NCBI RefSeq assembly: GCF_003367235.1
Contig: NZ_QRGP01000002.1
Location: forward strand, 62,001-126,000
Reading direction: 5' to 3'
Source: Sphingorhabdus pulchriflava
GTDB taxonomy: Bacteria; Pseudomonadota; Alphaproteobacteria; Sphingomonadales; Sphingomonadaceae
Length of the DNA: 64,000 bases
A program made the translations under genes and the position numbers. Below, one piece after another: positions 1 to 64,000 of the stretch (position 1 is its first letter; each line of letters starts with the position of its first letter). The notes beneath the pieces were generated by a model. The model saw only the letters and a list, made by a program, of their open reading frames with translations, searched no databases and was not told where the DNA came from.

Positions 1-228
<228 letters not shown>

Positions 229-292
229 TTATTCCCGAAGCTAGTTTGGACGAAGCAAGATTGCGCGCCCGCCCCTAGAGCGAGCGTGGAAA

Positions 293-2062
293 TTACGCAA
301 CCCTTCTGGCCGGGATCAGACCGCGCAAACTGTTGCCCAGCAGAAATTGGCCTGTCACATCAGCGACCTTCAGATCCGCTTCGATGGCGCGCCCGCTTTC
401 GATCAGTTCACGACGCAGCACAGAAGGCAGCAACCCGCGCGACAATGGGGGGGTGCAAAGCTGGCCATCGCGCTCGATATAAATACAGGTGAAGCTGCCT
501 TCGGTAAGATTACCATCCCGGTCGATGAACAGCACCTCATCCACCGGAGCGGCATTTCGCGCGTCATCGTAGAAAGCCCTGTCCGTCGTCTTATGTCGTA
601 GGCGAAAATCGGTGCCATCAACGGGAAGAGGGAGTATGGCCACGCGGAACGGCTCATCGGTTATCGCCGGAGCAATGCCTATCTCAATCGACAGGCTGCC
701 GCTGCGCGAAGCCAGCAGACGTATCTTGGCGTCATGATCGAGATGGAAGGTGGCGGCGTGCAGCCGGTTGCGTGCCTCGTGCCGGTCAAATTCGAAATCG
801 AGCGCCTGCGCACTCGCCTTTATCCGCTCTAGATGCAGTTCCAGGCGCAGTATCCCGGAGGCGGGTTCGAACCGCATGGTTTCAATCAGATCAAAGTCGC
901 GTCGCTGCACCCGCGCAAATTCCCCCTTGGCCAGGCACTCTGCCCATTCAGTTGCAACTTCGGAATCTGCAACCACCCCCGAACCAAGCCCCAAGCTTGC
1001 CTGCTTGTCCGCTTCGTTCAAGTGAAATGTGCGAATGGCAACGTTGAAGGCGGCATCGCCATGGGGATCGATGCGCCCGATTGAACCGCAATAGATGCCG
1101 CGGGGGCTGGTCTCCACCTCATCGATAATCTCCATCGCGCGGATCTTTGGTGCCCCGGTGATCGAGCCGCAGGGATAGATAGCGCGAAGCAAATCGACTG
1201 CATCCTTGCCATTGTCCAACTCCGCCGTAACCGTTGAGGTCATCTGGTGAACCGTGGGGTAGCTTTCCACCGCAAAAAGGTGCGGTACTTCCACCGAAGC
1301 GGCCTTGGCGATGCGCGACAGATCATTGCGCAGCAGATCGACGATCATCAAATTCTCGGCACGCTGCTTGGGATCGGTGCGCAATTCGTCTGCCAAAGTC
1401 TTGTCAGTAATCGCATCTGCTCCGCGTATGGCGGTTCCCTTCATCGGCTTTGCCGTAACCCGGCCGTCACGCAGCGCGAAGAACAGCTCGGGTGAGAAGG
1501 AGAGAAACCAGTCCTGCCCTGTCCAGATCACGCCACCATAGCCCGCCGCCGCTCGCGGCCGGATTGCGGCATAAAGCGCCAGCGGATTGCCCGCATAACG
1601 CGCGCTTGCCCTGAAAGTCAGGTTTGCCTGGTAGATATCGCCTGCCTCGATATAGTCTTCGACCGCATCAAACGCGTCGCCATAGGCTGCACGACTGATA
1701 GAGGGCCGCACCGCACCCAACCAGCTGCCATCGGATGCGGGTAGCTGGCTTGGAATTATGTCCGCCCCGATTTCTTCATAGCCGTCGAAAATCCCAAACC
1801 AGCAAAGCGGCTTCGGCATTTGCCGCCCTGCCAGCTTAGCCGACAATTTCGGTTCAAGTGCAAATCCGGCTTCGTAGGACAGAAATCCTGCGACGTGCCT
1901 CCCGGCCTGCTGAGCCAACTTTAGCTCGTCGAAAGCATGTTCCAGTTCAACTGCATCGGTTGCGACAATCGTTCTTTGTGGCCTCGTGTACAACCGGGCA
2001 GGCGACGCATCGCCGCGCCGGGCATCGTCAAGCAGGACAAAGGGCTCAGTCACGTCGATCAT
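293..2062 (-). CDS. pabB: Aminodeoxychorismate synthase component I fused to aminodeoxychorismate lyase (PabB-PabC)
   Basis: 589-residue fusion for p-aminobenzoate synthesis in the folate pathway. Residues about 110-385 are the chorismate-binding domain, with PMKGTAIRG (206-214), a VDLLRND segment (241-247) and GSITGAPK (299-306). Residues about 388-589 are a fold-type IV PLP enzyme like PabC, with the likely PLP lysine K491 in RHKTTDR and NLTEGSF at 519-525. Chorismate would thus be aminated and then cleaved to PABA on one polypeptide; the glutamine amidotransferase PabA is not in the window. The start at 2062 (MIDVTEPF) was chosen because a longer reading frame would run through the tRNA-Gly gene. 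No clear Shine-Dalgarno sequence is seen. Confidence 0.88.
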   Translation of the reverse strand: MIDVTEPFVLLDDARRGDASPARLYTRPQRTIVATDAVELEHAFDELKLAQQAGRHVAGFLSYEAGFALEPKLSAKLAGRQMPKPLCWFGIFDGYEEIGADIIPSQLPASDGSWLGAVRPSISRAAYGDAFDAVEDYIEAGDIYQANLTFRASARYAGNPLALYAAIRPRAAAGYGGVIWTGQDWFLSFSPELFFALRDGRVTAKPMKGTAIRGADAITDKTLADELRTDPKQRAENLMIVDLLRNDLSRIAKAASVEVPHLFAVESYPTVHQMTSTVTAELDNGKDAVDLLRAIYPCGSITGAPKIRAMEIIDEVETSPRGIYCGSIGRIDPHGDAAFNVAIRTFHLNEADKQASLGLGSGVVADSEVATEWAECLAKGEFARVQRRDFDLIETMRFEPASGILRLELHLERIKASAQALDFEFDRHEARNRLHAATFHLDHDAKIRLLASRSGSLSIEIGIAPAITDEPFRVAILPLPVDGTDFRLRHKTTDRAFYDDARNAAPVDEVLFIDRDGNLTEGSFTCIYIERDGQLCTPPLSRGLLPSVLRRELIESGRAIEADLKVADVTGQFLLGNSLRGLIPARRVA

Positions 2063-2176
2063 GGTGGACGCTATAACGGCTTTAGCGATTTGGAAAAGGC
2101 TGGAGAGGGTGAGGGGGAGTCGTAGACGAACGCGCATCGCGCGGACAATCGAACCCGGCGCGTTCGAAGAACGGGC

Positions 2177-2250
2177 TGGAGCGGGTGAGGGGAATCGAAC
2201 CCCCGTCGTCAGCTTGGGAAGCTGCTGCTCTACCATTGAGCTACACCCGC
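2177..2250 (-). tRNA. tRNA-Gly (CCC anticodon)
   Basis: 74 nt including an encoded CCA. It folds as a full cloverleaf: acceptor stem GCGGGTG/CACCCGC, D-arm GCTC/GAGC, anticodon loop TTCCCAA giving anticodon CCC, and T-arm GGGGG-TTCGATT-CCCCT. The outermost anticodon-stem pair is a G-A mismatch. It lies between mobA and pabBC on the same strand. Confidence 0.95.
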
Positions 2251-2298
2251 GATTCGCGTTTTCTAAGATACGCATGGAACGTCGCAAGCGCCAGCCTG

Positions 2299-2808
2299 CT
2301 AAGGCAGATCGTCCAGGCGATTGATGTTCCGCAGAGGGGTGCCAAGTTCCACCCGTCGCGCTCCGATATGGTCGGCAAACTTGTAAACTGAACGGTTCGC
2401 CGAATCCGAAAGCCAATCGAGGAGCACCTCCCGCATCGATACGGGCCACAATCCGACAATCGGCATATCCGCAACTATCGCAGGCCCCGCATCCAGCCGT
2501 TCCGCAAGGTCAGCCGGAATCCCGATTACGTCGCAGCCTGAACTGAGCACCGCATCAAAATCATGACGCCATGCATGATCAAGGGCGCCGGCAAGGCCGC
2601 CGAGCGGGCCAATCCCCGCCTCCGGCAAATCGGCGGCCTTGGAAAGTCCCGGCCATTCGCGCCCCGCGACAACCAGTTCGGTAACCTGCGGTCGCACGAC
2701 ATCGGCAACATGGTCGAGCAGCGCCCGTCCCTCGTAAAGCGCCTCAGCCTTGTCCGAGCCAAACCGACGCGATTGACCACCAGCAAGGATCGCGCCGAGC
2801 AGCTTCAT
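2299..2808 (-). CDS. mobA: Molybdenum cofactor guanylyltransferase (MobA-type)
   Basis: 169 residues. The N-terminus has the nucleotidyltransferase signature LAGGQSRRFGSDKA (8-21), and GPLGGLAGAL and SSGCDVIGIP follow as in MobA. The enzyme transfers GMP from GTP to molybdopterin in the cytoplasm to make the guanine dinucleotide cofactor for DMSO-reductase-type enzymes. The protein is a little shorter than E. coli MobA (about 190 residues). Its ATG overlaps the stop of the upstream fghA gene by 4 nt, implying translational coupling, although the functions are not obviously linked. No other molybdenum cofactor gene is in the window. Confidence 0.85.
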   Translation of the reverse strand: MKLLGAILAGGQSRRFGSDKAEALYEGRALLDHVADVVRPQVTELVVAGREWPGLSKAADLPEAGIGPLGGLAGALDHAWRHDFDAVLSSGCDVIGIPADLAERLDAGPAIVADMPIVGLWPVSMREVLLDWLSDSANRSVYKFADHIGARRVELGTPLRNINRLDDLP

Positions 2809-3647
2809 TTCAGCCGTTCGGCGTGCCAGGCAAGGTGATCGGCCATGAAGGTCGAGATGAAATAATAGCTGTGGTCATAGCCGGGCTGCATTCGGATCGT
2901 TGCCTTCTGCTCCGCCTTGGCACAGGTTTCTTCGAGCAAATGCGTTTTCAACTGCTCGGCTAGGAAATTGTCGGCCTCCCCTTGATCGACGAGCAAGTCA
3001 GGTAGGCGTGCGCCGCCATCAATCAGCGCACAGGCATCATATTCCGACCAGGCATTTCGATGTTGCCCCAGATATCCGCCCAACGCCTTTTGCCCCCACG
3101 GAACCTGTGCAGGCGCAACGATCGGCGCAAAGGCAGAGGTCGAACGGAAGCGACCCGGATTGCGTAGCGAAATCGTCAGCGCGCCATGCCCACCCATAGA
3201 ATGGCCCATGATTCCCTGGGCGGACATATCGACGGCGAAATTGCTTGCGATTAACCCGGGCAGTTCGCGCTCGACATAGCTGCGCATCCGGTAGTGCTGC
3301 GCAAAGGGCGCTTCGGTCGCGTCGACATAGAAGCCCGCACCCAGTCCGAAATCATAGGCGCCATCGGCATCGTCGGGCACGCCCTCTCCGCGCGGCGAGG
3401 TGTCGGGCGCGACGAAAATCAATCCGAGTTCGGCGCACGCGCGGCGAAACTCGCCTTTCTCGGTCACATTAGCGTGGGTGCAGGTTAGGCCCGAGAGATA
3501 CCAGACCACTGGCAATTTAGCACCCGGAGCATGGTCGGGGACGAACACCGAAAAGGTCATTGTGGTTCCGGTTTCGACAGATGCATGAGAATAGACCCCC
3601 TGCGTTCCGCCGAAACTGCGATTGGTCGATAGCGTTTCGATTGTCAT
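2805..3647 (-). CDS. fghA: S-formylglutathione hydrolase
   Basis: 280 residues, the normal length for FghA / human esterase D. It hydrolyses S-formylglutathione to formate and glutathione in glutathione-dependent formaldehyde detoxification. Visible family marks are LSGLTC (52-56), the nucleophile elbow GHSMGG with Ser150, Asp226 in DQGEADNFL and His259 in PGYDHSYYF, which together form the alpha/beta-hydrolase triad. The formaldehyde dehydrogenase (AdhC) usually found next to it is not adjacent here. It is followed by mobA with a 4-nt overlap, and it is preceded on the same strand by the usher-like gene, which ends 36 bp upstream. Confidence 0.9.
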   Translation of the reverse strand: MTIETLSTNRSFGGTQGVYSHASVETGTTMTFSVFVPDHAPGAKLPVVWYLSGLTCTHANVTEKGEFRRACAELGLIFVAPDTSPRGEGVPDDADGAYDFGLGAGFYVDATEAPFAQHYRMRSYVERELPGLIASNFAVDMSAQGIMGHSMGGHGALTISLRNPGRFRSTSAFAPIVAPAQVPWGQKALGGYLGQHRNAWSEYDACALIDGGARLPDLLVDQGEADNFLAEQLKTHLLEETCAKAEQKATIRMQPGYDHSYYFISTFMADHLAWHAERLK

Positions 3648-3683
3648 ACCACCGACAAAGCCTGTTGCCGCGAACAGGTCAAG

Positions 3684-6371
3684 TCAGTTGCTTGCGGCAA
3701 TACGCTGCGACGGTTTCAAGATGACTTGCCCCAGATCGACCGTCGGGCTCTTACGATCGAGAGAGGCGGCCACGCTGATTTCGGGCTGCACTCCCACGAT
3801 ACTCGCGGCCACCGCGCCGACGCGAAGGCGGTATTGGCCATAGGGCACACTCTCGAACAGGAAAAAGCCGTCATATTCGCTGCGCGTGCTTTTCACGACA
3901 CGACCGGCCTTGTCGAGCAGCTCGATATCCACGCCATTTAGCGACTTCCCGCCCTCTTTGAGCAAATAACCACTGATTTCACCTGCTGACACCAACGGCA
4001 GTTCAACGACAATCGGAATCCCTGGCCGCGGGACGACGACCATCCCGCTATTGGCAGGCTGCACAAACGGATCAGGCAGGCTGCTTGCATCAATTCCGAT
4101 CAGGATCGGTACATAAGGTTCCAGTCCTCCGATAACGGTCTGCCCCGCATCGTCGGTAGCTCTGCCACGCCCATTCAAGCCGGCAGTAATTTCTATCGCT
4201 TTTTCAACAGGTTCGTTCGGTTGACGGATGCCATCCACATTCTGGTCCTGATAGACCAGCACCGCAGCCTGACCACTTGACGCCAGCTTTTCCGACGACA
4301 TGTGGAAGCCCTTGCCATGCGGATTGGGACCCATGCTAAAGGCAAGGCTGATCTGCGCGGCAACCGCGCCATCGGTTGCGCCCATGACCTGGCCGGTTAA
4401 TGCAAACTTCTCGAACTGCCGCGTATAGCCAAATGTCGCGCGCGCGCGTTTGTTGCGCGCGTCATAGCCAAGCTCGGCCCGCCAGTTCGCCTTATCATCC
4501 GCACGCCATTCGCCGGTGATGCGCGATTCCTTGAAACCGGTTTCACCCATCAAGCCAAAGCGCGCTTCACCGCGCAAGCGCAACCCGCCCACTCGGCCGC
4601 TGAGGCGCAATTGTGCGTCAAGCTTTTGCGGGGGATCGGTACCGAAGGCGAATTTCGTCTGCTCCCAGATTATGTCGGTAGATGCAGCTATATTCTTGAT
4701 ATTAAATGATATTCTGCCTTTGGCTTCGATAGTCCGATTGCCGTTCAACCACTCACGCAGCGTCGCGCTTACACCGTAAGGGATTGATCTTGTTCCGATT
4801 TTAATGCTGTGATCGACAGAGAGCATATGCTCTCCACGCAACCCCGGCAGATATTGCTCGCTGCGGAAACCACCAAACAGCCATAGCGACTGGGCACCGA
4901 CCATAGCCTGGCCAAATTGGCCAAGCATCTGACCGCGGACCGCATATCCGCCATCGATATTAGCCGCTCCTGCTACTTCGACCAGTGTCGGGCCGACTGC
5001 ACGGCGAACCATGGCTTCGAAATAGCTGTCACGGCGGCCTTCATAGATCGAACTTATCGCCGACGCGCCGACAGAGGTCTTCGCATCAAGCCCCCGTTCG
5101 ACACCGAAACCGGCACGCAAACCATTATAGGGCTGCTCATCACTATCACCAAAGTTGAAAAGATCGCGGCCAGCATCTTGGATGCCCGCCCAATAATAGG
5201 TTTCGCGCGGCGGAATCGAATTGGCCCCGACCGGGATCATCCGGACATCGCGCTTGATCTGACCCTGCGGACCATACAGCACGACTTCCATGCGGTTTTG
5301 GCCATAGAGCAACGGAACATCGAGAAATTCGTAGCGCCCATCGCCGCGACTCTGGAAATAGCCGATCAGCTGGTCGTTGCGATATAGCTCGGCATCCCAT
5401 CCATCGGGCAGTTCGCCCCGGAAGCTGGTTCGATCAAAATTATCAGGCCGCGACAAGGGGCGGTTGGTGACAAAAAGCCCGCGACCGGCGGTTGTCTGGC
5501 TGCCCAGGAAGGATGCGGGCAGTGAAACGTCGCCGATCCCGAAATGCGTGGCCTTCAGTGGCCCGAGCAGAGTACCCTCTGCGCTCGTCCGATAGGCGCG
5601 CACGCGAAAGCTTTCGGGAACACCATTTTCGTTCGAAGACAAACGCGCGTCATAAGAGGCACCCGCGATTTCACCGCTGGCAAAGATATCATAACGCGCG
5701 TTGAATTTGGCTGGGCCCTGCGCATCCTTGGTAAAGCCTGTTGACGCCACGACGTCGAACGAAGGCGTACGCCAAAAACGATAAGGATCCTTGGCTTGCG
5801 GAAGATTACGCAGGTCAAAGGTTGCAGCCGGGCGGACTTTGGCGGCGCGTTCTTTGCGCTCTTCGGCCAGTTCGAACGGCAATTTGCGATCCGCCTTCAC
5901 AACAAGCATCGCGTCGGACAGATCGGGAGTCAGCGACACATCGAGCCAACGGCTGAGCGCTTTGCTGTCCACGCACCAGCCTTCGGGCGTATCATAAATA
6001 TCCGACGCAGCGAGCGCCGAACTTTTGTTCATGATTTGTACCCTACCCGCTTCGCGGTCGAGGGTGAATGTCCGGCTTTCTTCGAACAACCAGCCAGTTG
6101 CGCGGCGCGACTTTTTATCCAGCCGTACCGGAAGGTCGAAAGCTATGATGATGTCAGCAAAATCGATGCAAACGCCGGCGTCGGTCTGATAGCCGCGCAC
6201 GCCATCGCCCACACGGTAGCGACCGGCGCGCACGTCGAGAAGCAATTGGTCATCGTCGCTGGCTTTCCATCCGCTCTGCGCAAAGGCAGAAGCCACCGGG
6301 GCCGTGACAGCTCCGGTGGCAATAGCCAGGGCAACTAGGCCTTGGCAAAAGATGGAAAATATCGACTTCAT
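3684..6371 (-). CDS. Usher-like outer membrane protein of a DUF4402-type chaperone-usher system
   Basis: 895 residues with a signal peptide ending near residue 31 (ASAFA-QS). It is a divergent fimbrial usher. Around residues 310-370 it has the usher hallmark: PDGWDAELYRNDQLIGYF followed by YEFLDVPLLYGQNR and YGPQGQ. A long beta-rich barrel-like stretch follows (to about 690). The first 130 mature residues do not look like a PapC N-terminal domain but like a small beta-sheet domain with paired cysteines. The last 100 residues (GEISGYLLKEGGKS.., SEYDGFFLFESVPYGQYRL) resemble a carboxypeptidase-regulatory or CnaB-like fold. It is the third gene after pilin and chaperone. Inferred role: outer membrane pore and assembly platform for the DUF4402 subunit. 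Confidence 0.75.
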   Translation of the reverse strand: MKSIFSIFCQGLVALAIATGAVTAPVASAFAQSGWKASDDDQLLLDVRAGRYRVGDGVRGYQTDAGVCIDFADIIIAFDLPVRLDKKSRRATGWLFEESRTFTLDREAGRVQIMNKSSALAASDIYDTPEGWCVDSKALSRWLDVSLTPDLSDAMLVVKADRKLPFELAEERKERAAKVRPAATFDLRNLPQAKDPYRFWRTPSFDVVASTGFTKDAQGPAKFNARYDIFASGEIAGASYDARLSSNENGVPESFRVRAYRTSAEGTLLGPLKATHFGIGDVSLPASFLGSQTTAGRGLFVTNRPLSRPDNFDRTSFRGELPDGWDAELYRNDQLIGYFQSRGDGRYEFLDVPLLYGQNRMEVVLYGPQGQIKRDVRMIPVGANSIPPRETYYWAGIQDAGRDLFNFGDSDEQPYNGLRAGFGVERGLDAKTSVGASAISSIYEGRRDSYFEAMVRRAVGPTLVEVAGAANIDGGYAVRGQMLGQFGQAMVGAQSLWLFGGFRSEQYLPGLRGEHMLSVDHSIKIGTRSIPYGVSATLREWLNGNRTIEAKGRISFNIKNIAASTDIIWEQTKFAFGTDPPQKLDAQLRLSGRVGGLRLRGEARFGLMGETGFKESRITGEWRADDKANWRAELGYDARNKRARATFGYTRQFEKFALTGQVMGATDGAVAAQISLAFSMGPNPHGKGFHMSSEKLASSGQAAVLVYQDQNVDGIRQPNEPVEKAIEITAGLNGRGRATDDAGQTVIGGLEPYVPILIGIDASSLPDPFVQPANSGMVVVPRPGIPIVVELPLVSAGEISGYLLKEGGKSLNGVDIELLDKAGRVVKSTRSEYDGFFLFESVPYGQYRLRVGAVAASIVGVQPEISVAASLDRKSPTVDLGQVILKPSQRIAASN

Positions 6372-6403
6372 AGTCGTTTTCGGTCTGGGTCAATCCCGAC
6401 GGA

Positions 6404-7231
6404 TCAGCGCACCACGGTCCGCAATTCGGTGATCAGGCCTCCGCCATTTTCGGGCGTGTCATGATAAGAGATTACAATCTCTCCGCCTCGGATGACTGCA
6501 GCCTCTTCTTCGTTTAATGGAAGCTCGACTTTGCGCTTTTCAATCTCAGGATAGATAGCGATGCCCTTTTGCACGATGATCGGCTTGGACTGGCCGGGCT
6601 TGCTGACGCGAAACTCGCCATAGACCGAACGGCTACCTTTTCGTGTAGCATCCAATGCGAGCACCGGGCCGTCCTCGTCGCGGTCCAGCCGGGCGTTGGC
6701 CAAGGCAGCAGTCGCTGAAAGTTCACCCTTGCGCACGATGATAGGAATGGTGATGCCGTATAGCGGCACCAACTGGATCTTAAGGCCTTCCGGCTGGGCT
6801 TCCTGCGTCACCGGCGTCGATTTGGGAATCGAACGGAACAGCATATGGACGCGATACTCGCCGTCGGGCAGCGTGTCGGCCGGGTTGAGGCCGATACGGA
6901 TCGACTGCGGCTGGTTGGGCGGCAGTGTCACCCGGCGCGGCGCGTAGCGGACCAAATTCAGCGCTGCTTTTTCAGCATCGGTCGTCCCCGCAGGATCGAT
7001 ATCTTCCAACCGACCGTCGGCATTCATCCGCTTGATTTCCAGCGAGATACGATAGGTGGTTTCTTCCGCACCGATATTGTTCAGGATCACCTGGGTTCCG
7101 CGCTTTCCATCAAGGATAACGCGTGTCGGCGCGACCAAAAGGTCGCCCTGTGCACTTGCTGGAGATGTCGAGACCGAAAACAGCCCGATACTTCCGGCAA
7201 TCAACGTGATGGTTTTCCACCAAAACTTCAT
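6404..7231 (-). CDS. Periplasmic pilus assembly chaperone (PapD-like, DUF4402 operon)
   Basis: 275 residues from the ATG at 7231, chosen because a GGACAGGG stretch lies just upstream and MKFWWKTITLIAG begins a clean signal peptide (cleavage near SPASA-Q). An in-frame start 57 nt further upstream lacks this support. The protein has the two-domain immunoglobulin-like pattern of fimbrial chaperones: an N-terminal strand LLVAPTRVILDGKRGTQVIL, RYAPRRVTLPPNQPQSIRI matching the subunit-binding edge strand, and a C-terminal half rich in short strands. Such chaperones donate a strand to pilin subunits in the periplasm. It lies between the pilin gene and the usher-like gene (32-bp gap). Confidence 0.82.
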   Translation of the reverse strand: MKFWWKTITLIAGSIGLFSVSTSPASAQGDLLVAPTRVILDGKRGTQVILNNIGAEETTYRISLEIKRMNADGRLEDIDPAGTTDAEKAALNLVRYAPRRVTLPPNQPQSIRIGLNPADTLPDGEYRVHMLFRSIPKSTPVTQEAQPEGLKIQLVPLYGITIPIIVRKGELSATAALANARLDRDEDGPVLALDATRKGSRSVYGEFRVSKPGQSKPIIVQKGIAIYPEIEKRKVELPLNEEEAAVIRGGEIVISYHDTPENGGGLITELRTVVR

Positions 7232-7337
7232 ATGTTTAACCCTGTCCAAATGGTCCGATATGGCGCGGAAACGCAAATTTCGCTCCATAACGGACTAACA
7301 GGACATGGTTACCAAGCCGCTAACGATGGACCTCGGA

Positions 7338-7374
7338 CAAAGAAAAACCCCAGCAGGCCTTGGCCCACCGGGGT
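7338..7374 (-). terminator. Rho-independent terminator between pilin and chaperone genes
   Basis: On the minus strand, a GC-rich hairpin (arms ACCCC at 7374-7370 and GGGGT at 7351-7347, with further inner pairs around a short loop) runs straight into TTTTTCTTT. It lies 42 bp after the pilin stop and before the chaperone start, so it should cut most transcripts after the pilin and leave read-through for the assembly genes. Confidence 0.75.
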
Positions 7375-7415
7375 CGTTCAAATTCCAGCCGCAGCGTGAC
7401 GCTGCGGATCAGAAC

Positions 7416-7916
7416 TTACTGATATTCAGCCGTCACGTCGAACGTACCGGTGTAAGCACCAGCGGTCTGGTTCGGGTTCAGCGAGATCGTACCGCCGACA
7501 TAAACGGTTTCCGGTGTGGTCGAGCTGTAAACGATGCTGCTGGTCGACAGACCGAGACCCGACAGGGCGATCGGTGCGCCGGGTCCGGTCAGCGAGCTAG
7601 GGTTGCCAACGGTCAGATCGATGGTTTCGCCGTTGGTTGCCTGCGAAACATGGAAACGACCTGCGCTGCTTCCGCTGATGGCGATGACGCCCGTGCCAAC
7701 AGCGGTAGCTGCGGCGCCAGCACCGATGGTCACGGTTCCACCAGCGGCCGAAGCGGCAACAACGCCAAAGTCCAGCGGCGCGTCGACGGTGATGGCGACG
7801 GCAGCGAGTACGTCTACGGTAGCCTGAGCCTGCTCAGTGGCGGCATAAGCGGCATTCGAAACCATGCCGGTAGCGATAACTGCGCCAGCAAGCGCAAGCT
7901 TCATTTTGTTGATCAT
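7416..7916 (-). CDS. DUF4402-family pilin-like surface subunit
   Basis: 166 residues with a signal peptide cleaved near NAAYA-AT, giving a mature protein of about 141 residues. The composition is Ala/Gly/Thr/Ser-rich with alternating beta strands and no cysteine. The family pattern is visible: VAITVDAPLDFGVV, GGTVTIG, GRFHV and the C-terminal GAYTGTFDVTAEYQ, typical of DUF4402 proteins. An AAAGGA Shine-Dalgarno sequence lies 9 nt before the ATG at 7916. It is the first gene of the pilin-chaperone-usher operon, and a terminator follows it. Inferred role: the structural subunit, secreted via the chaperone and usher. The long upstream leader (7917-8115) is AT-rich. Confidence 0.82.
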   Translation of the reverse strand: MINKMKLALAGAVIATGMVSNAAYAATEQAQATVDVLAAVAITVDAPLDFGVVAASAAGGTVTIGAGAAATAVGTGVIAISGSSAGRFHVSQATNGETIDLTVGNPSSLTGPGAPIALSGLGLSTSSIVYSSTTPETVYVGGTISLNPNQTAGAYTGTFDVTAEYQ

Positions 7917-8018
7917 GTATCTGGTCCTTTTGCGACGAACTATAAAAATCGGGAATGCCCCACTGCATTCACTGTCGCTTTTGGCAGCCGAATCATAAAA
8001 CGATGCTTCTTTGCTTGG

Positions 8019-8078
8019 TTAATGCAATTTAAGCATATCGAGTATTAATCTTTATATTTTAATATCTTAACAGGTTAA
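8019..8078. promoter_or_regulatory. Cluster of TTAA tetramers upstream of the pilin gene
   Basis: Six TTAA tetramers lie in 60 bp at 8019, 8029, 8045, 8059, 8067 and 8075, about 100-160 bp upstream of the pilin start. TTAA pairs are the core of CtrA sites in alphaproteobacteria, but none of the neighbouring pairs here has the classical 7-bp spacing. The stretch is simply AT-rich as well, so a regulatory role is only a suggestion. Confidence 0.3.
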
Positions 8079-8115
8079 CGGCTGAAAAACGCCGTTTACT
8101 ATCCGCAGAACAAGT

Positions 8116-9054
8116 TCAGAATTGTTCGCCCGTAAGCCTTTGGCAAAGCATGTCGAGTTGATCGAGGCTGCGATATTCAAAGGTCACCGCCCCTGCCCCG
8201 CCAGGCCCTTTATGCGCGATGCGTACCTTCAGCCCCAGAAGATCGCCCAGATGCTGCTCGACCGCGCGGATATCTGCGTCGTTCGCCGGGCCATCGCGGC
8301 TGATGCGGGGCTTTGCGGCGCTGCCGTCCTGAACGCGGGATTTGCGGACAAGCGCTTCGATCTGGCGAACCGATAGGCCCTGTTTGACGACCAGCGCCGC
8401 GAGGCGGGCATTATCATCAACGCCAATAAGTGCACGGGCATGACCCATGGACAGCTTGCCCTCTATTACCAGTTCGCGCACGAGCGAGGGCAACTCCAGC
8501 AGCCGCATCATATTGGCGACATGGCTGCGCGATTTCTCAACGATCGCGGCCAACTCACTCTGGCTGTGCCCGAAATCTTCGCACAGCTTGCGATAAGCCT
8601 CGGCCTCTTCAATCGGATTGAGGTCCTGCCGCTGGATATTCTCGATCAGCGCGATCTCAAGCGTTTCCTCGTCGGAAAGATTGCGAATAATGGCTTTAAT
8701 TTGGTGGAGTTGGGCGCGTTGCGCCGCGCGCCAGCGCCGTTCACCAGCGACAATTTGATAGCTCCCGCCATGCGGGCGAACGAGGATGGGTTGAATCAGG
8801 CCGTGCCGCTTCAGGCTTTGCGCCAGTTCCTCAATCGACTCGTCAGTAAAATGCCTGCGCGGTTGCGAGGGGTTGGGGTGGATATCGGCCGTCGCAATCG
8901 ACGAAACGCCCTCGGCAGCAGCAAGCGTTACCTTCTGCTCGCCACCGCTCGCTACGCGACCCGCGCTTCGATCGAGCGAAACCTCACCAAGCAAGGCGTC
9001 GAGCCCACGGCCTAGACCCATTTTCTTGCGCACAGGTTTTTCGCCGTCACTCAT
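8116..9054 (-). CDS. parB: Chromosome partitioning protein ParB
   Basis: 312 residues. It is the CTP-dependent DNA clamp that loads at parS and organises the origin for segregation. A short basic N-terminus (KKMGLGRGLDALLG) is the ParA-stimulating segment; residues about 50-140 hold the nucleotide/ParB-N domain with GERRWRAAQ and ENIQRQDLNP; a helix-turn-helix follows (HSQSELAAIVEKSRSHVANMMRLLELP); the C-terminal 45 residues are the dimerisation domain. The start overlaps the parA stop by 4 nt. Three parS palindromes lie 1.4-3.4 kb upstream in rsmG and mnmG/mnmE. Confidence 0.96.
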   Translation of the reverse strand: MSDGEKPVRKKMGLGRGLDALLGEVSLDRSAGRVASGGEQKVTLAAAEGVSSIATADIHPNPSQPRRHFTDESIEELAQSLKRHGLIQPILVRPHGGSYQIVAGERRWRAAQRAQLHQIKAIIRNLSDEETLEIALIENIQRQDLNPIEEAEAYRKLCEDFGHSQSELAAIVEKSRSHVANMMRLLELPSLVRELVIEGKLSMGHARALIGVDDNARLAALVVKQGLSVRQIEALVRKSRVQDGSAAKPRISRDGPANDADIRAVEQHLGDLLGLKVRIAHKGPGGAGAVTFEYRSLDQLDMLCQRLTGEQF

Positions 9055-9830
9055 GCAGCCAACTCCTCAGCCGGCAGACGCGCCAACAGTTCGCGAGCCA
9101 GACTCATATAAGCTTCGGAACCAGTGCACCGATGATCATAGATCAAGGCGGGCAAACCATGGCTGGGCGCTTCGGACAAGCGCACATTGCGCGGAATGAC
9201 GGTTTCGAACACCAATCCACTCAGGCAACTGCGCACATCTTCGGCAACTTGCTCGGTCAGACGATTGCGCCGGTCATACATGGTCAACGCAACACCAAGA
9301 ATCGATAATGAGGAATTGAAACGCTGCTGGATACGTTCAACTGTTTGTAAAAGCTGACTTAAACCTTCCAGCGCAAAGAATTCGCATTGCAATGGAACAA
9401 GGATGGAATCGGCTGCAACCAGTGCATTGATGGTCAACATCCCCAGCGACGGCGGGCAGTCAATCAGGCAGACATCCCAGCGCGCCTCTTCAAGTGCCAG
9501 CGCCTTTTGCAGTTTGTGCGCGCGATCGGTATGTTCTACCAGCTCGACCTCTGCCCCCGAAAGGTCAACTGTAGCGGGCAGAATATCGAGGCCGGGTATC
9601 ATGGTCGATGACACTGCCTCGTCCAGCGTCGCATCGCCCATCATCACATCATAGCTGCTATATTGACGGTCTGCGGTCTTCACGCCCAATCCGGTCGAGG
9701 CATTGCCCTGTGGATCGAGATCGATCAACAAGCAGCGACGCCCACATGCAGCCAGCGCGGTTGCAAGGTTGATCGCCGTCGTCGTTTTCCCGACTCCACC
9801 CTTCTGATTTGCAATGGCGATACGGATCAT
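9051..9830 (-). CDS. parA: Chromosome partitioning ATPase ParA
   Basis: 259 residues. The deviant Walker A motif KGGVGKTTTAINLATAL begins at residue 10, DLDPQGNASTGLG and DVCLIDCPPSLG (Walker B region) follow, and the family continues to the end. ParA-ATP coats the nucleoid and pulls ParB-bound origins apart. It overlaps both rsmG upstream (4 nt) and parB downstream (4 nt), so rsmG-parA-parB form one translationally coupled unit as in many alphaproteobacteria. Confidence 0.96.
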   Translation of the reverse strand: MIRIAIANQKGGVGKTTTAINLATALAACGRRCLLIDLDPQGNASTGLGVKTADRQYSSYDVMMGDATLDEAVSSTMIPGLDILPATVDLSGAEVELVEHTDRAHKLQKALALEEARWDVCLIDCPPSLGMLTINALVAADSILVPLQCEFFALEGLSQLLQTVERIQQRFNSSLSILGVALTMYDRRNRLTEQVAEDVRSCLSGLVFETVIPRNVRLSEAPSHGLPALIYDHRCTGSEAYMSLARELLARLPAEELAA

Positions 9831-10486
9831 CTTTTCTGCCGTCCTTTTGCCAGCCCCGTTTTGGCACTGGTTCCGCGCACTGAACCTACCAATATCCCCG
9901 CATCAGGGTCGGTCACGCTGGGTTGAACCGAAAAATCCAAATCCCACGCCTTGCTGGCTTCCTCAAGCTCATTAACCGCATTTCGTCCCTTTGGCAGCAA
10001 CCACATCGTCTTATCTGTGGAAAATCGTTCTGCGAGCGAAAGCAACTTCGGTAAAGGTGCGAAGGCGCGGGCACTAATGACATCATATTGGACGGTTTCC
10101 ACGCGTTCGACCGGCATTCCTGCGACTGAGGCCCGTCCTTCTATCCCGACCTGTCGGATGGCCCGATCTAAATAGTCGATTCGCTTTGCGCGCGATTCCA
10201 CCAGCGTCACTTGCCAATCGCTCAGCAAGGCAATCACAATTCCCGGGAAGCCCGCGCCAGAGCCAAGATCGATCCAGTTGCCCGAGCGGACAGGTGCCGA
10301 GAGTAACAATTGGGCGCTATCAACAATGTGTCGTGCCCAAATATACTCTAAGGTCGACGCAGAGATCAAATTCTGCTGGCTGGCCTCGGCTTTCAAGAAT
10401 GTGACGAACGCGTCGAGGCGGCCCCATGTTTCACGTGAAACATTAAACTGTTCAGCAAGCCAGGCTTTGGCTTCATCTTCGGTCAT
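9827..10486 (-). CDS. rsmG: 16S rRNA (guanine-N7) methyltransferase RsmG
   Basis: 219 residues, standard for RsmG/GidB, which methylates 16S rRNA near G527 using S-adenosylmethionine. The SAM-binding loop is [10 protein letters not shown] (73-82), and residues 83-97 continue the methyltransferase Rossmann fold. Codons 15-20 (NVSRET) are written by a perfect parS palindrome (10427-10442). The gene overlaps mnmG upstream and parA downstream by 4 nt each. Confidence 0.95.
10427..10442. other. parS centromere site 1 (inside rsmG)
   Basis: TGTTTCACGTGAAACA is a perfect 16-bp palindrome and an exact match to the parS form used in Caulobacter and relatives. It lies in the 5' part of rsmG, about 0.6 kb from parA and about 10 kb from the proposed origin. 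Confidence 0.95.
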
Positions 10487-12393
10487 GCAGCCTGCTTGTC
10501 GGCGCTTTGCGCGCGTTTGGCGTGAACAAGGATCGCCGCCAAGGCCGCAGGCGTGACGCCCCGGATTCGGCTGGCAGCAGCTAATGTGTCAGGCCGGGAA
10601 GCACTCAGGCGTTCGACCATTTCATTCGAAAGCCCGGCAATCGATTTGTAATCCAGAGTGGCAGGTATGCCGATGCGTTCATTCGCCGCCAGATCGCGCA
10701 ATTCCGCAGCTTGCCGGTCAACATAGGGTGCATAGCGCCCATCCTGTTCGACTTCGGCAATGATTTCAGCCGACCACATTTCCTCTATGTTATCGTCCAG
10801 AGATGTTCCACGTGGAACTTTGATCAAATCCTGCAGCCGCACCTCGGGGAATCGGAGCCAATCGATCATCGTCAACTTACCCGAATCACGCTTTACATGG
10901 ATGCCAGCTGCAATCAGTTGATCCGCCGACGCGCTCTGCTGCAAATATCCGTCCAACCGCGCCTTTTCCGAAGCATAGCTGTCATAGTGCCGCCTGCGGG
11001 CATCACCGATCACGCCGCACTCGATGCCGATCGGCGTGAGCCGCGTAGCTGCGTTGTCTGCACGCAGACGCAGGCGATATTCAGCCCGCGCGGTTAGCAT
11101 GCGATATGGTTCGGTCACGCCATGCAAGACGAGATCATCTACCATCACCGCAATATAGCTGTTCGACCTGTCGATTGCTGGAAAATCCCGATCCAATATC
11201 CAGCTCGCGGCACCCATTCCAGCTACCAGCCCCTGCGCAGCCGCCTCTTCATATCCCGTCGTACCATTGATTTGTCCCGCGCAGTACAGCCCTTCAAATC
11301 CTTGAATTTTTAACGAACGGTCTAGCGCACGCGGATCGATATAGTCATATTCGACAGCATAGCCGGGTACCGCCATCTCAACATGTTCCAGCCCCTTCAT
11401 CGAACGCACCATAGCCATTTGCACATCAGTCGGAAGCGATGTCGAAATCCCGTTGGGATAGATCAGATGGCTGTCCAGACCTTCAGGCTCTAGGAATACC
11501 TGGTGGCCGTCACGGTCACCAAAGCGGAAGATCTTGTCCTCGATCGATGGGCAGTAGCGTGGACCCTGTCCCTGAATCGCGCCCCCAAAAAGCGGCGACC
11601 GGTCGAGGCCACCTCGAATAATTTCGTGGGTTTGGCCGTTGGTGCGCGTGATCGCGCAAAAAAGCTGGGGAACATGGCGCCTGACTGTCATCGACGACAT
11701 CGTCCAGTCAGCACCATCGGAAGGCTGTTCCTCTAGCGCCGCCCAATCAATAGTCCGACCATCTAGCCGCGGCGGCGTCCCGGTCTTCAGCCTGGCCATT
11801 GGCAAACCGGCGCCGCGTATTTGCTCTGCCAGTTTCAACGCCGACGCTTCGCCAATGCGACCACCAGTCAGCCGCTCCTCGCCGCGGAACAGGGTTCCGC
11901 CCAGAAAAGTTCCCGTGCACAAAATCACGGCGCGCGTGCCGAGAATCGTACCATCCGCCAGCTCGAGACCTGAAATGCGCCGGTCATTCTCCGCTCGAAA
12001 GCAGAGTGCGGCTGCCTCGCCTTCGATGATCGACAAATTTTCAGTATCAGCCACTTGTCTGTGAATCGATGCTTTGAACAGTTTCCGGTCGGCCTGCACT
12101 CGCGGGCCCTGAACAGCCGCACCCTTTGATGCGTTGAGCATCCGATAATGGATCGCCGCATCGTCGGCAGCGCGCGCTATCAGTCCATCAAAGGCATCAA
12201 CCTCACGAACAAGATGGCCCTTGCCCAGCCCGCCGATCGCCGGGTTGCACGACATCGCACCTATGGTTTCTGCAGAAAAACTGACCAGCCCGACCCGCAC
12301 ACCCATGCGCGCAGCGGCAGCAGCTGCCTCTACGCCTGCATGACCTCCGCCCACCACAAGAACGTCAAAGTCTCTATCCGACCGAATTGTCAT
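10483..12393 (-). CDS. mnmG: tRNA uridine-5-carboxymethylaminomethyl modification enzyme MnmG
   Basis: 636 residues from the ATG at 12393, which gives the usual MnmG start. A longer upstream frame would run through the parS site and into the end of mnmE. The FAD-binding [10 protein letters not shown] is at 15-24, with later family blocks [18 protein letters not shown] and the [13 protein letters not shown] segment. With MnmE it installs the aminomethyl group on the wobble uridine of certain tRNAs. Codons near 525-530 (KVPRGT) carry a parS-like palindrome. The order mnmE-mnmG-rsmG-parA-parB is a conserved origin-proximal cluster. Confidence 0.95.
10804..10819. other. parS-like site 2 (inside mnmG)
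   Basis: TGTTCCACGTGGAACT contains the perfect 14-bp palindrome GTTCCACGTGGAAC. It differs from the best parS consensus in the right half (GGAAC instead of GAAAC) and at the last base. Since two consensus sites flank it within 2 kb, it is probably a third, perhaps weaker, ParB site. Confidence 0.75.
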
Positions 12394-12440
12394 GGCCCGC
12401 GCATAGCCGAAGAGGGTACCAGGGTCAAAGGCGCTCGAAA

Positions 12441-12456
12441 TGTTCCACGTGAAACA
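12441..12456. other. parS centromere site 3 (mnmE-mnmG gap)
   Basis: TGTTCCACGTGAAACA is identical to the classical Bacillus subtilis parS consensus. It lies in the 67-bp gap between the mnmE stop and the mnmG start, about 8 kb from the proposed origin. Confidence 0.95.
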
Positions 12457-12460
12457 AGTG

Positions 12461-13756
12461 TCATTTACCGATACAGAAGCGGCCGAACAGTGCATCCAGC
12501 ATATCTTCGGTGCTGGCACGTCCGGTCAACGCGTCTAGTGCCAGCCTGGCCTGACGCAACTCTTCCGCCATGATGAGTGGATCTTTGGCGTGCGCAGCGT
12601 GCCGCAGAAATAGGGCTGTATCACTGAGCAGCTTTCGTTGCCGCTGGTTGAGCGCGAAACTGTCTGGCGGTGGTAACAACTCGCGCCCTGCTTCAACAAG
12701 TAGATCGATCAGTTCGGACACGCCTGCGCCGGTTTTCGCAGACAACCGAAGAGCCCCTGCCGACTTCGCATTATGATCTCCCACATCAATCTTTGCTTCA
12801 ATCTCGATCAGTCGTGGATGATTGGGGCCCTCCCCATCGTCGCCCAACCACAGAACCATGTCGGCGTCGGCAATGGCCCCTTCAGCGCGTTCAATCCCGA
12901 TCAACTCGATTGCATCGCCGCTCTGATCCCTCAGCCCCGCCGTGTCTGTCAAAAGAAAGGGAATACCCCCAAATGCTACAGGAATCTCGATCAGATCCCG
13001 CGTCGTCCCTGCAATGTCAGAGACAATTGCAGCCTCACGCGCCACCAATGCGTTGAGCAAGGTCGACTTGCCACTATTGGGTGGCCCGGCCAGCACGACG
13101 CGCAAGCCATCACGCAACTTCTCCGCCGATGGGTGACTGAGTTGCCCCTTTATGGCGTCATGAAGTGCCAAGCATCCATTTGATATCTTTTGATAATCTT
13201 CTTCACCAACATCATCTTCATCGGAAAAATCGATCTCCGCTTCCAACTGGGCCGATAGACTGAGCAATTCATTGCGCCATCCTTCGCTGGCGCGGCTGAA
13301 TGCGCCGCCCGCCATTCTGGCGGCCGAGCGCCGCTGCCATTCAGTTTCGGCAGCCAACAGATCTGCGAGTCCTTCTGCTTCATTCAGATCGATCCGGCCG
13401 TTGGCAAAGGCCCGACGCGTAAACTCGCCAGCCTCCGCTCGTCGCAACCCCGCCATCGCAGCAAGTGTGGATTCGACACCGCGCACTACGGCCCGGCCCC
13501 CATGCAAATGCAGTTCGGCCAAATTCTCACCAGTCGCCGTCGCCGGACCAGGGAAAATGAGGATCAATGCCTGGTCGAGTAAACTGCCATCCTTCGGATC
13601 GGTCAATTTGCGAAGCGAAGCCTTGCGAGGCGGCGGGAGTGACCCTGTCAGCGCTTTGATAGCATCAAATGCTTTGGGCCCGCTGATACGCACCACCGCG
13701 ATGGCCGCAGGGGGTGCGCCGCTAGACAGCGCGAAAATCGTATCGGCGCTGTCCAT
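12461..13756 (-). CDS. mnmE: tRNA modification GTPase MnmE
   Basis: 431 residues. The N-terminal tetrahydrofolate-binding domain begins [20 protein letters not shown]; the G1 P-loop GPPNSGKS is at 224-231 within the central helical domain; and the chain ends in the catalytic FCIGK motif with the conserved cysteine (428). MnmE works as a GTP-driven dimer with MnmG in wobble uridine modification. It follows a small DUF6489 gene (9-bp gap) and is followed by mnmG with a parS site in between. Confidence 0.95.
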
Positions 13757-13765
13757 TTCAGTAGG

Positions 13766-14017
13766 CTATTTCTTGTCCTTGCCGCCCAGCCCGCCGCCAG
13801 CCAGTCCACCCATCAGGCTTTTGATAAAGTCCATGCTCTGATCGCCCATTGGCACCCAGTTACGGATCATACCTTGGACCATATCTGGCGTAAGGCCCTT
13901 GTCTGCCACATTTTTCAGCTTTTCAAGATAGACCTCATGGACTTCGGAAAGATCAGGCAGCCCCATTAGGCGCCGGACCTCTTCGGGTGTGGTATCGACT
14001 TCAATATTGAACTTCAT
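13766..14017 (-). CDS. DUF6489 family small protein
   Basis: 83 residues, beginning MKFNIEVDTTPEEVRRLMGLPDL and ending in a Gly/Lys-rich tail. I recognise it as the DUF6489 family, common in sphingomonads and related alphaproteobacteria and without a known function. The middle is helical and charged and there is no signal peptide, so it is probably cytoplasmic. A strong GGGGAGG Shine-Dalgarno sequence lies 5 nt before the start. It is separated from mnmE by 9 bp, so it may be the first gene of the mnmE-parB operon. Confidence 0.75.
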   Translation of the reverse strand: MKFNIEVDTTPEEVRRLMGLPDLSEVHEVYLEKLKNVADKGLTPDMVQGMIRNWVPMGDQSMDFIKSLMGGLAGGGLGGKDKK

Positions 14018-14111
14018 GGCAACCTCCCCATTTGCGGGCTAATTCCCCGATTGTCCGTTCCACTATAGTCGCATAAGCAAAAGGGGCAATTTTTTGATTT
14101 CAGGAGATGTG

Positions 14112-14825
14112 ATGATGGGCGAAATGACAAAGATCCGCGCGCTTGAAGAAGATGCCCTATTTGGTGCATATGTCGCCAAACCGGCGGGTGAAGCCAAGGC
14201 TGCCATCATCGTGATCCCTGAAATCTTTGGCGTGAACCCGGGCATCCGGCAGAAATGTGATAAATGGGCTGATGCCGGATACCTTGCGGTCGCCATTGAC
14301 ATATTCTGGCGCTTTGCGCCGGGCGTCGAACTTGATCCCGATGTCGAAGCCCAGCTACAGGAAGCCTTTGGCTATTTCGGTCAATATGAACCCAATGACG
14401 GGGTCAAGGATATCGAAGCCGCCATCCACGCTATCCGCCGGGGCGAGTTGGGCGCTCCAGCTGTCGGAAAAGTTGGTTGTGTCGGTTATTGTCTGGGTGG
14501 ACGTCTCGCGTACATGGCGGCAGCACGCACCGACATTTCAGCCTCAGTCGGCTATTATGGCGTCATGATCGACGCTATGCTCAATGAAAGCCATGCGATT
14601 GCCAATCCGTTGATGCTGCATATCCCGACCGCCGACCATTTCGTCGGTCCCGAGGCGCAAGCCGCAATCCATGCAGGTCTGGATGGCCACCCCAAAGTCA
14701 TCTTGCACGACTATGTAGGTCTGGATCATGGCTTCGCCGCAGAAATGGGGAATCGCCGCGACGAAGCTGGTGCAAATCTGGCTGATTCACGCACAGTCGC
14801 ATTTTTCACCGACCATCTGGGCTAG
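14112..14825 (+). CDS. Dienelactone hydrolase family protein
   Basis: 237 residues from the ATG at 14112, preceded by AGGAG (14102-14106); the ATG at 14115 is equally possible. It is an alpha/beta hydrolase with the dienelactone hydrolase pattern: IPEIFGVNPGIR, the nucleophile cysteine C127 in GYCLGG, Asp175 in TADHF and His206 in LDHGFA. True carboxymethylenebutenolidases open dienelactone in chlorocatechol breakdown, but chromosomal members often have other ester substrates, and no catabolic genes surround it. It is the only rightward gene between the window start and the proposed origin. Confidence 0.85.
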   Translation: MMGEMTKIRALEEDALFGAYVAKPAGEAKAAIIVIPEIFGVNPGIRQKCDKWADAGYLAVAIDIFWRFAPGVELDPDVEAQLQEAFGYFGQYEPNDGVKDIEAAIHAIRRGELGAPAVGKVGCVGYCLGGRLAYMAAARTDISASVGYYGVMIDAMLNESHAIANPLMLHIPTADHFVGPEAQAAIHAGLDGHPKVILHDYVGLDHGFAAEMGNRRDEAGANLADSRTVAFFTDHLG

Positions 14826-14834
14826 TGCGCCAGC

Positions 14835-15536
14835 TTACATATAGGTCTGGAACAGATCCTGATATTCGGGTTTCAGCTTGTCGGTGATGTAGCTTGGTGC
14901 GGCAATGTCGAACTCATACTCACCTTCGACATAAGGGCCGGCCGAATAAGGGGGTAAGGCAAAGGCTATCCGTAAATAGCCGTTGGCTCCCAGATTGGTC
15001 GGATAAGCGATGCCATGCTCGAATGGGTCAACGCATTCTCCGAACAAATCGTCCTTAGGCGTCGGTTCGCCGCGCATACCAAGCCGTTCTGCATCCAGCA
15101 TCGCGCAATAGGCCGGCATGATCAGCTTTTTCGCTTCGTCCTTGTCGGCAAACAGATCGAGGAAAGACACTTCCGCTTGCTTTGCCTTATCCCACAAGAT
15201 CGCATCACTCCAGAACATGCCATGCGCGCCGCCGGAATAGACATAGTTAGACGAAACCAGCACAATCAGCCGGTTGGTTTGTGATTTGATTTTCCAGTCG
15301 GCCTGCGAATCGAGATTGTTAGCGGCTTGCTCACCCTTCAGTGCATCAACATCTTCCTGAAACTGCGCTTTGCGTTCAGATTTTCGTGTTTCGAGCAGAT
15401 TCACGAGCTTGGGGTGGGCCGACAATTCGGTGGGATAGTTATAAGCGAAACCACCGTCTTCGGGCGCCAATGCGCTGGCGGGATTTGAAACCACCAGTAT
15501 TATTGCGGCGAAAAATGAAGTAACGGAAACACGCAT
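14835..15536 (-). CDS. Exported DUF3298/DUF4163-type protein
   Basis: 233 residues with a signal peptide (cleavage near ASALA-PE). The body has the RsiV-like fold marks: a long helical region (LLETRKSERKAQFQ), LIVLVSSNYVYSGGAHG, SFLDLFADKDEAKK, and a C-terminal FALPPYSAGPYVEGEYEFDI. This module occurs in secreted proteins and in some anti-sigma factors; the function here is unknown. It converges on the dienelactone hydrolase gene with a 9-bp gap and no clear terminator between them. Confidence 0.75.
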   Translation of the reverse strand: MRVSVTSFFAAIILVVSNPASALAPEDGGFAYNYPTELSAHPKLVNLLETRKSERKAQFQEDVDALKGEQAANNLDSQADWKIKSQTNRLIVLVSSNYVYSGGAHGMFWSDAILWDKAKQAEVSFLDLFADKDEAKKLIMPAYCAMLDAERLGMRGEPTPKDDLFGECVDPFEHGIAYPTNLGANGYLRIAFALPPYSAGPYVEGEYEFDIAAPSYITDKLKPEYQDLFQTYM

Positions 15537-15568
15537 GTGACAAGCCCCCTTGCTTTGATTTCAGAGGG

Positions 15569-16162
15569 TTATGCGCGTCCCAACCTGAACAGCAGATTAC
15601 GCTTCACACCTTCCCATTCGTTGGCGAGGATGGAGTAAAGCACCGAATCACGAACACGCCCGTCGAGGATCATGTGGTTGCGGATCAAGCCGTCGCGCTT
15701 CGCCCCCAGTCGTTCAATCGCCCGCTGAGACGCGAAATTGAAATGGTCGGTGCGAAACTGCACGCAAACACAATCCATCGCTTCAAAAGCGTGCGTCAAG
15801 AGCAATAGCTTGGCTTCGCTGTTTATTGACGTACGCTGCGCCCGACTGGCGTAAAAGGTGGTGCCTATTTCAAGTCGGCGATGCGGCGCATTCATCCGCA
15901 TATAGCGAGTGGAGCCTACGATCTTACCCGACGCCTTATCAATCACCGCAAAGGGCATGCTCCGTCCCCAGCCCTGATCACGTTCGGCGTTGTCGAGATA
16001 GGCTTCAATCGAGTCTGGACCAGGGACAATTGTGTAGAACAACTCCCACAGCTTGCCATCACTCGCCGCTTCAACAATTGCGGGCCCGTCAGCACGGATC
16101 ATCGGACGCAGTATGACATGGCTGCCCTCCAGCACCGGTTGTTCGGTCCAGGGATTAACCAT
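15569..16162 (-). CDS. GNAT family N-acetyltransferase (RimJ/RimL-like)
   Basis: 197 residues from the ATG at 16162 (MVNPWTEQPVLEG); an upstream in-frame start would overlap the terC-like gene. It resembles the RimJ/RimL group: VILRPMIRADGP, IVGSTRYMRMN, RRLEIGTTFY, and FRTDHFNFASQRAIERLGAKRDG near the C-terminus, which contains the acetyl-CoA contact region. The group transfers acetyl from acetyl-CoA to amino termini or small amines; the substrate cannot be told. It follows the TerC-family gene closely on the same strand. Confidence 0.82.
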   Translation of the reverse strand: MVNPWTEQPVLEGSHVILRPMIRADGPAIVEAASDGKLWELFYTIVPGPDSIEAYLDNAERDQGWGRSMPFAVIDKASGKIVGSTRYMRMNAPHRRLEIGTTFYASRAQRTSINSEAKLLLLTHAFEAMDCVCVQFRTDHFNFASQRAIERLGAKRDGLIRNHMILDGRVRDSVLYSILANEWEGVKRNLLFRLGRA

Positions 16163-16172
16163 GACAGGTATC

Positions 16173-16916
16173 TTAGCCGCCAATAAATGGGGCGACAAAC
16201 TTGCCTAGTCCCAATTGCGGATCTACCCAGCCATCATAGATCATCTTGATTGCGACATAGACGATAACCGCAAGACCAATCCACGCGATCCAGCGATAGC
16301 GTTCAATATATTTGGCGATGATATTGGCAGCAATCCCCATCAAGGCGACCGCGAAGACGAGGCCGACGATCATGATGCCCGGATGATCCTTTGCCGCACC
16401 CGCAACCGCAAGCACATTGTCGAGACTCATCGACACGTCTGCTATGGCTACAGCCCATGCGGCACCGACAAAGCTTTTGGCCGGCTTGATACCCGAATCC
16501 TCGTCACCCGCTATTTCGGGAGAACCGGGGGAGTCGGTGCCATGATCGGCACCAATATCGCGATACATGCGCCAAGCCACCCAGAGCAGCAACACGCCGC
16601 CCGCAAAGATCAGCCCGACGATTCCCAGCAGCCATGTGACCATCAGGGCAAAGGCAACGCGCAGAACCAATGCCGCAATCACACCGATGGCGATCACTTT
16701 CTTGCGCTGGTCCGCGGGCAAGCCGGCGGCAAGTGCACCGACGACGATGGCATTGTCCCCCGCAAGCACGATGTCGATCATCAACACCTGCAGGAATGCG
16801 GTCAATGCCGAGGGCGAACCTATGTTCGAAAAGTCCTTGACGATCGCCGCCCATATTTCGGCAGGTCCACCCAGCGAAGGGACAGCAGCGGCGCTGGCAA
16901 AAAACAATTCAATCAC
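16173..16916 (-). CDS. TerC/YjbE-family integral membrane protein
   Basis: 247 residues with about seven hydrophobic segments. It has the TerC family marks VLMIDIVLAGDNAIVVG near residue 45 and VAIADVSMSLDNVLAVAG in the second half, each with acidic residues inside a membrane helix. Members are implicated in metal (manganese) export or in metalating exported proteins. A hydrophilic loop of about 40 residues follows the third or fourth helix. The start is GTG and overlaps the ABM-domain gene stop by 4 nt. The specific ion is unknown. Confidence 0.85.
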   Translation of the reverse strand: MIELFFASAAAVPSLGGPAEIWAAIVKDFSNIGSPSALTAFLQVLMIDIVLAGDNAIVVGALAAGLPADQRKKVIAIGVIAALVLRVAFALMVTWLLGIVGLIFAGGVLLLWVAWRMYRDIGADHGTDSPGSPEIAGDEDSGIKPAKSFVGAAWAVAIADVSMSLDNVLAVAGAAKDHPGIMIVGLVFAVALMGIAANIIAKYIERYRWIAWIGLAVIVYVAIKMIYDGWVDPQLGLGKFVAPFIGG

Positions 16917-17203
16917 AACGGATCCTCAAAATAGTCGACGCTTGGCATAGGGTCATAGAAGCAATGGAGCAAGGCCCGCCATTGCTGATAACGGTCAGAT
17001 TTGCGGAAGCCGTCGCGATGGTCGGCAATCGAATCCCAGCGTACCAGAAGCAGGTACAGCCCGGGCTTTTCAGTCGCAGGCCTGACCTCAATTCCGTGAA
17101 AGCCCGGAGAAGCGGCTATCAGCGGCCTGGCCTCCGCCATCGCCGCTTCAAACGCCGCTTCCTCTCCCAGCCGGACCTGCAACAACGCATGTTCAATTAC
17201 CAT
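16913..17203 (-). CDS. Antibiotic biosynthesis monooxygenase (ABM) domain protein
   Basis: 96 residues, the size of a single ferredoxin-like ABM domain. The pattern is VIEHALLQVRLGEEAAFEAAM, a middle ASPGFHGIEVRP and LLLVRWDSIADHRDGFR, ending in a FYDPMPSVDYFEDP tail common in this group. ABM proteins act as small dimeric oxygenases or quinone-modifying enzymes; the substrate is unknown. It lies 13 bp after rho and overlaps the TerC-like gene by 4 nt. Confidence 0.8.
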   Translation of the reverse strand: MVIEHALLQVRLGEEAAFEAAMAEARPLIAASPGFHGIEVRPATEKPGLYLLLVRWDSIADHRDGFRKSDRYQQWRALLHCFYDPMPSVDYFEDPL

Positions 17204-17216
17204 GCGCAGTCCAGTC

Positions 17217-18473
17217 TTACTGGTTCATCGAATCGAAGAAGTCCTCGTTGGTCTTCGAATCTTTCATCTTGTCGAGCAGGAATTCCATCGCATCGACGGT
17301 GCCCATCTGCATGAGGATGCGGCGCAGGACCCACATTTTGGTGAGCTTGTCCTTCTCGACCAGCAGCTCTTCCTTACGGGTGCCCGATTTGCCGACATCG
17401 AGTGCCGGAAAGATGCGCTTGTCGGCAACCTTGCGGTCAAGGACGATTTCGGAGTTGCCCGTGCCCTTGAATTCTTCGAAGATCACTTCATCCATGCGGC
17501 TACCGGTATCGATCAGCGCGGTGGCAATGATCGAGAGTGAACCACCCTCTTCGATATTACGCGCGGCACCAAAGAAGCGCTTCGGACGCTGCAATGCGTT
17601 GGCGTCGACACCGCCGGTCAGCACCTTGCCCGACGAAGGCACGACGGTGTTGTAGGCGCGGCCGAGGCGGGTGATCGAGTCAAGCAGGATGACGACGTCA
17701 TGCTTGTGCTCGACCAGGCGTTTCGCCTTTTCGATCACCATCTCAGCGACTTGCACGTGGCGGGTCGCAGGTTCGTCAAAAGTCGAACTGACGACTTCGC
17801 CCTTCACGCTGCGCTGCATGTCGGTAACTTCTTCCGGGCGCTCGTCGATCAAAAGCACGATCAGGAAAACTTCGGGATGGTTGTCAGTGATCGCCTTGGC
17901 GATATTCTGCAGCAGCACGGTTTTACCAGTCCGCGGTGGCGCAACGATCAGTGCGCGCTGGCCCTTGCCCTGCGGACTAATGATGTCGATCACCCGCGCC
18001 GACTTGTCCTTGACCGTCGGGTCAGTGGCGTCGAGCGTCAGCTTTTGGTCAGGGTAAAGCGGGGTCAGGTTATCAAAATTGACGCGGTGGCGGACGGCAT
18101 CAGGGTCTTCGAAATTGACCTTGAGCACCTTGGTAAGTGCAAAATAGCGCTCGCCATCCTTGGGCGCGCGGATTTCGCCTTCGACGGTGTCGCCGGTGCG
18201 CAAACCATATTGGCGGACCATATTGGGCGAGACATAGATATCGTCGGGACCGGCAAGATAATTGGCTTCGGGCGAACGCAGGAAACCGAAACTATCAGGG
18301 AGGACCTCTATTGTTCCCTCGCCAATGATCTGCTCGCCATCTTCCGCCATTTCTTTGAGAATGGCGAACATCAGGTCCTGCTTGCGCAGCGTCGAGGCGC
18401 CCTCAATCTCAAGCTCTTCGGCCATCGAGACGAGTTCTGCGGGTTTCTTATTCTTGAGGTCTTTTAAATGCAT
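17217..18473 (-). CDS. rho: Transcription termination factor Rho
   Basis: 418 residues, the normal length. An N-terminal helical domain ([17 protein letters not shown]) and the RNA-binding cold-shock-like domain ([23 protein letters not shown]) precede the ATPase core, with the P-loop APPRTGKT at 178-185, the [12 protein letters not shown] segment and the Q-loop/R-loop regions. Rho is the hexameric helicase that ends untranslated transcripts. It sits in the conserved hemE-hemJ-rho order next to the proposed origin. Confidence 0.97.
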
Positions 18474-18629
18474 GTGCGTGTTCCGCTGGAAAATAGATGG
18501 CCGGCGTAAAGAGCTGCCAGCTGGATAGGAAAAGGTCGATGGCGCTGTCGTTGAAAAGAGGAATGCGCCTCACGCCCAGGACGGGCTTGGCCCTTGATTA
18601 GGCTTTTGAAGACAAATAGTCAATGGCGG

Positions 18630-19073
18630 TCAGAATGGCTTGGCCACCACCAATATCACGATAATCGCTGCAGCGATCCCCGGCACTTCGTTGAGGATGC
18701 GCAATTTCTTGCCCTCAATCGGGCGCTCTCCCGCAGCCAGTTTCTTTGCGTAACCTATCATCCAGCCATGATAGGCCGACAGTCCCAGTACCGCGAGCAG
18801 CTTGGCGTGGAACCAGCCTTCGCTGAGCGCTGAAATATGCCAGGCGAGCAACAGGCCGACGACCCAGACGATCACCATTGACGGGTTGAGGATGATCCGC
18901 ACCAGCCGCCTCTCACGCTCAACCCAGCGCGCCGCTTCGTCCGACCCTTCTGGGCTTTCCTGATGATAGACGAAGAAACGGGGCAACATGAACAGCCCGG
19001 CCATCCAGAAGATGACGAAGATGATATGCGCCGATTTGAGCCAGAAATAGAGCAATGCGATGGTTTCCGTCAT
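18630..19073 (-). CDS. hemJ: Protoporphyrinogen oxidase HemJ
   Basis: 147 residues with four hydrophobic segments. It is the HemJ family (once UPF0093), the protoporphyrinogen IX oxidase of most alphaproteobacteria. Visible marks are LKSAHIIFVIFWMAGLFMLPR with the conserved histidine, the motif HQESPEGSDE, WFHAKLLAVLGLSAYHG and NEVPG near the end. It lies 18 bp downstream of hemE, which makes a haem-synthesis pair, and upstream of rho. Confidence 0.9.
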   Translation of the reverse strand: MTETIALLYFWLKSAHIIFVIFWMAGLFMLPRFFVYHQESPEGSDEAARWVERERRLVRIILNPSMVIVWVVGLLLAWHISALSEGWFHAKLLAVLGLSAYHGWMIGYAKKLAAGERPIEGKKLRILNEVPGIAAAIIVILVVAKPF

Positions 19074-19090
19074 TCGGGAATCCGCCTTGG

Positions 19091-20125
19091 TTATCCCCCG
19101 CGGACCAAGTTAAGCAGCTTTTCAACATGCGCAATGGGCGTGTGTTGCAAAATGCCATGGCCGAGGTTGAAAATATGCGGGCGGTTTTCGAAAGCAGCCA
19201 AAATCCGGGCGACAGCGCTTTCCAGTGCCTCACCAGCAGCTATCAATGCCAGCGGATCGAGATTGCCTTGCACCGGCAGGCCTTCGGGCAGCGACGCATT
19301 GGCCCAGACAGGGTCGATGGTTTCGTCTAGCCCAATAGAATCAGGCCGGACTTCGCGGGCATAAGCCACCAACTTGGCACCGGCACCTTTTGGAAAACCG
19401 ATAATTGGCGTATCCGAATGCCGTTCGCGCAAAGCCGAGACAATCGCCGCATTAGGCGCTATCACCCAGCGTTCGAACTGCGCCGGGCTCAGCGAACCTG
19501 CCCAGCTATCAAACAACTGCACCGCATCAACGCCTGCCTCGATCTGCTTTGACAGATAATCAATGGTGGTTGCTGTTATGGCGTCAATCAGTTCGCCGAA
19601 CTTCACCGGATCCGAATAGGCGAGCGCACGCGTTTCTGCATGGTCCTTGCTGCCCTGCCCCGCCACCATATAGGTCGCAACGGTCCAGGGGCTTCCGGCA
19701 AAGCCGAGGAAGGTGGTTTCGGCTGGTAGGGCAGCCCGAACCTTCCGTACCGTCTCATAAACCGGCTCCAACCGTTCTGGCGCAGGGGTGAAATCGTGCC
19801 AGTCATTTTCAGACAGCTTGGGTGCAAGACGCGGGCCCTCACCAGTCTCAAACCAAAGATCCTGACCCATCGCGTGCGGGACGACAAGGATATCGGAAAA
19901 CAGGATCGCCCCATCAAAACCGAAACGGCGGATCGGCTGTAATGTGATCTCGCACGCCGCGTCGCTATCATAAGCGAGTTTGAGGAATCCGCCCTTCTGC
20001 GCACGCAACTCGCGATACTCGGGAAGGTAGCGTCCGGCTTGGCGCATGAGCCAGACTGGCGGCACGTCGAGCTTTTGACCTCGCAATACGGCAAGCAGTT
20101 TTCGATTGGGCAATTCGGTCGCCAT
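19091..20125 (-). CDS. hemE: Uroporphyrinogen decarboxylase
   Basis: 344 residues from the ATG at 20125 (MATELPNRKLLAVLRGQ). The family start PPVWLMRQAGRYLPEYR is near residue 20, then ILFSDILVVPHAMG, FAGSPWTVATYM and FNLGHGILQHTP near the C-terminus. It removes four carboxyl groups from uroporphyrinogen III to make coproporphyrinogen III. It faces ppsR across the 292-bp proposed replication origin, the same arrangement as in Caulobacter. Confidence 0.96.
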   Translation of the reverse strand: MATELPNRKLLAVLRGQKLDVPPVWLMRQAGRYLPEYRELRAQKGGFLKLAYDSDAACEITLQPIRRFGFDGAILFSDILVVPHAMGQDLWFETGEGPRLAPKLSENDWHDFTPAPERLEPVYETVRKVRAALPAETTFLGFAGSPWTVATYMVAGQGSKDHAETRALAYSDPVKFGELIDAITATTIDYLSKQIEAGVDAVQLFDSWAGSLSPAQFERWVIAPNAAIVSALRERHSDTPIIGFPKGAGAKLVAYAREVRPDSIGLDETIDPVWANASLPEGLPVQGNLDPLALIAAGEALESAVARILAAFENRPHIFNLGHGILQHTPIAHVEKLLNLVRGG

Positions 20126-20417
20126 GCAAGAATCCAATAAACAAATATAGATATAAGGATGATGAAATATGATGCGCTGTGGGCAAGTGTGGCCCTTAGG
20201 CACATATCTATCTTTTGCCAACATATTGACTCTGTAGCCTGCTTGAATCCTGACGATTCGGGATTCGCTGTCCCCGTTATTCACAGGCTGTGGAATGGGC
20301 TTTCCGGCTGTGGATGAACTGTGCCCGAATCCGATAGAGAGTCAGGACGGAAGCGGCATAAAAGAAGTCCCCATTTTCATCCCTTGATTTATCCCCAAGC
20401 AGCCCACAAAGCTGTGC
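20126..20417. other. Proposed chromosomal replication origin (oriC) between hemE and ppsR
   Basis: This 292-bp gap has a perfect DnaA box TTATTCACA at 20277-20285. Near-matches lie at 20309-20317 (TGTGGATGA, reverse), 20389-20397 (TTATCCCCA), 20289-20297 and 20178-20186. The stretch 20130-20175 next to hemE is strongly AT-rich and could be the unwinding element. Seven GANTC sites (20130, 20228, 20245, 20255, 20262, 20327, 20339) are far more than the one expected. No TTAA-type CtrA site is seen. The flanking genes are those of the Caulobacter and Rickettsia origins. Gene directions diverge from here and three parS sites are within 10 kb. Confidence 0.8.
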
Positions 20418-21275
20418 GTGAAGGACCTGATTTTGCAAAACCGCATCCATCTCCATCTGCTTTCGGATTCCACCGGTGAGACGCTGGAAAACATTGCCAA
20501 AGCGGCGCTGGCGCAGTTTGACGAGGTAGACGTGGTCAAGCATTTCTGGCCGATGGTGAGGTCCGAAGCGCATCTCGATCGCATCCTCGTGGATGTTGCT
20601 GCAAATCCGGGGCTGGTGCTGTTTACGTTGGTCAATCTGGCGATGCGGCAGAAACTGGAAGATCGCTGCAGGGCACTGGGCTTACCCGCAGTCGCGGCGC
20701 TCGACGCAGTGTCAGATGCGCTATCCGGCATATTGGGACAACAGGCAAAGGCCCGCCCGGGGCGACAGCATGCGCTCGATGCCGCCTATTTTGCCCGGGT
20801 CGAAGCGATCCAGTTCACGATTGCACATGATGACGGCCTTAATCACCATAATTGGGAAGAAGCGGATATACTTCTCGCCGGGGTCTCGCGCACTTCTAAG
20901 ACGCCGACGAGCATCTATCTTGCTAACCGCGGCTACAAAACGGCGAACATCCCGTTGGTGCCTGAATCCCCGCCGCCAGCGGCGCTCTATAGTTTGAAAC
21001 ACCCCTTTGTAGTTGGCTTGGTGACAGGTGTGGACCGATTAGTCCAAGTCCGCCGCAACCGGCTTCTGACTCTGAACCAGGCACCCGACACTGACTATGT
21101 CGACGAAGAAAAGGTCAAAGCCGAAATCGCATACGCCCGGCGTATTTTTGCCGACAATGGTTGGCCGGTCATTGATGTCACGCGTCGGTCGATTGAGGAA
21201 AGTGCCGCTGCCATCATCAACCTCTACAATGAGCGTCAGCAGCAAGACGCGGTGCTGAAGGGCGATGACGCTTGA
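20418..21275 (+). CDS. ppsR: Pyruvate, water dikinase / PPDK regulatory protein (DUF299 kinase-pyrophosphorylase)
   Basis: 285 residues. The N-terminus HLHLLSDSTGETLENIAKAAL and the P-loop-like GVSRTSKT (155-162) with PTSIYLANRGYKTANIPLVP identify the bifunctional ADP-dependent kinase/phosphorylase family that switches PEP synthase or pyruvate phosphate dikinase on and off. Which of the two enzymes is the target cannot be told. The start is taken as GTG at 20418; no strong Shine-Dalgarno sequence is seen. Its homologue flanks the origin in Caulobacter and Rickettsia. It overlaps maf by 4 nt. Confidence 0.92.
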   Translation: MKDLILQNRIHLHLLSDSTGETLENIAKAALAQFDEVDVVKHFWPMVRSEAHLDRILVDVAANPGLVLFTLVNLAMRQKLEDRCRALGLPAVAALDAVSDALSGILGQQAKARPGRQHALDAAYFARVEAIQFTIAHDDGLNHHNWEEADILLAGVSRTSKTPTSIYLANRGYKTANIPLVPESPPPAALYSLKHPFVVGLVTGVDRLVQVRRNRLLTLNQAPDTDYVDEEKVKAEIAYARRIFADNGWPVIDVTRRSIEESAAAIINLYNERQQQDAVLKGDDA

Positions 21276-21871
21276 CCCGTCTGATCCTCGCCTCAACCAG
21301 CAGTGCGCGCAAACTGATACTGGAAAAAGCAGGTCTCTCTTTTGACGCCATACCGCCAAGGATCGATGAAGACGCCTTAAAACAAGCCTTGTTGTCCGAG
21401 GCCGTTAGCCCAAGAGACATGGCTGACGCCCTGGCCGAGGCCAAGGCGGTGAAGCTGTCGTTGAAATTTCCGGAAGCATTGGTGATCGGAGCCGACCAGA
21501 TGTTGGCGTTCGACGATGGTACAATGCTCGACAAGCCGGATTCACCGGAAACAGCGAAGGCGCAATTGGCACTTATGTCGGGTTCGCACCACCGTCTGTT
21601 TAGCGCTGCAGTGATCGCAAAGGGCGGTGCGCCGTTGTGGCGGCATGTCGGGATTGTCCGGATGTCTGTCCGCCCGCTGAGCTCTGCCTTCATTGATGAC
21701 TATGTAGATCGAAACTGGGATGCGATCCGCTATTGCGTCGGGTGTTACCAGATCGAAAATGAAGGCGCGCAGTTGTTCAGCAGGATTGAGGGCGATCATT
21801 TCGACATCATGGGCCTGCCCTTGCTGCCGCTGCTTGCCTTTTTGCGCGAACGAAAGGAAATCGCGTCATGA
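21272..21871 (+). CDS. maf: Maf-family nucleotide pyrophosphatase
   Basis: 199 residues. The N-terminus LILASTSSARKLILEKAGLSF and the C-terminal CYQIENEGAQLFSRIEGDHFDIMGLPLLP are typical of Maf proteins, which hydrolyse non-canonical or modified nucleoside triphosphates. The family DQ (GADQML) is present. The start is TTG, overlapping the ppsR stop (TTGA), and the stop overlaps the aroE ATG, so the five genes ppsR-maf-aroE-coaE-(dnaQ) look like one operon. Confidence 0.9.
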   Translation: MTRLILASTSSARKLILEKAGLSFDAIPPRIDEDALKQALLSEAVSPRDMADALAEAKAVKLSLKFPEALVIGADQMLAFDDGTMLDKPDSPETAKAQLALMSGSHHRLFSAAVIAKGGAPLWRHVGIVRMSVRPLSSAFIDDYVDRNWDAIRYCVGCYQIENEGAQLFSRIEGDHFDIMGLPLLPLLAFLRERKEIAS

Positions 21872-22677
21872 CGCCATATGCCGAAGTCATCGGTGACCCG
21901 ATAAAGCACAGCAAATCGCCTTTGATTCATGGATTCTGGCTGAAAAAGTTGGGCATCGTCGCCGAATATCATGCGTATCATGTTACCGCAGATGCCCTTG
22001 CCAGCTATTTTGCCGAGCGGCGCGAGGATGAAGCTTGGCGCGGGTGCAACATCACTATTCCACACAAGATTGCCGCACTCGATCATGTGGCCGACCCGGG
22101 CTGTGTGCGCGATTCGATCGGTGCGATCAACACCGTCTTCCGCGATGGCTCGAATAATCTGGTTGGAACCAACACGGACGCTGCTGGCTTCTTTGCGCCG
22201 ATTTCCGAAGATGAATGGGCAGGGCGCGATGCGATTGTCATCGGCGCGGGTGGTGCAGCACGGGCAATATTATTCGCTCTGGCCCAAGCCGATATCGGAA
22301 CGGTAACACTACTGGCACGCAGCCCATTAAAGGCAGCTGCTTTGCTCAGCCATTTTGGCCTTAAGGGCAAGGTGTTGCCGATGACTGCACCCCTGCCGCC
22401 TGCGGAGCTTTTGGTGAATTCAAGTCCGCTCGGGATGGTGGGGCAGCCGCCGCTCGAAATCGACCTGTCGCCACTACCTGACGATGCTATCGTTTATGAT
22501 ATTGTCTATACGCCGCTTGAAACCCGTTTGCTAGCAGCGGCGCGAGCACAGGGGCTCGATACCATAGACGGGCTTGATATGCTGATCGGCCAGGCAGCTT
22601 TTGCCTTTGAACTTTTCTTTGGACAGGCACCGCCGGCAGATTGCGAAGATGAACTGCGGGGACTTCTGCTCAAATGA
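21868..22677 (+). CDS. aroE: Shikimate dehydrogenase (NADP+)
   Basis: 269 residues. Substrate-binding KHSKSPLIHG is at 13-22, the catalytic lysine K67 lies in NITIPHK, D104 in TNTDAAG, and the nucleotide loop GAGGAAR is at 126-132. It reduces 3-dehydroshikimate to shikimate in aromatic amino acid and folate precursor synthesis. It overlaps maf and coaE by 4 nt each. Confidence 0.95.
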   Translation: MTPYAEVIGDPIKHSKSPLIHGFWLKKLGIVAEYHAYHVTADALASYFAERREDEAWRGCNITIPHKIAALDHVADPGCVRDSIGAINTVFRDGSNNLVGTNTDAAGFFAPISEDEWAGRDAIVIGAGGAARAILFALAQADIGTVTLLARSPLKAAALLSHFGLKGKVLPMTAPLPPAELLVNSSPLGMVGQPPLEIDLSPLPDDAIVYDIVYTPLETRLLAAARAQGLDTIDGLDMLIGQAAFAFELFFGQAPPADCEDELRGLLLK

Positions 22678-23297
22678 CGGACACCATCAAGCGTCCCTTG
22701 ATTCTTGGACTAACCGGATCGATTGCGATGGGAAAGTCGACGGTTTCCCAAATGTTTGTCGATGATGACATCCCGCATTTCGATGCCGATGCTGCTGTAC
22801 ACAAACTGCAGGGGCCGGGCGGTGCGCTGGTGGATGAAATCGAAACGGTCTTTCCCGGCACAACTGGTCCTCAAGGGGTCGACAGGTTGAAACTCGGCCC
22901 GCAGGTGCTGGGTGACAAGGAAAAGCTCGCGCGGCTCGAAGCGATCATTCATCCAGCGGTTGGCAAAATGCGTGCCGATTTCCTCGAAACACACAAAGAG
23001 GCGCCGATGATCCTATTTGATGTACCCCTGCTGTTCGAGAAAGGTGGCCATGCTGGGGTCGACAAGATTATCGTCGTTTCGGCCCCTGCAGACCAGCAGC
23101 GCCGCCGTGCTTTGGCGCGTGACGGGATGACCATCGAGAAGTTCGAACATATATTGTCATTGCAAATGCCCGACGCCGAAAAGCGCAAGCGTGCAGACTT
23201 TGTCATCGATACCGGTACCAGTCTGGCGGACACCCGTGCTCAAGTGCGCACACTCATCAAAAATTTGCGCAGCAGCCTTGCAGAGTCGGACAAATAG
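22674..23297 (+). CDS. coaE: Dephospho-CoA kinase
   Basis: 207 residues, the normal size. The P-loop GSIAMGKS is at 15-22, followed by DDIPHFDADAAVHKL, LEAIIHPAV and FDVPLLFEKGG, all CoaE signatures. It phosphorylates the 3'-hydroxyl of dephospho-CoA in the last step of coenzyme A synthesis. It starts inside the aroE stop and ends 19 bp before dnaQ. Confidence 0.95.
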   Translation: MTDTIKRPLILGLTGSIAMGKSTVSQMFVDDDIPHFDADAAVHKLQGPGGALVDEIETVFPGTTGPQGVDRLKLGPQVLGDKEKLARLEAIIHPAVGKMRADFLETHKEAPMILFDVPLLFEKGGHAGVDKIIVVSAPADQQRRRALARDGMTIEKFEHILSLQMPDAEKRKRADFVIDTGTSLADTRAQVRTLIKNLRSSLAESDK

Positions 23298-23316
23298 GCC
23301 GATATGATTCCGTAGA

Positions 23317-24024
23317 ATGCGAGAGATTATTTTCGACACCGAAACCACCGGTTTCGATCCACTCACCGGAGACAGGCTGGTCGAGATTGGTTGCATCGAA
23401 ATGGTCGGTCGGGTGATGACCGGAACCACCTTTCACTGCTATTTCAACCCCGAACGTGCCATGCCAGCCGCAGCGGAAGCGGTGCATGGATTGTCGGACA
23501 AGTTCCTGTCCGACAAATGTCTGTTTTCTTCGAAAGCCGACGATTTGCTTGAGTTTCTGGGAGACAGTCCATTGGTCGCGCACAATGCGAGCTTTGACTT
23601 CGGTTTCCTGAATATGGAGTTACAGCGTTGTGGTAGGCCAGCGGTCGATATGGGCCGCATGGTCGATACGATAGCGATTGCGCGGGGAAAGCACCCTGGC
23701 GCCAAACTCTCACTCGACGCATTGTGCACCCGCTACGGCATTGATCGCAGTCACCGCACCAAACATGGTGCTTTGCTTGACGCCGAATTGCTTGCTCAAC
23801 TTTATATAGAGCTGACCGGTGGTCGCCAGATCGGACTCGGCCTGGTCGATGACGCTGACCGTGCGGCAGGTGATACGACGGTTCGAATCGAACTCATACG
23901 GACCGACCGGATCTATCGCGCGCCACGGCCGCACGCGGCGAGTAGCGAAGAACTGGTGCGGCATCGCAACTTTGTCGAAACCATAAAGGATGCATTGTGG
24001 AACGGGCGCGATTCCGCGACCTGA
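23317..24024 (+). CDS. dnaQ: DNA polymerase III epsilon subunit (3'-5' proofreading exonuclease)
   Basis: 235 residues. The DEDDh exonuclease motifs are all present: FDTETTG with D7 and E9, HNASFDF with D94, and H150/D155 in KHGALLDAELL. The C-terminal 50 residues form the linker that binds the polymerase alpha subunit. It is the last of the tightly packed ppsR-dnaQ group and a standard member of the origin-flanking cluster. Confidence 0.94.
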   Translation: MREIIFDTETTGFDPLTGDRLVEIGCIEMVGRVMTGTTFHCYFNPERAMPAAAEAVHGLSDKFLSDKCLFSSKADDLLEFLGDSPLVAHNASFDFGFLNMELQRCGRPAVDMGRMVDTIAIARGKHPGAKLSLDALCTRYGIDRSHRTKHGALLDAELLAQLYIELTGGRQIGLGLVDDADRAAGDTTVRIELIRTDRIYRAPRPHAASSEELVRHRNFVETIKDALWNGRDSAT

Positions 24025-24081
24025 TAGTTTTTTGCCGTTGTCTCACCCTGTGGAGCGCGGCCTTCAGCAAGGAGAACAACC

Positions 24082-24657
24082 ATGGACATTAGGGTTTCCG
24101 GACATCAACTGGATACAGGCGCTGCCTTGCGTACCCATGTCGAGACACGGTTGAATGCCATCAAGGACAAGTATTTCGCCAAGGCCCTATCCGCGCAAGC
24201 AACGGTTGGGCGCGCACCGCACGACAAGTTTAGTTGTGATATCATCGTCCATGTCATGCAGGGCCTGATCCTAAAGGGGCGCGCTGAGGCCGCTGACGCG
24301 CGTCTGGCGTTTGACAGCGCTGCGGAGAAAATCGAGAAGCAGTTGCGCCGCTACATGCGCCGGCTGCAAGACAGGCATGCGCAGGTCGCGCACGCACTCA
24401 GGCAGGAAGAGGCGGCGTATACGGTTTTTGATGCAGGCGACGTAGCCGAAGAAGCACCGCCGCCCGAGGCACCGGTGATCGTTGCCGAAATGAGTGTGGA
24501 TATTCCGGAATCCAGCGTGTCGGATGCGGTGATGCTCATGGATTTACGCAATACACCGGCCCTGCTCTTCAAAAATGCTGGAACTGGCCGCCATAATATG
24601 GTTTACCGCCGCGAAGACGGCACTATCGGGTGGGTTGAACCGAAATCCACACCTTAG
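24082..24657 (+). CDS. hpf: Ribosome hibernation promoting factor, long form
   Basis: 191 residues. The N-terminal S30AE domain (1-100: MDIRVSGHQLDTGAALRTHVETRL) binds the 30S decoding site, and the C-terminal domain (about 135-191, ending TIGWVEPKSTP) dimerises ribosomes, so this is the long, single-protein form that makes 100S ribosomes in stationary phase. An AAGGAG Shine-Dalgarno sequence lies 7 nt upstream. ptsN follows, as in the rpoN-hpf-ptsN clusters of proteobacteria, but rpoN is not here. Confidence 0.93.
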   Translation: MDIRVSGHQLDTGAALRTHVETRLNAIKDKYFAKALSAQATVGRAPHDKFSCDIIVHVMQGLILKGRAEAADARLAFDSAAEKIEKQLRRYMRRLQDRHAQVAHALRQEEAAYTVFDAGDVAEEAPPPEAPVIVAEMSVDIPESSVSDAVMLMDLRNTPALLFKNAGTGRHNMVYRREDGTIGWVEPKSTP

Positions 24658-24746
24658 AATTAGGCCTTTTCTATCGATTTTCTTTATTTGGTTCAATGAA
24701 TTGGGAGTTGCTTCGGATTTTCACTCCGGAGCAACAGGAAAAGATA

Positions 24747-25214
24747 ATGATTCGCATCTCCTCACGGCTGGTTGACGGCGCGGTAGTCGCTGACGTCGAA
24801 TGTGCCGACAAAAACAGCCTTATGGAAACGTTGGCACGCATTGCCGCGAAAAATTACGGCATTGATTCCGCTGTCGCCCTTGAAGGCCTTCAGGAGCGGG
24901 AACGCCTCGGCCCCACAGGCTTTGGCGGCGGCACCGCTATTCCGCATTGCAAGGTGGATGGTCTCGATTCGCCTGCCGGTGTATTTGTACGGCTGGCACG
25001 CCCCGTCGAATATGGTGCGATTGATGATCAACCGGTGGATTTGGCCTTTGCGCTATTCTCGCCAGTCAACGATGGCGCCGCGCATCTGAAGGCGCTTGCC
25101 GAAGTGTCGCGCATGTTCCGGGACGAGGCCAGCTGCAACCAGCTGCGCGGGGCAAGTGATGGGTCTGCACTTTTCGCATTGCTGAGCCCGATCGAGGAGC
25201 GCGATGCCGCTTGA
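24747..25214 (+). CDS. ptsN: PTS IIA-like nitrogen regulatory protein PtsN
   Basis: 155 residues from the ATG at 24747, which has AGGAAA 6 nt upstream and gives exactly the usual family length; an in-frame ATG at 24696 has no such support. The phosphorylated histidine is H67 in GGGTAIPHCKV. EIIA-Ntr receives phosphate from the nitrogen PTS and regulates potassium and nitrogen responses by protein contacts. It lies 89 bp after hpf. Confidence 0.92.
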   Translation: MIRISSRLVDGAVVADVECADKNSLMETLARIAAKNYGIDSAVALEGLQERERLGPTGFGGGTAIPHCKVDGLDSPAGVFVRLARPVEYGAIDDQPVDLAFALFSPVNDGAAHLKALAEVSRMFRDEASCNQLRGASDGSALFALLSPIEERDAA

Positions 25215-25235
25215 CGGCATCTTTGACGTAATCAG

Positions 25236-25580
25236 ATGTTAGAGCCCAGGCTCGCTTCACACATGCTGGTATCCGCGCTGATCCGGCAAACAGAGGCACA
25301 TGGAGCTTTCGCTGCCGTATTGCGAAAGGGTGACAGGACTTCGGGTTCCATTCTGCTGTTACGGCGCGAAAAAGGGCTGAATCCGGCCCTTTTCGAACGA
25401 TTCCCAAGTCTTGACGGACCAGGCGAATGGTCCGAAATAACTATAGAATCCATTGAAAAAGAAGAGAAAATTTCAACATATTTGGAGCGTCGGGCAACGC
25501 GAGACCCCGATATCTGGATTTTGGAACTGGATGTCCCGTCTGCAGAACGGTTCACCGACATATTGGCATCTATGAATTGA
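25236..25580 (+). CDS. DUF1491 family protein
   Basis: 114 residues without a signal peptide. It begins MLEPRLASHMLVSALIRQTEAHG, the DUF1491 pattern, followed by ILLLRREKGLNPALFER and RATRDPDIWILELDVP. It is a family of unknown function confined mainly to alphaproteobacteria. It lies 21 bp after ptsN and is likely in the same transcript. Confidence 0.85.
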   Translation: MLEPRLASHMLVSALIRQTEAHGAFAAVLRKGDRTSGSILLLRREKGLNPALFERFPSLDGPGEWSEITIESIEKEEKISTYLERRATRDPDIWILELDVPSAERFTDILASMN

Positions 25581-25750
25581 CATTGTTGCGATGCACAATA
25601 AATGCGCGCGCACAGATAGCGAAGGTTGCTAGCACGTTCTGGGGTGGAACAAGGCAAACACGCAAGTCGGACGTGGAAGATTTGACGCACATATAAGCAA
25701 AGTACCAACCGCGCGTCATTGGCGACACAGCCGCACAACGAACTGACATA

Positions 25751-26470
25751 ATGAAATTCCTCCTCAAGACCGCACCTGTTGCGGTTGCTTCGCTCACGCT
25801 ACTTGGCGGAGCTGCCTATTCGGACGCCGGTTTTGCATTCGGCGCTTCAAATGGCGAAAAATTGTCAGCGCAGACGATCGCGATTGATCCGACCGTCCTT
25901 GCAGCAGACCAAGCCGCGTTGACTGCGGCGACCACCGGAACAGTTTCGGTGACCAAACTTCCAAATGGCGATGTGATTTTCACCCCTGGCACTGGAGTGT
26001 CGGACGCTGAGGTGCGTGTTGTAGAGCCTGCTGCCGAGGACAAAGAAATCAATAAGGCCGACAGCCTTTCAGAACTGGTCCGTGCACATGGCGCGCCCGA
26101 CGAGTTGGACGCAGAAGAACGCTGCCTTGCAGGTGCTGTATACTTCGAATCGAAGGGTGAGTCGCTCGAAGGCCAGCTCGCCGTCGCCCGCGTTGTGATG
26201 GCCCGCGCCAAGTCGGGTCGTTTCCCCACTTCGCTGTGCGGTGTCGTCTACCAGAAGAGCCAGTTCTCGTTCGTCCGTGGTGGACGAATGCCTGCCATCA
26301 ACACCGGCAGCCTGCACTGGCGCAATGCTGTTGCGATCAGCCAGATTGCGCTAGACGATAGCTGGAAAAGTCCGGTTGAGGGCGCGCTGTTCTTCCACGC
26401 GCGCCATGTTTCACCCGGCTGGCGCCTGAAGCGCATTGGATCGATCGACAACCATATCTTCTATCGCTGA
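25751..26470 (+). CDS. Cell wall hydrolase (SleB-like, PF07486 type)
   Basis: 239 residues with an N-terminal signal or anchor segment (residues 5-30). A low-complexity spacer runs to about 115, and the SleB-like hydrolase domain fills 118-239: EERCLAGAVYFESKGE with the catalytic glutamate E133, GQLAVARVVMARAKSGRFP, CGVVYQKSQFSF and ALFFHARHVSPGW. Related enzymes cleave peptidoglycan glycan strands. It has its own 170-bp upstream gap and is followed by a terminator. Confidence 0.9.
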   Translation: MKFLLKTAPVAVASLTLLGGAAYSDAGFAFGASNGEKLSAQTIAIDPTVLAADQAALTAATTGTVSVTKLPNGDVIFTPGTGVSDAEVRVVEPAAEDKEINKADSLSELVRAHGAPDELDAEERCLAGAVYFESKGESLEGQLAVARVVMARAKSGRFPTSLCGVVYQKSQFSFVRGGRMPAINTGSLHWRNAVAISQIALDDSWKSPVEGALFFHARHVSPGWRLKRIGSIDNHIFYR

Positions 26471-26490
26471 TACTATTCAGCCGAAATCAA

Positions 26491-26525
26491 AAGGGCCGCA
26501 TTTCTCTTGGGACTGCGGCCTTTTT
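26491..26525 (+). terminator. Rho-independent terminator after the cell wall hydrolase
   Basis: Hairpin arms GGCCGCA (26494-26500) and TGCGGCC (26514-26520) are followed by TTTTT. The four A residues before the stem mean it can also act on the convergent proC transcript, whose stop is at 26533. Confidence 0.88.
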
Positions 26526-26532
26526 CATGGGT

Positions 26533-27336
26533 TCAATCGGGTTTCGACAATTCGACACCGCGATCACGGGCGGCTTTCAGAGTGTCGTTCAACAACCGCT
26601 GCAATCCCGAATCGAGCACGGCCAAACCCGCCGCCGTGGTACCGCCCGGGCTGGTGACTCTCTGCGCAAGTTCATCAGGACTCGCATCTGAACCAATCGC
26701 TAGATCCACCGCCCCATCGATCATAGCTTTCGCCAATGTAGCGGCGACGGAGGGGTCCAGACCAATGGCCTCGCCTGCTTTAGCCAGCGCGTCGATGAAG
26801 CGATACACAAAAGCCGGTCCCGACCCTGCTAGCGCGGTGACGGCATCCATCAACGTTTCGTCCGAAATCCACACGGCTATGCCCAACGGGTAAAGCAGTT
26901 TCTCGACGTCTGCTTGCAGTGAAGCGTCGTCCGATGCTTCGAATAAGCCGAGCGGCGATTTGCCGAGTGCAGCGGCGAGATTGGGCATCAACCTGACGAC
27001 AGCTCGACCAGGCAGTTTGGCCTGTAAAGTTTCGACCCGAACGCCAGCCATGACGGAAAGCACAAGCGCGTCATCGGTCAGCACGGATTCGAGATGACCT
27101 GCGATTTGCGCGAAGATTTGCGGTTTGACGGCCGTCAGCGCAGTGGAAACTTTGCGTCCCAACTCAGCAGCACCGGAAAAATGTGCAACATTTGCCGGAA
27201 GGGACTGCGCTGCCGGATCGACAACGACGAAAGCAGCTGGATCGATTCCCCCTGCGATCCAGCCATCGAGCATCGCCCGCCCCATATTTCCGCAACCGAA
27301 AAACAGCAGAGGGTTTTCGCGTGAAATTTCAATCAT
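26533..27336 (-). CDS. proC: Pyrroline-5-carboxylate reductase
   Basis: 267 residues from the ATG at 27336 (MIEISRENPLLFFG). The NAD(P)-binding GCGNMGRAML is near residue 14, then VKPQ, RLMPNLAAALG, and the C-terminal signature DELAQRVTSPGGTTAAGL. It reduces pyrroline-5-carboxylate to proline. Its start overlaps the end of the siroheme synthase-like gene by 8 nt on the same strand. Confidence 0.92.
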   Translation of the reverse strand: MIEISRENPLLFFGCGNMGRAMLDGWIAGGIDPAAFVVVDPAAQSLPANVAHFSGAAELGRKVSTALTAVKPQIFAQIAGHLESVLTDDALVLSVMAGVRVETLQAKLPGRAVVRLMPNLAAALGKSPLGLFEASDDASLQADVEKLLYPLGIAVWISDETLMDAVTALAGSGPAFVYRFIDALAKAGEAIGLDPSVAATLAKAMIDGAVDLAIGSDASPDELAQRVTSPGGTTAAGLAVLDSGLQRLLNDTLKAARDRGVELSKPD

Positions 27337-28114
27337 CGGCCAATCCGTGGCGCAGCCGCAGGTGGATGACAAGTCCGGATGGCAGGTTGGTTGATGGTTT
27401 CCCAACATGGCGCACTGCATCAGCACGCGCCCGGTTGATCAGATCATCGCCAATTGGCCCGTCAATGTAGATATGGTCAGCCTGACCCAACAAGCGCGCG
27501 GTGCGAAGGGTCAAGTCTTCTGGGTCAGAGGAGTTTAGGTCGATTACCACAGCACCCGAAGCAGGCATGGCGTTGCCCCTTTCCAGCCATTCATCAATAT
27601 TATCGGTGCTGTCCGGTTTGAGCGGGTCGAGCGGTCCACCGGGGGCAAGTGCCATGTCGATCTGACGCCGCCGGTCTGCGCTTTCGGGCCAGCGCGCGCG
27701 GACAGCGTCACGCGCCGACTGCAAGCGCAACGCGAGCTCCCCGAGTCTGGCGGGCAGGATTCGTTCGATCGCCTGCCGCACCATCTTCGCCAGCCCAGCA
27801 GAAGCGCCACCTGTTCCGATGGCGACCAGCAGCGGATCACGGTCGACTATGGCGGGGGTGGTGAAATCGCACAAATCGGGTTGGTCGACGACATTGACCA
27901 GCAGGCTGCGGGCTTTCAGCCGCGAAGCGACGTCTGATGCAGTGTTTCGATCTTCGATTGCGACAAAGGCTAGCCGCGCATCAGCATTAGCCTCGTCAAC
28001 GCAGAGCCCACCCGCTCTTTCGATAAGCCGTCTTTTGGCATCGGCTGCATCGCCCTGCCCAAGCAATATGACCGGCTTGCCGCGGATCGAGACGAAGAGC
28101 GGCAACTGATTCAT
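27329..28114 (-). CDS. Precorrin-2 dehydrogenase/sirohydrochlorin ferrochelatase-like protein (truncated CysG)
   Basis: 261 residues. Residues 1-150 match the CysG N-terminal/Met8 module: PVILLGQGDAADAKRRLIERAGG, VNVVDQPDLCDFTTPAIVDRDPLLVAIGTGGASAGLA. This converts precorrin-2 to siroheme. Residues about 188-240 look like the very start of the uroporphyrinogen III methyltransferase domain (DPEDLTLRTARLLGQADHIYIDGPI), but its glycine-rich loop is degraded (LNSSDP) and the rest is missing, so the methyltransferase step must come from another gene. It lies between lysA and proC on the same strand. Confidence 0.78.
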   Translation of the reverse strand: MNQLPLFVSIRGKPVILLGQGDAADAKRRLIERAGGLCVDEANADARLAFVAIEDRNTASDVASRLKARSLLVNVVDQPDLCDFTTPAIVDRDPLLVAIGTGGASAGLAKMVRQAIERILPARLGELALRLQSARDAVRARWPESADRRRQIDMALAPGGPLDPLKPDSTDNIDEWLERGNAMPASGAVVIDLNSSDPEDLTLRTARLLGQADHIYIDGPIGDDLINRARADAVRHVGKPSTNLPSGLVIHLRLRHGLADD

Positions 28115-28121
28115 CGCTTAA

Positions 28122-29390
28122 TCAGGCCAGCCAGTCGGGAACATGTTCGGCTTCGAGAATCGTTGCTGGCACGATCCGTTCCGCCACAACCGCATAGCGG
28201 TTTTCGCTGACCAACACCTCGGGCACGAGGCCGCGGCTGTTATAAGTGCTGGCCATTGTTGCGCCATAGGCACCGCAAGTGCGGAATAGCGCAAGATCAC
28301 CTTGCCGAACCGCATCAATCTCGCGCGCCATCGCAAATGTATCGCCGGTTTCGCAGACTGGGCCGACAATATTGGCGGTGAAACGTTCGCCGGTAGGTTC
28401 GACCGCCTCAAAATCGTGCCATGCGTCGTAGAGCGCTGGTCGAGCCAAATCGTTCATTGCTGCGTCCACGATAACGAAAGGCACGTTGCCCGATCCGGGT
28501 TTTACTCGGATCACCTTGGTGACAAGCACACCTGCATTGCCGCAGATGACCCGACCCGGTTCAAACATCAGTTGCACATTCCAGCCCTTGGTCGCGCGCG
28601 CGACCATTTCGCCATATTCATCGGGATGCGGGGGATGATCGCCTTCCTTATAGCGAACGCCAAGCCCTCCACCCAGATCGACATGGGTGATGCTATGCCC
28701 GGAATTGCGCAAATCGGCGATCAGTTTGCCAATCTTGCCAAACGCCGTTTCGAGCGGTTCCAGGTTGAGCAACTGGCTTCCGATATGCAGCGCTACGCCG
28801 CGCATATTCAAGCCTGGCAGTGCTGCCAATCGTGCATAGATCGCAGGTGCCTGATGCAGCCCAAGGCCAAACTTATTCTCTGCTTTGCCTGTCGAAATCT
28901 TGGCGTTGGTCTGTGCATCGACATCGGGGTTGATGCGCAAAACGCAATCCGCTCTGTATCCGAGGGTTTCGGCAATGGTTGCCAGCTCGCGACCTTCTTC
29001 TTCAGATTCAATATTGAACTGGCCGATGCCGGCTTTCAACGCAGCGACCATTTCGTCGGCACTTTTGCCGACTCCGGAAAAGACGACATCTTTGGCAGGA
29101 ACACCAGCCGCGAGTGCGCGGTTCATTTCACCAGCGGAAACGACATCGGCGCCATAGCCCTCGCCCGCCAACACTTTGAGAACAGCCAAATTCGGGTTTG
29201 CCTTGATTGCAAAAGCAATATGCGGATTTTCAATCCCTGCCTTGGTTAGCGCTTCGCGAAAAACCTGTGCGTGGCGAACCAGCGTTGCCTGTGAATAGAC
29301 ATAGACAGGCGATCCAACCTCGTCGGCGATGGTCGTCAGCGGCACGTTTTCGACGTGCATCACGCCATCAATCAAGTGGAAATGGTCCAT
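28122..29390 (-). CDS. lysA: Diaminopimelate decarboxylase
   Basis: 422 residues from the ATG at 29390 (MDHFHLIDG). The PLP lysine K63 lies in FAIKANPNLAV, GGGLGVRY is the phosphate-binding loop, and PVCETGDTFA near the C-terminus provides the conserved cysteine. It decarboxylates meso-diaminopimelate to lysine, the last step of lysine synthesis. It follows argH and a small lipoprotein gene on the same strand. Confidence 0.95.
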   Translation of the reverse strand: MDHFHLIDGVMHVENVPLTTIADEVGSPVYVYSQATLVRHAQVFREALTKAGIENPHIAFAIKANPNLAVLKVLAGEGYGADVVSAGEMNRALAAGVPAKDVVFSGVGKSADEMVAALKAGIGQFNIESEEEGRELATIAETLGYRADCVLRINPDVDAQTNAKISTGKAENKFGLGLHQAPAIYARLAALPGLNMRGVALHIGSQLLNLEPLETAFGKIGKLIADLRNSGHSITHVDLGGGLGVRYKEGDHPPHPDEYGEMVARATKGWNVQLMFEPGRVICGNAGVLVTKVIRVKPGSGNVPFVIVDAAMNDLARPALYDAWHDFEAVEPTGERFTANIVGPVCETGDTFAMAREIDAVRQGDLALFRTCGAYGATMASTYNSRGLVPEVLVSENRYAVVAERIVPATILEAEHVPDWLA

Positions 29391-29400
29391 GGGAGTCCGG

Positions 29401-29706
29401 TTATTCTGGTTTGAGAAGGCTGGGTGCGGCCGCGGGTTCTTCGCTATCGCCGTCGGCTGTTTCACCCGGGGGAAGATCGAATGGATCGTCGCGTCGCCGT
29501 TCGGATCGACGCATCAATTCGTCGCTGCGTCCCGGTCGAGTCTGTACCGATGGCGCGCTAAGTTCTTCGGCACCCGGTGCTTCGGACTGGCCATAGGCCT
29601 TGGCGGGCATGGCTTGTCCAGCCTTGGGTTCCAAGTCACCCATTTTACCGCATCCGGCTACGGCGAGCGCCGAAAGAGCAATTATGAGAGCTTTGCGATA
29701 CTTCAT
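29401..29706 (-). CDS. Small lipoprotein between argH and lysA (LptM/YifL-like position)
   Basis: 101 residues. The signal sequence [19 protein letters not shown] ends in a lipobox (VAGC, Cys19), so it is probably an outer membrane lipoprotein. The remainder is a Pro/Ser/Glu-rich disordered tail. The KMGDLEP stretch after the cysteine resembles the short LptM/YifL lipoproteins, which help LptD mature and in other bacteria sit beside dapF or lysA. Homology beyond the N-terminus is not clear. It overlaps argH by 4 nt. Confidence 0.75.
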
Positions 29707-31073
29707 CCTGCCAGTTCCCGTCGGGCCACTTCGATGGCTTCCCTTACCCGAACCGGTGCTGTACCACCAGTACTGGTGCGGCTGGCAACCGAACCCTCGA
29801 CTGACAGATCGGGCAGCGCAGCGCCATTAAGGCGCGAATCTATTTCGGCAAGATCGGCTGGTGTCAGCAGTTCCAAGCCGGCACCGCGCGCTTCGCAAAG
29901 CTTGACCGCGGATCCCGTGATGTGATGCGCCTCGCGGAATGGAATGCCGTGCGCGCGCACCAGCCAGTCGGCCAGATCGGTTGCGGTGGAGAAACCGGTT
30001 GCTGCGACGGCGCGCATCCGTTCGGTATCAAAAGCCACGCTACCGATCATCCCGGTCATCGCGGCCAGGCAGAGGTCGAGCAGGTCAAAAGCTTCGAACA
30101 ATGGGGCCTTGTCGTCCTGCATATCCTTTGAATAGGTCAACGGCAGGCCCTTCATCGTCACCATAAGGCTTGTGAAGGCACCGATAATTCGCCCTGCATG
30201 GCCGCGAATCAGTTCGGCAGCATCGGGATTGCGTTTCTGCGGCATGATTGAGCTACCCGTCGACCAGGCATCAGGCAGCTTGATAAATCCGAAAGGTTGG
30301 GACGCCCAGAGGACGATTTCTTCGGCCAGTCGCGACAAGTGGATTGCGGTTTGTGCCGCGCAACCGAGAAACTCTACGGCAAAATCGCGGTCGGACACCC
30401 CGTCCATGCTGTTCGCTGTCGGAGCGTCGAAATCAAGTGCGCGGGCCGTCGCATTACGGTCAATCGGGAAGGATGTGCCAGCTAGCGCTGCCGAGCCTAG
30501 CGGTGACTGGTTCAGCCGCCGCGCGCAGTCGGCGAAGCGGCTGCGGTCGCGTTTTGCCATTTCAAAATAGGCCAACAGATGATGCCCAAGTGTAACCGGC
30601 TGTGCGACCTGCAAATGGGTGAAGCCGGGCATGATGCTGTCTGCATGTTCAGCGGCGCGGTCGACCAATGCCGATTGCAGCCCGGCGATCGACTTGTCGA
30701 CTTCTGCGCAAGCCCCACGCACCCAAAGACGAAAATCCGTCGCAACCTGATCGTTGCGCGAGCGGGCTGTATGAAGCCGACCGGCGGCTTCGCCGATCAG
30801 GTCCTTCAAACGGCTTTCGACCTGCATATGGATGTCTTCGAGCTCGATATGCTCGGGCACACCGTTGGCTTCATAATCGCGTTCGATAGTGTCGAGGCCC
30901 TCAATAATTGCATCGACATCGGCTGCGGTCATTATGCCTTGTGCGGCGAGCATGCGGGCATGCGCCTTGCTGCCCGCAATGTCCTGGCGCCAAAGCCGCT
31001 TGTCGACCGGGATGGAGGCGTTTATCTCGCGCATCACCTCTGCGGGGCCCGCGCCGAACCGGCCGCCCCACAT
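29703..31073 (-). CDS. argH: Argininosuccinate lyase
   Basis: 456 residues from the ATG at 31073 ([13 protein letters not shown]). Signatures include [29 protein letters not shown] and the catalytic loop [12 protein letters not shown]. It splits argininosuccinate into arginine and fumarate. Its start codon lies head to head with the TlpA-like gene: only 28 bp separate the two chosen starts, so the promoters overlap the opposite coding ends. Confidence 0.95.
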
Positions 31074-31101
31074 GCTGCTGGAGTTAGATTTGTCGCGACT
31101 A

Positions 31102-31689
31102 ATGATCCCGGTCCTTTTTCTGGTCGCACCGCTGCTTCTAGGCGGCTGCGATAGGCAAAGTGCGGGTTCGGGGCAAGCGGAACCCGAAGTGGCGCAAGAG
31201 TCGGGCAAACCGCGCTTTGGGCTGGAGAGTGAAAGCGGGCTGAAGGCGGAGCTCAGTTACCGATTCGCTGGTCGCGCAGCACCTGAAGCTATTTTCTATG
31301 GTGCCGATGGCCGTGAAGTTGCGCTGTCTGACTATGCGGGACGACCTATGCTGGTGAATTTGTGGGCGACATGGTGCGCTCCCTGCAAAGCGGAGATGCC
31401 GACACTCGACGCACTGGCTGCGCTCGAGGAAGGGAAGATGACGGTCATCGCGGTTTCACAGGATCTACAGGGACGAAAGCCAGTGCGTAGCTTTTTCGAA
31501 TCGGCGCAAATAACCAATCTCGAACCCTTCATCGACCGCGAAAACCGGCTGTCTTCTGCTGTGGGGGGAACAATCGCGCTTCCAACCACGATTTTATACA
31601 ACAGCCAGGGCAGAGAGGTCTGGCGGGTGGTCGGTGGCGTCGAATGGGATGATGCGGAAATCGCCGGGTTGCTCGACGAAGCGAGCTAG
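31102..31689 (+). CDS. TlpA-like thiol:disulfide lipoprotein
   Basis: 195 residues from the ATG at 31102. The N-terminus [16 protein letters not shown] is a lipoprotein signal with Cys16, so the protein is membrane-tethered in the periplasm. The thioredoxin-like domain follows, with [13 protein letters not shown] giving the redox pair C92/C95, and [14 protein letters not shown] with the cis-proline. It probably reduces disulfides in apocytochromes or other exported proteins. ATG at 31072 is an alternative start but lies inside argH's first codon region. Confidence 0.88.
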
Positions 31690-31696
31690 GCCGCAT

Positions 31697-31960
31697 TTAC
31701 ATCAGGATCGGGCGTGGTTTGGGGCAATTTGTGCTGCGGTTGACACGGCCTTCCGACATTGGCTTGATCGCCGGGCGGCAGAACAGTGGTTTGTTATCGG
31801 TTGACGATTCGCGATCAGCGCGCTCTTTTGCCAGCAATATGGGTTGCGTTTTGACAGGCTTGAACAACACCGGTGCGTGGGTTGCGAATGCTGGTGAGGC
31901 AAATGCGGGCATTGCCAAAGCAATGGCTACGCATTTCACTAGGTTCCCTTTCCCTCTCAT
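31697..31960 (-). CDS. Small exported protein of unknown function
   Basis: 87 residues from 31960, or 80 from a GTG at 31939 that has a better AAGGG ribosome site. A signal peptide is likely (CVAIALAMPAFASPAFA-TH). The mature 60 residues include two cysteines (LFCRPAIK, STNCPK) and no domain I recognise. It converges on the TlpA-like gene with a 7-bp gap. The coding assignment rests on the signal peptide and reading-frame length only. Confidence 0.45.
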   Translation of the reverse strand: MRGKGNLVKCVAIALAMPAFASPAFATHAPVLFKPVKTQPILLAKERADRESSTDNKPLFCRPAIKPMSEGRVNRSTNCPKPRPILM

Positions 31961-32016
31961 CGCAGCAGATTGCGCTCCTGATGCTTTCTGTTGGATGAAC
32001 AACAGACTGATGAACC

Positions 32017-32092
32017 TGGTGGGCGCTAACGGGCTCGAACCGCTGACCCTCTCGGTGTAAACGAGATGCTCTACCAACTGAGCTAAGCGCCC
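32017..32092 (-). tRNA. tRNA-Val (UAC anticodon)
   Basis: 76 nt with encoded CCA. Acceptor GGGCGCT/AGCGCCC, D-arm GCTC/GAGC, anticodon loop TTTACAC (anticodon TAC) on stem CTCG/CGAG, T-arm GTCAG/GCCCG region with TTCGAGC. It lies 56 bp upstream of the small exported protein gene. Confidence 0.96.
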
Positions 32093-32141
32093 CATCAGGT
32101 TCAGGCAGCCGCCTTTGCCAAAGGCGAGGCCGCGTGGCAAG

Positions 32142-33059
32142 TCAAATTGGTGTTGTCTGCATCTCGGATACGGCTTCGAAATAGGAATCGAGCCGCTCTT
32201 TTGTCGTCGGCGACAGCTCGATAAAAACTCGGCGGGCGTCTTCCGGGTCTTGCACGCGCACAAGCATTCCGGCCTGGGTCATGTTGGATATCCAGCGCAA
32301 CGCCGTGGTTGGAGGGACCGAAGCGGCGATGCACAGGCTCGAAACCGAAACCTGCGAGCCTTCTTCCTGCGCAGCATAAAGATCGAGCAATATGTCCCAA
32401 CCGGGATCGGCGAACAAAGCGGCGTCGAAATAGCGTTCGCGCAGACGGCGCTGCTTTATGATCGCCCGGATTCGTCCAGCGACACTGCTGTTCGTGCGGG
32501 CATGAGCCTTGCTGAAGCCATCGAATAACCCTTGGGGGGCCGGACGAAAGCTCACGGGCTTGTCCCGGACCACGGCCGAACTGCTTGCATCCTGCTCGGC
32601 GATCCGGGCCAGTGTTCGCGCAAAATCGGCTAGTTCGCCGCTAATCTGGTGCAATGTAACAAGCTCGTGGTCGCGGCTGAGGTCGTGCAACTTGCCTGCA
32701 CGCGCCTGCTTGCTGACCCCGGTCAAAATCGCCACCGCCTGCCAGTCGGCCGTATCGACCAGAAAATGGCACCGTTCGGTAGGAAGTGCCGCATAGGCGT
32801 CATCGAGCCCTTCCAGATCCGACCATATAAGTGCTTCTGCATCATTGGCGTTGAGATAACCGGCTATATCGGACCAATCGCCTCTATCTGCCTCCGTTTC
32901 GGAGTGCCGGGCAATCAGCAGAAAGTCACACTCTTCACCAAAATGGCGCAACAGGCAGCCGCATTCCGCCACCAGTTTTTCGAGTTCTTGCGCGCGGGCA
33001 ACAGGCGATGCGACTATGGCGGCTGAAAACCGCCGTTGGTTTGAATAATGTCCGGGCAT
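32142..33059 (-). CDS. MarR-like winged-helix protein with an N-terminal receiver-like domain
   Basis: 305 residues from the ATG at 33059 (MPGHYSNQRRF). Residues about 205-300 are a winged helix-turn-helix of the MarR type: DPGWDILLDLYAAQEEGSQVSV, SVPPTTALRWISNMTQAGML, EDARRVFIELSPTTKERL. Residues about 12-120 alternate strands and helices (AAIVAS, CDFLLIAR, EALIWSD, CHFLVDT), resembling a receiver-like Rossmann domain without an obvious phospho-acceptor. I do not recognise the full architecture. It diverges from the M3 peptidase gene across about 147 bp, so it may regulate that gene. Confidence 0.65.
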   Translation of the reverse strand: MPGHYSNQRRFSAAIVASPVARAQELEKLVAECGCLLRHFGEECDFLLIARHSETEADRGDWSDIAGYLNANDAEALIWSDLEGLDDAYAALPTERCHFLVDTADWQAVAILTGVSKQARAGKLHDLSRDHELVTLHQISGELADFARTLARIAEQDASSSAVVRDKPVSFRPAPQGLFDGFSKAHARTNSSVAGRIRAIIKQRRLRERYFDAALFADPGWDILLDLYAAQEEGSQVSVSSLCIAASVPPTTALRWISNMTQAGMLVRVQDPEDARRVFIELSPTTKERLDSYFEAVSEMQTTPI

Positions 33060-33206
33060 GGGTGGCAGGCTCCCCTTTTTGTGGCTGCGAGCCAAATCGG
33101 CTCTTGCGAACCACCACCCAAAGACGCATTTCTCCAATATGGAGCAGCTTGTCCAGCCGTTATCGCGCTGGAACTTTAGCTGCACACGAGTTTCAGGAGA
33201 TTGCAT

Positions 33207-35360
33207 GTGAAAAAGGGAAAGTTTTTATGGTCGGTTCCGGCGCTGATATTGATGGGGGCACCAATGCCCGCTTTGGCTGAAACAAAGAAGGCGGCCGTGA
33301 CCAGCCCGGCACCCGCATCGGCCATACTAGATCCCTGGACGGGGCCCTATGACGGCGTACCGCCTTGGGACAAGGTCAAGCCTGCGGATTTTCCGGCCGC
33401 CTTTGACGCAGCAATGAAGCAGACTAAGGCCGAATTCGAAGTGATTTTGACCAACCCTGCCCCGGTAACCTTTGATAACACCATCAAGGCCAACGAACTC
33501 GCTGGGGCCTCGGTCAACCGGCTGTTTTCAATCTGGGGTGTGCACAGCTCTAACCTGTCCAATCCCGAAATCCGCAAAATCCAGGCGGAGTGGGAACCAA
33601 AGATCAGTGCGTTTTTCAACGAGCTTCAGCTCGATGCGCGCTGGTTCCAGCGGGTTCAATATCTGTATCAGGAACGCGCCAATCTTGGCCTCGACAATGC
33701 CCAGATGCGTTTGCTCGAACGCACCTATGATGGCTTGGTGCGCAACGGCGCGATGCTCGATTCTGCCAAAAAAGCCGAATTGATCGAGATCGAAACCAAT
33801 ATCGCCAAACAATTCTCAGAATTCCAGAATAAGGTTCTGGCGGACGAGGAAACCTACATTTTGCTCACCGATCCCGCCGATGTTGTTGGGCTGCCTGACA
33901 GCTTTGTCGCTTCACTGAAAGCGGCGGCGGAAGCCAAGGGCAAGACAGGATGGGCTGTTGCCAACACCCGCTCTGCAATACAGCCATTCCTTGAAAACTC
34001 GCCACGTCGCGACTTGCGCGAGAAAATCTGGCGCGCCTTCACCATGCGCGGGGACAATGGCGATGCCAATGATACCAATGCGACCATCGCCGAAATCCTG
34101 AAGCTGCGCCAACAGCGCGCCGAGCTGCTCGGCTTCGAAACCCATGCGCATTACCGTATGGCCGACACGATGGCGAAGGAGCCTGAAAAGGCGATGGACC
34201 TGATGATGAAGGTCTGGCCTGCGGCGGTCGCACGGGTCAAGGAAGAGGTCGCCGACATGCAGGGGATTGCCGACAAGGAAAAGGCCGGCATCACCATCGA
34301 GCCTTGGGACTATCGCTATTATGCGGAGAAGGTCCGCAAGGCGAAGTACGACCTCGACCAGAATGAATTGAAGCCCTATTTCCAGCTCGACAATATGGTC
34401 GCGGCGATGTTCGATGCGGCTGGCAAGCTGTATGGCATGAGCTTCACCGAGAATACCGGAACCGTGCCGGTATTCGAACCCGAAGTGCGCACTTTCGAGG
34501 TGAAGCGCGACGGCAAGGTGATCGGGCTCTTCTACCTTGATAACTTCGCTCGCGCTGGCAAGCGTTCAGGCGCGTGGATGACAACCTATCGCGACCAGTT
34601 CAAGCTCTCGGGCAAGAACAACATCACGCTCGCGTCGAACAACAATAATTTCGTGAAGGGTGCGGGCGGCAAGCCGACGCTGATCAGCATTGATGATGCC
34701 TCGACACTGTTCCATGAATTTGGTCACGCAATTCATTATCTGAACTACGACATCACCTGGCCCGGCCTTGGCAACACACCGCGCGACTTCGTGGAATATC
34801 CCAGTCAAGTGAACGAGAATTGGTTGCTGACGCCCTATATTCTCAACACCTATGCCAAGCATGCGGAAACTGGCGAACCGATCCCGCAGGCACTGGTCGA
34901 CAAGATCAAGGCGAGCGACACTTTCAATCAGGGTTTTGCCACGGTCGAATATCTGTCGAGTGCGATTCTCGACATGATGCTGCACCACCGCAAGGAACCC
35001 GTCACCGATCCGCGCGCATTCGAGAAAGAAGCGCTCGCCAAGATCGGCATGCCCAAGGAAATGGTGATGCGGCACCGCTTGCCGCAGTTTAACCACCTCT
35101 TCTCGTCAGACGGCTATTCCGCTGGCTATTACAGCTATCTCTGGTCTGAAACGATGGATGCCGACACCTGGGCAGCCTTCGCCGAAAAGGGCGATGTCTG
35201 GGACAAGGAAACGGCCGAGCGCTTCCGCTCGATGCTGCTCTCAACCGGCAATGAATCGGATCGCATTGAAGCCTATCGCGCTTTCCGTGGGCGCGATCCG
35301 GACGTCAAATATATCATGCAGAAACGGGGCTTCCCGCTTCCGGCGGAAACGACAAAGTAG
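33207..35360 (+). CDS. M3 family metallopeptidase (peptidyl-dipeptidase Dcp-like), exported
   Basis: 717 residues from a GTG at 33207, chosen because AGGAGA lies 6 nt upstream; it gives a signal peptide MKKGKFLWSVPALILMGAPMPALA. The zinc motif HEFGH is at 503-507, followed by AIHYLNYD and the third ligand further on, as in oligopeptidases of the M3 family. The length matches Dcp, which removes dipeptides from peptide C-termini. The export signal suggests periplasmic peptide turnover. It ends at a strong bidirectional terminator shared with the M20 gene. Confidence 0.93.
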   Translation: MKKGKFLWSVPALILMGAPMPALAETKKAAVTSPAPASAILDPWTGPYDGVPPWDKVKPADFPAAFDAAMKQTKAEFEVILTNPAPVTFDNTIKANELAGASVNRLFSIWGVHSSNLSNPEIRKIQAEWEPKISAFFNELQLDARWFQRVQYLYQERANLGLDNAQMRLLERTYDGLVRNGAMLDSAKKAELIEIETNIAKQFSEFQNKVLADEETYILLTDPADVVGLPDSFVASLKAAAEAKGKTGWAVANTRSAIQPFLENSPRRDLREKIWRAFTMRGDNGDANDTNATIAEILKLRQQRAELLGFETHAHYRMADTMAKEPEKAMDLMMKVWPAAVARVKEEVADMQGIADKEKAGITIEPWDYRYYAEKVRKAKYDLDQNELKPYFQLDNMVAAMFDAAGKLYGMSFTENTGTVPVFEPEVRTFEVKRDGKVIGLFYLDNFARAGKRSGAWMTTYRDQFKLSGKNNITLASNNNNFVKGAGGKPTLISIDDASTLFHEFGHAIHYLNYDITWPGLGNTPRDFVEYPSQVNENWLLTPYILNTYAKHAETGEPIPQALVDKIKASDTFNQGFATVEYLSSAILDMMLHHRKEPVTDPRAFEKEALAKIGMPKEMVMRHRLPQFNHLFSSDGYSAGYYSYLWSETMDADTWAAFAEKGDVWDKETAERFRSMLLSTGNESDRIEAYRAFRGRDPDVKYIMQKRGFPLPAETTK

Positions 35361-35365
35361 GAAGT

Positions 35366-35397
35366 AAAGGGCGGGGATTTCCCCGCCCTTTATCGTT
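35366..35397. terminator. Bidirectional rho-independent terminator between M3 and M20 peptidase genes
   Basis: Perfect 11-bp stem AAAGGGCGGGG / CCCCGCCCTTT (35366-35376 with 35381-35391) around a 4-nt loop. A-rich and T-rich flanks on the two sides allow termination of both convergent transcripts. Confidence 0.88.
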
Positions 35398-35401
35398 TAA
35401 C

Positions 35402-36934
35402 CTATTTGATGGCCGCCAATTGATACAGGAAATCGGCATAACCCATCGTTGCCTCGACCAGTCCTGCAACTTTGGGATTGGAGGATTCTATCAGATAATA
35501 TTCGTCCGGTGCATGCGCCCCTGATCCATGGCCCATACCGAAATGCCCGGCGGGTATCGATACCGGAGGTGCGGTAAAAGTCGCCCCCGGCCAGCTGCCT
35601 GCGATGCGTGGGTTGAGTGTCGCCTTCACGCCTGCATGGGCATAAGTGGCGAGCATGGTCTTGATCAGGCGGCTGTCTTCCGAAACCTCGGTCGGGTCAT
35701 AACCGCCGCTGACATTGACCTCGACGTCGGCAAAGCCATGTTTGTCGAGATGCGCGCGCAATTTGCGCTCGGCTTCGGCGCGAGTCTGGTTGGGCACCAG
35801 TCGCAAGTCAAGCTTGGCGACCGCCTTGCCGGGTAGCACCGTCTTTCCCCCTGGGCCGGTATAGCCTGCAACCAGCCCTTCGATATTCACCGTGGGTTCC
35901 TGCGCCAACCGCTCCAACGCCTTGTCATAGGGTAGGCCATCGATCCAGTGGGTAACGCCGAGCAGTTTTTTCTGCTGCGCTTCGTCCGCCGATTTGGCGA
36001 TTTCGCCGATCAACGCCTTTTCGCGCTCGGTCAGCGGACGGACATTTTCGAACCAACCTTCGATAGCCGGGGTGTTACCATCGGGTGTAACCAGCGTTTG
36101 CAATGCCTGCACTAGCCGCCAGCTGGGTGAATCGACCATGGCTTTCAGGCTGCTATGGATATCGCCCTTTGGCCCCTTACCCCATTTCTCGCCGGAAGCG
36201 ACCAGCTCAAGCTCGATGATGCCTTTGGAGCCGAGATTGACCTGCACATTGCCCTGCCCGTCTTGCCAACTTGCCGGAATGAAAATGCCTTCGCATTTGC
36301 GCAAGGCAGCAAGGACATTGGGCTTGGTTGCGACTTGCTTAAAATGCGGCGATCCGATCTCTTCCTCGCCCTCACAAATAAGGACGATGTTTACTGGCAA
36401 TTTGCGCCCAGCCGCTCGAATGGCGTGCAAGGCGGCAAGGAAGGTTGCTTCGGGTCCTTTCTGGTTGACCGCTCCGCGCCCTACAATTGCCTTGCCCAGC
36501 CCGGGCTTGTCGACCATCCGGCTTTCGAGCGGTGGCGAGCTCCATTCGGCGGGGTCATATTGCTTTACGTCGTACATGAAATAGATGCCGAGCGTGCGCT
36601 TCGCCCCGGCATCGAGCGTGGCGAATACGCCCGGATGGCCGTCTGTGGGGACAATCTCGACATGCTGGAAACCGGCATCGCGGGCAAGCTCTGCCATATA
36701 TTCGGCACCCTCTTTCATACTCCGGTTCTCGGCGGCTATCGAGGGCAAAGCGATCCAGTCGCGGATGCGTTTCAAAGAGGCGTCGCGTCCGGCCTCGGCC
36801 GCCTTGCGGATTGCGGCCATATTTGAATCGGCAGCAAGCACGGTGGTGGGCCGCATCAGCATCGCCCCACTCGCCAACATTGCGCCTCCGCGAATCAAGT
36901 CTCTCCGGCTGGTGGCTGTTTTGAAATCCTGCAT
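35402..36934 (-). CDS. Tat-exported M20-family protein with atypical metal-site residues
   Basis: 510 residues. The N-terminus has a twin-arginine signal (TSRRDLIRGG, then ASGAMLMRPTTVLAADS). The body is an M20 peptidase: DW.ALPSIAAENRSM, CEGEEEIGSP (catalytic Glu), a dimerisation domain, and GSGAHAPDEYYLIE at the end. Two usual metal ligands are changed: the GHxD motif reads FMYD (Met120 for His) and the RGASDDKG motif reads RGAVNQKG (Asn157 for Asp). I believe a subfamily shares these changes, so it may bind one metal or none. Substrate unknown. Confidence 0.82.
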   Translation of the reverse strand: MQDFKTATSRRDLIRGGAMLASGAMLMRPTTVLAADSNMAAIRKAAEAGRDASLKRIRDWIALPSIAAENRSMKEGAEYMAELARDAGFQHVEIVPTDGHPGVFATLDAGAKRTLGIYFMYDVKQYDPAEWSSPPLESRMVDKPGLGKAIVGRGAVNQKGPEATFLAALHAIRAAGRKLPVNIVLICEGEEEIGSPHFKQVATKPNVLAALRKCEGIFIPASWQDGQGNVQVNLGSKGIIELELVASGEKWGKGPKGDIHSSLKAMVDSPSWRLVQALQTLVTPDGNTPAIEGWFENVRPLTEREKALIGEIAKSADEAQQKKLLGVTHWIDGLPYDKALERLAQEPTVNIEGLVAGYTGPGGKTVLPGKAVAKLDLRLVPNQTRAEAERKLRAHLDKHGFADVEVNVSGGYDPTEVSEDSRLIKTMLATYAHAGVKATLNPRIAGSWPGATFTAPPVSIPAGHFGMGHGSGAHAPDEYYLIESSNPKVAGLVEATMGYADFLYQLAAIK

Positions 36935-37045
36935 GTGAAACCCCTTTCTCTACCGCGAATGTGCCTGTGAACGGGTCCTGAAACAAGCGGTTATGGGCTT
37001 CGGATCGCACGTTCAGATTCCGCTTGCGCCACTCCGAGTTTGATA

Positions 37046-37065
37046 TAAATATGATATCATATTTA
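37046..37065. promoter_or_regulatory. 20-bp perfect palindrome upstream of the SPFH operon (candidate operator)
   Basis: Half-site TAAATATGAT and its exact inverse meet at 37055/37056. The palindrome ends 13 bp before the start codon of the SPFH gene and just before the TTGGAGGG ribosome site, so a bound protein would block transcription or initiation. The operon's own ribbon-helix-helix protein is the obvious candidate ligand. Confidence 0.7.
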
Positions 37066-37078
37066 ATTGGAGGGCATC

Positions 37079-37975
37079 ATGTCTGATTCGGTTTCATTAA
37101 ACGCCAGCAAGGAACGCGGCGCACGCACATATAGTGGCTATCTGATGTTCGCTGTGGCTCTGGTGCTTCTGGGTATTTTTATCTGGTCGATCTTTCGTGC
37201 CATCGAGATGCAGGGCGGAATAGGCAATATCGGGGCATGTGTTGGCTGGTTCGTCGCCTTTACCATCGCCTCTTCAGGCTTCTATATGTTGCAGCCCAAC
37301 CAGGCAGCGTCGATCACGATGTTCGGTTCCTATCAAGGCACTGACCGCAAGGAAGGCCTGCGCTGGGTCTGGCCGTGGATGACCTCGACCAAGATTTCGG
37401 TTCGCGCCAACAACCTGATTTCGGAAAAGATCAAGGTCAACGACCTGCGCGGTAACCCGATCGAGATCGCGGCACAGGTTGTCTGGCGCGTCACCGATAC
37501 TGCACAGGCGCTGTTCGATGTCGATGATTATAAGGCGTTCGTGCTCGCGCAGATCGAGGCTGCGGTGCGGACCATCGGCTCGCGTTACCCCTATGACGAT
37601 ATCGAGCATAAGGAAGTCACGCTCCGCGGCAACCATGATGAGGTCGGCGCCGAATTGCGAACCGTGCTGATGGAACGGCTCGCCGTTGCCGGTATCACCG
37701 TCGACGAATGCGGCTTCACCCACCTTGCTTATGCGCAGGAAATTGCTGGTGCCATGCTGCGTCGCCAGCAGGCCGAAGCCGTCATCGCCGCACGCAAGAA
37801 GTTGGTCGAAGGTGCCGTCACCATGGTTGAAATGGCACTGCACCAGCTTTCGGAAAAGGATGTGGTGCATCTTGATGACGAACGCAAGGCAGCGATGGTC
37901 TCGAACCTGATGGTTGTGCTGTGCGGCGAACGGGATACCCAGCCGGTGGTCAACACAGGCTCGCTTTACCAGTAA
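37079..37975 (+). CDS. SPFH (band 7/stomatin-prohibitin) domain protein
   Basis: 298 residues from the ATG at 37079 (TTGGAGGG upstream). Two membrane segments lie at about 20-40 and 52-72, followed by the SPFH domain: [62 protein letters not shown], and a C-terminal helix [25 protein letters not shown] that can oligomerise. Such proteins form membrane scaffolds and often work with proteases or in membrane stress. It is the first gene of an operon with a ribbon-helix-helix protein (7-bp gap) and a small membrane protein. Confidence 0.88.
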
Positions 37976-37982
37976 GCTGACG

Positions 37983-38210
37983 ATGCCAAAGGAGTCCAAG
38001 CCCTCGGCCAAAAAAGCCTTTCCACTTCGTCTCGATCCGGCGCTTTATGCCGCGATCGAGCGGGCGGCGGCGGGCGATTTCCGGAGCGTGAATGCGCAGG
38101 TCGAGGTGTTGCTCCGCGAGGCGCTCGAGCGGCGCGGAGTGAAAGTTGGCATAACCGCAGGACCGCGCCGTGGTCGCCCGCCTGCCAAAGAAGATTCTGG
38201 GTACGAATAG
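37983..38210 (+). CDS. Arc-type ribbon-helix-helix DNA-binding protein
   Basis: 75 residues. The fold pattern KKAFPLRLDPALYAAIERAAAGDFRSVNAQVEVLLREALERRG is typical of Arc/MetJ-like proteins: a beta strand that enters the DNA major groove, then two helices. A basic tail (GPRRGRPPAKE) may add DNA contacts. It lies 7 bp after the SPFH gene. Inference: it represses its own operon through the 20-bp palindrome at 37046-37065. It is not part of an obvious toxin-antitoxin pair. Confidence 0.82.
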   Translation: MPKESKPSAKKAFPLRLDPALYAAIERAAAGDFRSVNAQVEVLLREALERRGVKVGITAGPRRGRPPAKEDSGYE

Positions 38211-38239
38211 ACCTGAAAGTACAATAAAGGAGAATATCC

Positions 38240-38491
38240 ATGGTGCATCTGTTTTTCGACAAAGGCCCCTGGTTCCGGGCCAAGCGCTATGGCTATGGTG
38301 CCGGGTTGCCGTTCAAATGGCAGGGCTGGGTTTTGCTATTCTCGCATATGGCTTTGATCGTCGGGCTGGCACTCGGTCTCGGAGATCGCCCCGCGCTGGC
38401 TTTCCCGCTGATCCTACTCGCAGGCATTGCGCCCCTGCCGATTTATGCTGCGCGTACCGAGGGCGGCTGGAAGTGGCGCTGGGGTAGCTAA
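38240..38491 (+). CDS. Small membrane protein of the SPFH operon
   Basis: 83 residues, with an AAAGGAG ribosome site 9 nt before the ATG. Two hydrophobic segments (about 28-46 and 54-70) are joined by a short loop, and the ends are basic and Trp/Gly-rich (WFRAKRYGYGAGLPFKWQGW; WKWRWGS). I do not recognise a named family. Its position suggests it works with the SPFH protein in the membrane. Its stop overlaps the convergent carboxylase gene by 4 nt. Confidence 0.7.
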   Translation: MVHLFFDKGPWFRAKRYGYGAGLPFKWQGWVLLFSHMALIVGLALGLGDRPALAFPLILLAGIAPLPIYAARTEGGWKWRWGS

Positions 38492-40011
38492 GCCACGCCC
38501 AACTTGGCCCAGGCCAGATTGGCATATTCGCACAGCAACGGCCGTGTATCGCGCGGGTCGATGATATCCTCGACATTGAACTTCTCGGCGGTGCGGAAGG
38601 GGGAGGTGACGGCGTTTAGCCTCGCCTTGATCTCCTCCAGCTTTGCCGCTGGATCGTCGGCTGCCGCAATCTCCGATTTATAGGCCGCCTCAAGCCCACC
38701 CGCGATCGGCAGACTGCCCCAATCGCCTGATGGCCAGGCGAAGCGATATTGAAAGCGTTCGCCATTCGACATCGCGCTGCCGGCGATACCATAGGCGCGG
38801 CGCACGATCACCGAGGCCCAGGGTACGGTCGCCTTGTACACCGCGTTCATCGCTTCGACCCCGTATCGGATCGTGCCGGTGCGTTCGGCCTCCAGCCCGA
38901 CCATGAAGCCGGGGTTATCCACCAGATGCACCACCGGAAGTTTGAACTGCTCGGCAAATTCGACAAAGCGCTTCACCTTCTGGCTGGTTAACGCCTCCCA
39001 CGATCCGCCCAGAAAGGTCGGATCGCTGGCGAGCACCGCGACCGGCCAGCCATCGAGCCGCGCAAAGGCGGTGATCGCCGCACGGCCCCAGCGTTTGCCC
39101 ATTTCAAACACCGACCCCTTGTCGAAAACCGAGCTCATCACAGCGCGCATCGAATAGACCTGCTTGTCTTCCCGCGGGACAATCGAGAGCAATTTTTCGT
39201 CGCGCCGGTCGATGGGATCAGTGCAGGCCGTGCGTGCGGCTAGCTTGCCAACCGAAGGCGGCAGGTAGGACAGGAAACGCCGGGCATAGACAAAGGCTTC
39301 GTCCTCGCTCGCGACCTCCTCGTCGACCACGCCGTTGCGCGCGTGGATCTCGCTGCCACCCAGTTCTTCCTTGGATAGTTCGTCGCCGATCTGCGCGGCG
39401 ACCACCGGGCCGGCAGCGAACAACTGGCTCAGCCCTTTGACCATGATTGAGTAATGGCTGGCAACGGTGCGGGCGGCCCCCATCCCCGCCGTTGGCCCGA
39501 GTGCGAGCGCGACCACGGGAACCGTCTCGAGATTCTTGATGATGTCTTCCCAGCTCGGCGTTACCGGAACGTAGGTATAGCCCGTATCTTCGAGCGTCTT
39601 GACCGAACCGCCACCACCGGTGCCATCGATCATCCGAATTAGCGGCAGGCCCATGGTGTGCGCCATCTTCTCGCACTGGACGAATTTGCGGTGCAGCGCC
39701 GCATCCGCGGCTCCGCCGCGCACCGTAAAGTCGTCAGCCGAAGCAACCACCGGACGGCCATCGATCTGGCCGCGCCCGAAGATGAAATTGGATGGTGCGA
39801 AGTCAGTGAGTTCGCCCGCTTCGTCATAGGTACCGCGCCCGGCAATCTTGCCGATCTCGCGGAAACTGCCGGGGTCGAGCAGGCGCTTCAACCGTTCGCG
39901 TGCATCGAGCTTTCCTTGCCCGTGCTGTCGTGCGAGCTTCTCCTCGCCCCCCATTTTCTCTGCCAGCACTTCGCGTGCGCGCAGATTCTCGATCTCTCTC
40001 TTCCAGCTCAT
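38488..40011 (-). CDS. Acyl-CoA carboxylase beta (carboxyltransferase) subunit
   Basis: 507 residues from the ATG at 40011. It is a biotin-dependent carboxyltransferase like PccB: GKLDARERLKRLLDPGSF, MIDGTGGGGSVKTLEDTGYTYVP, GPTAGMGAARTVASHYSIM, and DNPGFMVGLEAERTGTIRYG in the second half with the acyl-CoA site. Length fits propionyl-CoA or another acyl-CoA carboxylase beta chain rather than MccB. The biotin-carrying alpha subunit is not adjacent, so the substrate is not settled. Confidence 0.88.
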   Translation of the reverse strand: MSWKREIENLRAREVLAEKMGGEEKLARQHGQGKLDARERLKRLLDPGSFREIGKIAGRGTYDEAGELTDFAPSNFIFGRGQIDGRPVVASADDFTVRGGAADAALHRKFVQCEKMAHTMGLPLIRMIDGTGGGGSVKTLEDTGYTYVPVTPSWEDIIKNLETVPVVALALGPTAGMGAARTVASHYSIMVKGLSQLFAAGPVVAAQIGDELSKEELGGSEIHARNGVVDEEVASEDEAFVYARRFLSYLPPSVGKLAARTACTDPIDRRDEKLLSIVPREDKQVYSMRAVMSSVFDKGSVFEMGKRWGRAAITAFARLDGWPVAVLASDPTFLGGSWEALTSQKVKRFVEFAEQFKLPVVHLVDNPGFMVGLEAERTGTIRYGVEAMNAVYKATVPWASVIVRRAYGIAGSAMSNGERFQYRFAWPSGDWGSLPIAGGLEAAYKSEIAAADDPAAKLEEIKARLNAVTSPFRTAEKFNVEDIIDPRDTRPLLCEYANLAWAKLGVA

Positions 40012-40066
40012 GCGATTCGCATAGCTGGTAAAAGGCGGGCGCTGCAAGCGCGCCCGCCATATGTGG

Positions 40067-40510
40067 TTATTTGAAGTTGAGTTGGCGCAGCAGGAAGGAC
40101 CCCATCACCGTACGGTATTTTGCCCGGTCTCCTGATGCCGCTTCCATTTGTGCATCGGTCTGCTTCATGAATTCGCGATAGGCCGCTGCCCGTTTTTCTT
40201 CTTCGGCAGCATCCGGCATCGTCGAATAGGATGTGACAAGATACAGGTCCGGTTCGCCCGGACGCGCGTTCACATTGGCGAGCACCTGATAGCCGGTAAT
40301 CCAGCCCTTGGACTTTGCGAACTCCTGATTCTTGCGCCATGTATTGGCCAGGAACATAGCATATTCATAGCCGCCACCATCGCTGACGTCGATCATACCA
40401 ACATCTTCATAATCCCCGGGCGTGAAGGGTGAATTTTGTCCGGCTGCAGGTGTTGCAACAGACAGCATCAAGGGCACGGCGATCAACGCCGCAAGCATAG
40501 ACTTACGCAT
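40067..40510 (-). CDS. Exported protein of unknown function
   Basis: 147 residues with a signal peptide (MLAALIAVPLMLSVATPAAG) and a strong AGGAGGAAA ribosome site. The mature part (GDYEDVGMIDVSDGGGYEYAMFLANTWRKNQEFAKSKGWITGYQVLANV) suggests a small ferredoxin-like or dimeric alpha/beta barrel fold as in NIPSNAP-type proteins, but I cannot place it in a family. It lies 55 bp upstream of the acyl-CoA carboxylase gene on the same strand and diverges from ispG. Confidence 0.75.
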   Translation of the reverse strand: MRKSMLAALIAVPLMLSVATPAAGQNSPFTPGDYEDVGMIDVSDGGGYEYAMFLANTWRKNQEFAKSKGWITGYQVLANVNARPGEPDLYLVTSYSTMPDAAEEEKRAAAYREFMKQTDAQMEAASGDRAKYRTVMGSFLLRQLNFK

Positions 40511-40751
40511 GACTTTCCTCCTCTTATCGGCTCCGAAATCCGGAGCACCCCACCTTGCCGCCAGTTCGGGCGACCCAGATATCCGGTTGAGGACAAGGAG
40601 CGCGGAGGCTGCGCCTCTTGTAACCGAGAGTCAAATGTAAAAATCACATATTAACAATGGCATATGCCAAAAGGCAGGGCGACCAGGCGTTACTTTGATG
40701 AGGGCGATTGCAAAGATTGCCCCGCACGCCAAGCAACCCTATATCACCCTC

Positions 40752-41891
40752 ATGTCTTCCATACGCCCCTGGCGCGATATCGCGCGTCGTCAATCCCGCC
40801 AGATCATGGTTGGTTCGGTCCCCATTGGCGGCGATGCGCCGATTGCGGTGCAGACCATGACCAACACCCTTACATCTGACGCCAAGGCGACAATCGACCA
40901 GATCCGCCGGTGCGAAGATGCGGGCGTCGATATCATCCGCGTCTCCTGCCCCGATGTCGAAAGCACCGCTGCGCTCAAGCAGATTGTCCGCGCAGCCCGC
41001 GTGCCTGTCGTTGCCGACATCCATTTCCATTACAAGCGGGCGCTCGAGGCGGCGGATGCGGGGGCAGCGTGCCTGCGTATCAACCCCGGCAATATCGGTA
41101 GTGCCGAACGCGTGAACGAAGTCGTCAATGCGGCGAAGGCCAATGGCTGCGCGATCCGTATCGGCGTGAATGCGGGCTCACTCGAAAAAGACCTGCTCGA
41201 AAAATATGGTGAGCCCTGCCCGGAGGCACTGATCGAATCCGCGCTCGACCATATCAAGCTGCTGCAGGATCGCGATTTCCACGAATATAAGGTTGCAGTG
41301 AAGGCCTCCGACGTCTTCCTCGCGGTTGCTGCCTATATGGGGTTGGCTGAAGCGGTCGACTGCCCGCTGCACCTCGGCATTACCGAGGCGGGTGGCTTGA
41401 TCGGCGGCACGGTGAAGTCCGCGCTCGGTATCGGCAATCTGCTCTGGGCCGGCATTGGCGATACCATCCGCGTTAGCCTTTCGGCAGAGCCCGAAGAAGA
41501 AGTCCGCGTTGGCTACGAAATCCTGAAGACCCTCGGCCTGCGCACCCGCGGCGTCCGGGTCGTCTCCTGCCCGTCCTGCGCGCGGCAGGGCTTTGACGTG
41601 ATCCGCACCGTGCAGAAACTCGAGGACGCGTTGCAACATATCAAAACGCCGATGTCGCTCTCGGTGCTCGGCTGCGTCGTCAACGGCCCCGGCGAGGCGC
41701 GCGAGACCGACATCGGCATTACGGGCGGCGGTAATGGCAAGCATATGGTCTATCTATCAGGCGTCACCGACCATCATGTGGAAGATGCCGACATGATCGG
41801 CCATATCGTCAAGCTGGTCGAGGCGAAGGCCGCCGAGATTGAGGCGGGCACCGCAGTCAGCATGGATACGCTGCACGGCAAGGCCGCCTGA
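40752..41891 (+). CDS. ispG: (E)-4-hydroxy-3-methylbut-2-enyl-diphosphate synthase IspG
   Basis: 379 residues from the ATG at 40752. The N-terminal TIM barrel has [19 protein letters not shown] and [12 protein letters not shown]; the C-terminal domain carries the iron-sulphur ligands C273, C276 and C308 and Glu315 in [10 protein letters not shown]. It converts MEcPP to HMBPP in the MEP isoprenoid pathway. It is a single gene with a 241-bp upstream gap, followed 20 bp later by an EamA transporter. Confidence 0.95.
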
Positions 41892-41911
41892 GCGGGGCTG
41901 GGGGCGGAGTA

Positions 41912-42805
41912 ATGCCGACGCGCCAAGGGCTTCCGCCCGCCCATTTGCTGCTCGCCATTGCTATCATGGCGGTGTGGGGGACGAACTTCGTCGTCATCAA
42001 ATTTGCGCTTGAGCACCTGCCGCCACTGACACTGGCATTGCTCCGCTTCACATTGGCCTTCTTTCCGCTCGCCTTTTTCCTGCCCAGACCGAAAGTCGGC
42101 TGGACCAACCTTGCGGCCTATGGCGTTCTCATCGGGGCAGGGCAGTTCGGCATATTGTTCACTGCGATGCGCGCGGACATCACACCGGGGCTGGCTTCGC
42201 TCGTCGTGCAGACGCAGGTCTTTTTCACGATCTTCCTCTCGATGCGGCTGACGGGGGAGAAGGTCGGGCTCTACCAGATCGTCGCGCTGATTTTGGCGAG
42301 CAGCGGACTTGCCGTGATCGCCTTCCACTCCGATGGCAGCGCGACGCCGTTGGGCCTTGGGCTGGTGTTGCTTGCCGCGTTCAGCTGGTCGAGCGGGAAC
42401 ATGGTCGCACGACAGGCCGCACCGCAAAACATGTTGTCCTATGTAGTGTGGTCGAGCATTTTTGCTGTGCCGCCGCTGTTACTCTTCGCGCTTCTACTCG
42501 AAGGACCGCAGGTGATGCTTGCCGGAATCGAGGCGGCCGATGGTGCGACCTGGGCAGCTGTGCTGTGGCAATCGGTGGGCAACACCATGTTCGGCTATGC
42601 CGCATGGGGCTGGCTGCTCAACCGCCATCCGGCCGGGGTTGTCGCGCCGATGGCGTTGATGGTTCCGGTGTTCGGTATGGGCGCATCGGCGCTGCTGTTG
42701 GGAGAGCCGTTACAATCATGGAAGCTGGTCGCCTTCGCATTGGTAATGGCGGGGCTTTCGGTGGGTATGCTATGGCCCCGGATCAAACAGGGAATGGAAA
42801 AATGA
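41912..42805 (+). CDS. EamA/DMT-family transporter
   Basis: 297 residues with about ten hydrophobic segments arranged as two EamA repeats: MAVWGTNFVVIKFALEHLPPLTLALLRF in the first and WSSGNMVARQAAPQN in the second half. This drug/metabolite superfamily exports amino acids or other small metabolites; the substrate is unknown (it resembles the O-acetylserine/cysteine exporter EamA group). Its stop overlaps the following GNAT gene by 4 nt. Confidence 0.88.
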   Translation: MPTRQGLPPAHLLLAIAIMAVWGTNFVVIKFALEHLPPLTLALLRFTLAFFPLAFFLPRPKVGWTNLAAYGVLIGAGQFGILFTAMRADITPGLASLVVQTQVFFTIFLSMRLTGEKVGLYQIVALILASSGLAVIAFHSDGSATPLGLGLVLLAAFSWSSGNMVARQAAPQNMLSYVVWSSIFAVPPLLLFALLLEGPQVMLAGIEAADGATWAAVLWQSVGNTMFGYAAWGWLLNRHPAGVVAPMALMVPVFGMGASALLLGEPLQSWKLVAFALVMAGLSVGMLWPRIKQGMEK

Positions 42806-43284
42806 CGCTTTCGATACGCTCTGCCACCGCAGAGGATATTCCGCTGATTGCGCAATTCATTCGCGATCTCGCCGAATATGAACGGTTGGCGCACGAGGTG
42901 CGTTTTGACGAAGCGGTGCTCGAGGCCAAGCTGTTTGGCCCACGCCCCTATGCCGAGGTGCTCATCGGAGAGATAGACGGCGAACCGCAGGGCTTTGCAC
43001 TGTTCTTCCACAATTTCTCGACCTTTGAGGGCAAGCCGGGAGTTTATCTGGAGGATTTGTTCGTCCGGCCAGAGGCGCGCGGTTCGGGGTTGGGCAAGGC
43101 ACTGCTCAAGCGGCTCGCGGCGCTCGCGGTGGAGCGCGATTGCGCGCGGCTCGAATGGTCGGTGCTCGACTGGAACGAACCTGCAATTAACTTCTACAAA
43201 TCGCTAGGTGCAAAATCGATGGACGAATGGACTATTTACCGCGCAGACGGGGTTGCACTGATCGATCTGGCAAAGGGCGGTTGA
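42802..43284 (+). CDS. GNAT family N-acetyltransferase
   Basis: 160 residues. It has the GNAT core: LSIRSATAEDIPLIAQFIRDLAEYER, PQGFALFFHNFSTFEGKPGVYLEDLFVRPEARGSGLGKALLKRLA (the acetyl-CoA pyrophosphate loop is RGSGLGKALL), and NFYKSLGAKSMDEWTIYR. The pattern is that of the diamine/spermidine N-acetyltransferase-like group. It is coupled to the EamA gene (4-nt overlap) and shares one base with the next gene. Confidence 0.88.
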   Translation: MTLSIRSATAEDIPLIAQFIRDLAEYERLAHEVRFDEAVLEAKLFGPRPYAEVLIGEIDGEPQGFALFFHNFSTFEGKPGVYLEDLFVRPEARGSGLGKALLKRLAALAVERDCARLEWSVLDWNEPAINFYKSLGAKSMDEWTIYRADGVALIDLAKGG

Positions 43285-43805
43285 TGCACGACCTGTTGTT
43301 AGCTGTGGCACTTGCCGCGCCCTTACCTTTGGTGGCACCAACGCCGGTACCGGTGCCGCCACCGGTACGCGAAGCCTCTCCCGAAGACCGCTATTCCACC
43401 ATCGCCTATGATCCGACCGAAGATGCGGCATCGGAACTTGAATTTCGGCTCAAAGGGACAGCGATTTCGGGCAAGAAATTGCTGATCATCATGGGTGGCA
43501 ATTGGTGTCGCGACAGCGCGGCATTGGCAAATCTGATCGATTCCCCTCGCTTCGTCGGGATGATCACGCAAAATTATGAGGTGCTGTTTGTCGATGCTGG
43601 CGTCCCGCAAACGGGGCGCGGTCGCAATCTTGATATCGCCAAACGGTTCGGAATCAAAAAGATCAAGGGCACACCGACGGTGCTGGTCGTGTCACCCGAA
43701 GGTAAACTACTCAACAGCAAGAAAGACGCCGCGAGCTGGCGCAACGCCGCTAGCCGGGATGAAGATGCAATCTACCGCTATTTTGCGGAATTTACGCCTG
43801 CTTAA
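43284..43805 (+). CDS. Exported thioredoxin-fold protein with a single active-site cysteine
   Basis: 173 residues with an N-terminal signal peptide and a Pro/Val-rich spacer. The thioredoxin-like fold is visible from about 58: KKLLIIMGGNWCRDSAALANLI, then a FGIKKIKGTPTVLVVSPEGK segment with the cis-proline. The usual CxxC is reduced to one cysteine, C75 (WCRDS), so it cannot form the standard dithiol and may act in thiol binding or isomerisation. It shares one base with the upstream GNAT stop. Confidence 0.78.
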   Translation: MHDLLLAVALAAPLPLVAPTPVPVPPPVREASPEDRYSTIAYDPTEDAASELEFRLKGTAISGKKLLIIMGGNWCRDSAALANLIDSPRFVGMITQNYEVLFVDAGVPQTGRGRNLDIAKRFGIKKIKGTPTVLVVSPEGKLLNSKKDAASWRNAASRDEDAIYRYFAEFTPA

Positions 43806-43828
43806 GCCCGTTCATTTAGATTGGCGCT

Positions 43829-44350
43829 ATGTGGAAGCTGCTTGCTCCCGTTGTTGTCCTTGCCGTCGCGATTGGCTGGTCCTTTCCGCGTGACCTTGTG
43901 CTGCCGGCGGCGGAGCCTGCGGACAAAGCGCATCATTATGTCATCGAGGGAAAGCCTGACACCCGGAATGTCGGATCGGGCAGTTTCGACGCGGTTGAAC
44001 TGGAGCGCGAAACAGATGGACATTTTTATGCCGCAGCCGATGTCGATGGCACGCCAATCCGCCTGATGGTCGACACCGGTGCGAGCATGATCGCGCTCAG
44101 CGCCGCCGATGCACGCAAGCTCGGCTTCGACTGGAGCGCAAGCGAGCTGCAGCATGTCGGCCGCGGGGTGAATGGCGATGTTCTGGGCAAGCCCGTAAAG
44201 CTCGACAGCGTGACGGTCGGCGACCTTCAGGCAGACAATGTTGAGGCAGTGATTATCCCGGAAGGCCTTGACGTGTCGCTGCTTGGCCAGTCCTTCCTGT
44301 CGCGGGTCGATAATGTGCAGATCGAAGGCGACCGGATGACGCTCAACTGA
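43829..44350 (+). CDS. Retropepsin-like aspartic protease (TIGR02281 type), membrane-anchored
   Basis: 173 residues. A single N-terminal membrane segment (LLAPVVVLAVAIGWSF) anchors a periplasmic domain with the catalytic motif VDTGAS (Asp82), GRGVNGDV, and LLGQSFLSRVDNVQIEGDRMTL at the end. Such bacterial proteins have one aspartate motif and act as homodimers like retroviral proteases. It follows the thioredoxin-fold gene by 23 bp and converges on metW. Confidence 0.88.
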   Translation: MWKLLAPVVVLAVAIGWSFPRDLVLPAAEPADKAHHYVIEGKPDTRNVGSGSFDAVELERETDGHFYAAADVDGTPIRLMVDTGASMIALSAADARKLGFDWSASELQHVGRGVNGDVLGKPVKLDSVTVGDLQADNVEAVIIPEGLDVSLLGQSFLSRVDNVQIEGDRMTLN

Positions 44351-44354
44351 GGCT

Positions 44355-44945
44355 TCATCGTTTCAGCAAGAACACTGCATGTTCGGCAAGCAAGTTGGCC
44401 ATTCCGGGCCCACGTTGCTTCTCGCCCGTCAGATACCACTCGCCCTCAATCGTGTAGCCGCGTTCTTTCACAAAGCTTTTGAAATCGTCGATGGTGACAT
44501 GGTGGATGTTGGGCGTGTCGTACCAGCGGTGCGGCAATTGCTTGGTCACCGGCATCCGCCCGCCAAACATATGCGCGAAACGGATCTTCCACTGGGCGAA
44601 ATTGGGGAAAGAGACAAAGGCCTGCTTGCCGATGCGCAGCAGCTGATCGAGCACAAGGTCGGGCCGCCGCGTCGTCTGCAACGTCTGGCTTAATATGGCA
44701 TAGTCGAACGAATTGTCGGGATAGTCGGCCAAGTCGGTATCGGCATCGCCCTGAACCACGGCCAGCCCGCGCGTCACAGCATTGGCGACATTGGTCGCGT
44801 CCAGTTCCATGCCGCGCGCATCAATCCCCTTCTGGTCGCGCAACGCCACCATCAGCGCACCGTCACCGCAGCCAACATCGAGCACGCGTGCACCTTCACG
44901 AACATGCGCTGCGATGGCAGCAAGGTCGGGGCGCAATCCGTTCAT
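44355..44945 (-). CDS. metW: Methionine biosynthesis protein MetW
   Basis: 196 residues. The SAM-type loop VLDVGCGDGALMVAL is near residue 20, with QTLQTTRRPDLVLDQLLRIGKQAFVSFPNFAQWKIR and LPHRWYDTPNIHHVTIDDF later, all characteristic of MetW, which is needed with MetX for homoserine acetylation in many proteobacteria. Here a GNAT gene separates it from metX, with 4-nt overlaps at both joints. Confidence 0.93.
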   Translation of the reverse strand: MNGLRPDLAAIAAHVREGARVLDVGCGDGALMVALRDQKGIDARGMELDATNVANAVTRGLAVVQGDADTDLADYPDNSFDYAILSQTLQTTRRPDLVLDQLLRIGKQAFVSFPNFAQWKIRFAHMFGGRMPVTKQLPHRWYDTPNIHHVTIDDFKSFVKERGYTIEGEWYLTGEKQRGPGMANLLAEHAVFLLKR

Positions 44946-45373
44946 TTATACACATCCGGAAAATGGCGCTGCATGAATGGCGCGGGATCGGTGACCTGCG
45001 TCCACCCCAGTCGGGCATATACGCCATGCGCGTCGCTTGTCGCCAGCAACCAGCGGCGCAGACCTTGCAGTTCGGGATGATCGTGTAGGGCTTTGACCAT
45101 CGCTTGCGCCAGACCCTGCCCTTGATGCTCTTCTAGGACATAGACATCCGCCAGATAGGCAAATGTTGCCCGGTCGGTCGTGACACGGCCAAAGCCGACT
45201 TGCGCCCCCTGTTTGAAAACGCCGACACCGATCGAGTTGGCGACGGCGGTACGGACGGTGGCGAGCGGTATCCCTGTCGACCAATAGCTTCGCGTCAAAT
45301 AGGCGTGAATGGCATCGACCTGCATCGCTGCCGGATCGGTTGAGAGGTGGTAGCCATTGCCAAGGTCGATCAT
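44942..45373 (-). CDS. GNAT acetyltransferase between metX and metW
   Basis: 143 residues. GNAT marks are [46 protein letters not shown] (acetyl-CoA loop [10 protein letters not shown]) and [16 protein letters not shown] at the C-terminus. It starts inside the metX stop and ends inside the metW start, so all three are translationally coupled. Its substrate is unknown; the placement suggests a link to methionine metabolism, though this may be chance. Confidence 0.88.
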
Positions 45374-46503
45374 AATCCGCCTGCTTTCAGGAATCCGTCG
45401 ATAATCCGGTTCATTTCGGGTGCCTCGAGCAGAAATGCGTCATGGCCGAAGGGGCTCGAGAGTTCGACGAAGCTGGCCGCTGCCCCGGCCGCATTCAGCG
45501 CCTGCACCACGCGTTTGGATTCAATAGTTGGATAGAGCCAGTCGCTGTCGAAGCTGACCAGGCAGAAACGGGTGCGCGTTCCCGAAAAGGCTTTGGCGAG
45601 AACGCCGCCATGTTCCTCGGCCAGATCATAATAGTCCATCGCGCGGGTGATATAGAGATAGGAGTTGGCATCGAAGCGCTCGACGAAACTCAGTCCCTGA
45701 TGCCGCAAATAGCTTTCGACCTGGAAATCGGCATCGAAACCGAAGGTTTTGGTATCGCGGTCTTGCAACTGCCGCCCGAATTTCTGCGTCAGTCCCTCTT
45801 CGGAAAGGTAAGTGATATGTGCCGCCATGCGCGCGACCGCGAGGCCGGCATCGGGCTGGTCGACCGAGCCATAATAATTCCCGCCCTGCCAATTGGGATC
45901 GGCCATAATCGCCTGCCGCCCGACTTCGTGGAAGGCAATATTCTGCGCGCTGTGCCGCGCGGTCGAGGCGATGACGATGGCGGACTGGACACGATCCGGG
46001 AAAAGTGAGGCCCATGTCAGCGCCTGCATCCCACCCATCGACCCGCCGATGACACAGGCGAGGCGTTCTATGCCCAGATGGTCGAGCAGGATCGCCTGTG
46101 CGCGCACCATATCGGCGATGGTGATAACCGGGAAGTCCATGGCATAGGGCTCACCCGTGCCGGGATCGAAGCTGGCGGGACCGGAAGAACCCATGCAGCT
46201 GCCCAGCACGTTGATGCAGATGATGCAGTGGCGCGCGGGGTCAACGGGCTTGCCTTCGCCCACCAGACGCGTCCACCATCCGGGCTTGCCGGTGCGTGGA
46301 TGGGTCGAAGCGACATATTGGTCGCCGGTCAGCGCATGGCAGATCAGGATAGCGTTCGACTTGTCGCCGTTGAGCTCACCATAGGTTTCATAGGCGAATT
46401 CGACGGGCGCAAATTGCACGCCGCTGTCGAGCCTTACCGGCCCCAGCAGTTTAGTCCGCCTGTCGAGGCCAAAGCGACCGTCTTCACCCATGTTTTGCGC
46501 CAT
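45370..46503 (-). CDS. metX: Homoserine O-acetyltransferase MetX
   Basis: 377 residues from the ATG at 46503 ([12 protein letters not shown]); ATG at 46491 is also possible. It is the alpha/beta-hydrolase fold acyltransferase: [25 protein letters not shown], nucleophile Ser155 in IGGSMGG, and the late SDWLYPT and GHDAFLLE that supply Asp and His. It acetylates (or succinylates) homoserine in methionine synthesis. It diverges from hisC, with 67 bp between starts. Confidence 0.94.
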
Positions 46504-46570
46504 ATCAGGCAAGGCGGTTAAAACAATAGCTTGGTTGCGCGGAGGGCAGGGCGAGGCTATGGCGCGCGCC

Positions 46571-47668
46571 ATGACACAGCCTGCAGCCAAACCCTGGATC
46601 AACGCCATTCACGCCTACACGCCCGGCAAGGCAAAGAGCGACGACGGGCGCGTGCTGATCAAATTGTCAGCGAATGAGAATCCGCTGGGATGCAGCGAAC
46701 ATGCAATCGCGGCGCTGGTCGAGGCGCGTGCGACGCTGGCGCGTTATCCCGATCCGGCATCGAACGCGCTGCGCGAAGCGCTAGGCAAGGCTTACCGCCT
46801 CGAAACCGACCAGATCGTTTGCGGCACTGGCTCGGACGAACTGCTGAACCTGATTGCCATGGGCTATGCCGGGGCAGGGGATGAAATCATCTACGTCCGC
46901 TATGGCTTTTCGGTTTACGATATTGCCGCGCGCAAATGTGCTGCGACTGTCGTGGTTGCACCCGACAAGGATTATGGCACCGATGTCGATGCGCTTCTGG
47001 CGCTGGTCAATGAAAAGACCCGCGTGGTCTTCATAGCCAATCCCAACAATCCCACCGGCACCTTTAGCGACGACGGTGAAATCGAACGGCTGCATGCCGG
47101 ATTGCCCGCCGATTGCGTGCTCGTACTCGATCAGGCCTATGGCGAATATCTGGAGGATGACGGTCCGGCGGCGTTCGATCTGGCGCGCAAGCATGCCAAT
47201 GTCCTCATCACCCGCACCTTTTCGAAGATTTACGGACTGGCAGCGGAACGCATCGGCTGGGCCTATGGTCAGCCGGGTCTGATCGCGACGCTGAACCGCA
47301 TCCGCGCGCCGTTTAATGTCACCAGCGCAGGGCAGGCGGCCGCGATTGCTGCGCTCGCCGACACCGAATTTGTCACACACAGCCGCAAGCATAATCTCGA
47401 ATGGCGTGAGTGGATGGCGAGCGAAATCGCTTCGCTGTCCAATCACGGCCTGAAGGCGATCCCGAGCTGGGCGAATTTCCTGATGATTATTTTCGAAGGC
47501 AAGACGAGCGCCGAAACTGTCTACAAGGACCTGATGGACGAAGGCTATATCGTCCGTTGGCTGCCTGGGCAGGGTCTTGCCAATGGCCTGCGCATCACCA
47601 TCGGCAGCGAAGAGGAAAATCTTGGGGTGATGGCGGCACTGCGCAAGATATTGGACCGGCACGGCTAA
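46571..47668 (+). CDS. hisC: Histidinol-phosphate aminotransferase
   Basis: 365 residues from the ATG at 46571 ([16 protein letters not shown]); an in-frame ATG at 46559 would add four residues. Family marks are [19 protein letters not shown] and the PLP lysine K219 in [15 protein letters not shown]. It transaminates imidazole acetol phosphate in histidine synthesis and, in this neighbourhood with tyrA, may also act on aromatic keto acids. It overlaps tyrA by 1 nt (TAATG). Confidence 0.93.
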
Positions 47669-48573
47669 TGCTGCCCTTTGCGCGTGTCTCGATTATCGGC
47701 TTGGGCCTGATCGGCTCGTCGGTAGCGCGCGCGGTCAAGGCCAACATGCCCGAGGTGCGGATCACGGGTTTTGACGCTGACCCTGAAGTGCGCGATCGTG
47801 CACACGATTTGGGCTTTTGCGACGATGTTGCCGACACGGCCGGAACGGCTGTGATAGATGCGGGGCTGGTCATTCTCTGCGTGCCCGTCGGGGCCATGGG
47901 GTTGGTGGCCGAACAGATGGCAGCCGACCTGCCTGCCGATGCGATCGTCAGCGATGTTGGCAGCTGCAAACAGAGCGTCGCTGAAGCATTGGCAGCAGCG
48001 CTACCCGAGGCGACAATCATCCCTGCGCACCCAGTGGCGGGTACCGAGAAAAGTGGCCCTGATGCGGGCTTTGCAACCTTGTTCAAAGGCCGCTGGTGCA
48101 TCCTGACCCCGCCGACAAACGCGCCTGAAGCGGCGGTGGCGGCGCTGTCGACATTTTGGCAACGGCTCGGCGCCGATGTCGAGATCATGGATGCGCGCCA
48201 CCACGACCTTGTGTTGGCGATAACCAGCCATTTGCCCCACCTGATCGCCTATACCATCGTTGGCACGGCCGATGATCTGGGCGAAGTGACGCAGAGCGAA
48301 GTGATCAAATATTCGGCCGGCGGCTTTCGCGATTTCACCCGCATCGCAGCCTCTGATCCGGTGATGTGGCGCGACGTTTTCCTCAACAACAAGGAAGCCG
48401 TGCTCGAAATGCTGCAGCGGTTCAGCGAAGATCTGACCGCGCTGCAACGCGCGATCCGCTATGGCAAGGGCGACGACCTTGAAGCCCTATTTGCCCGTAC
48501 TCGAGACATTCGCCGTTCGATCGTTGAGCAGGGTCAGGATGATGATGCACCCGACTTCGGGCGCAAGCACTAA
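47668..48573 (+). CDS. tyrA: Prephenate/arogenate dehydrogenase (TyrA family)
   Basis: 301 residues. The NAD(P) loop GLGLIGSSVARAV starts near residue 11, SDVGSCKQSV and HPVAGTEKSGPDAG are the prephenate dehydrogenase active-site blocks with the catalytic His, and ITSHLPHLIAYTIVG and GGFRDFTRIAASDP follow. It oxidatively decarboxylates prephenate (or arogenate) toward tyrosine. The pair hisC-tyrA is common in alphaproteobacteria. Confidence 0.92.
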   Translation: MLPFARVSIIGLGLIGSSVARAVKANMPEVRITGFDADPEVRDRAHDLGFCDDVADTAGTAVIDAGLVILCVPVGAMGLVAEQMAADLPADAIVSDVGSCKQSVAEALAAALPEATIIPAHPVAGTEKSGPDAGFATLFKGRWCILTPPTNAPEAAVAALSTFWQRLGADVEIMDARHHDLVLAITSHLPHLIAYTIVGTADDLGEVTQSEVIKYSAGGFRDFTRIAASDPVMWRDVFLNNKEAVLEMLQRFSEDLTALQRAIRYGKGDDLEALFARTRDIRRSIVEQGQDDDAPDFGRKH

Positions 48574-49262
48574 GCTGGGTCGTTCAAAGCGTTAATGGCC
48601 GCATGCACCCGCGCTTCGACTTCATCACGCGGAAGACCTGGCGGGATGGTCTCACCCACCTTGTAAGTCATCGTTCCGCTATGCCACCAGGGTTTGCCTT
48701 TAGGTGTCAGCACGCCGCTGTTCACAGCTACCGGTACCACCGGCAGGCCGAGTAGCTTGTAGAGCCCGGCAAAGCCTGACTGCAGCGGCGGTCTCTCCCC
48801 ATGCGGTACTCGGGTGCCCTCGGGGAAGATAACGATAGGGCGGCCATCGGCTTGCATCTTGCGCGCCAGCAATATCATGGCGCGCAATGCGCTGGCCCCG
48901 GCATCACGATCTACCGGAATCATGCCATAGGCCTTGGCGGCCGTGCCCCAACCCGGAATATCGAACAACTCGCGTTTGGTGACCACTGCAGGCATGCGGA
49001 ACAGGTGCGGCATGTCGATCGTTTCAAACATGCTTTCATGTTTGATTGCATATAGCACCGGCTGGTCAGACAGTTGGCCGTCGACTTTGGTGCGAATACC
49101 GAGCAGCCAGCGCGCGGAAAAATGGTGGAAGCGACTCCAGCCATGCACCGAAGCGATCAACAAAGGCCGCGAGACATAGGTGCCGAGTAACGCCCCGAGC
49201 ACAAATGGAACCGAGCCGATGTAAAAGACAACCGCGAATAACAGGGAGCGCAGCAGAAACAT
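48570..49262 (-). CDS. plsC: 1-acyl-sn-glycerol-3-phosphate acyltransferase (PlsC-like)
   Basis: 230 residues with an N-terminal hydrophobic segment. It has the acyltransferase blocks: KHESMFETID around H75, where the canonical HX4D acid is a glutamate (E80), and FPEGTRVPHGE that binds glycerol phosphate. It would acylate lysophosphatidic acid at the inner membrane. The acidic change is probably a subfamily trait. It follows the DUF218 gene by 6 bp and ends in a 4-nt overlap with tyrA. Confidence 0.88.
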   Translation of the reverse strand: MFLLRSLLFAVVFYIGSVPFVLGALLGTYVSRPLLIASVHGWSRFHHFSARWLLGIRTKVDGQLSDQPVLYAIKHESMFETIDMPHLFRMPAVVTKRELFDIPGWGTAAKAYGMIPVDRDAGASALRAMILLARKMQADGRPIVIFPEGTRVPHGERPPLQSGFAGLYKLLGLPVVPVAVNSGVLTPKGKPWWHSGTMTYKVGETIPPGLPRDEVEARVHAAINALNDPA

Positions 49263-49268
49263 TTGGCG

Positions 49269-49799
49269 TCACAGCCCAGCGATTGCGGCAATCCCGCGCA
49301 ACCAATATTTGTTATATTCGCGGAACAATATCTGCAGTGTCGGCTGGCTGGGGACGGCGTCGGGGATCACCTCAACATCGTCGGGCAAAGCAATCGAGAT
49401 TTCCAGCATCGCCCTGCGCATATGCCAGTCATGCGTTACCAGTCGTAGCGACTGCACATTGTTGCGTGCAACCCAGCGAGCGGTTTCAAGCGCATTCGAG
49501 CGGGTGTCAACCGCCCGGAAGCCCAGATCGATGCAGCAATTGAACAGCTTCATCGGACGCTTATATTCGGCGGCGAGCTCAGCTGGCTTCACGTCCAGGT
49601 CGACGCCCGAAATCAGCATGCGGCGCGCCTTGCCATTTTCGATGACTTCCAGCCCCCGGTCGATCCTTTTGGCGCCGCCTGTCAGCACGACCACAGCATC
49701 GGTGCGGTCAAGCGCAGCGGGTTGCGGCAGGAATAGCGCAAATCCGGCAAAGCCGAGCATCCAGATCAACAGGATGAGGGAGAGGATTCGTCTGATCAT
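49269..49799 (-). CDS. YdcF/SanA-like DUF218 membrane protein
   Basis: 176 residues with one N-terminal membrane segment (LSLILLIWMLGFAGFALFL). The DUF218 fold is seen as DAVVVLTGGAKRIDRGLEVIENGKARRMLISG, STRSNALETARWVARN and LRLVTHDWHMRRAMLEI. Proteins of this family are linked to envelope functions but have no established reaction. It overlaps ftsX by 4 nt, in the order ftsE-ftsX-DUF218-plsC. Confidence 0.88.
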   Translation of the reverse strand: MIRRILSLILLIWMLGFAGFALFLPQPAALDRTDAVVVLTGGAKRIDRGLEVIENGKARRMLISGVDLDVKPAELAAEYKRPMKLFNCCIDLGFRAVDTRSNALETARWVARNNVQSLRLVTHDWHMRRAMLEISIALPDDVEVIPDAVPSQPTLQILFREYNKYWLRGIAAIAGL

Positions 49800-50692
49800 A
49801 GCATTTTCTTCAGCGTTGACAGCACTGTCCAGCGCGCCATTGCCATCGACAATGTAGTAACCGCCGCAGGTATCAACAGCAAGAGCAGCCAGCCATAGAG
49901 TGGCATTACCGCCCCGGCGAGCAAGCCGGGTTCAAGTGCGGCAAAACGCTCCTGCAAAAGCAGCACGATGACGGCGGCCCCCATCACCCCGATTACACCG
50001 CCGAAAAGTGCGTCCAGCGCAACGCGGCGCTGGAAAAGGCGTGCCGCCTGTAAATCGGTTGACCCCATCATGTGCATGATTTCGATCGTTGGGCGGTGCG
50101 TATTGAGCGCACCGCGCACGGCGAGCGCCACAGTCGCCGCTGTCGCCAGAAGCAGCAACAGAACAATTCCGCCCGCCAACAGCAACAGTGATCGCATCAA
50201 ACCGAACCAGGGCTGTAACCAGCCAGCATTGCCGTCGATACGGATCGTTGGTGCTATGAGCGACAGCTCCCGTTGCATAGCCGCAAGCCTGTCGCGGCCA
50301 GGGGTGGCTTCAAACTCGATATCTATCAAAGCTGGCACGGGAATTTCAGCATCGCTTGCCGCCTGCCCAAGCCAGGGTTCGAGCAAGGCCCTCGCCTCTT
50401 CATCGGGGACGGCACCGGCACTAACCACGCCGGGCATCTCCTCCAGCCGGTTGGCGACGCGGCTCTGTTGATATTGACGCGCGCCCGGGTCGCTTTCGAG
50501 GATTTGGGCTGTTGCTTGCCGCGAAAGTTCGGCACCGCCCTTGCTGGCGGCATGGGCAAGGACCAGCGCGGCAGCGGCGGCCAAAAGCGTCAGAAAGATC
50601 ATGATAGCCATGACCCACGGCATCGCACCGGTGAAACGCCCGTCGGGGATTAGCTTGCGGTCGTGCGCGGCAATGGTGAAGGGCAGTCGCAT
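49796..50692 (-). CDS. ftsX: Cell division ABC transporter permease FtsX
   Basis: 298 residues. One membrane segment near 30-50, a periplasmic loop, then three more, the FtsX layout; the segment ALNTHRPTIEIMHMMGSTDLQAARLFQRRVALDALFGGVIG is the typical cytoplasmic coupling region. With FtsE it activates peptidoglycan hydrolases at the division site. It starts 9 bp after ftsE ends. Confidence 0.9.
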   Translation of the reverse strand: MRLPFTIAAHDRKLIPDGRFTGAMPWVMAIMIFLTLLAAAAALVLAHAASKGGAELSRQATAQILESDPGARQYQQSRVANRLEEMPGVVSAGAVPDEEARALLEPWLGQAASDAEIPVPALIDIEFEATPGRDRLAAMQRELSLIAPTIRIDGNAGWLQPWFGLMRSLLLLAGGIVLLLLLATAATVALAVRGALNTHRPTIEIMHMMGSTDLQAARLFQRRVALDALFGGVIGVMGAAVIVLLLQERFAALEPGLLAGAVMPLYGWLLLLLIPAAVTTLSMAMARWTVLSTLKKML

Positions 50693-50701
50693 AAACGGCC
50701 C

Positions 50702-51415
50702 CTAGTTCCGCAGCACCAATGGCCGCGGCGGGTGTTTGAGCGATCCGGTCGGGTCAGATAACCTGCCCTTGTCGAGCCGCATCATCTGGGCACCTTCGAT
50801 TTCCTGCAACAGATGAATATCGTGCGTGGCGACAATGACGGTGGTGCCCAGCCGGTTGAGCGCGGCGAATAATTTCAACAGGCGTAGTGCCATATCAGGA
50901 TCGACATTGCCGGTGGGTTCATCCGCCACCAGAATTTCGGGCCTGCCGATGACGGCACGGGCAATGGCCACCCTTTGCTGCTCTCCGCCAGAGAGCGTAG
51001 CCGGTCTTGCATCGGCGCGCTCGGTCAAGCCGATCCACGCCAGCATTTCATTGACCGGGCCTTCCAGATCGCGCTCGGAAATACCAGCGATGCGCAGCGG
51101 CAGGGCGATATTGTCGAAAGCGGTCAGGTGAGGGACCAGACGGAAATCCTGAAAAACAACACCGATGCGTCGCCGGAAGCCAGGTAGCCTCGCGCGTGGC
51201 ATGTTGACCAGATCCTCGCCAAACATGCGGATCGCGCCGCGGCTGGGCCGGTGAGACAGATAGAGCAGCTTCAATAGTGATGTCTTGCCTGCGCCTGACG
51301 CCCCGGTCAAAAAATAGAAACTGCCCGGAAACAGCCGAAAGCTGACGTCGGTCAGCGTCTCAGCCCCCGTGCCGTATCGCAGGCCTACATTGTCGAATTC
51401 GGCAACGCTTTGCAT
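50702..51415 (-). CDS. ftsE: Cell division ATP-binding protein FtsE
   Basis: 237 residues from the ATG at 51415 (MQSVAEFDNVGLRYG). Walker A GASGAGKT is at 38-45, the signature LSGGEQQRVAIARA follows, and Walker B is ILVADEPTGNVD. FtsE powers the FtsEX complex. It is divergent from the zinc-ribbon protein gene, with 157 bp between starts. Confidence 0.93.
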   Translation of the reverse strand: MQSVAEFDNVGLRYGTGAETLTDVSFRLFPGSFYFLTGASGAGKTSLLKLLYLSHRPSRGAIRMFGEDLVNMPRARLPGFRRRIGVVFQDFRLVPHLTAFDNIALPLRIAGISERDLEGPVNEMLAWIGLTERADARPATLSGGEQQRVAIARAVIGRPEILVADEPTGNVDPDMALRLLKLFAALNRLGTTVIVATHDIHLLQEIEGAQMMRLDKGRLSDPTGSLKHPPRPLVLRN

Positions 51416-51572
51416 CGCAGCAGCGCATTGCACATCTGGCGCGCGCGCGCAAAGGGATGTTTGGCAAATGTGTTGGGACAGGGCGGTGCGTTGCAACGAT
51501 AAAGTGCAGCCATTCCACAGTATAATGGCTTGACCTACTTGCATCGTGCGAATCGGTGATGTTTATGGAGGC

Positions 51573-52442
51573 ATGCTGCTGATTTGTCCGGAATGTCGCA
51601 CCCGCTATGTCGTTCCCGACGGTGCTATTGGCGTGGTAGGTCGGCAAGTACGTTGCGCAAATTGTCGTCACAGCTGGTTCCAGCAAGGCACCGCAACGCC
51701 CCCGGCCCCCCCGGCTCCGGCTTTTGTCGCTCCGCCCGAAGCGGCGCCGCAGGCTGTCGAACCCGGACCCGATACCATTGAGCCTTCGGAATCGATCGAT
51801 GACGCCGCAGCGTCAGTCGCTGACGAACCCGAAACGCCGCTCGCAAAACCCGGATTTTCTGCGTTTGATCGGCCCGAGCCAGAGGTGTCTCCCGCCGAAA
51901 CGCCGATTCCGCCTTCGTTCGATCGGCCTGCTTTTCAGGATGTGCCTCCGGTGCCTGCCTATACTGCCCTGGCAGAACCCGAAATCGTCCGTAGCCAGTT
52001 TGCGCACGAACCGCCTTTCCGACCGCGGCGTAACCCGGCCAAATTGATGACCTATGCAGCGGTTGCTTTTGCTATCGTCATCGCGGCACTGGCGGCAGCG
52101 ACCTGGCATTTCGGCTGGCTGGAAAACAGCTTCGTCGCCAGCGGGCAGGAACCTGATCTCAAAATAGAACTGCACGACAATCTCGAACTGGGTCGCGATG
52201 CGGATGGATCACCTTATTTCATTGCCAGCGGCTCGATTGTGAACCCCACTTCGCGTCCACAACGTGTCCCAGAACTTCTGGTAACGTTGAAAGATGCGAG
52301 CGGTCGATCAGTGTACAGCTGGACAATGAAGGCACCGGTCCGCACTTTGGCCCCTGGCGGCAAGGTGGACTTCAGCCAATTGCGCCGTGACGTTCCGCTC
52401 GCCGCATCGCGGATCAGCGTCGGCTGGGCCATAGACGGCTAA
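51573..52442 (+). CDS. Zinc-ribbon (MJ0042-type) membrane protein with DUF3426-like C-terminus
   Basis: 289 residues from the ATG at 51573; GTG at 51546 is in frame and the Shine-Dalgarno spacing of the ATG is tight, so the start is uncertain. The N-terminus is a four-cysteine ribbon: CPEC (5, 8) and CANC (28, 31). A long Pro/Glu-rich stretch follows, then a membrane helix (LMTYAAVAFAIVIAALAAATWHF, about 158-180) and a beta-rich domain with IASGSIVNPTSRPQRVPELLVTLKDASG. The family occurs in proteobacteria; the role is unknown. Confidence 0.82.
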   Translation: MLLICPECRTRYVVPDGAIGVVGRQVRCANCRHSWFQQGTATPPAPPAPAFVAPPEAAPQAVEPGPDTIEPSESIDDAAASVADEPETPLAKPGFSAFDRPEPEVSPAETPIPPSFDRPAFQDVPPVPAYTALAEPEIVRSQFAHEPPFRPRRNPAKLMTYAAVAFAIVIAALAAATWHFGWLENSFVASGQEPDLKIELHDNLELGRDADGSPYFIASGSIVNPTSRPQRVPELLVTLKDASGRSVYSWTMKAPVRTLAPGGKVDFSQLRRDVPLAASRISVGWAIDG

Positions 52443-52449
52443 GACCTTT

Positions 52450-52647
52450 TCAATAAAATTCGATCAGCTGCACACCTGCACGGTTGCGGATCTGTCGACG
52501 CGGGCGATCCCGGTTCGACTGGGTTGGCTCGGCTGGACCAATAACCTCGAGTTGGATGATCGTGACCGAAGCTGTCACGACAGCCTGCGAACGTGGCGGC
52601 GGCGCTTCGGTGGCCTGTGTGGCCAATAGGGAAAGCAGCACGAACAT
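52450..52647 (-). CDS. Small putative exported protein
   Basis: 65 residues. A short signal-like N-terminus (MFVLLSLLATQATEA) is followed by AVVTASVTIIQLEVI and a basic C-terminus RPRRQIRNRAGVQLIEFY. It resembles short secreted sphingomonad proteins that end in the same style, but no Shine-Dalgarno sequence is visible and the evidence is thin. It converges on the zinc-ribbon gene with a 7-bp gap. Confidence 0.4.
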   Translation of the reverse strand: MFVLLSLLATQATEAPPPRSQAVVTASVTIIQLEVIGPAEPTQSNRDRPRRQIRNRAGVQLIEFY

Positions 52648-52858
52648 CGCACTGCTTTAACTATCTGTTAATCTTTGTCCGCAAGCCGGAAAGAGGGTTA
52701 ATTCCGGAGATCGGAGTGGATGCTAACCAGAAATGTGGTGCCCGCCACATTTCCGCCCCGAATTGTGACAGATAGACGGCCGGAAATTATCATGGATATA
52801 GCGGTTGCGCCTGCAACGGCCTTTTGCTAGTGGCGCGCTCCTACCTGTCAGGGCAAGT

Positions 52859-52945
52859 GCGGTCATGGCGGAATTGGTAGACGCGCAACGTTGAGGTCGT
52901 TGTGGGCGAAAGCCCGTGGAAGTTCGAGTCTTCTTGACCGCACCA
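52859..52945 (+). tRNA. tRNA-Leu (GAG anticodon)
   Basis: 87 nt with encoded CCA and the long variable arm of class II tRNAs (GTGGGCGAAAGCCCGT). Acceptor GCGGTCA/TGACCGC, anticodon loop TTGAGGT (GAG) on stem CAACG/CGTTG, T-arm GGAAG-TTCGAGT-CTTCT. Confidence 0.97.
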
Positions 52946-53174
52946 TTTTCTTGAAAGCATTGTTTTTCAATAGTATAGATGCGAGCTATTTTGGTTTCGT
53001 TCGCTCTGCCCGACCAATCCTGTTTTGCGAAACACTGCTTGGTGGAAACTGTTTTGGTTTTCAGATTTGCCCGCAATTCTGTTGTTTATATGTACTAGTT
53101 TGCTTGAACGCAAAATATCAACGGCCATGATGCTTTGTATGACCGGCGTAACGTTTGGGACAAGGCTTCACTAA

Positions 53175-53810
53175 ATGAACGCAGAACGTATCATTGTCGC
53201 AGATGATCACCCCATGTTCCGGGACGCGCTGGTGCACAGCCTGCGCGCGGAGTTTCCAGAGGCCGATGTGGTCGAGTTTGACAATCTGCCCAATGCGCTA
53301 ACTGCTGCGCGCGACGGTCCCTCACCGGACATGTTCATTCTCGATCTGGTCTTTCCGGGAATGGAAGGCCCCTCGTCGATCAGCAACCTGCGGAGAGAGT
53401 TCCCCGCCGCATCGCTGATTGTGATCACCATGCTTGAAGATCCGAATGTCGCGGATCAGTTGCTTGATGCAGGGGCTGATGGGTTTCTAGGCAAAGGTTT
53501 GACATCGGGAGCAATTTTGGACGGTATTCGGGCTGTGCGTGCAGGCGAATATGTCGTCAACGTGACGGCTCAAGCTCAAGGCCTACCGCCGGAAAAGCCG
53601 ATGCTCACGCCCAGGCAGTTCGAAATTTTGCGCTTACTTAGTACAAACATGCCGAACAAACTGATCGCGCGCGATTTGGGGCTCTCGCATTTCACCGTGC
53701 GCAACCATGTGTCCATATTGATGCGTAGCCTGAAGGTCCAGCGCAGGAACCAGCTTGGCCCGCGCGCTGCGGCGTTAGGGCTCATCGCGGTTGGCGATAC
53801 GCAGGGCTGA
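53175..53810 (+). CDS. NarL/LuxR-family response regulator
   Basis: 211 residues. The receiver domain (4-120) has the acidic pair ADDH near 9-12, phospho-acceptor Asp57 in FILDLVFPGMEG, and VITMLEDPN and FLGKG (signalling Lys). The C-terminal LuxR helix-turn-helix is LTPRQFEILRLLSTNMPNKLIARDLGLSHFTVRNHVSILMRSLKV. It would act as a DNA-binding transcription factor. It lies tail to tail with a hybrid histidine kinase and overlaps its end by 36 nt, so they are probably partners. Confidence 0.92.
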   Translation: MNAERIIVADDHPMFRDALVHSLRAEFPEADVVEFDNLPNALTAARDGPSPDMFILDLVFPGMEGPSSISNLRREFPAASLIVITMLEDPNVADQLLDAGADGFLGKGLTSGAILDGIRAVRAGEYVVNVTAQAQGLPPEKPMLTPRQFEILRLLSTNMPNKLIARDLGLSHFTVRNHVSILMRSLKVQRRNQLGPRAAALGLIAVGDTQG

Positions 53811-55475
53811 CAACATAGACCGCAGCTTGGCGGGCTGGACGGGTTTGGAAAAGATCTGGATATCGTCGCCGTCCACCAGTTTCTTCACTTTGGCATCGGC
53901 ATGCCCGGTCAATAAAATTGCAGGTATTGCCTGCCCCAGATCTTGGCGAATCGAACGAATGACCTCGGTTCCCAATAGCTGATTGCCCAAGTCGAAATCG
54001 GCGATGATAAGGTCGGCCGTTTCTATACCGGTGGGCATTCCAGGATGCGACTGGACATGGCAGCCCCATCGTTTGAGCAATTCATCTGTCGCATCGCGAA
54101 CGTCGTGGTCATCCTCGATCAGGATGACGCGAAACCCCGATAGTGGCTGCGGGGCATCGCTGCGCACCCGCCGTTTCTTTTCGACGCGGTGCGTGACGAT
54201 AGGAATGTCGTAGAGCCCGGCGACGGTTCCAACGCCGCGCCTGGAACGCAAGTCCAAAACAAAACCCGAAAGTTGGGCTAAACGGTTTACGATAGCCAGT
54301 CCCAAGCCCACGCCTTCAGCATCACGATCCCCTGCCACGTGGGCACGATAAAACTCTTCATAGATATGTGGCAGATCGTCTTCAGCAATACCTATGCCTT
54401 GATCATAAACCTCAATTGCCAATGAAGGGCCTTTTCGGCGGACTCCGATGAGGACCGACGATCCATGGGAATATTTGATCGCGTTGGACAAGAGATTCTG
54501 GACCATTGTGGTCAGCAGCGTTGGGTCGGCATGTACGTTCAGGCTGGTCGGTACGGAGCGCAATTCCACGTCGTTCCATTGCGCGATCTGGCTGTTTTGT
54601 TGCACCAGTTCGGCCAGCAAGGGTTGCAATGCGATATCCTCCGACCGGACTTCGATCGTCCCGCTGTCCAGATGGGCAATATCCAAAAGAGATTTGAACA
54701 GGCGCGAGACCGAACCCAGCGCGCGATCTATTCTGTTTAGCAACACATGCCTTTCCGCCTTGCTGTGGGTGTTGCGCAAGATGTCGAGATAATAGCCAAT
54801 CGAGTGGATCGGCTGACGCAGATCATGGCTGGCCTGGGCCAGAAAACGGCTCTTGGCCTGCATAGCTGCAACTGCGGTGTCGCGGGCTTCGGCTGTTTGC
54901 CGGAGCAGGGCGAAGGCGTAAGCAGGCAAGGCAATCGCAATGATCGAGAATGCCAGAACCACGCTGACATTGGCGCGCCAGAAAGGGCTGGCTGCCAGCA
55001 TCACGGCTAAGGATGCTTGTGAAAAGATGGCGGCAATCATCAAGTAACGACTTCCGAAACGCATGCCGTTGCTCAACGCAGTCGCTACTATCAGCGCGAA
55101 GAATGGCATTGTGATACGTTCGCCGACAATCAGAATATAGGTATATGTGCTATATTCGACGATCATCGCCCCAATTCTGCGCCAGCGAAAATGGCCTCGA
55201 TAGTGCTGGATATGCAGCAGAAGAAGCAGTGCGAAAGCGCCGAATCCTGCACATATCAAAAGCCAGCGCACAGCAACTTCTGCGGGCAAGGGCAGGATGA
55301 TGAAAGCATAGTCTGCTGGAAGTGGAATCGGCCCGTCAACAGCGACCCAACGGAGTATGACATATACGGCGGATGCCAAGACCACCCAAAGCCGAACTTT
55401 CGCCTGATTCAACTCGGCACGGTGCTCCTCGGCTAAGTCGGGGGAAGCCGCTGATTTTGCTGGTTGCCGGCTCAT
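53775..55475 (-). CDS. Hybrid sensor histidine kinase with C-terminal receiver
   Basis: 566 residues. Residues 25-190 hold about six membrane segments and no large periplasmic loop, so the signal is probably sensed in the membrane. The H-box is AQASHDLRQPIHSIGYYLDIL (His217); the ATPase domain has NLLSNAIKYSHG, DQGIGIAEDDLPHIYEEFYRA and GVGLGLAIVNRL; the receiver (about 445-566) has VILIEDDHDVRD and Asp in IIADFDLG, then LTGHAD and SKPVQPAKL. The DLRQPIHSI type H-box is found in stand-alone hybrid kinases of proteobacteria. The gene is convergent with the response regulator. Confidence 0.92.
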   Translation of the reverse strand: MSRQPAKSAASPDLAEEHRAELNQAKVRLWVVLASAVYVILRWVAVDGPIPLPADYAFIILPLPAEVAVRWLLICAGFGAFALLLLLHIQHYRGHFRWRRIGAMIVEYSTYTYILIVGERITMPFFALIVATALSNGMRFGSRYLMIAAIFSQASLAVMLAASPFWRANVSVVLAFSIIAIALPAYAFALLRQTAEARDTAVAAMQAKSRFLAQASHDLRQPIHSIGYYLDILRNTHSKAERHVLLNRIDRALGSVSRLFKSLLDIAHLDSGTIEVRSEDIALQPLLAELVQQNSQIAQWNDVELRSVPTSLNVHADPTLLTTMVQNLLSNAIKYSHGSSVLIGVRRKGPSLAIEVYDQGIGIAEDDLPHIYEEFYRAHVAGDRDAEGVGLGLAIVNRLAQLSGFVLDLRSRRGVGTVAGLYDIPIVTHRVEKKRRVRSDAPQPLSGFRVILIEDDHDVRDATDELLKRWGCHVQSHPGMPTGIETADLIIADFDLGNQLLGTEVIRSIRQDLGQAIPAILLTGHADAKVKKLVDGDDIQIFSKPVQPAKLRSMLSALRIANRDEP

Positions 55476-55714
55476 ATTTTCACTTGTCCGATCAGATATC
55501 CCGTTACGCAGTCGCTGGTTGCACTGCCGTTCTACATTTCCAGATGTTCAACAGTCGCTGCCCGAAGCGTGAATCAACAGGCCCGATATTGCGGCGTTTG
55601 TCACCACCGATTTTGCCCTAATATATTTCAGCGCGCTTACCCAATGTCTGAAGGTGTCCATTAGGTATCGGTTGCGGTTAGGGGATTATTGCACAAGGCA
55701 TAAACGCCGACATC

Positions 55715-56500
55715 TTAGCCGAAACTACTGGCCTCTACCTTCTGGGGAGCGACATTATACTCAATCGGGATTTTCTTCGAATGCAGATATTTGATGATGC
55801 TCTGTCGACCTTCACGCGCAGCCTGGTTCAGCAGTGTGTCTCTGGTCATGAATAAATAGCGCTGGAAGGTCTGCTTTTGTGCGTTCCGTGCCATTGGTGG
55901 GGCGCCGGCCAACAAAAGATAATGTGCATGCCAGGGCTTGTTGAGAAGACCGGCAATATGCAACGGTGTATTGCCGACGCTGTCGGAGAGCTTCAGATTG
56001 GCTTTGGCCGCAATCAGCATGGCAAATTGGACGTCCCTGTTGGCGATCAGCGCTTCATAAAGCGGCAATGTGCCCGTTTCTGCATTTCGGACATCGGGAC
56101 TGGCAGCATTATCGAGCAAAATCCTAAGCCACTTTGAATCCCGATGCCGCGCTGCATCGTGGATAACGGTGTAGCCGAACAGACCCGGTTGTTCGGGATT
56201 GGCGCCTGCTTTGAGCAAAAGTCGAAAGGCCGTTTCCTTGTCCTGTTCCAGTGCCCATTGCAGCAAGGTCATCCCGCTATCTGCCTTGGATTGCAGCAAC
56301 GGCGAACAGGGTGGCAACAGCTTGTTCAGGGCATTCCAATTACCCGATTGGGCAGCATTCAAAACCGCCATGGCTTCTGGATTGAACTGCGGAACTGCCA
56401 GCCGTCGTGCTTCCAATGGTGTTAAGGGCACACTGGTAAACAAAGACATCAACGCAAGCATATAGGTGGACCGGTGCAGCACCCTGTGGCGGGCAAACAT
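55715..56500 (-). CDS. Exported ankyrin-repeat protein
   Basis: 261 residues with an N-terminal signal-like segment (TYMLALMSLFTSVPLTPLEA). About five ankyrin repeats fill 50-235, for example GMTLLQWALEQDKETAFRLLLKAGANPEQ, GYTVIHDAARHRDSKWLRILLDNAASPDV, and SVGNTPLHIAGLLNKPWHAHYLLLAGAPP. Likely a periplasmic protein-binding scaffold. An AGGAG site precedes the ATG, which follows the DUF4189 stop codon directly (TGAATG), so the two genes are translationally coupled. Confidence 0.85.
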   Translation of the reverse strand: MFARHRVLHRSTYMLALMSLFTSVPLTPLEARRLAVPQFNPEAMAVLNAAQSGNWNALNKLLPPCSPLLQSKADSGMTLLQWALEQDKETAFRLLLKAGANPEQPGLFGYTVIHDAARHRDSKWLRILLDNAASPDVRNAETGTLPLYEALIANRDVQFAMLIAAKANLKLSDSVGNTPLHIAGLLNKPWHAHYLLLAGAPPMARNAQKQTFQRYLFMTRDTLLNQAAREGRQSIIKYLHSKKIPIEYNVAPQKVEASSFG

Positions 56501-56986
56501 TCAGAAATACTCCTGTAGTCCGTCATAAACGGCCAGAACTTCGCAAGAGACGCCATCAGCCTCACATTTGGCGACGATATTACTGCGTGCCGCATCCACG
56601 CTAACGTCGCTGCGGACGCGCAGTTTCCTCTCGCTATCCCGCGCAACCGCGACGACGCCGTTAGTTATCGAAATTGCGACGGCGCAGTTTGCCCATCCTT
56701 TCGCGTTGCATTTCTCCAACACCTTTTCCCGGGCCAATTGCTCGTCAAAATACTTACCAACGCCGATAAACGCATCGCCAGTATTGCTATCGCCCCAGGC
56801 AACTGCGGCAGCAAAGCTCTGCCACTGCGGTGGCGGGACGGGATGCGGCGAAGGAGTCGATTCTGGCTCGATCTGCGAGCAGTAAGGGATGCCATCGCCA
56901 TGATCCGGGCCCGATCCTTGTCTGCATTGCGCATTAGCCTGACTCGTACAGGCGAAGACCAAGCCGAATAGTAAGAACCATCGCAT
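56501..56986 (-). CDS. DUF4189 domain exported protein
   Basis: 161 residues from the ATG at 56986 (MRWFLLFGLVFACTSQANA, a signal peptide). The DUF4189 module fills about 58-160: AAVAWGDSNTGDAFIGVGKYFDEQLAREKVLEKC, then paired cysteines CNAKGWANC and CEADGVSC with VYDG between them. A 40-residue Pro/Ser linker precedes it. DUF4189 is a small secreted cysteine-rich domain of unknown function. The ankyrin gene follows without a gap. A TGTACCGGTGCA element lies 46 bp upstream. Confidence 0.82.
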   Translation of the reverse strand: MRWFLLFGLVFACTSQANAQCRQGSGPDHGDGIPYCSQIEPESTPSPHPVPPPQWQSFAAAVAWGDSNTGDAFIGVGKYFDEQLAREKVLEKCNAKGWANCAVAISITNGVVAVARDSERKLRVRSDVSVDAARSNIVAKCEADGVSCEVLAVYDGLQEYF

Positions 56987-57031
56987 GGTGCCAAAATCGC
57001 ACTTTTGTTGATGCCCAACAAGCGGCGTCAA

Positions 57032-57043
57032 TGTACCGGTGCA
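57032..57043. promoter_or_regulatory. TGTACCGGT element 1 upstream of the DUF4189 gene
   Basis: TGTACCGGTGCA is a 12-bp inverted repeat with one mismatch around ACCGGT. It lies 46 bp upstream of the DUF4189 gene start. The same 9-mer occurs in two other gaps of this gene run and I find it nowhere else in the window. Confidence 0.45.
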
Positions 57044-57174
57044 CCTCCCTGCGTTCCGCTGAGCGTCATCTACTGACCATGGCTTCGGGTTTGGCGTAGC
57101 TTCGGAGCTGCTAGGTCGTGGACCTTTGCTTGCTTCCATTTTTCCGCAAAACCTACTTCTTCATTCACCCATTG

Positions 57175-57639
57175 TCATTTTGATGCGGGCGGTACGCGCG
57201 CCCTGACGGCGCGCCACATCAACAGGGCACCCATCGACCCCGTCGCGGCCATCCAAAGAAAATAGCCGGCATGCCACCTGACAATAGGGGCTGTGCCGGT
57301 ATAGCCTGCGATCGACGACAGAAATAGGGTGTTGCCCCAAAGCGTGATTAAGGATGCTGCCAATATGAAATACAGCCTTCGTGGTTTGATGGAGTTCCGG
57401 CTGGAAACATAAGCCGCAGGAATCATCAACAGATTAGCATACCACCCGAACTGCAACATGATCGGCCCCGCCCAGCCATTTTGGAGAAAGTGGGCACCAT
57501 CCAACATTGTGGGTATGCCCCTATTGTCGAAAGTAACCACTGGCAGGAACATCGAAAGCGACCACAAAAAGAGCGCCAACAGCGAGATGGTTCGGTAGAG
57601 GGCACATGCTTTTTTGGTCAGTCCTGCCCTAAAACCCAC
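57175..57639 (-). CDS. Four-helix membrane protein of unknown function
   Basis: 154 residues from a GTG at 57639, chosen because AGGAG lies 8 nt upstream; a TTG at 57660 is in frame but lacks such a site. Four hydrophobic segments span about 20-35, 58-72, 82-100 and 123-142, with WHAGYFLW before the last. It is basic at both ends. I do not recognise a family. It lies between the DUF4189 gene and the tandem DUF4189-like gene on the same strand. Confidence 0.7.
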   Translation of the reverse strand: MGFRAGLTKKACALYRTISLLALFLWSLSMFLPVVTFDNRGIPTMLDGAHFLQNGWAGPIMLQFGWYANLLMIPAAYVSSRNSIKPRRLYFILAASLITLWGNTLFLSSIAGYTGTAPIVRWHAGYFLWMAATGSMGALLMWRAVRARVPPASK

Positions 57640-57684
57640 GTACCCTGCTCCTGACCTCAATTTCCCGTCACACGAATTAAACGA

Positions 57685-58461
57685 CTATGGGCTGTAAAAG
57701 CTTGTTTCTTCCAGCCGGCTATCAACCAGTGTTTGTACGGTGCAGGTAACGACCTGTTCGGCACAATAGGCGTTCAAATTGGTGTGCAGTTGCTCCGGAT
57801 AATCGCCACCCAATGCGAAGACATCGCCTTTTGAACTGCTGGCCACCAGAATTTTGGTGTTCCCGCCCCACTGGATCATTTTGCAATCGATGCCGCCTTC
57901 GCCTTTGCAATTTGCAAGTGCGTCATTGATGGCAGTCTGGGCATCGGAGCGACCCGATGCAATATGGATGCGGCGGTTTTTTGCTGCTGACGATGCGAGC
58001 ACAACGGCCCCATATTTTTTTCGTAAACGTGAATTGTCCACTGGCCGATATAGATGCGGTCCGGGATTGCCATCATGAACGAAAAACACTTTCAACAGCG
58101 CACAAACCGTTCCCGCTGAACTGCATTGCTCACGGCTCGATGACAAAGCGGCGGGAATGTCGGGCCCATAGGACAAAAAGGGGATTCCATTTTGCTGCCT
58201 CTGCAAGACTGCAACGCCTGAGCTTAAGGTGCTTGCCACCTGGCATGGTTGGCTCATAGCCTCTGTGCATTCTTTCACCGCAACGGCTTCGGTTTTCTCC
58301 TTGTTGCCGTAATTCCAGGAGACCCAGACATCATCGCTGTCGCTGCTCCAGGCAACGGACATGATGGTTGCACCTGCATTGTCGTGCGAAGCCAATACAG
58401 CATTTGATCCAAACGCGGCAATCAACAGGGCTGGTATCCAGCGACTAGTGTTCTTGACCAA
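57685..58461 (-). CDS. Exported tandem DUF4189-like protein
   Basis: 258 residues from a TTG at 58461 (GGGAAGAGAGAG upstream), with signal peptide MVKNTSRWIPALLIAAFGSNAVLA. Two similar halves are visible. Each begins with a short beta stretch (MSVAWSSDSDDVWVSW; VVLASSAAKNRRIHIA), continues into a helix and a C-x6-7-C pair (CTEAMSQPC; CKGEGGIDC), and ends in a second pair (CSSAGTVC; CAEQVVTC). This looks like a duplicated DUF4189 module, twice the size of the neighbour at 56501. Function unknown. Confidence 0.72.
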   Translation of the reverse strand: MVKNTSRWIPALLIAAFGSNAVLASHDNAGATIMSVAWSSDSDDVWVSWNYGNKEKTEAVAVKECTEAMSQPCQVASTLSSGVAVLQRQQNGIPFLSYGPDIPAALSSSREQCSSAGTVCALLKVFFVHDGNPGPHLYRPVDNSRLRKKYGAVVLASSAAKNRRIHIASGRSDAQTAINDALANCKGEGGIDCKMIQWGGNTKILVASSSKGDVFALGGDYPEQLHTNLNAYCAEQVVTCTVQTLVDSRLEETSFYSP

Positions 58462-58536
58462 ATCTCTCTCTTCCCGACCAACGATCAGCCGCGCCCAGAA
58501 TTAAGCGATGGTAGAATGCTCCGGAAGCACGCTTTG

Positions 58537-58548
58537 TGTACCGGTGCT
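58537..58548. promoter_or_regulatory. TGTACCGGT element 2 upstream of the tandem DUF4189-like gene
   Basis: TGTACCGGTGCT, the second copy of the 9-mer TGTACCGGT, lies 75 bp upstream of the 58461 start and in the gap after the DUF2799 gene. Confidence 0.4.
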
Positions 58549-58618
58549 TCGACGATGGTACCGCCATTGCGCGTGCATGTTTTCGATCACACCCATTGCC
58601 GGCTGTGCAAAGTCGCAC

Positions 58619-59143
58619 TCAAGCTGGCGGCAAGCTCCGCTGCTCGGCGAGCAAATCTCTCCGCTCGAGCAGCAGTTCGTCCTCCTGACGACGCAGGGTA
58701 CGTCGGCGCTCTTCACTCAGCGTCGTATCTTCATCCAAAGTTCGGGCGATACTGGCGAGACGGCTTCGTATTTCCTCGAGCCGGTTGCGGATTGCGATAC
58801 GGCGTTGTTCGATGCGGTAGATGCGCTGGCCTTCTTCATAGGCCGCACTAAACTCCGGGTTGGCGCAGATGCCATTATAGCTGCGCCCTTTCAGACCCCA
58901 GCTATAGCCATTGTCGGGCATGCAGAATGTCCGGGTACCCGCTGCGAAACCGGCCCCATATTCTGCAGTGTCGATTTCGCGGCCTTGTTTTCCGCAAATC
59001 TTGCTGACGTCACGCAAGCGCTTGGCCTGATCGGCATTGTCCATCGCCGCGGCATGGCCAATATCATAGGCGCTGTCGTTGATGCAGCCTTCGCGTGAGA
59101 TAGGTGCGCACGCATGAAGCGCAGAGAATGCGCATATGAACAA
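58619..59143 (-). CDS. DUF2799 domain lipoprotein
   Basis: 174 residues from a TTG at 59143. A DUF2799 region follows the lipobox: CINDSAYDIGHAAAMDNADQAKRL, GREIDTAEYGAGFAAGTRTFCMPDNGYSWGLKGRSYNGIC; then a long charged coiled coil (about 110-170). The signal would be improved by reading a few codons upstream (RLKLILFICAFSALHAC) with Cys as the lipidation site, but then the only start-like codon is an ATT at 59164, with AAAGG upstream. The true start is therefore open. Function unknown. Confidence 0.75.
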   Translation of the reverse strand: MFICAFSALHACAPISREGCINDSAYDIGHAAAMDNADQAKRLRDVSKICGKQGREIDTAEYGAGFAAGTRTFCMPDNGYSWGLKGRSYNGICANPEFSAAYEEGQRIYRIEQRRIAIRNRLEEIRSRLASIARTLDEDTTLSEERRRTLRRQEDELLLERRDLLAEQRSLPPA

Positions 59144-59314
59144 GATAAGTTTGAGTCTGGAAATTTCAGCGTACCTTTGCTTCTACAGCTTTGGGATATC
59201 ATGTTTTTTTCAACATGCAATCCACCAATAGGGTTGCTTGATATCATCGGATTCAACACCAACCAACTTACCCATGCTTAATTTGCAGACTGCTCTGACG
59301 CAAAGCCCGGGAAT

Positions 59315-59326
59315 GTACCGGTTCAT
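59315..59326. promoter_or_regulatory. TGTACCGGT element 3 in the 59143-59389 divergent gap
   Basis: TGTACCGGTTCA, the third copy, lies in the divergent promoter region: 63 bp before the + strand gene at 59389 and 172 bp before the DUF2799 gene. Confidence 0.4.
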
Positions 59327-59388
59327 TGCAGAAGTAGCGGCAGAACGGCATTTCCGATAACCGACATTCACCGGAGGTCTCGATCAGA

Positions 59389-60099
59389 ATGCCTGGTTTT
59401 CTAGGGGGTGGGCGGGCTCGTTGGGCTGTCGTCTTTGCGTTGCTGGCTCATCCGGCAATAGCGCTTTCGCCGTCGTCCGGTCGCTTCGTCGACAGCCAGG
59501 GACGCGACTATTTTTCTCCCGAAACCTCTGCATTGGTGCCTGAATGTCAATATAGTTGGGATAAAGATCCGCCGAAACTGGTCCCACTGCTGACCGATAG
59601 CGACAAGGACCGGGTTGCCGTCAATCTTCGCGCTACGCGCGAGCCCTCGATTGTAAGGATTGCGCGGCCGTCCCAATATGAGGAAGTCCTCCGGTTCACC
59701 TGGTGGCACGAAATGTGGTCGACAACGACTATACGTATCGAGTTGGGGCCCGAAAAGTCGCGGCTGATCGCAAAGCAGGCGTCGCGGTTTTATCGGCAGT
59801 ATGAGCGACGTCTGGCTCGTACGCTAACCGACGATGAGGCCAGTCAAATCAGGACCTTGCTGGCAGAAACACGATTGTTTGACAGCCGCCCTGACGATTG
59901 CGCCATTATTCTTGATGGCACCAATTGGTTCTTCGAATCCAATGGATCGAAGGGTTACGACTTTGTCCAACGTACAAGCCCCGGCGCAAATGCGCCTGCA
60001 TATATTATCGGCAAACACCTGTTTGGTTTGACGGGCTGGAAATCCGGAGCGCTGCAATATGCTATCGAAAATGCGCGGATCGACAAAGATGAAAATTGA
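59389..60099 (+). CDS. Exported protein of unknown function
   Basis: 236 residues. A signal peptide (ARWAVVFALLAHPAIA-LS) leads a mature protein with several Trp and Tyr residues (RFTWWHEMWSTTTIRIELG) and a helical middle (KQASRFYRQYERRLARTLTDDEASQIRTLL), ending with a FESNGSKGYDFVQR stretch. No family is recognised. A GGAGG site lies 11 nt upstream. The stop overlaps the next gene's start by 11 nt. Confidence 0.75.
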   Translation: MPGFLGGGRARWAVVFALLAHPAIALSPSSGRFVDSQGRDYFSPETSALVPECQYSWDKDPPKLVPLLTDSDKDRVAVNLRATREPSIVRIARPSQYEEVLRFTWWHEMWSTTTIRIELGPEKSRLIAKQASRFYRQYERRLARTLTDDEASQIRTLLAETRLFDSRPDDCAIILDGTNWFFESNGSKGYDFVQRTSPGANAPAYIIGKHLFGLTGWKSGALQYAIENARIDKDEN

Positions 60100-61204
60100 C
60101 CGTTTTTCTGTGCTGGCCGCATCGACATTGATGATGTTGGTTGTTGGCATTTGCGCAGAAGCACCCGCCGCAGCTGCCGGCAGCACTAGCAAGGCTAGCA
60201 AATGCGCTTATTACGACCCGCGTCCCCGGTGCACAGAAAAAGAGAGAGAAGCGCGCCGGAAGATTTTTGGCCTGCCATCGCTGGAGAAAATCCAGCGGCG
60301 GACCATGAGCGGTGGCGAAGCAAGCGAACTCATCGTCGCGACGGTCATGGTGAAGCAGCGCGAAGGATTGGCGCTTGTTCTGCAACGTGACCGTGGCGGG
60401 ACGCCGATCGTCGAAATCCATTCCATGCCCGTCAGCAGTCGACCGGCGGATTATCAGCCCATAAGGGCCATAATCCCAGAGGCGATATGGGCCTTGGCGC
60501 TAGCCAAAGGCAATGCGCTCGACCTTGTATATGACACCGACGAAGTTCTGGTTTGCGGTGCAAATTTCAGCGTTGAGATAGTGGACAAAGAGGGCAATGT
60601 GCGGGCTCCGGACGGCGATAGCTGTGGGGGGGAGCCACGGGGCGTCTATTTCGATTTTCTGGCTGAGGCGGCGCTCCAACAGCTACCGCATTGTGCAGCA
60701 TTGATGCCAAGCATAAGCGACTGGGTATTAGAGAAGCTGGCAGCTTGCTTTGATCTGCGCGGCGACAAAAAGATCGCGGCAGAACTTTATAATCGCCTGC
60801 AATCGCTCGAAGATCGATCCTTTTGGGAAACCAATGATGGGTGGACCGATCCGTCTGAAATCTTGCCGCTGCTTGATGAAGAAATTTCCTTCTCCTGGCT
60901 GGGTATACCTTTGATGGACGATGCCGAAATGGTCGCAAACTTCTGGACAGGCGGGTGGCTGGCTCCGGTAAAATTCAAAACCGGACCAATATTTGCGGGT
61001 GCCGACGGCAGCGCGCGCGTTGAGGGGCGCGTTGTTTTCGAAACCAGCACCAGCGAGGGCGTCGAACGGCAAGCGTCGGGCACGTTCACTTCAACATGGC
61101 GCAGGGGCGCTGATGGCAAATTCCGTATGCGGCGTTTTGACTATCTGGCACCGTCGGTTCGAGCGGCAAGATTGTTTCGAAGCGCCAACTGGCGCAAGAG
61201 ATAG
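60089..61204 (+). CDS. Exported protein of unknown function, coupled to the previous gene
   Basis: 371 residues from the ATG at 60089, with signal peptide MKIDRFSVLAASTLMMLVVGICAEAPAAAA. The N-terminal half has several cysteines (KCAYYDPRPRC, VCGANF, DSCGGEPRG, LPHCAAL, AACFDLRG), and the C-terminal third is beta-rich (TGPIFAGADGSARVEGRVVFETSTSEGVERQASGTF). I do not recognise a family. It is read with the preceding exported protein as a pair and could form a complex with it. Confidence 0.75.
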   Translation: MKIDRFSVLAASTLMMLVVGICAEAPAAAAGSTSKASKCAYYDPRPRCTEKEREARRKIFGLPSLEKIQRRTMSGGEASELIVATVMVKQREGLALVLQRDRGGTPIVEIHSMPVSSRPADYQPIRAIIPEAIWALALAKGNALDLVYDTDEVLVCGANFSVEIVDKEGNVRAPDGDSCGGEPRGVYFDFLAEAALQQLPHCAALMPSISDWVLEKLAACFDLRGDKKIAAELYNRLQSLEDRSFWETNDGWTDPSEILPLLDEEISFSWLGIPLMDDAEMVANFWTGGWLAPVKFKTGPIFAGADGSARVEGRVVFETSTSEGVERQASGTFTSTWRRGADGKFRMRRFDYLAPSVRAARLFRSANWRKR

Positions 61205-61323
61205 GCGCCGCGCCGTTCTTAACGCCAATCTGTTTTGGCGTTGCGAGTTGACTCAATGCAAGCCGCCATTCAATCCTGTGCCGAACGACGAAAATTTCGG
61301 CGATCACAGGGAGGCAATTGTCG

Positions 61324-62235
61324 ATGTCTGGTATTATTCTGCATCAATATGATTCATCACCATTCACTGAGAAGGTCCGCATTTGTCTTGGCATAAAGGG
61401 GCTTGCCTGGCAGGCGGTGGACCAGCCGGTGATCATGCCCAAGCCCGACCTGACACCGTTGACCGGAGGCTATCGGCGGATTCCGGTTATGCAGATCGGC
61501 GCGGATATCTATTGCGACAGCACACTCATCGTTCGCGAACTTGAACGCCGTTTTCCGGCTCCTTCGCTTTTTCCCGCCGGGAACAGCGGGCATGCCAATG
61601 CCGTTGAAATCTGGGCGGACAAAGCGCTTTTCCAGTCTGCTGTATTGGCGATTTTCGGGACATTGGGCGATGGTGTCGACCCCGCCTTCATCAAGGATCG
61701 CGAAGCCCTGAGCGGGCAGCCGTTCAATGTTGCTGCTATGAAGGCGATGGCCCCTTTTGCCCTGACCCAGATAAAGGCCCACGCCGCGCTAGTGGCAGAG
61801 CATCTTACCGACGGACGGCGTTTTCTTGAAGGGGATGCCCCCGGCCTTTCCGATGCCGCCGCCTATTACAACTTCTGGTTCATTCGCAGCTTTTGTCCCG
61901 GCCTCGCCGACCGCTTCGATGACGTGCACGGATTCGATGCCTGGTATGCGCGCGTGGGTGCGATTGGCCATGGTGACCGGTCAAATATGATTCCGGCTGA
62001 TGCGTTGGCAGCGGCAAAGGCGAGCGAGCCGGTACCGTTGGACATATTGCAGTCCGATGAAGCGTTGCGCGGTCGAACTGTTGCCCTGTCGGCAACCGAC
62101 TATGGTCGCGACCCGATCATGGGCATTTTTGCCGGTTCGACGCATTCCAGCCTGTCAGTTTTGCGCGAAGATACTGAGCTTGGCGCGATTGCCGTGCACG
62201 TACCCCGCCTTGGCTATTCGGTGACCGCTTCCTAG
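61324..62235 (+). CDS. Glutathione S-transferase family protein
   Basis: 303 residues from the ATG at 61324 (GGGAGG 9 nt upstream; a TTG at 61318 is in frame). The N-terminal thioredoxin-like domain has QYDSSPFTEKVRICLGIKGL, GGYRRIPVMQIG and CDSTLIVRELERRFP (glutathione contacts); the C-terminal helical domain follows to about 215. The last 85 residues (VALSATDYGRDPIMGIFAGSTHSSLSVLRED) are an extra region not found in ordinary 210-residue GSTs. It converges on the aldehyde dehydrogenase gene. Confidence 0.88.
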   Translation: MSGIILHQYDSSPFTEKVRICLGIKGLAWQAVDQPVIMPKPDLTPLTGGYRRIPVMQIGADIYCDSTLIVRELERRFPAPSLFPAGNSGHANAVEIWADKALFQSAVLAIFGTLGDGVDPAFIKDREALSGQPFNVAAMKAMAPFALTQIKAHAALVAEHLTDGRRFLEGDAPGLSDAAAYYNFWFIRSFCPGLADRFDDVHGFDAWYARVGAIGHGDRSNMIPADALAAAKASEPVPLDILQSDEALRGRTVALSATDYGRDPIMGIFAGSTHSSLSVLREDTELGAIAVHVPRLGYSVTAS

Positions 62236-62274
62236 CCGAATGGCGGGGCAATTTGTTTTTCTAACCCTGGGTCT

Positions 62275-63708
62275 TCAGGCTGCAGCAGCGGTGCGCTTTT
62301 TCCGCACCAGCGTCTGCGCGTTGGTATATTCGAGCAACCCTTCTTCGCCGCCTTCGACGCCAAGTCCGGACTGCTTCATCCCACCAAAAGCTGCTGTCGG
62401 TGACAAGTGCTGGACTTCATTGACCCAGACGGTGCCGCTCTGGATGCGCTTGGCGATTTCGAAGGCCTTGTCCTCGTCATTGCCCCAGATGGAACCGCCC
62501 AGACCATATTCGGTGGCATTGGCGCGCGCTACAACATCATCATAATCGTCAAATTTAAGCAGCGGCAATACGGGGCCAAATTGCTCTTCCTGCACGATGC
62601 GGCTGTCTTCAGGCGGATTGTCGAGGATGGTGACCGGAATGAAATAGCCGGGCACGTCTGACTTCTCGCCACCCATCAGGAAGGTATAGCCTTTCTCCTT
62701 GGCATCGCGGATCAGGTCGAGCACACGTTCATATTGCGGGCGGTTGTTGATCGGGCCCAATCGGGTTCCCTGTTCGGAACCGTCGCCGATCTTCACGGTT
62801 TTCGCATAAGCGACAATGGCATCGCGCAGCGGCTCGTAAATATCCTTGTGGACATACATGCGCTTGGTGGCGATGCAGATCTGGCCGTTGTTTCCGAACG
62901 CCGCCCAGAAGAGCTGTTCGGCGACTTTTTCGACATCCACGTCGGGCATTACAATCGCAGGATCGTTGCCGCCGAGTTCGAGCGTGACCCGTTTCAGCGT
63001 GGCTGAGGCCGATTGCATGACCTTCTTGCCCGTGGCGGTTGATCCGGTGAAGCTGACCTTGTCGATATCGGGATGCGAGGTCATCCACGGCCCCAGATTG
63101 TCCCCTCCCGAGATGATATTGAGAACGCCAGCGGGCAGGATGTCCTTGATGATTTCACCCAGTTTCAACGTGGTCAGCGGGGTGAAAGGCGACGGCTTCA
63201 GCACCATGGTGTTGCCCGCGAGCAGACCGGGGCCAATCTTGAACGCGGCGAGAATCATCGGGAAATTCCAGGGCGCAATCGCCCCGACAACGCCCAAAGG
63301 CACCCGGCGCGTCTCGCTGTACCGCTCGTCGCTGTCTTCATTGACGACAACCGGCAGGTCGAGCGAGGAAGCGCCCATCAGCCAGAAGGCCGCACCGCCG
63401 ACATCAGCTTCCGCATCGGCATGCGGCTTGCCCTGTTCGGACGTCAGCAGGCGTTTGAGCGGATCGATATTGGCGAGAATGGCCTGCGCCATCGCGTTCA
63501 GATATTCGCGGCGCTTTTCGATCGGCAGTGCCGACCATGCTGGAAAAGCCGCGCGCGCTGCTGCAACGGCGCGATCCAGATCTTCAGGGGTTGCGTCGGG
63601 TGCTTGGCCGATAATCTGTTCATTGGCGGGATTGAGGACATCAAAGCTGGCGGATCCCGTTTCGAGCTTTCCACCGATCAGCATGCGATAATCTGAATCG
63701 AACTGCAT
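62275..63708 (-). CDS. NAD(P)-dependent aldehyde dehydrogenase
   Basis: 477 residues, full length. Glu244 in LELGGNDP (general base) and the catalytic Cys278 in FGNNGQICIATKR are present, with NAD-binding APWNFP, KPSPFTPLTT and SFTGSTATGKKV. It resembles the group acting on aromatic or other small aldehydes (succinate-semialdehyde/vanillin-type dehydrogenases); the substrate is not clear. It follows an alcohol dehydrogenase gene by 19 bp, so an alcohol-to-aldehyde-to-acid pair is likely. Confidence 0.9.
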   Translation of the reverse strand: MQFDSDYRMLIGGKLETGSASFDVLNPANEQIIGQAPDATPEDLDRAVAAARAAFPAWSALPIEKRREYLNAMAQAILANIDPLKRLLTSEQGKPHADAEADVGGAAFWLMGASSLDLPVVVNEDSDERYSETRRVPLGVVGAIAPWNFPMILAAFKIGPGLLAGNTMVLKPSPFTPLTTLKLGEIIKDILPAGVLNIISGGDNLGPWMTSHPDIDKVSFTGSTATGKKVMQSASATLKRVTLELGGNDPAIVMPDVDVEKVAEQLFWAAFGNNGQICIATKRMYVHKDIYEPLRDAIVAYAKTVKIGDGSEQGTRLGPINNRPQYERVLDLIRDAKEKGYTFLMGGEKSDVPGYFIPVTILDNPPEDSRIVQEEQFGPVLPLLKFDDYDDVVARANATEYGLGGSIWGNDEDKAFEIAKRIQSGTVWVNEVQHLSPTAAFGGMKQSGLGVEGGEEGLLEYTNAQTLVRKKRTAAAA

Positions 63709-63727
63709 TGTCTCTCTCCTCTGTCGC

Positions 63728-64000
63728 TTAGGGCAGCAACACCACCTTGATGCATTCGCCGCGCGCCTGTGCCGCTATGGCTTCGTTGATTTCGTCCAGT
63801 TTGAACGTCCGGATAAGCTTGTCAAACGGGAATCGCCCTGCGGCATGGTGTGCGAGCAGTTCGGGGATGAAGCTTTGCGGATCACTGTCGCCTTCGATTA
63901 TGCCGATGATGCGAAGACCGGGTGTCATCAGCGCGGAGATATTAACGCTGATGCTGTCGGTCGGTTCCTTTGGAACGCCGACCAACCCGATCGCGCCATG
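63728..64000 (-). CDS. Zinc-type alcohol dehydrogenase, C-terminal part
   Basis: The gene enters from beyond the right edge; 90 codons are visible, ending CIKVVLLP. The end of the NAD(P) domain (GLVGVPKEPTDSISVNISALMTPGLRIIGIIEGDSDPQSFIPELLAHHAAGRFPFDKLIRTFKLDEIN) matches aryl-alcohol/benzyl-alcohol dehydrogenases of the medium-chain family, where the IIEGDSDPQ and FPFDKLI blocks are typical. It is upstream of the aldehyde dehydrogenase gene on the same strand. Confidence 0.85.
   Translation of the reverse strand, partial: HGAIGLVGVPKEPTDSISVNISALMTPGLRIIGIIEGDSDPQSFIPELLAHHAAGRFPFDKLIRTFKLDEINEAIAAQARGECIKVVLLP

Follow-up and report, generated by a model that had tools for sequence, protein, structure and literature searches.

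The 292-bp intergenic gap between hemE and ppsR is very probably the oriC of the main chromosome, and we predict from its sequence that it has replication activity. The window, that is, the whole stretch of 64,000 nucleotides analysed here, corresponds to positions 62001-126000 of contig C2 in a genome of 3.22 Mb on six contigs, and its closest named relatives are Sphingorhabdus and other Sphingomonadaceae. The gap lies at 20126-20417 of the window (C2:82126-82417) and contains 47% GC (53% AT), compared with 55-57% GC in its surroundings. Its designation as an origin in the preliminary description is supported by synteny, the skew minimum, DnaA boxes, parS sites and a conserved anatomy. The result would locate the start of replication in this genome, and it gives a family-wide map of conserved origin parts.

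20126-20417, no strand: predicted oriC, the hemE-ppsR intergenic gap (synteny, skew, clustering of boxes and GANTC sites, conserved length and anatomy).
19091-20125, minus strand: hemE, the left boundary gene (TIGR01464, 401 bits).
20418-21275, plus strand: ppsR (COG1806/DUF299/PF03618), the right boundary gene (NF003742, 323 bits; PF03618).

The profile matches of hemE and COG1806/ppsR confirm that the gap is bounded by the genes previously named as those of the Caulobacter and Rickettsia origins. Both genes bound the experimentally located Caulobacter origin and also the origin of Rickettsia prowazekii (PMC1914354), whose gap is 384 bp long with 82.6% AT, whereas the present one is 292 bp with 53% AT. 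Two reports place oriC next to hemE, one in most Sphingomonadaceae (PMC4741004) and the other in Novosphingobium PP1Y (PMC4059872), and describe DnaA boxes that are conserved as well as a putative unwinding element. The location of the gap is thus ordinary, and the origin call is not new in kind. Among 20 sampled alphaproteobacteria, hemE is found just upstream of ppsR in 17. The box spacing differs across this class, indicating that the detailed anatomy of the gap is a sphingomonad feature. For this anatomy, 80 related loci were compared together with the window, yielding 80 aligned gaps (one locus lacks hemE). The gap measures 273-303 bp in nearly all of them and 360 bp in one, with a median of 286 bp and a 5-95% range of 277-294 bp.

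Gene directions diverge from the gap in its vicinity, as had been described. To the left of hemE, the genes hemJ, rho, mnmE, mnmG, rsmG, parA and parB are, like hemE itself, all on the minus strand. To the right of ppsR, maf, aroE, coaE, dnaQ, a hibernation factor gene and ptsN are all on the plus strand, and the plus-strand run extends from ppsR to the gene at 25751-26470, which is followed by proC on the minus strand. The dnaA gene is located far away, at C1:1499692. An upstream GTG start of hemE at 20284, which would place coding sequence inside the gap, was rejected because the frame stays open for at least 50 codons in just 7 of the 80 gaps, and because the ATG at 20125 agrees with the HMM match. 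Elsewhere in the window, an 895-aa open reading frame on the minus strand (3684-6371) has no NCBIfam match at E 0.001.

The cumulative GC-skew minimum of the window is located at ~20 kb. Genome skew was computed from sampled 20-kb stretches in the contig order C2, C1, reversed C3, which we inferred and chose because it keeps the skew sign consistent. In this order the minimum falls at C2:80001 and the maximum at C1:1.085 Mb, 1.69 Mb apart. Two of the other orders shift the minimum to contig 3, and another puts it at C2:155001, nearly tied with C2:80001, so the genome skew minimum alone is not proof. Moreover, the skew near the gap is weak and nearly flat over tens of kb. In Sphingorhabdus sp. 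109, which has a single large contig of 3.56 Mb, the minimum forms a plateau at 2.60-2.70 Mb, the homologous gap lies at 2.598 Mb and the maximum at 1.15 Mb; the lowest sampled point is ~100 kb from the homologous gap. The skew check suggested earlier, in which a distant minimum would speak against an origin here, therefore favors the gap, as the minimum is adjacent to it in the window and in the best contig order, and the plateau of the relative includes its counterpart. Separately, C3:1-70000 shows almost no skew or a reversed one, and its GC content drops to 49% at 50-60 kb; this may reflect a recent rearrangement or acquired DNA.

The partition system is encoded on the hemE side of the gap.

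10427-10442, no strand: parS, exact 16-bp palindrome TGTTTCACGTGAAACA.
12441-12456, no strand: parS, one mismatch.
8116-9830, minus strand: partition genes parB and parA (profile matches).

The TGTTNCACGTGNAACA (parS) sites at 10427 and 12441 are the only two in the whole genome, and the closeness attributed to them amounts to 9.7 and 7.7 kb from the gap. The parA assignment is based on ParA-family matches below curated cut-offs in a gene adjoining parB. A weaker third parS-like palindrome, with three mismatches, lies at 10804-10819, inside mnmG and between the two good sites.

DnaA boxes are clustered within the gap.

20277-20285, plus strand: central DnaA box TTATTCACA, followed by an inverted CTGTGGA; fits TTATNCACA; 64 of the 80 gaps have it with no more than one mismatch.
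20309-20317, minus strand: DnaA box TCATCCACA, one mismatch, moderately conserved.
20389-20397, plus strand: right DnaA box TTATCCCCA within the conserved TCCCTTGATTTATCCCCA, one mismatch.
20178-20186, minus strand: weak left DnaA box TTGCCCACA, differing from the consensus at two positions; some relatives have a better match.

The single perfect box of the preliminary description is perfect for the degenerate consensus TTATNCACA and not for TTATCCACA, of which no exact copy occurs within the 292-bp gap. The near boxes it mentioned are present, with one mismatch at 20309 and 20389 and weaker at 20178 and at 20196 (TTAGGCACA). The frequency of boxes with no more than one mismatch is 0.11 per kb across a 1.85-Mb sample (58% of the genome). 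Three of them inside 292 bp were encountered just twice in this sample, once in the gap, where they span about 120 bp, and once at C1:2075711-2075748. In relatives, the mean density of such boxes is 9.4 per kb inside the gap versus 0.21 per kb in the flanks. In addition, nowhere in the whole genome of Sphingorhabdus sp. 109 except the homologous gap do two TTATNCACA boxes lie within 100 bp. Counted against oriC at the gap are the missing exact TTATCCACA, the flat skew, the inferred contig order and the second box cluster.

This second cluster is situated directly after fumC, and that it represents the origin is extremely unlikely. Apart from the gap, it is the only group of three boxes in the sampled genome, and its boxes are the better ones, with two exact TTATCCACA copies 29 bp apart and a reversed near-box between them, all in 38 bp. 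However, it was rejected as an origin since the skew is negative on both sides with no switch, the box pair is absent from Sphingorhabdus sp. 109, and the cluster is present in just 3 of the 41 genomes searched, all of the same genus; it also has no parS. The fumC cluster is possibly a DnaA titration or regulatory site.

The gap assigned here as oriC is also rich in GANTC sites, one of which belongs to a conserved arrangement.

20130-20343, no strand: seven GANTC sites (20130, 20228, 20245, 20255, 20262, 20327 and 20339), exact matches.
20255-20259, no strand: GANTC (CcrM) site at a constant position, 22 bp upstream of the central DnaA box.
20215-20230, no strand: conserved block TTGCCAACATATTGAC, the genome's only exact TTGCCAACANNTTGAC.

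The seven sites, originally counted in about 210 bp, are exact and occupy 214 bp. First-order Markov sequences of the gap contain a mean of 1.2 GANTC and reach seven or more in 0.035% of cases, and the gap is the top 292-bp window for GANTC in the 1.85-Mb genome sample. Over the whole window the motif is rarer than expected (153 observed versus 277 in shuffles). Related gaps carry 10.3 GANTC per kb versus 2.6 in their flanks. Positions were counted as offsets from the central box instead of alignment columns, because the alignment shifts by one base. A GANTC starts at -21/-22 in 77 of 80 gaps, any GANTC falls within 30 bp of the central box in 78 of 80 (shuffles would give 10%), and 76 of 80 have a TTGAC beginning at -50 to -52, although these counts are not independent events because the sequences are related.

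Reading from hemE, the conserved order comprises the AT-rich stretch, a GATGATG-type repeat, a DnaA-like box, TTGCCAACA-NN-TTGAC, GANTC, TTATCCACAG with the inverted CTGTGGA, more CTGTGG motifs, and TTGATTTATCCCCA adjoining ppsR. Between these blocks many alignment columns are near random, and the GC content of the gap ranges from 29 to 60% among relatives. We found no description of the fixed GANTC and the TTGAC block in the literature searched, supplements and most subscription papers aside. Reports on the oriC of Sphingopyxis and other Sphingomonadaceae as predicted by Ori-Finder and DoriC, which concern the same origin beside hemE in a related genome, are silent in their main text on both the fixed GANTC and the TTGCCAACA-TTGAC block (PMC4741004, PMC4059872). 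On the minus strand, the TTGCCAACATATTGAC block is one mismatch from the IHF consensus, and its conserved letters in relatives include ones not required by IHF. The gap contains three one-mismatch sites for this consensus, WATCAANNNNTTR, and no exact one. The IHF-like one-mismatch sites at 20219-20231 and 20377-20389 each lie inside a highly conserved origin block.

The constant mutual distance of TTGAC and GANTC could also be read as a promoter signature, the conserved blocks serving hemE and ppsR mainly as their divergent promoters and leaders, for example under GcrA/CcrM control with TTGAC as the -35 element and GANTC near the start, and the true origin lying elsewhere. The presence of ccrM and gcrA genes and the general enrichment of GANTC between genes in Alphaproteobacteria (PMC3973325) agree with this reading. 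Nevertheless, a sigma-70-like promoter scan of the gap found none, and TTGAC was rejected as an ordinary plus-strand promoter element, as no conserved -10 follows it in the aligned relatives. Such promoters would moreover leave unexplained the 45-fold enrichment of DnaA boxes over the flanks, the skew switch and the parS sites, which makes a gap without origin function very unlikely. Promoters and oriC could be compatible at once.

The part of the predicted oriC adjacent to hemE has the composition of an unwinding region.

20131-20170, no strand: AT-rich stretch, candidate DNA-unwinding element, 80% AT over 40 bp.
20157-20174, plus strand: trinucleotide-rich block GGATGATGAAATATGATG; relatives have GATGATGAAAGATGATG or GTTGTTG-type repeats; putative function.

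The AT-rich flank noted before is confirmed; its 80% AT over 40 bp is reached by 0.04% of window positions, and it occupies the same place in most relatives. The trinucleotide block raises the possibility, doubtful at present, that DnaA-trios beside the left box form a basal unwinding system as in Bacillus subtilis, a sub-mechanism compatible with oriC. The gap resembles that system in having a box, a short spacer and trinucleotide repeats beside an AT-rich stretch. Under the published rule (PMC8287927: box with at most two mismatches, spacer of 0-16 bp, at least three 3'-NAN-5'), the box at 20178 qualifies with five trios and an 11-bp spacer, and 78% of the gaps match somewhere versus 16% of shuffles. 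However, trio runs anchored on the left box average 2.7, versus 2.6 in shuffles of the same AT-rich tail, so there is no excess over this composition control. The repeat polarity differs as well, the repeats of the window being 3'-TAG-5' and the commonest trio 3'-GAT-5'.

The arrangement of these parts suggests how initiation at the gap may proceed. DnaA would occupy the boxes at 20277 (central), 20309 and 20389 (flanking) and would extend to the weak left box at 20178, perhaps with the aid of a DNA-bending protein bound to the TTGCCAACATATTGAC block. The AT-rich stretch at 20131-20170 beside hemE would melt, and two forks would depart in opposite directions. ParB on the parS sites 8-10 kb away would separate the new origins. 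CcrM is expected to methylate the GANTC sites, and the GANTC that precedes the central box by two helical turns may make initiation, or a nearby promoter, responsive to the methylation state.

The genome encodes a CcrM-like methyltransferase (a protein with PF01555 and a RAMA domain, C1:1261676) as well as GcrA and CtrA. Both features of a CcrM-methylated origin, the seven GANTC sites and a ccrM gene, are hence present, and methylation itself is predicted. As reported in the preliminary description, no CtrA motif (TTAA-N7-TTAA) is present in the gap, even at two mismatches. The Caulobacter crescentus origin Cori shares the hemE/COG1806 boundaries, DnaA boxes, an AT-rich stretch and GANTC sites with the gap (PMC1914354, PMC3973325), whereas it has five CtrA sites and a length of more than 400 bp, and its IHF site has no clear-cut equivalent here. 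Loose CtrA-motif matches occur in many relatives, and AT-rich sequence also yields such matches. This origin may plausibly be controlled in another way than that of Caulobacter, but the genome does have ctrA, and it is just the strict motif that is missing.

A bolder and rather unlikely proposal is that the CcrM site 21-22 bp from the central DnaA box, together with the TTGAC block 30 bp before it, forms a dedicated sphingomonad methylation switch, in which full or half methylation would act once per cycle as a gate on the assembly of DnaA or on an origin promoter, in place of CtrA repression. The Caulobacter origin has GANTC sites, and its initiation shows no defect without CcrM (PMC3973325). 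As initiation control in Caulobacter is unchanged by CcrM loss, the GANTC at fixed spacing in sphingomonads makes it possible to ask directly whether methylation plays a part in initiation in another alphaproteobacterial branch.
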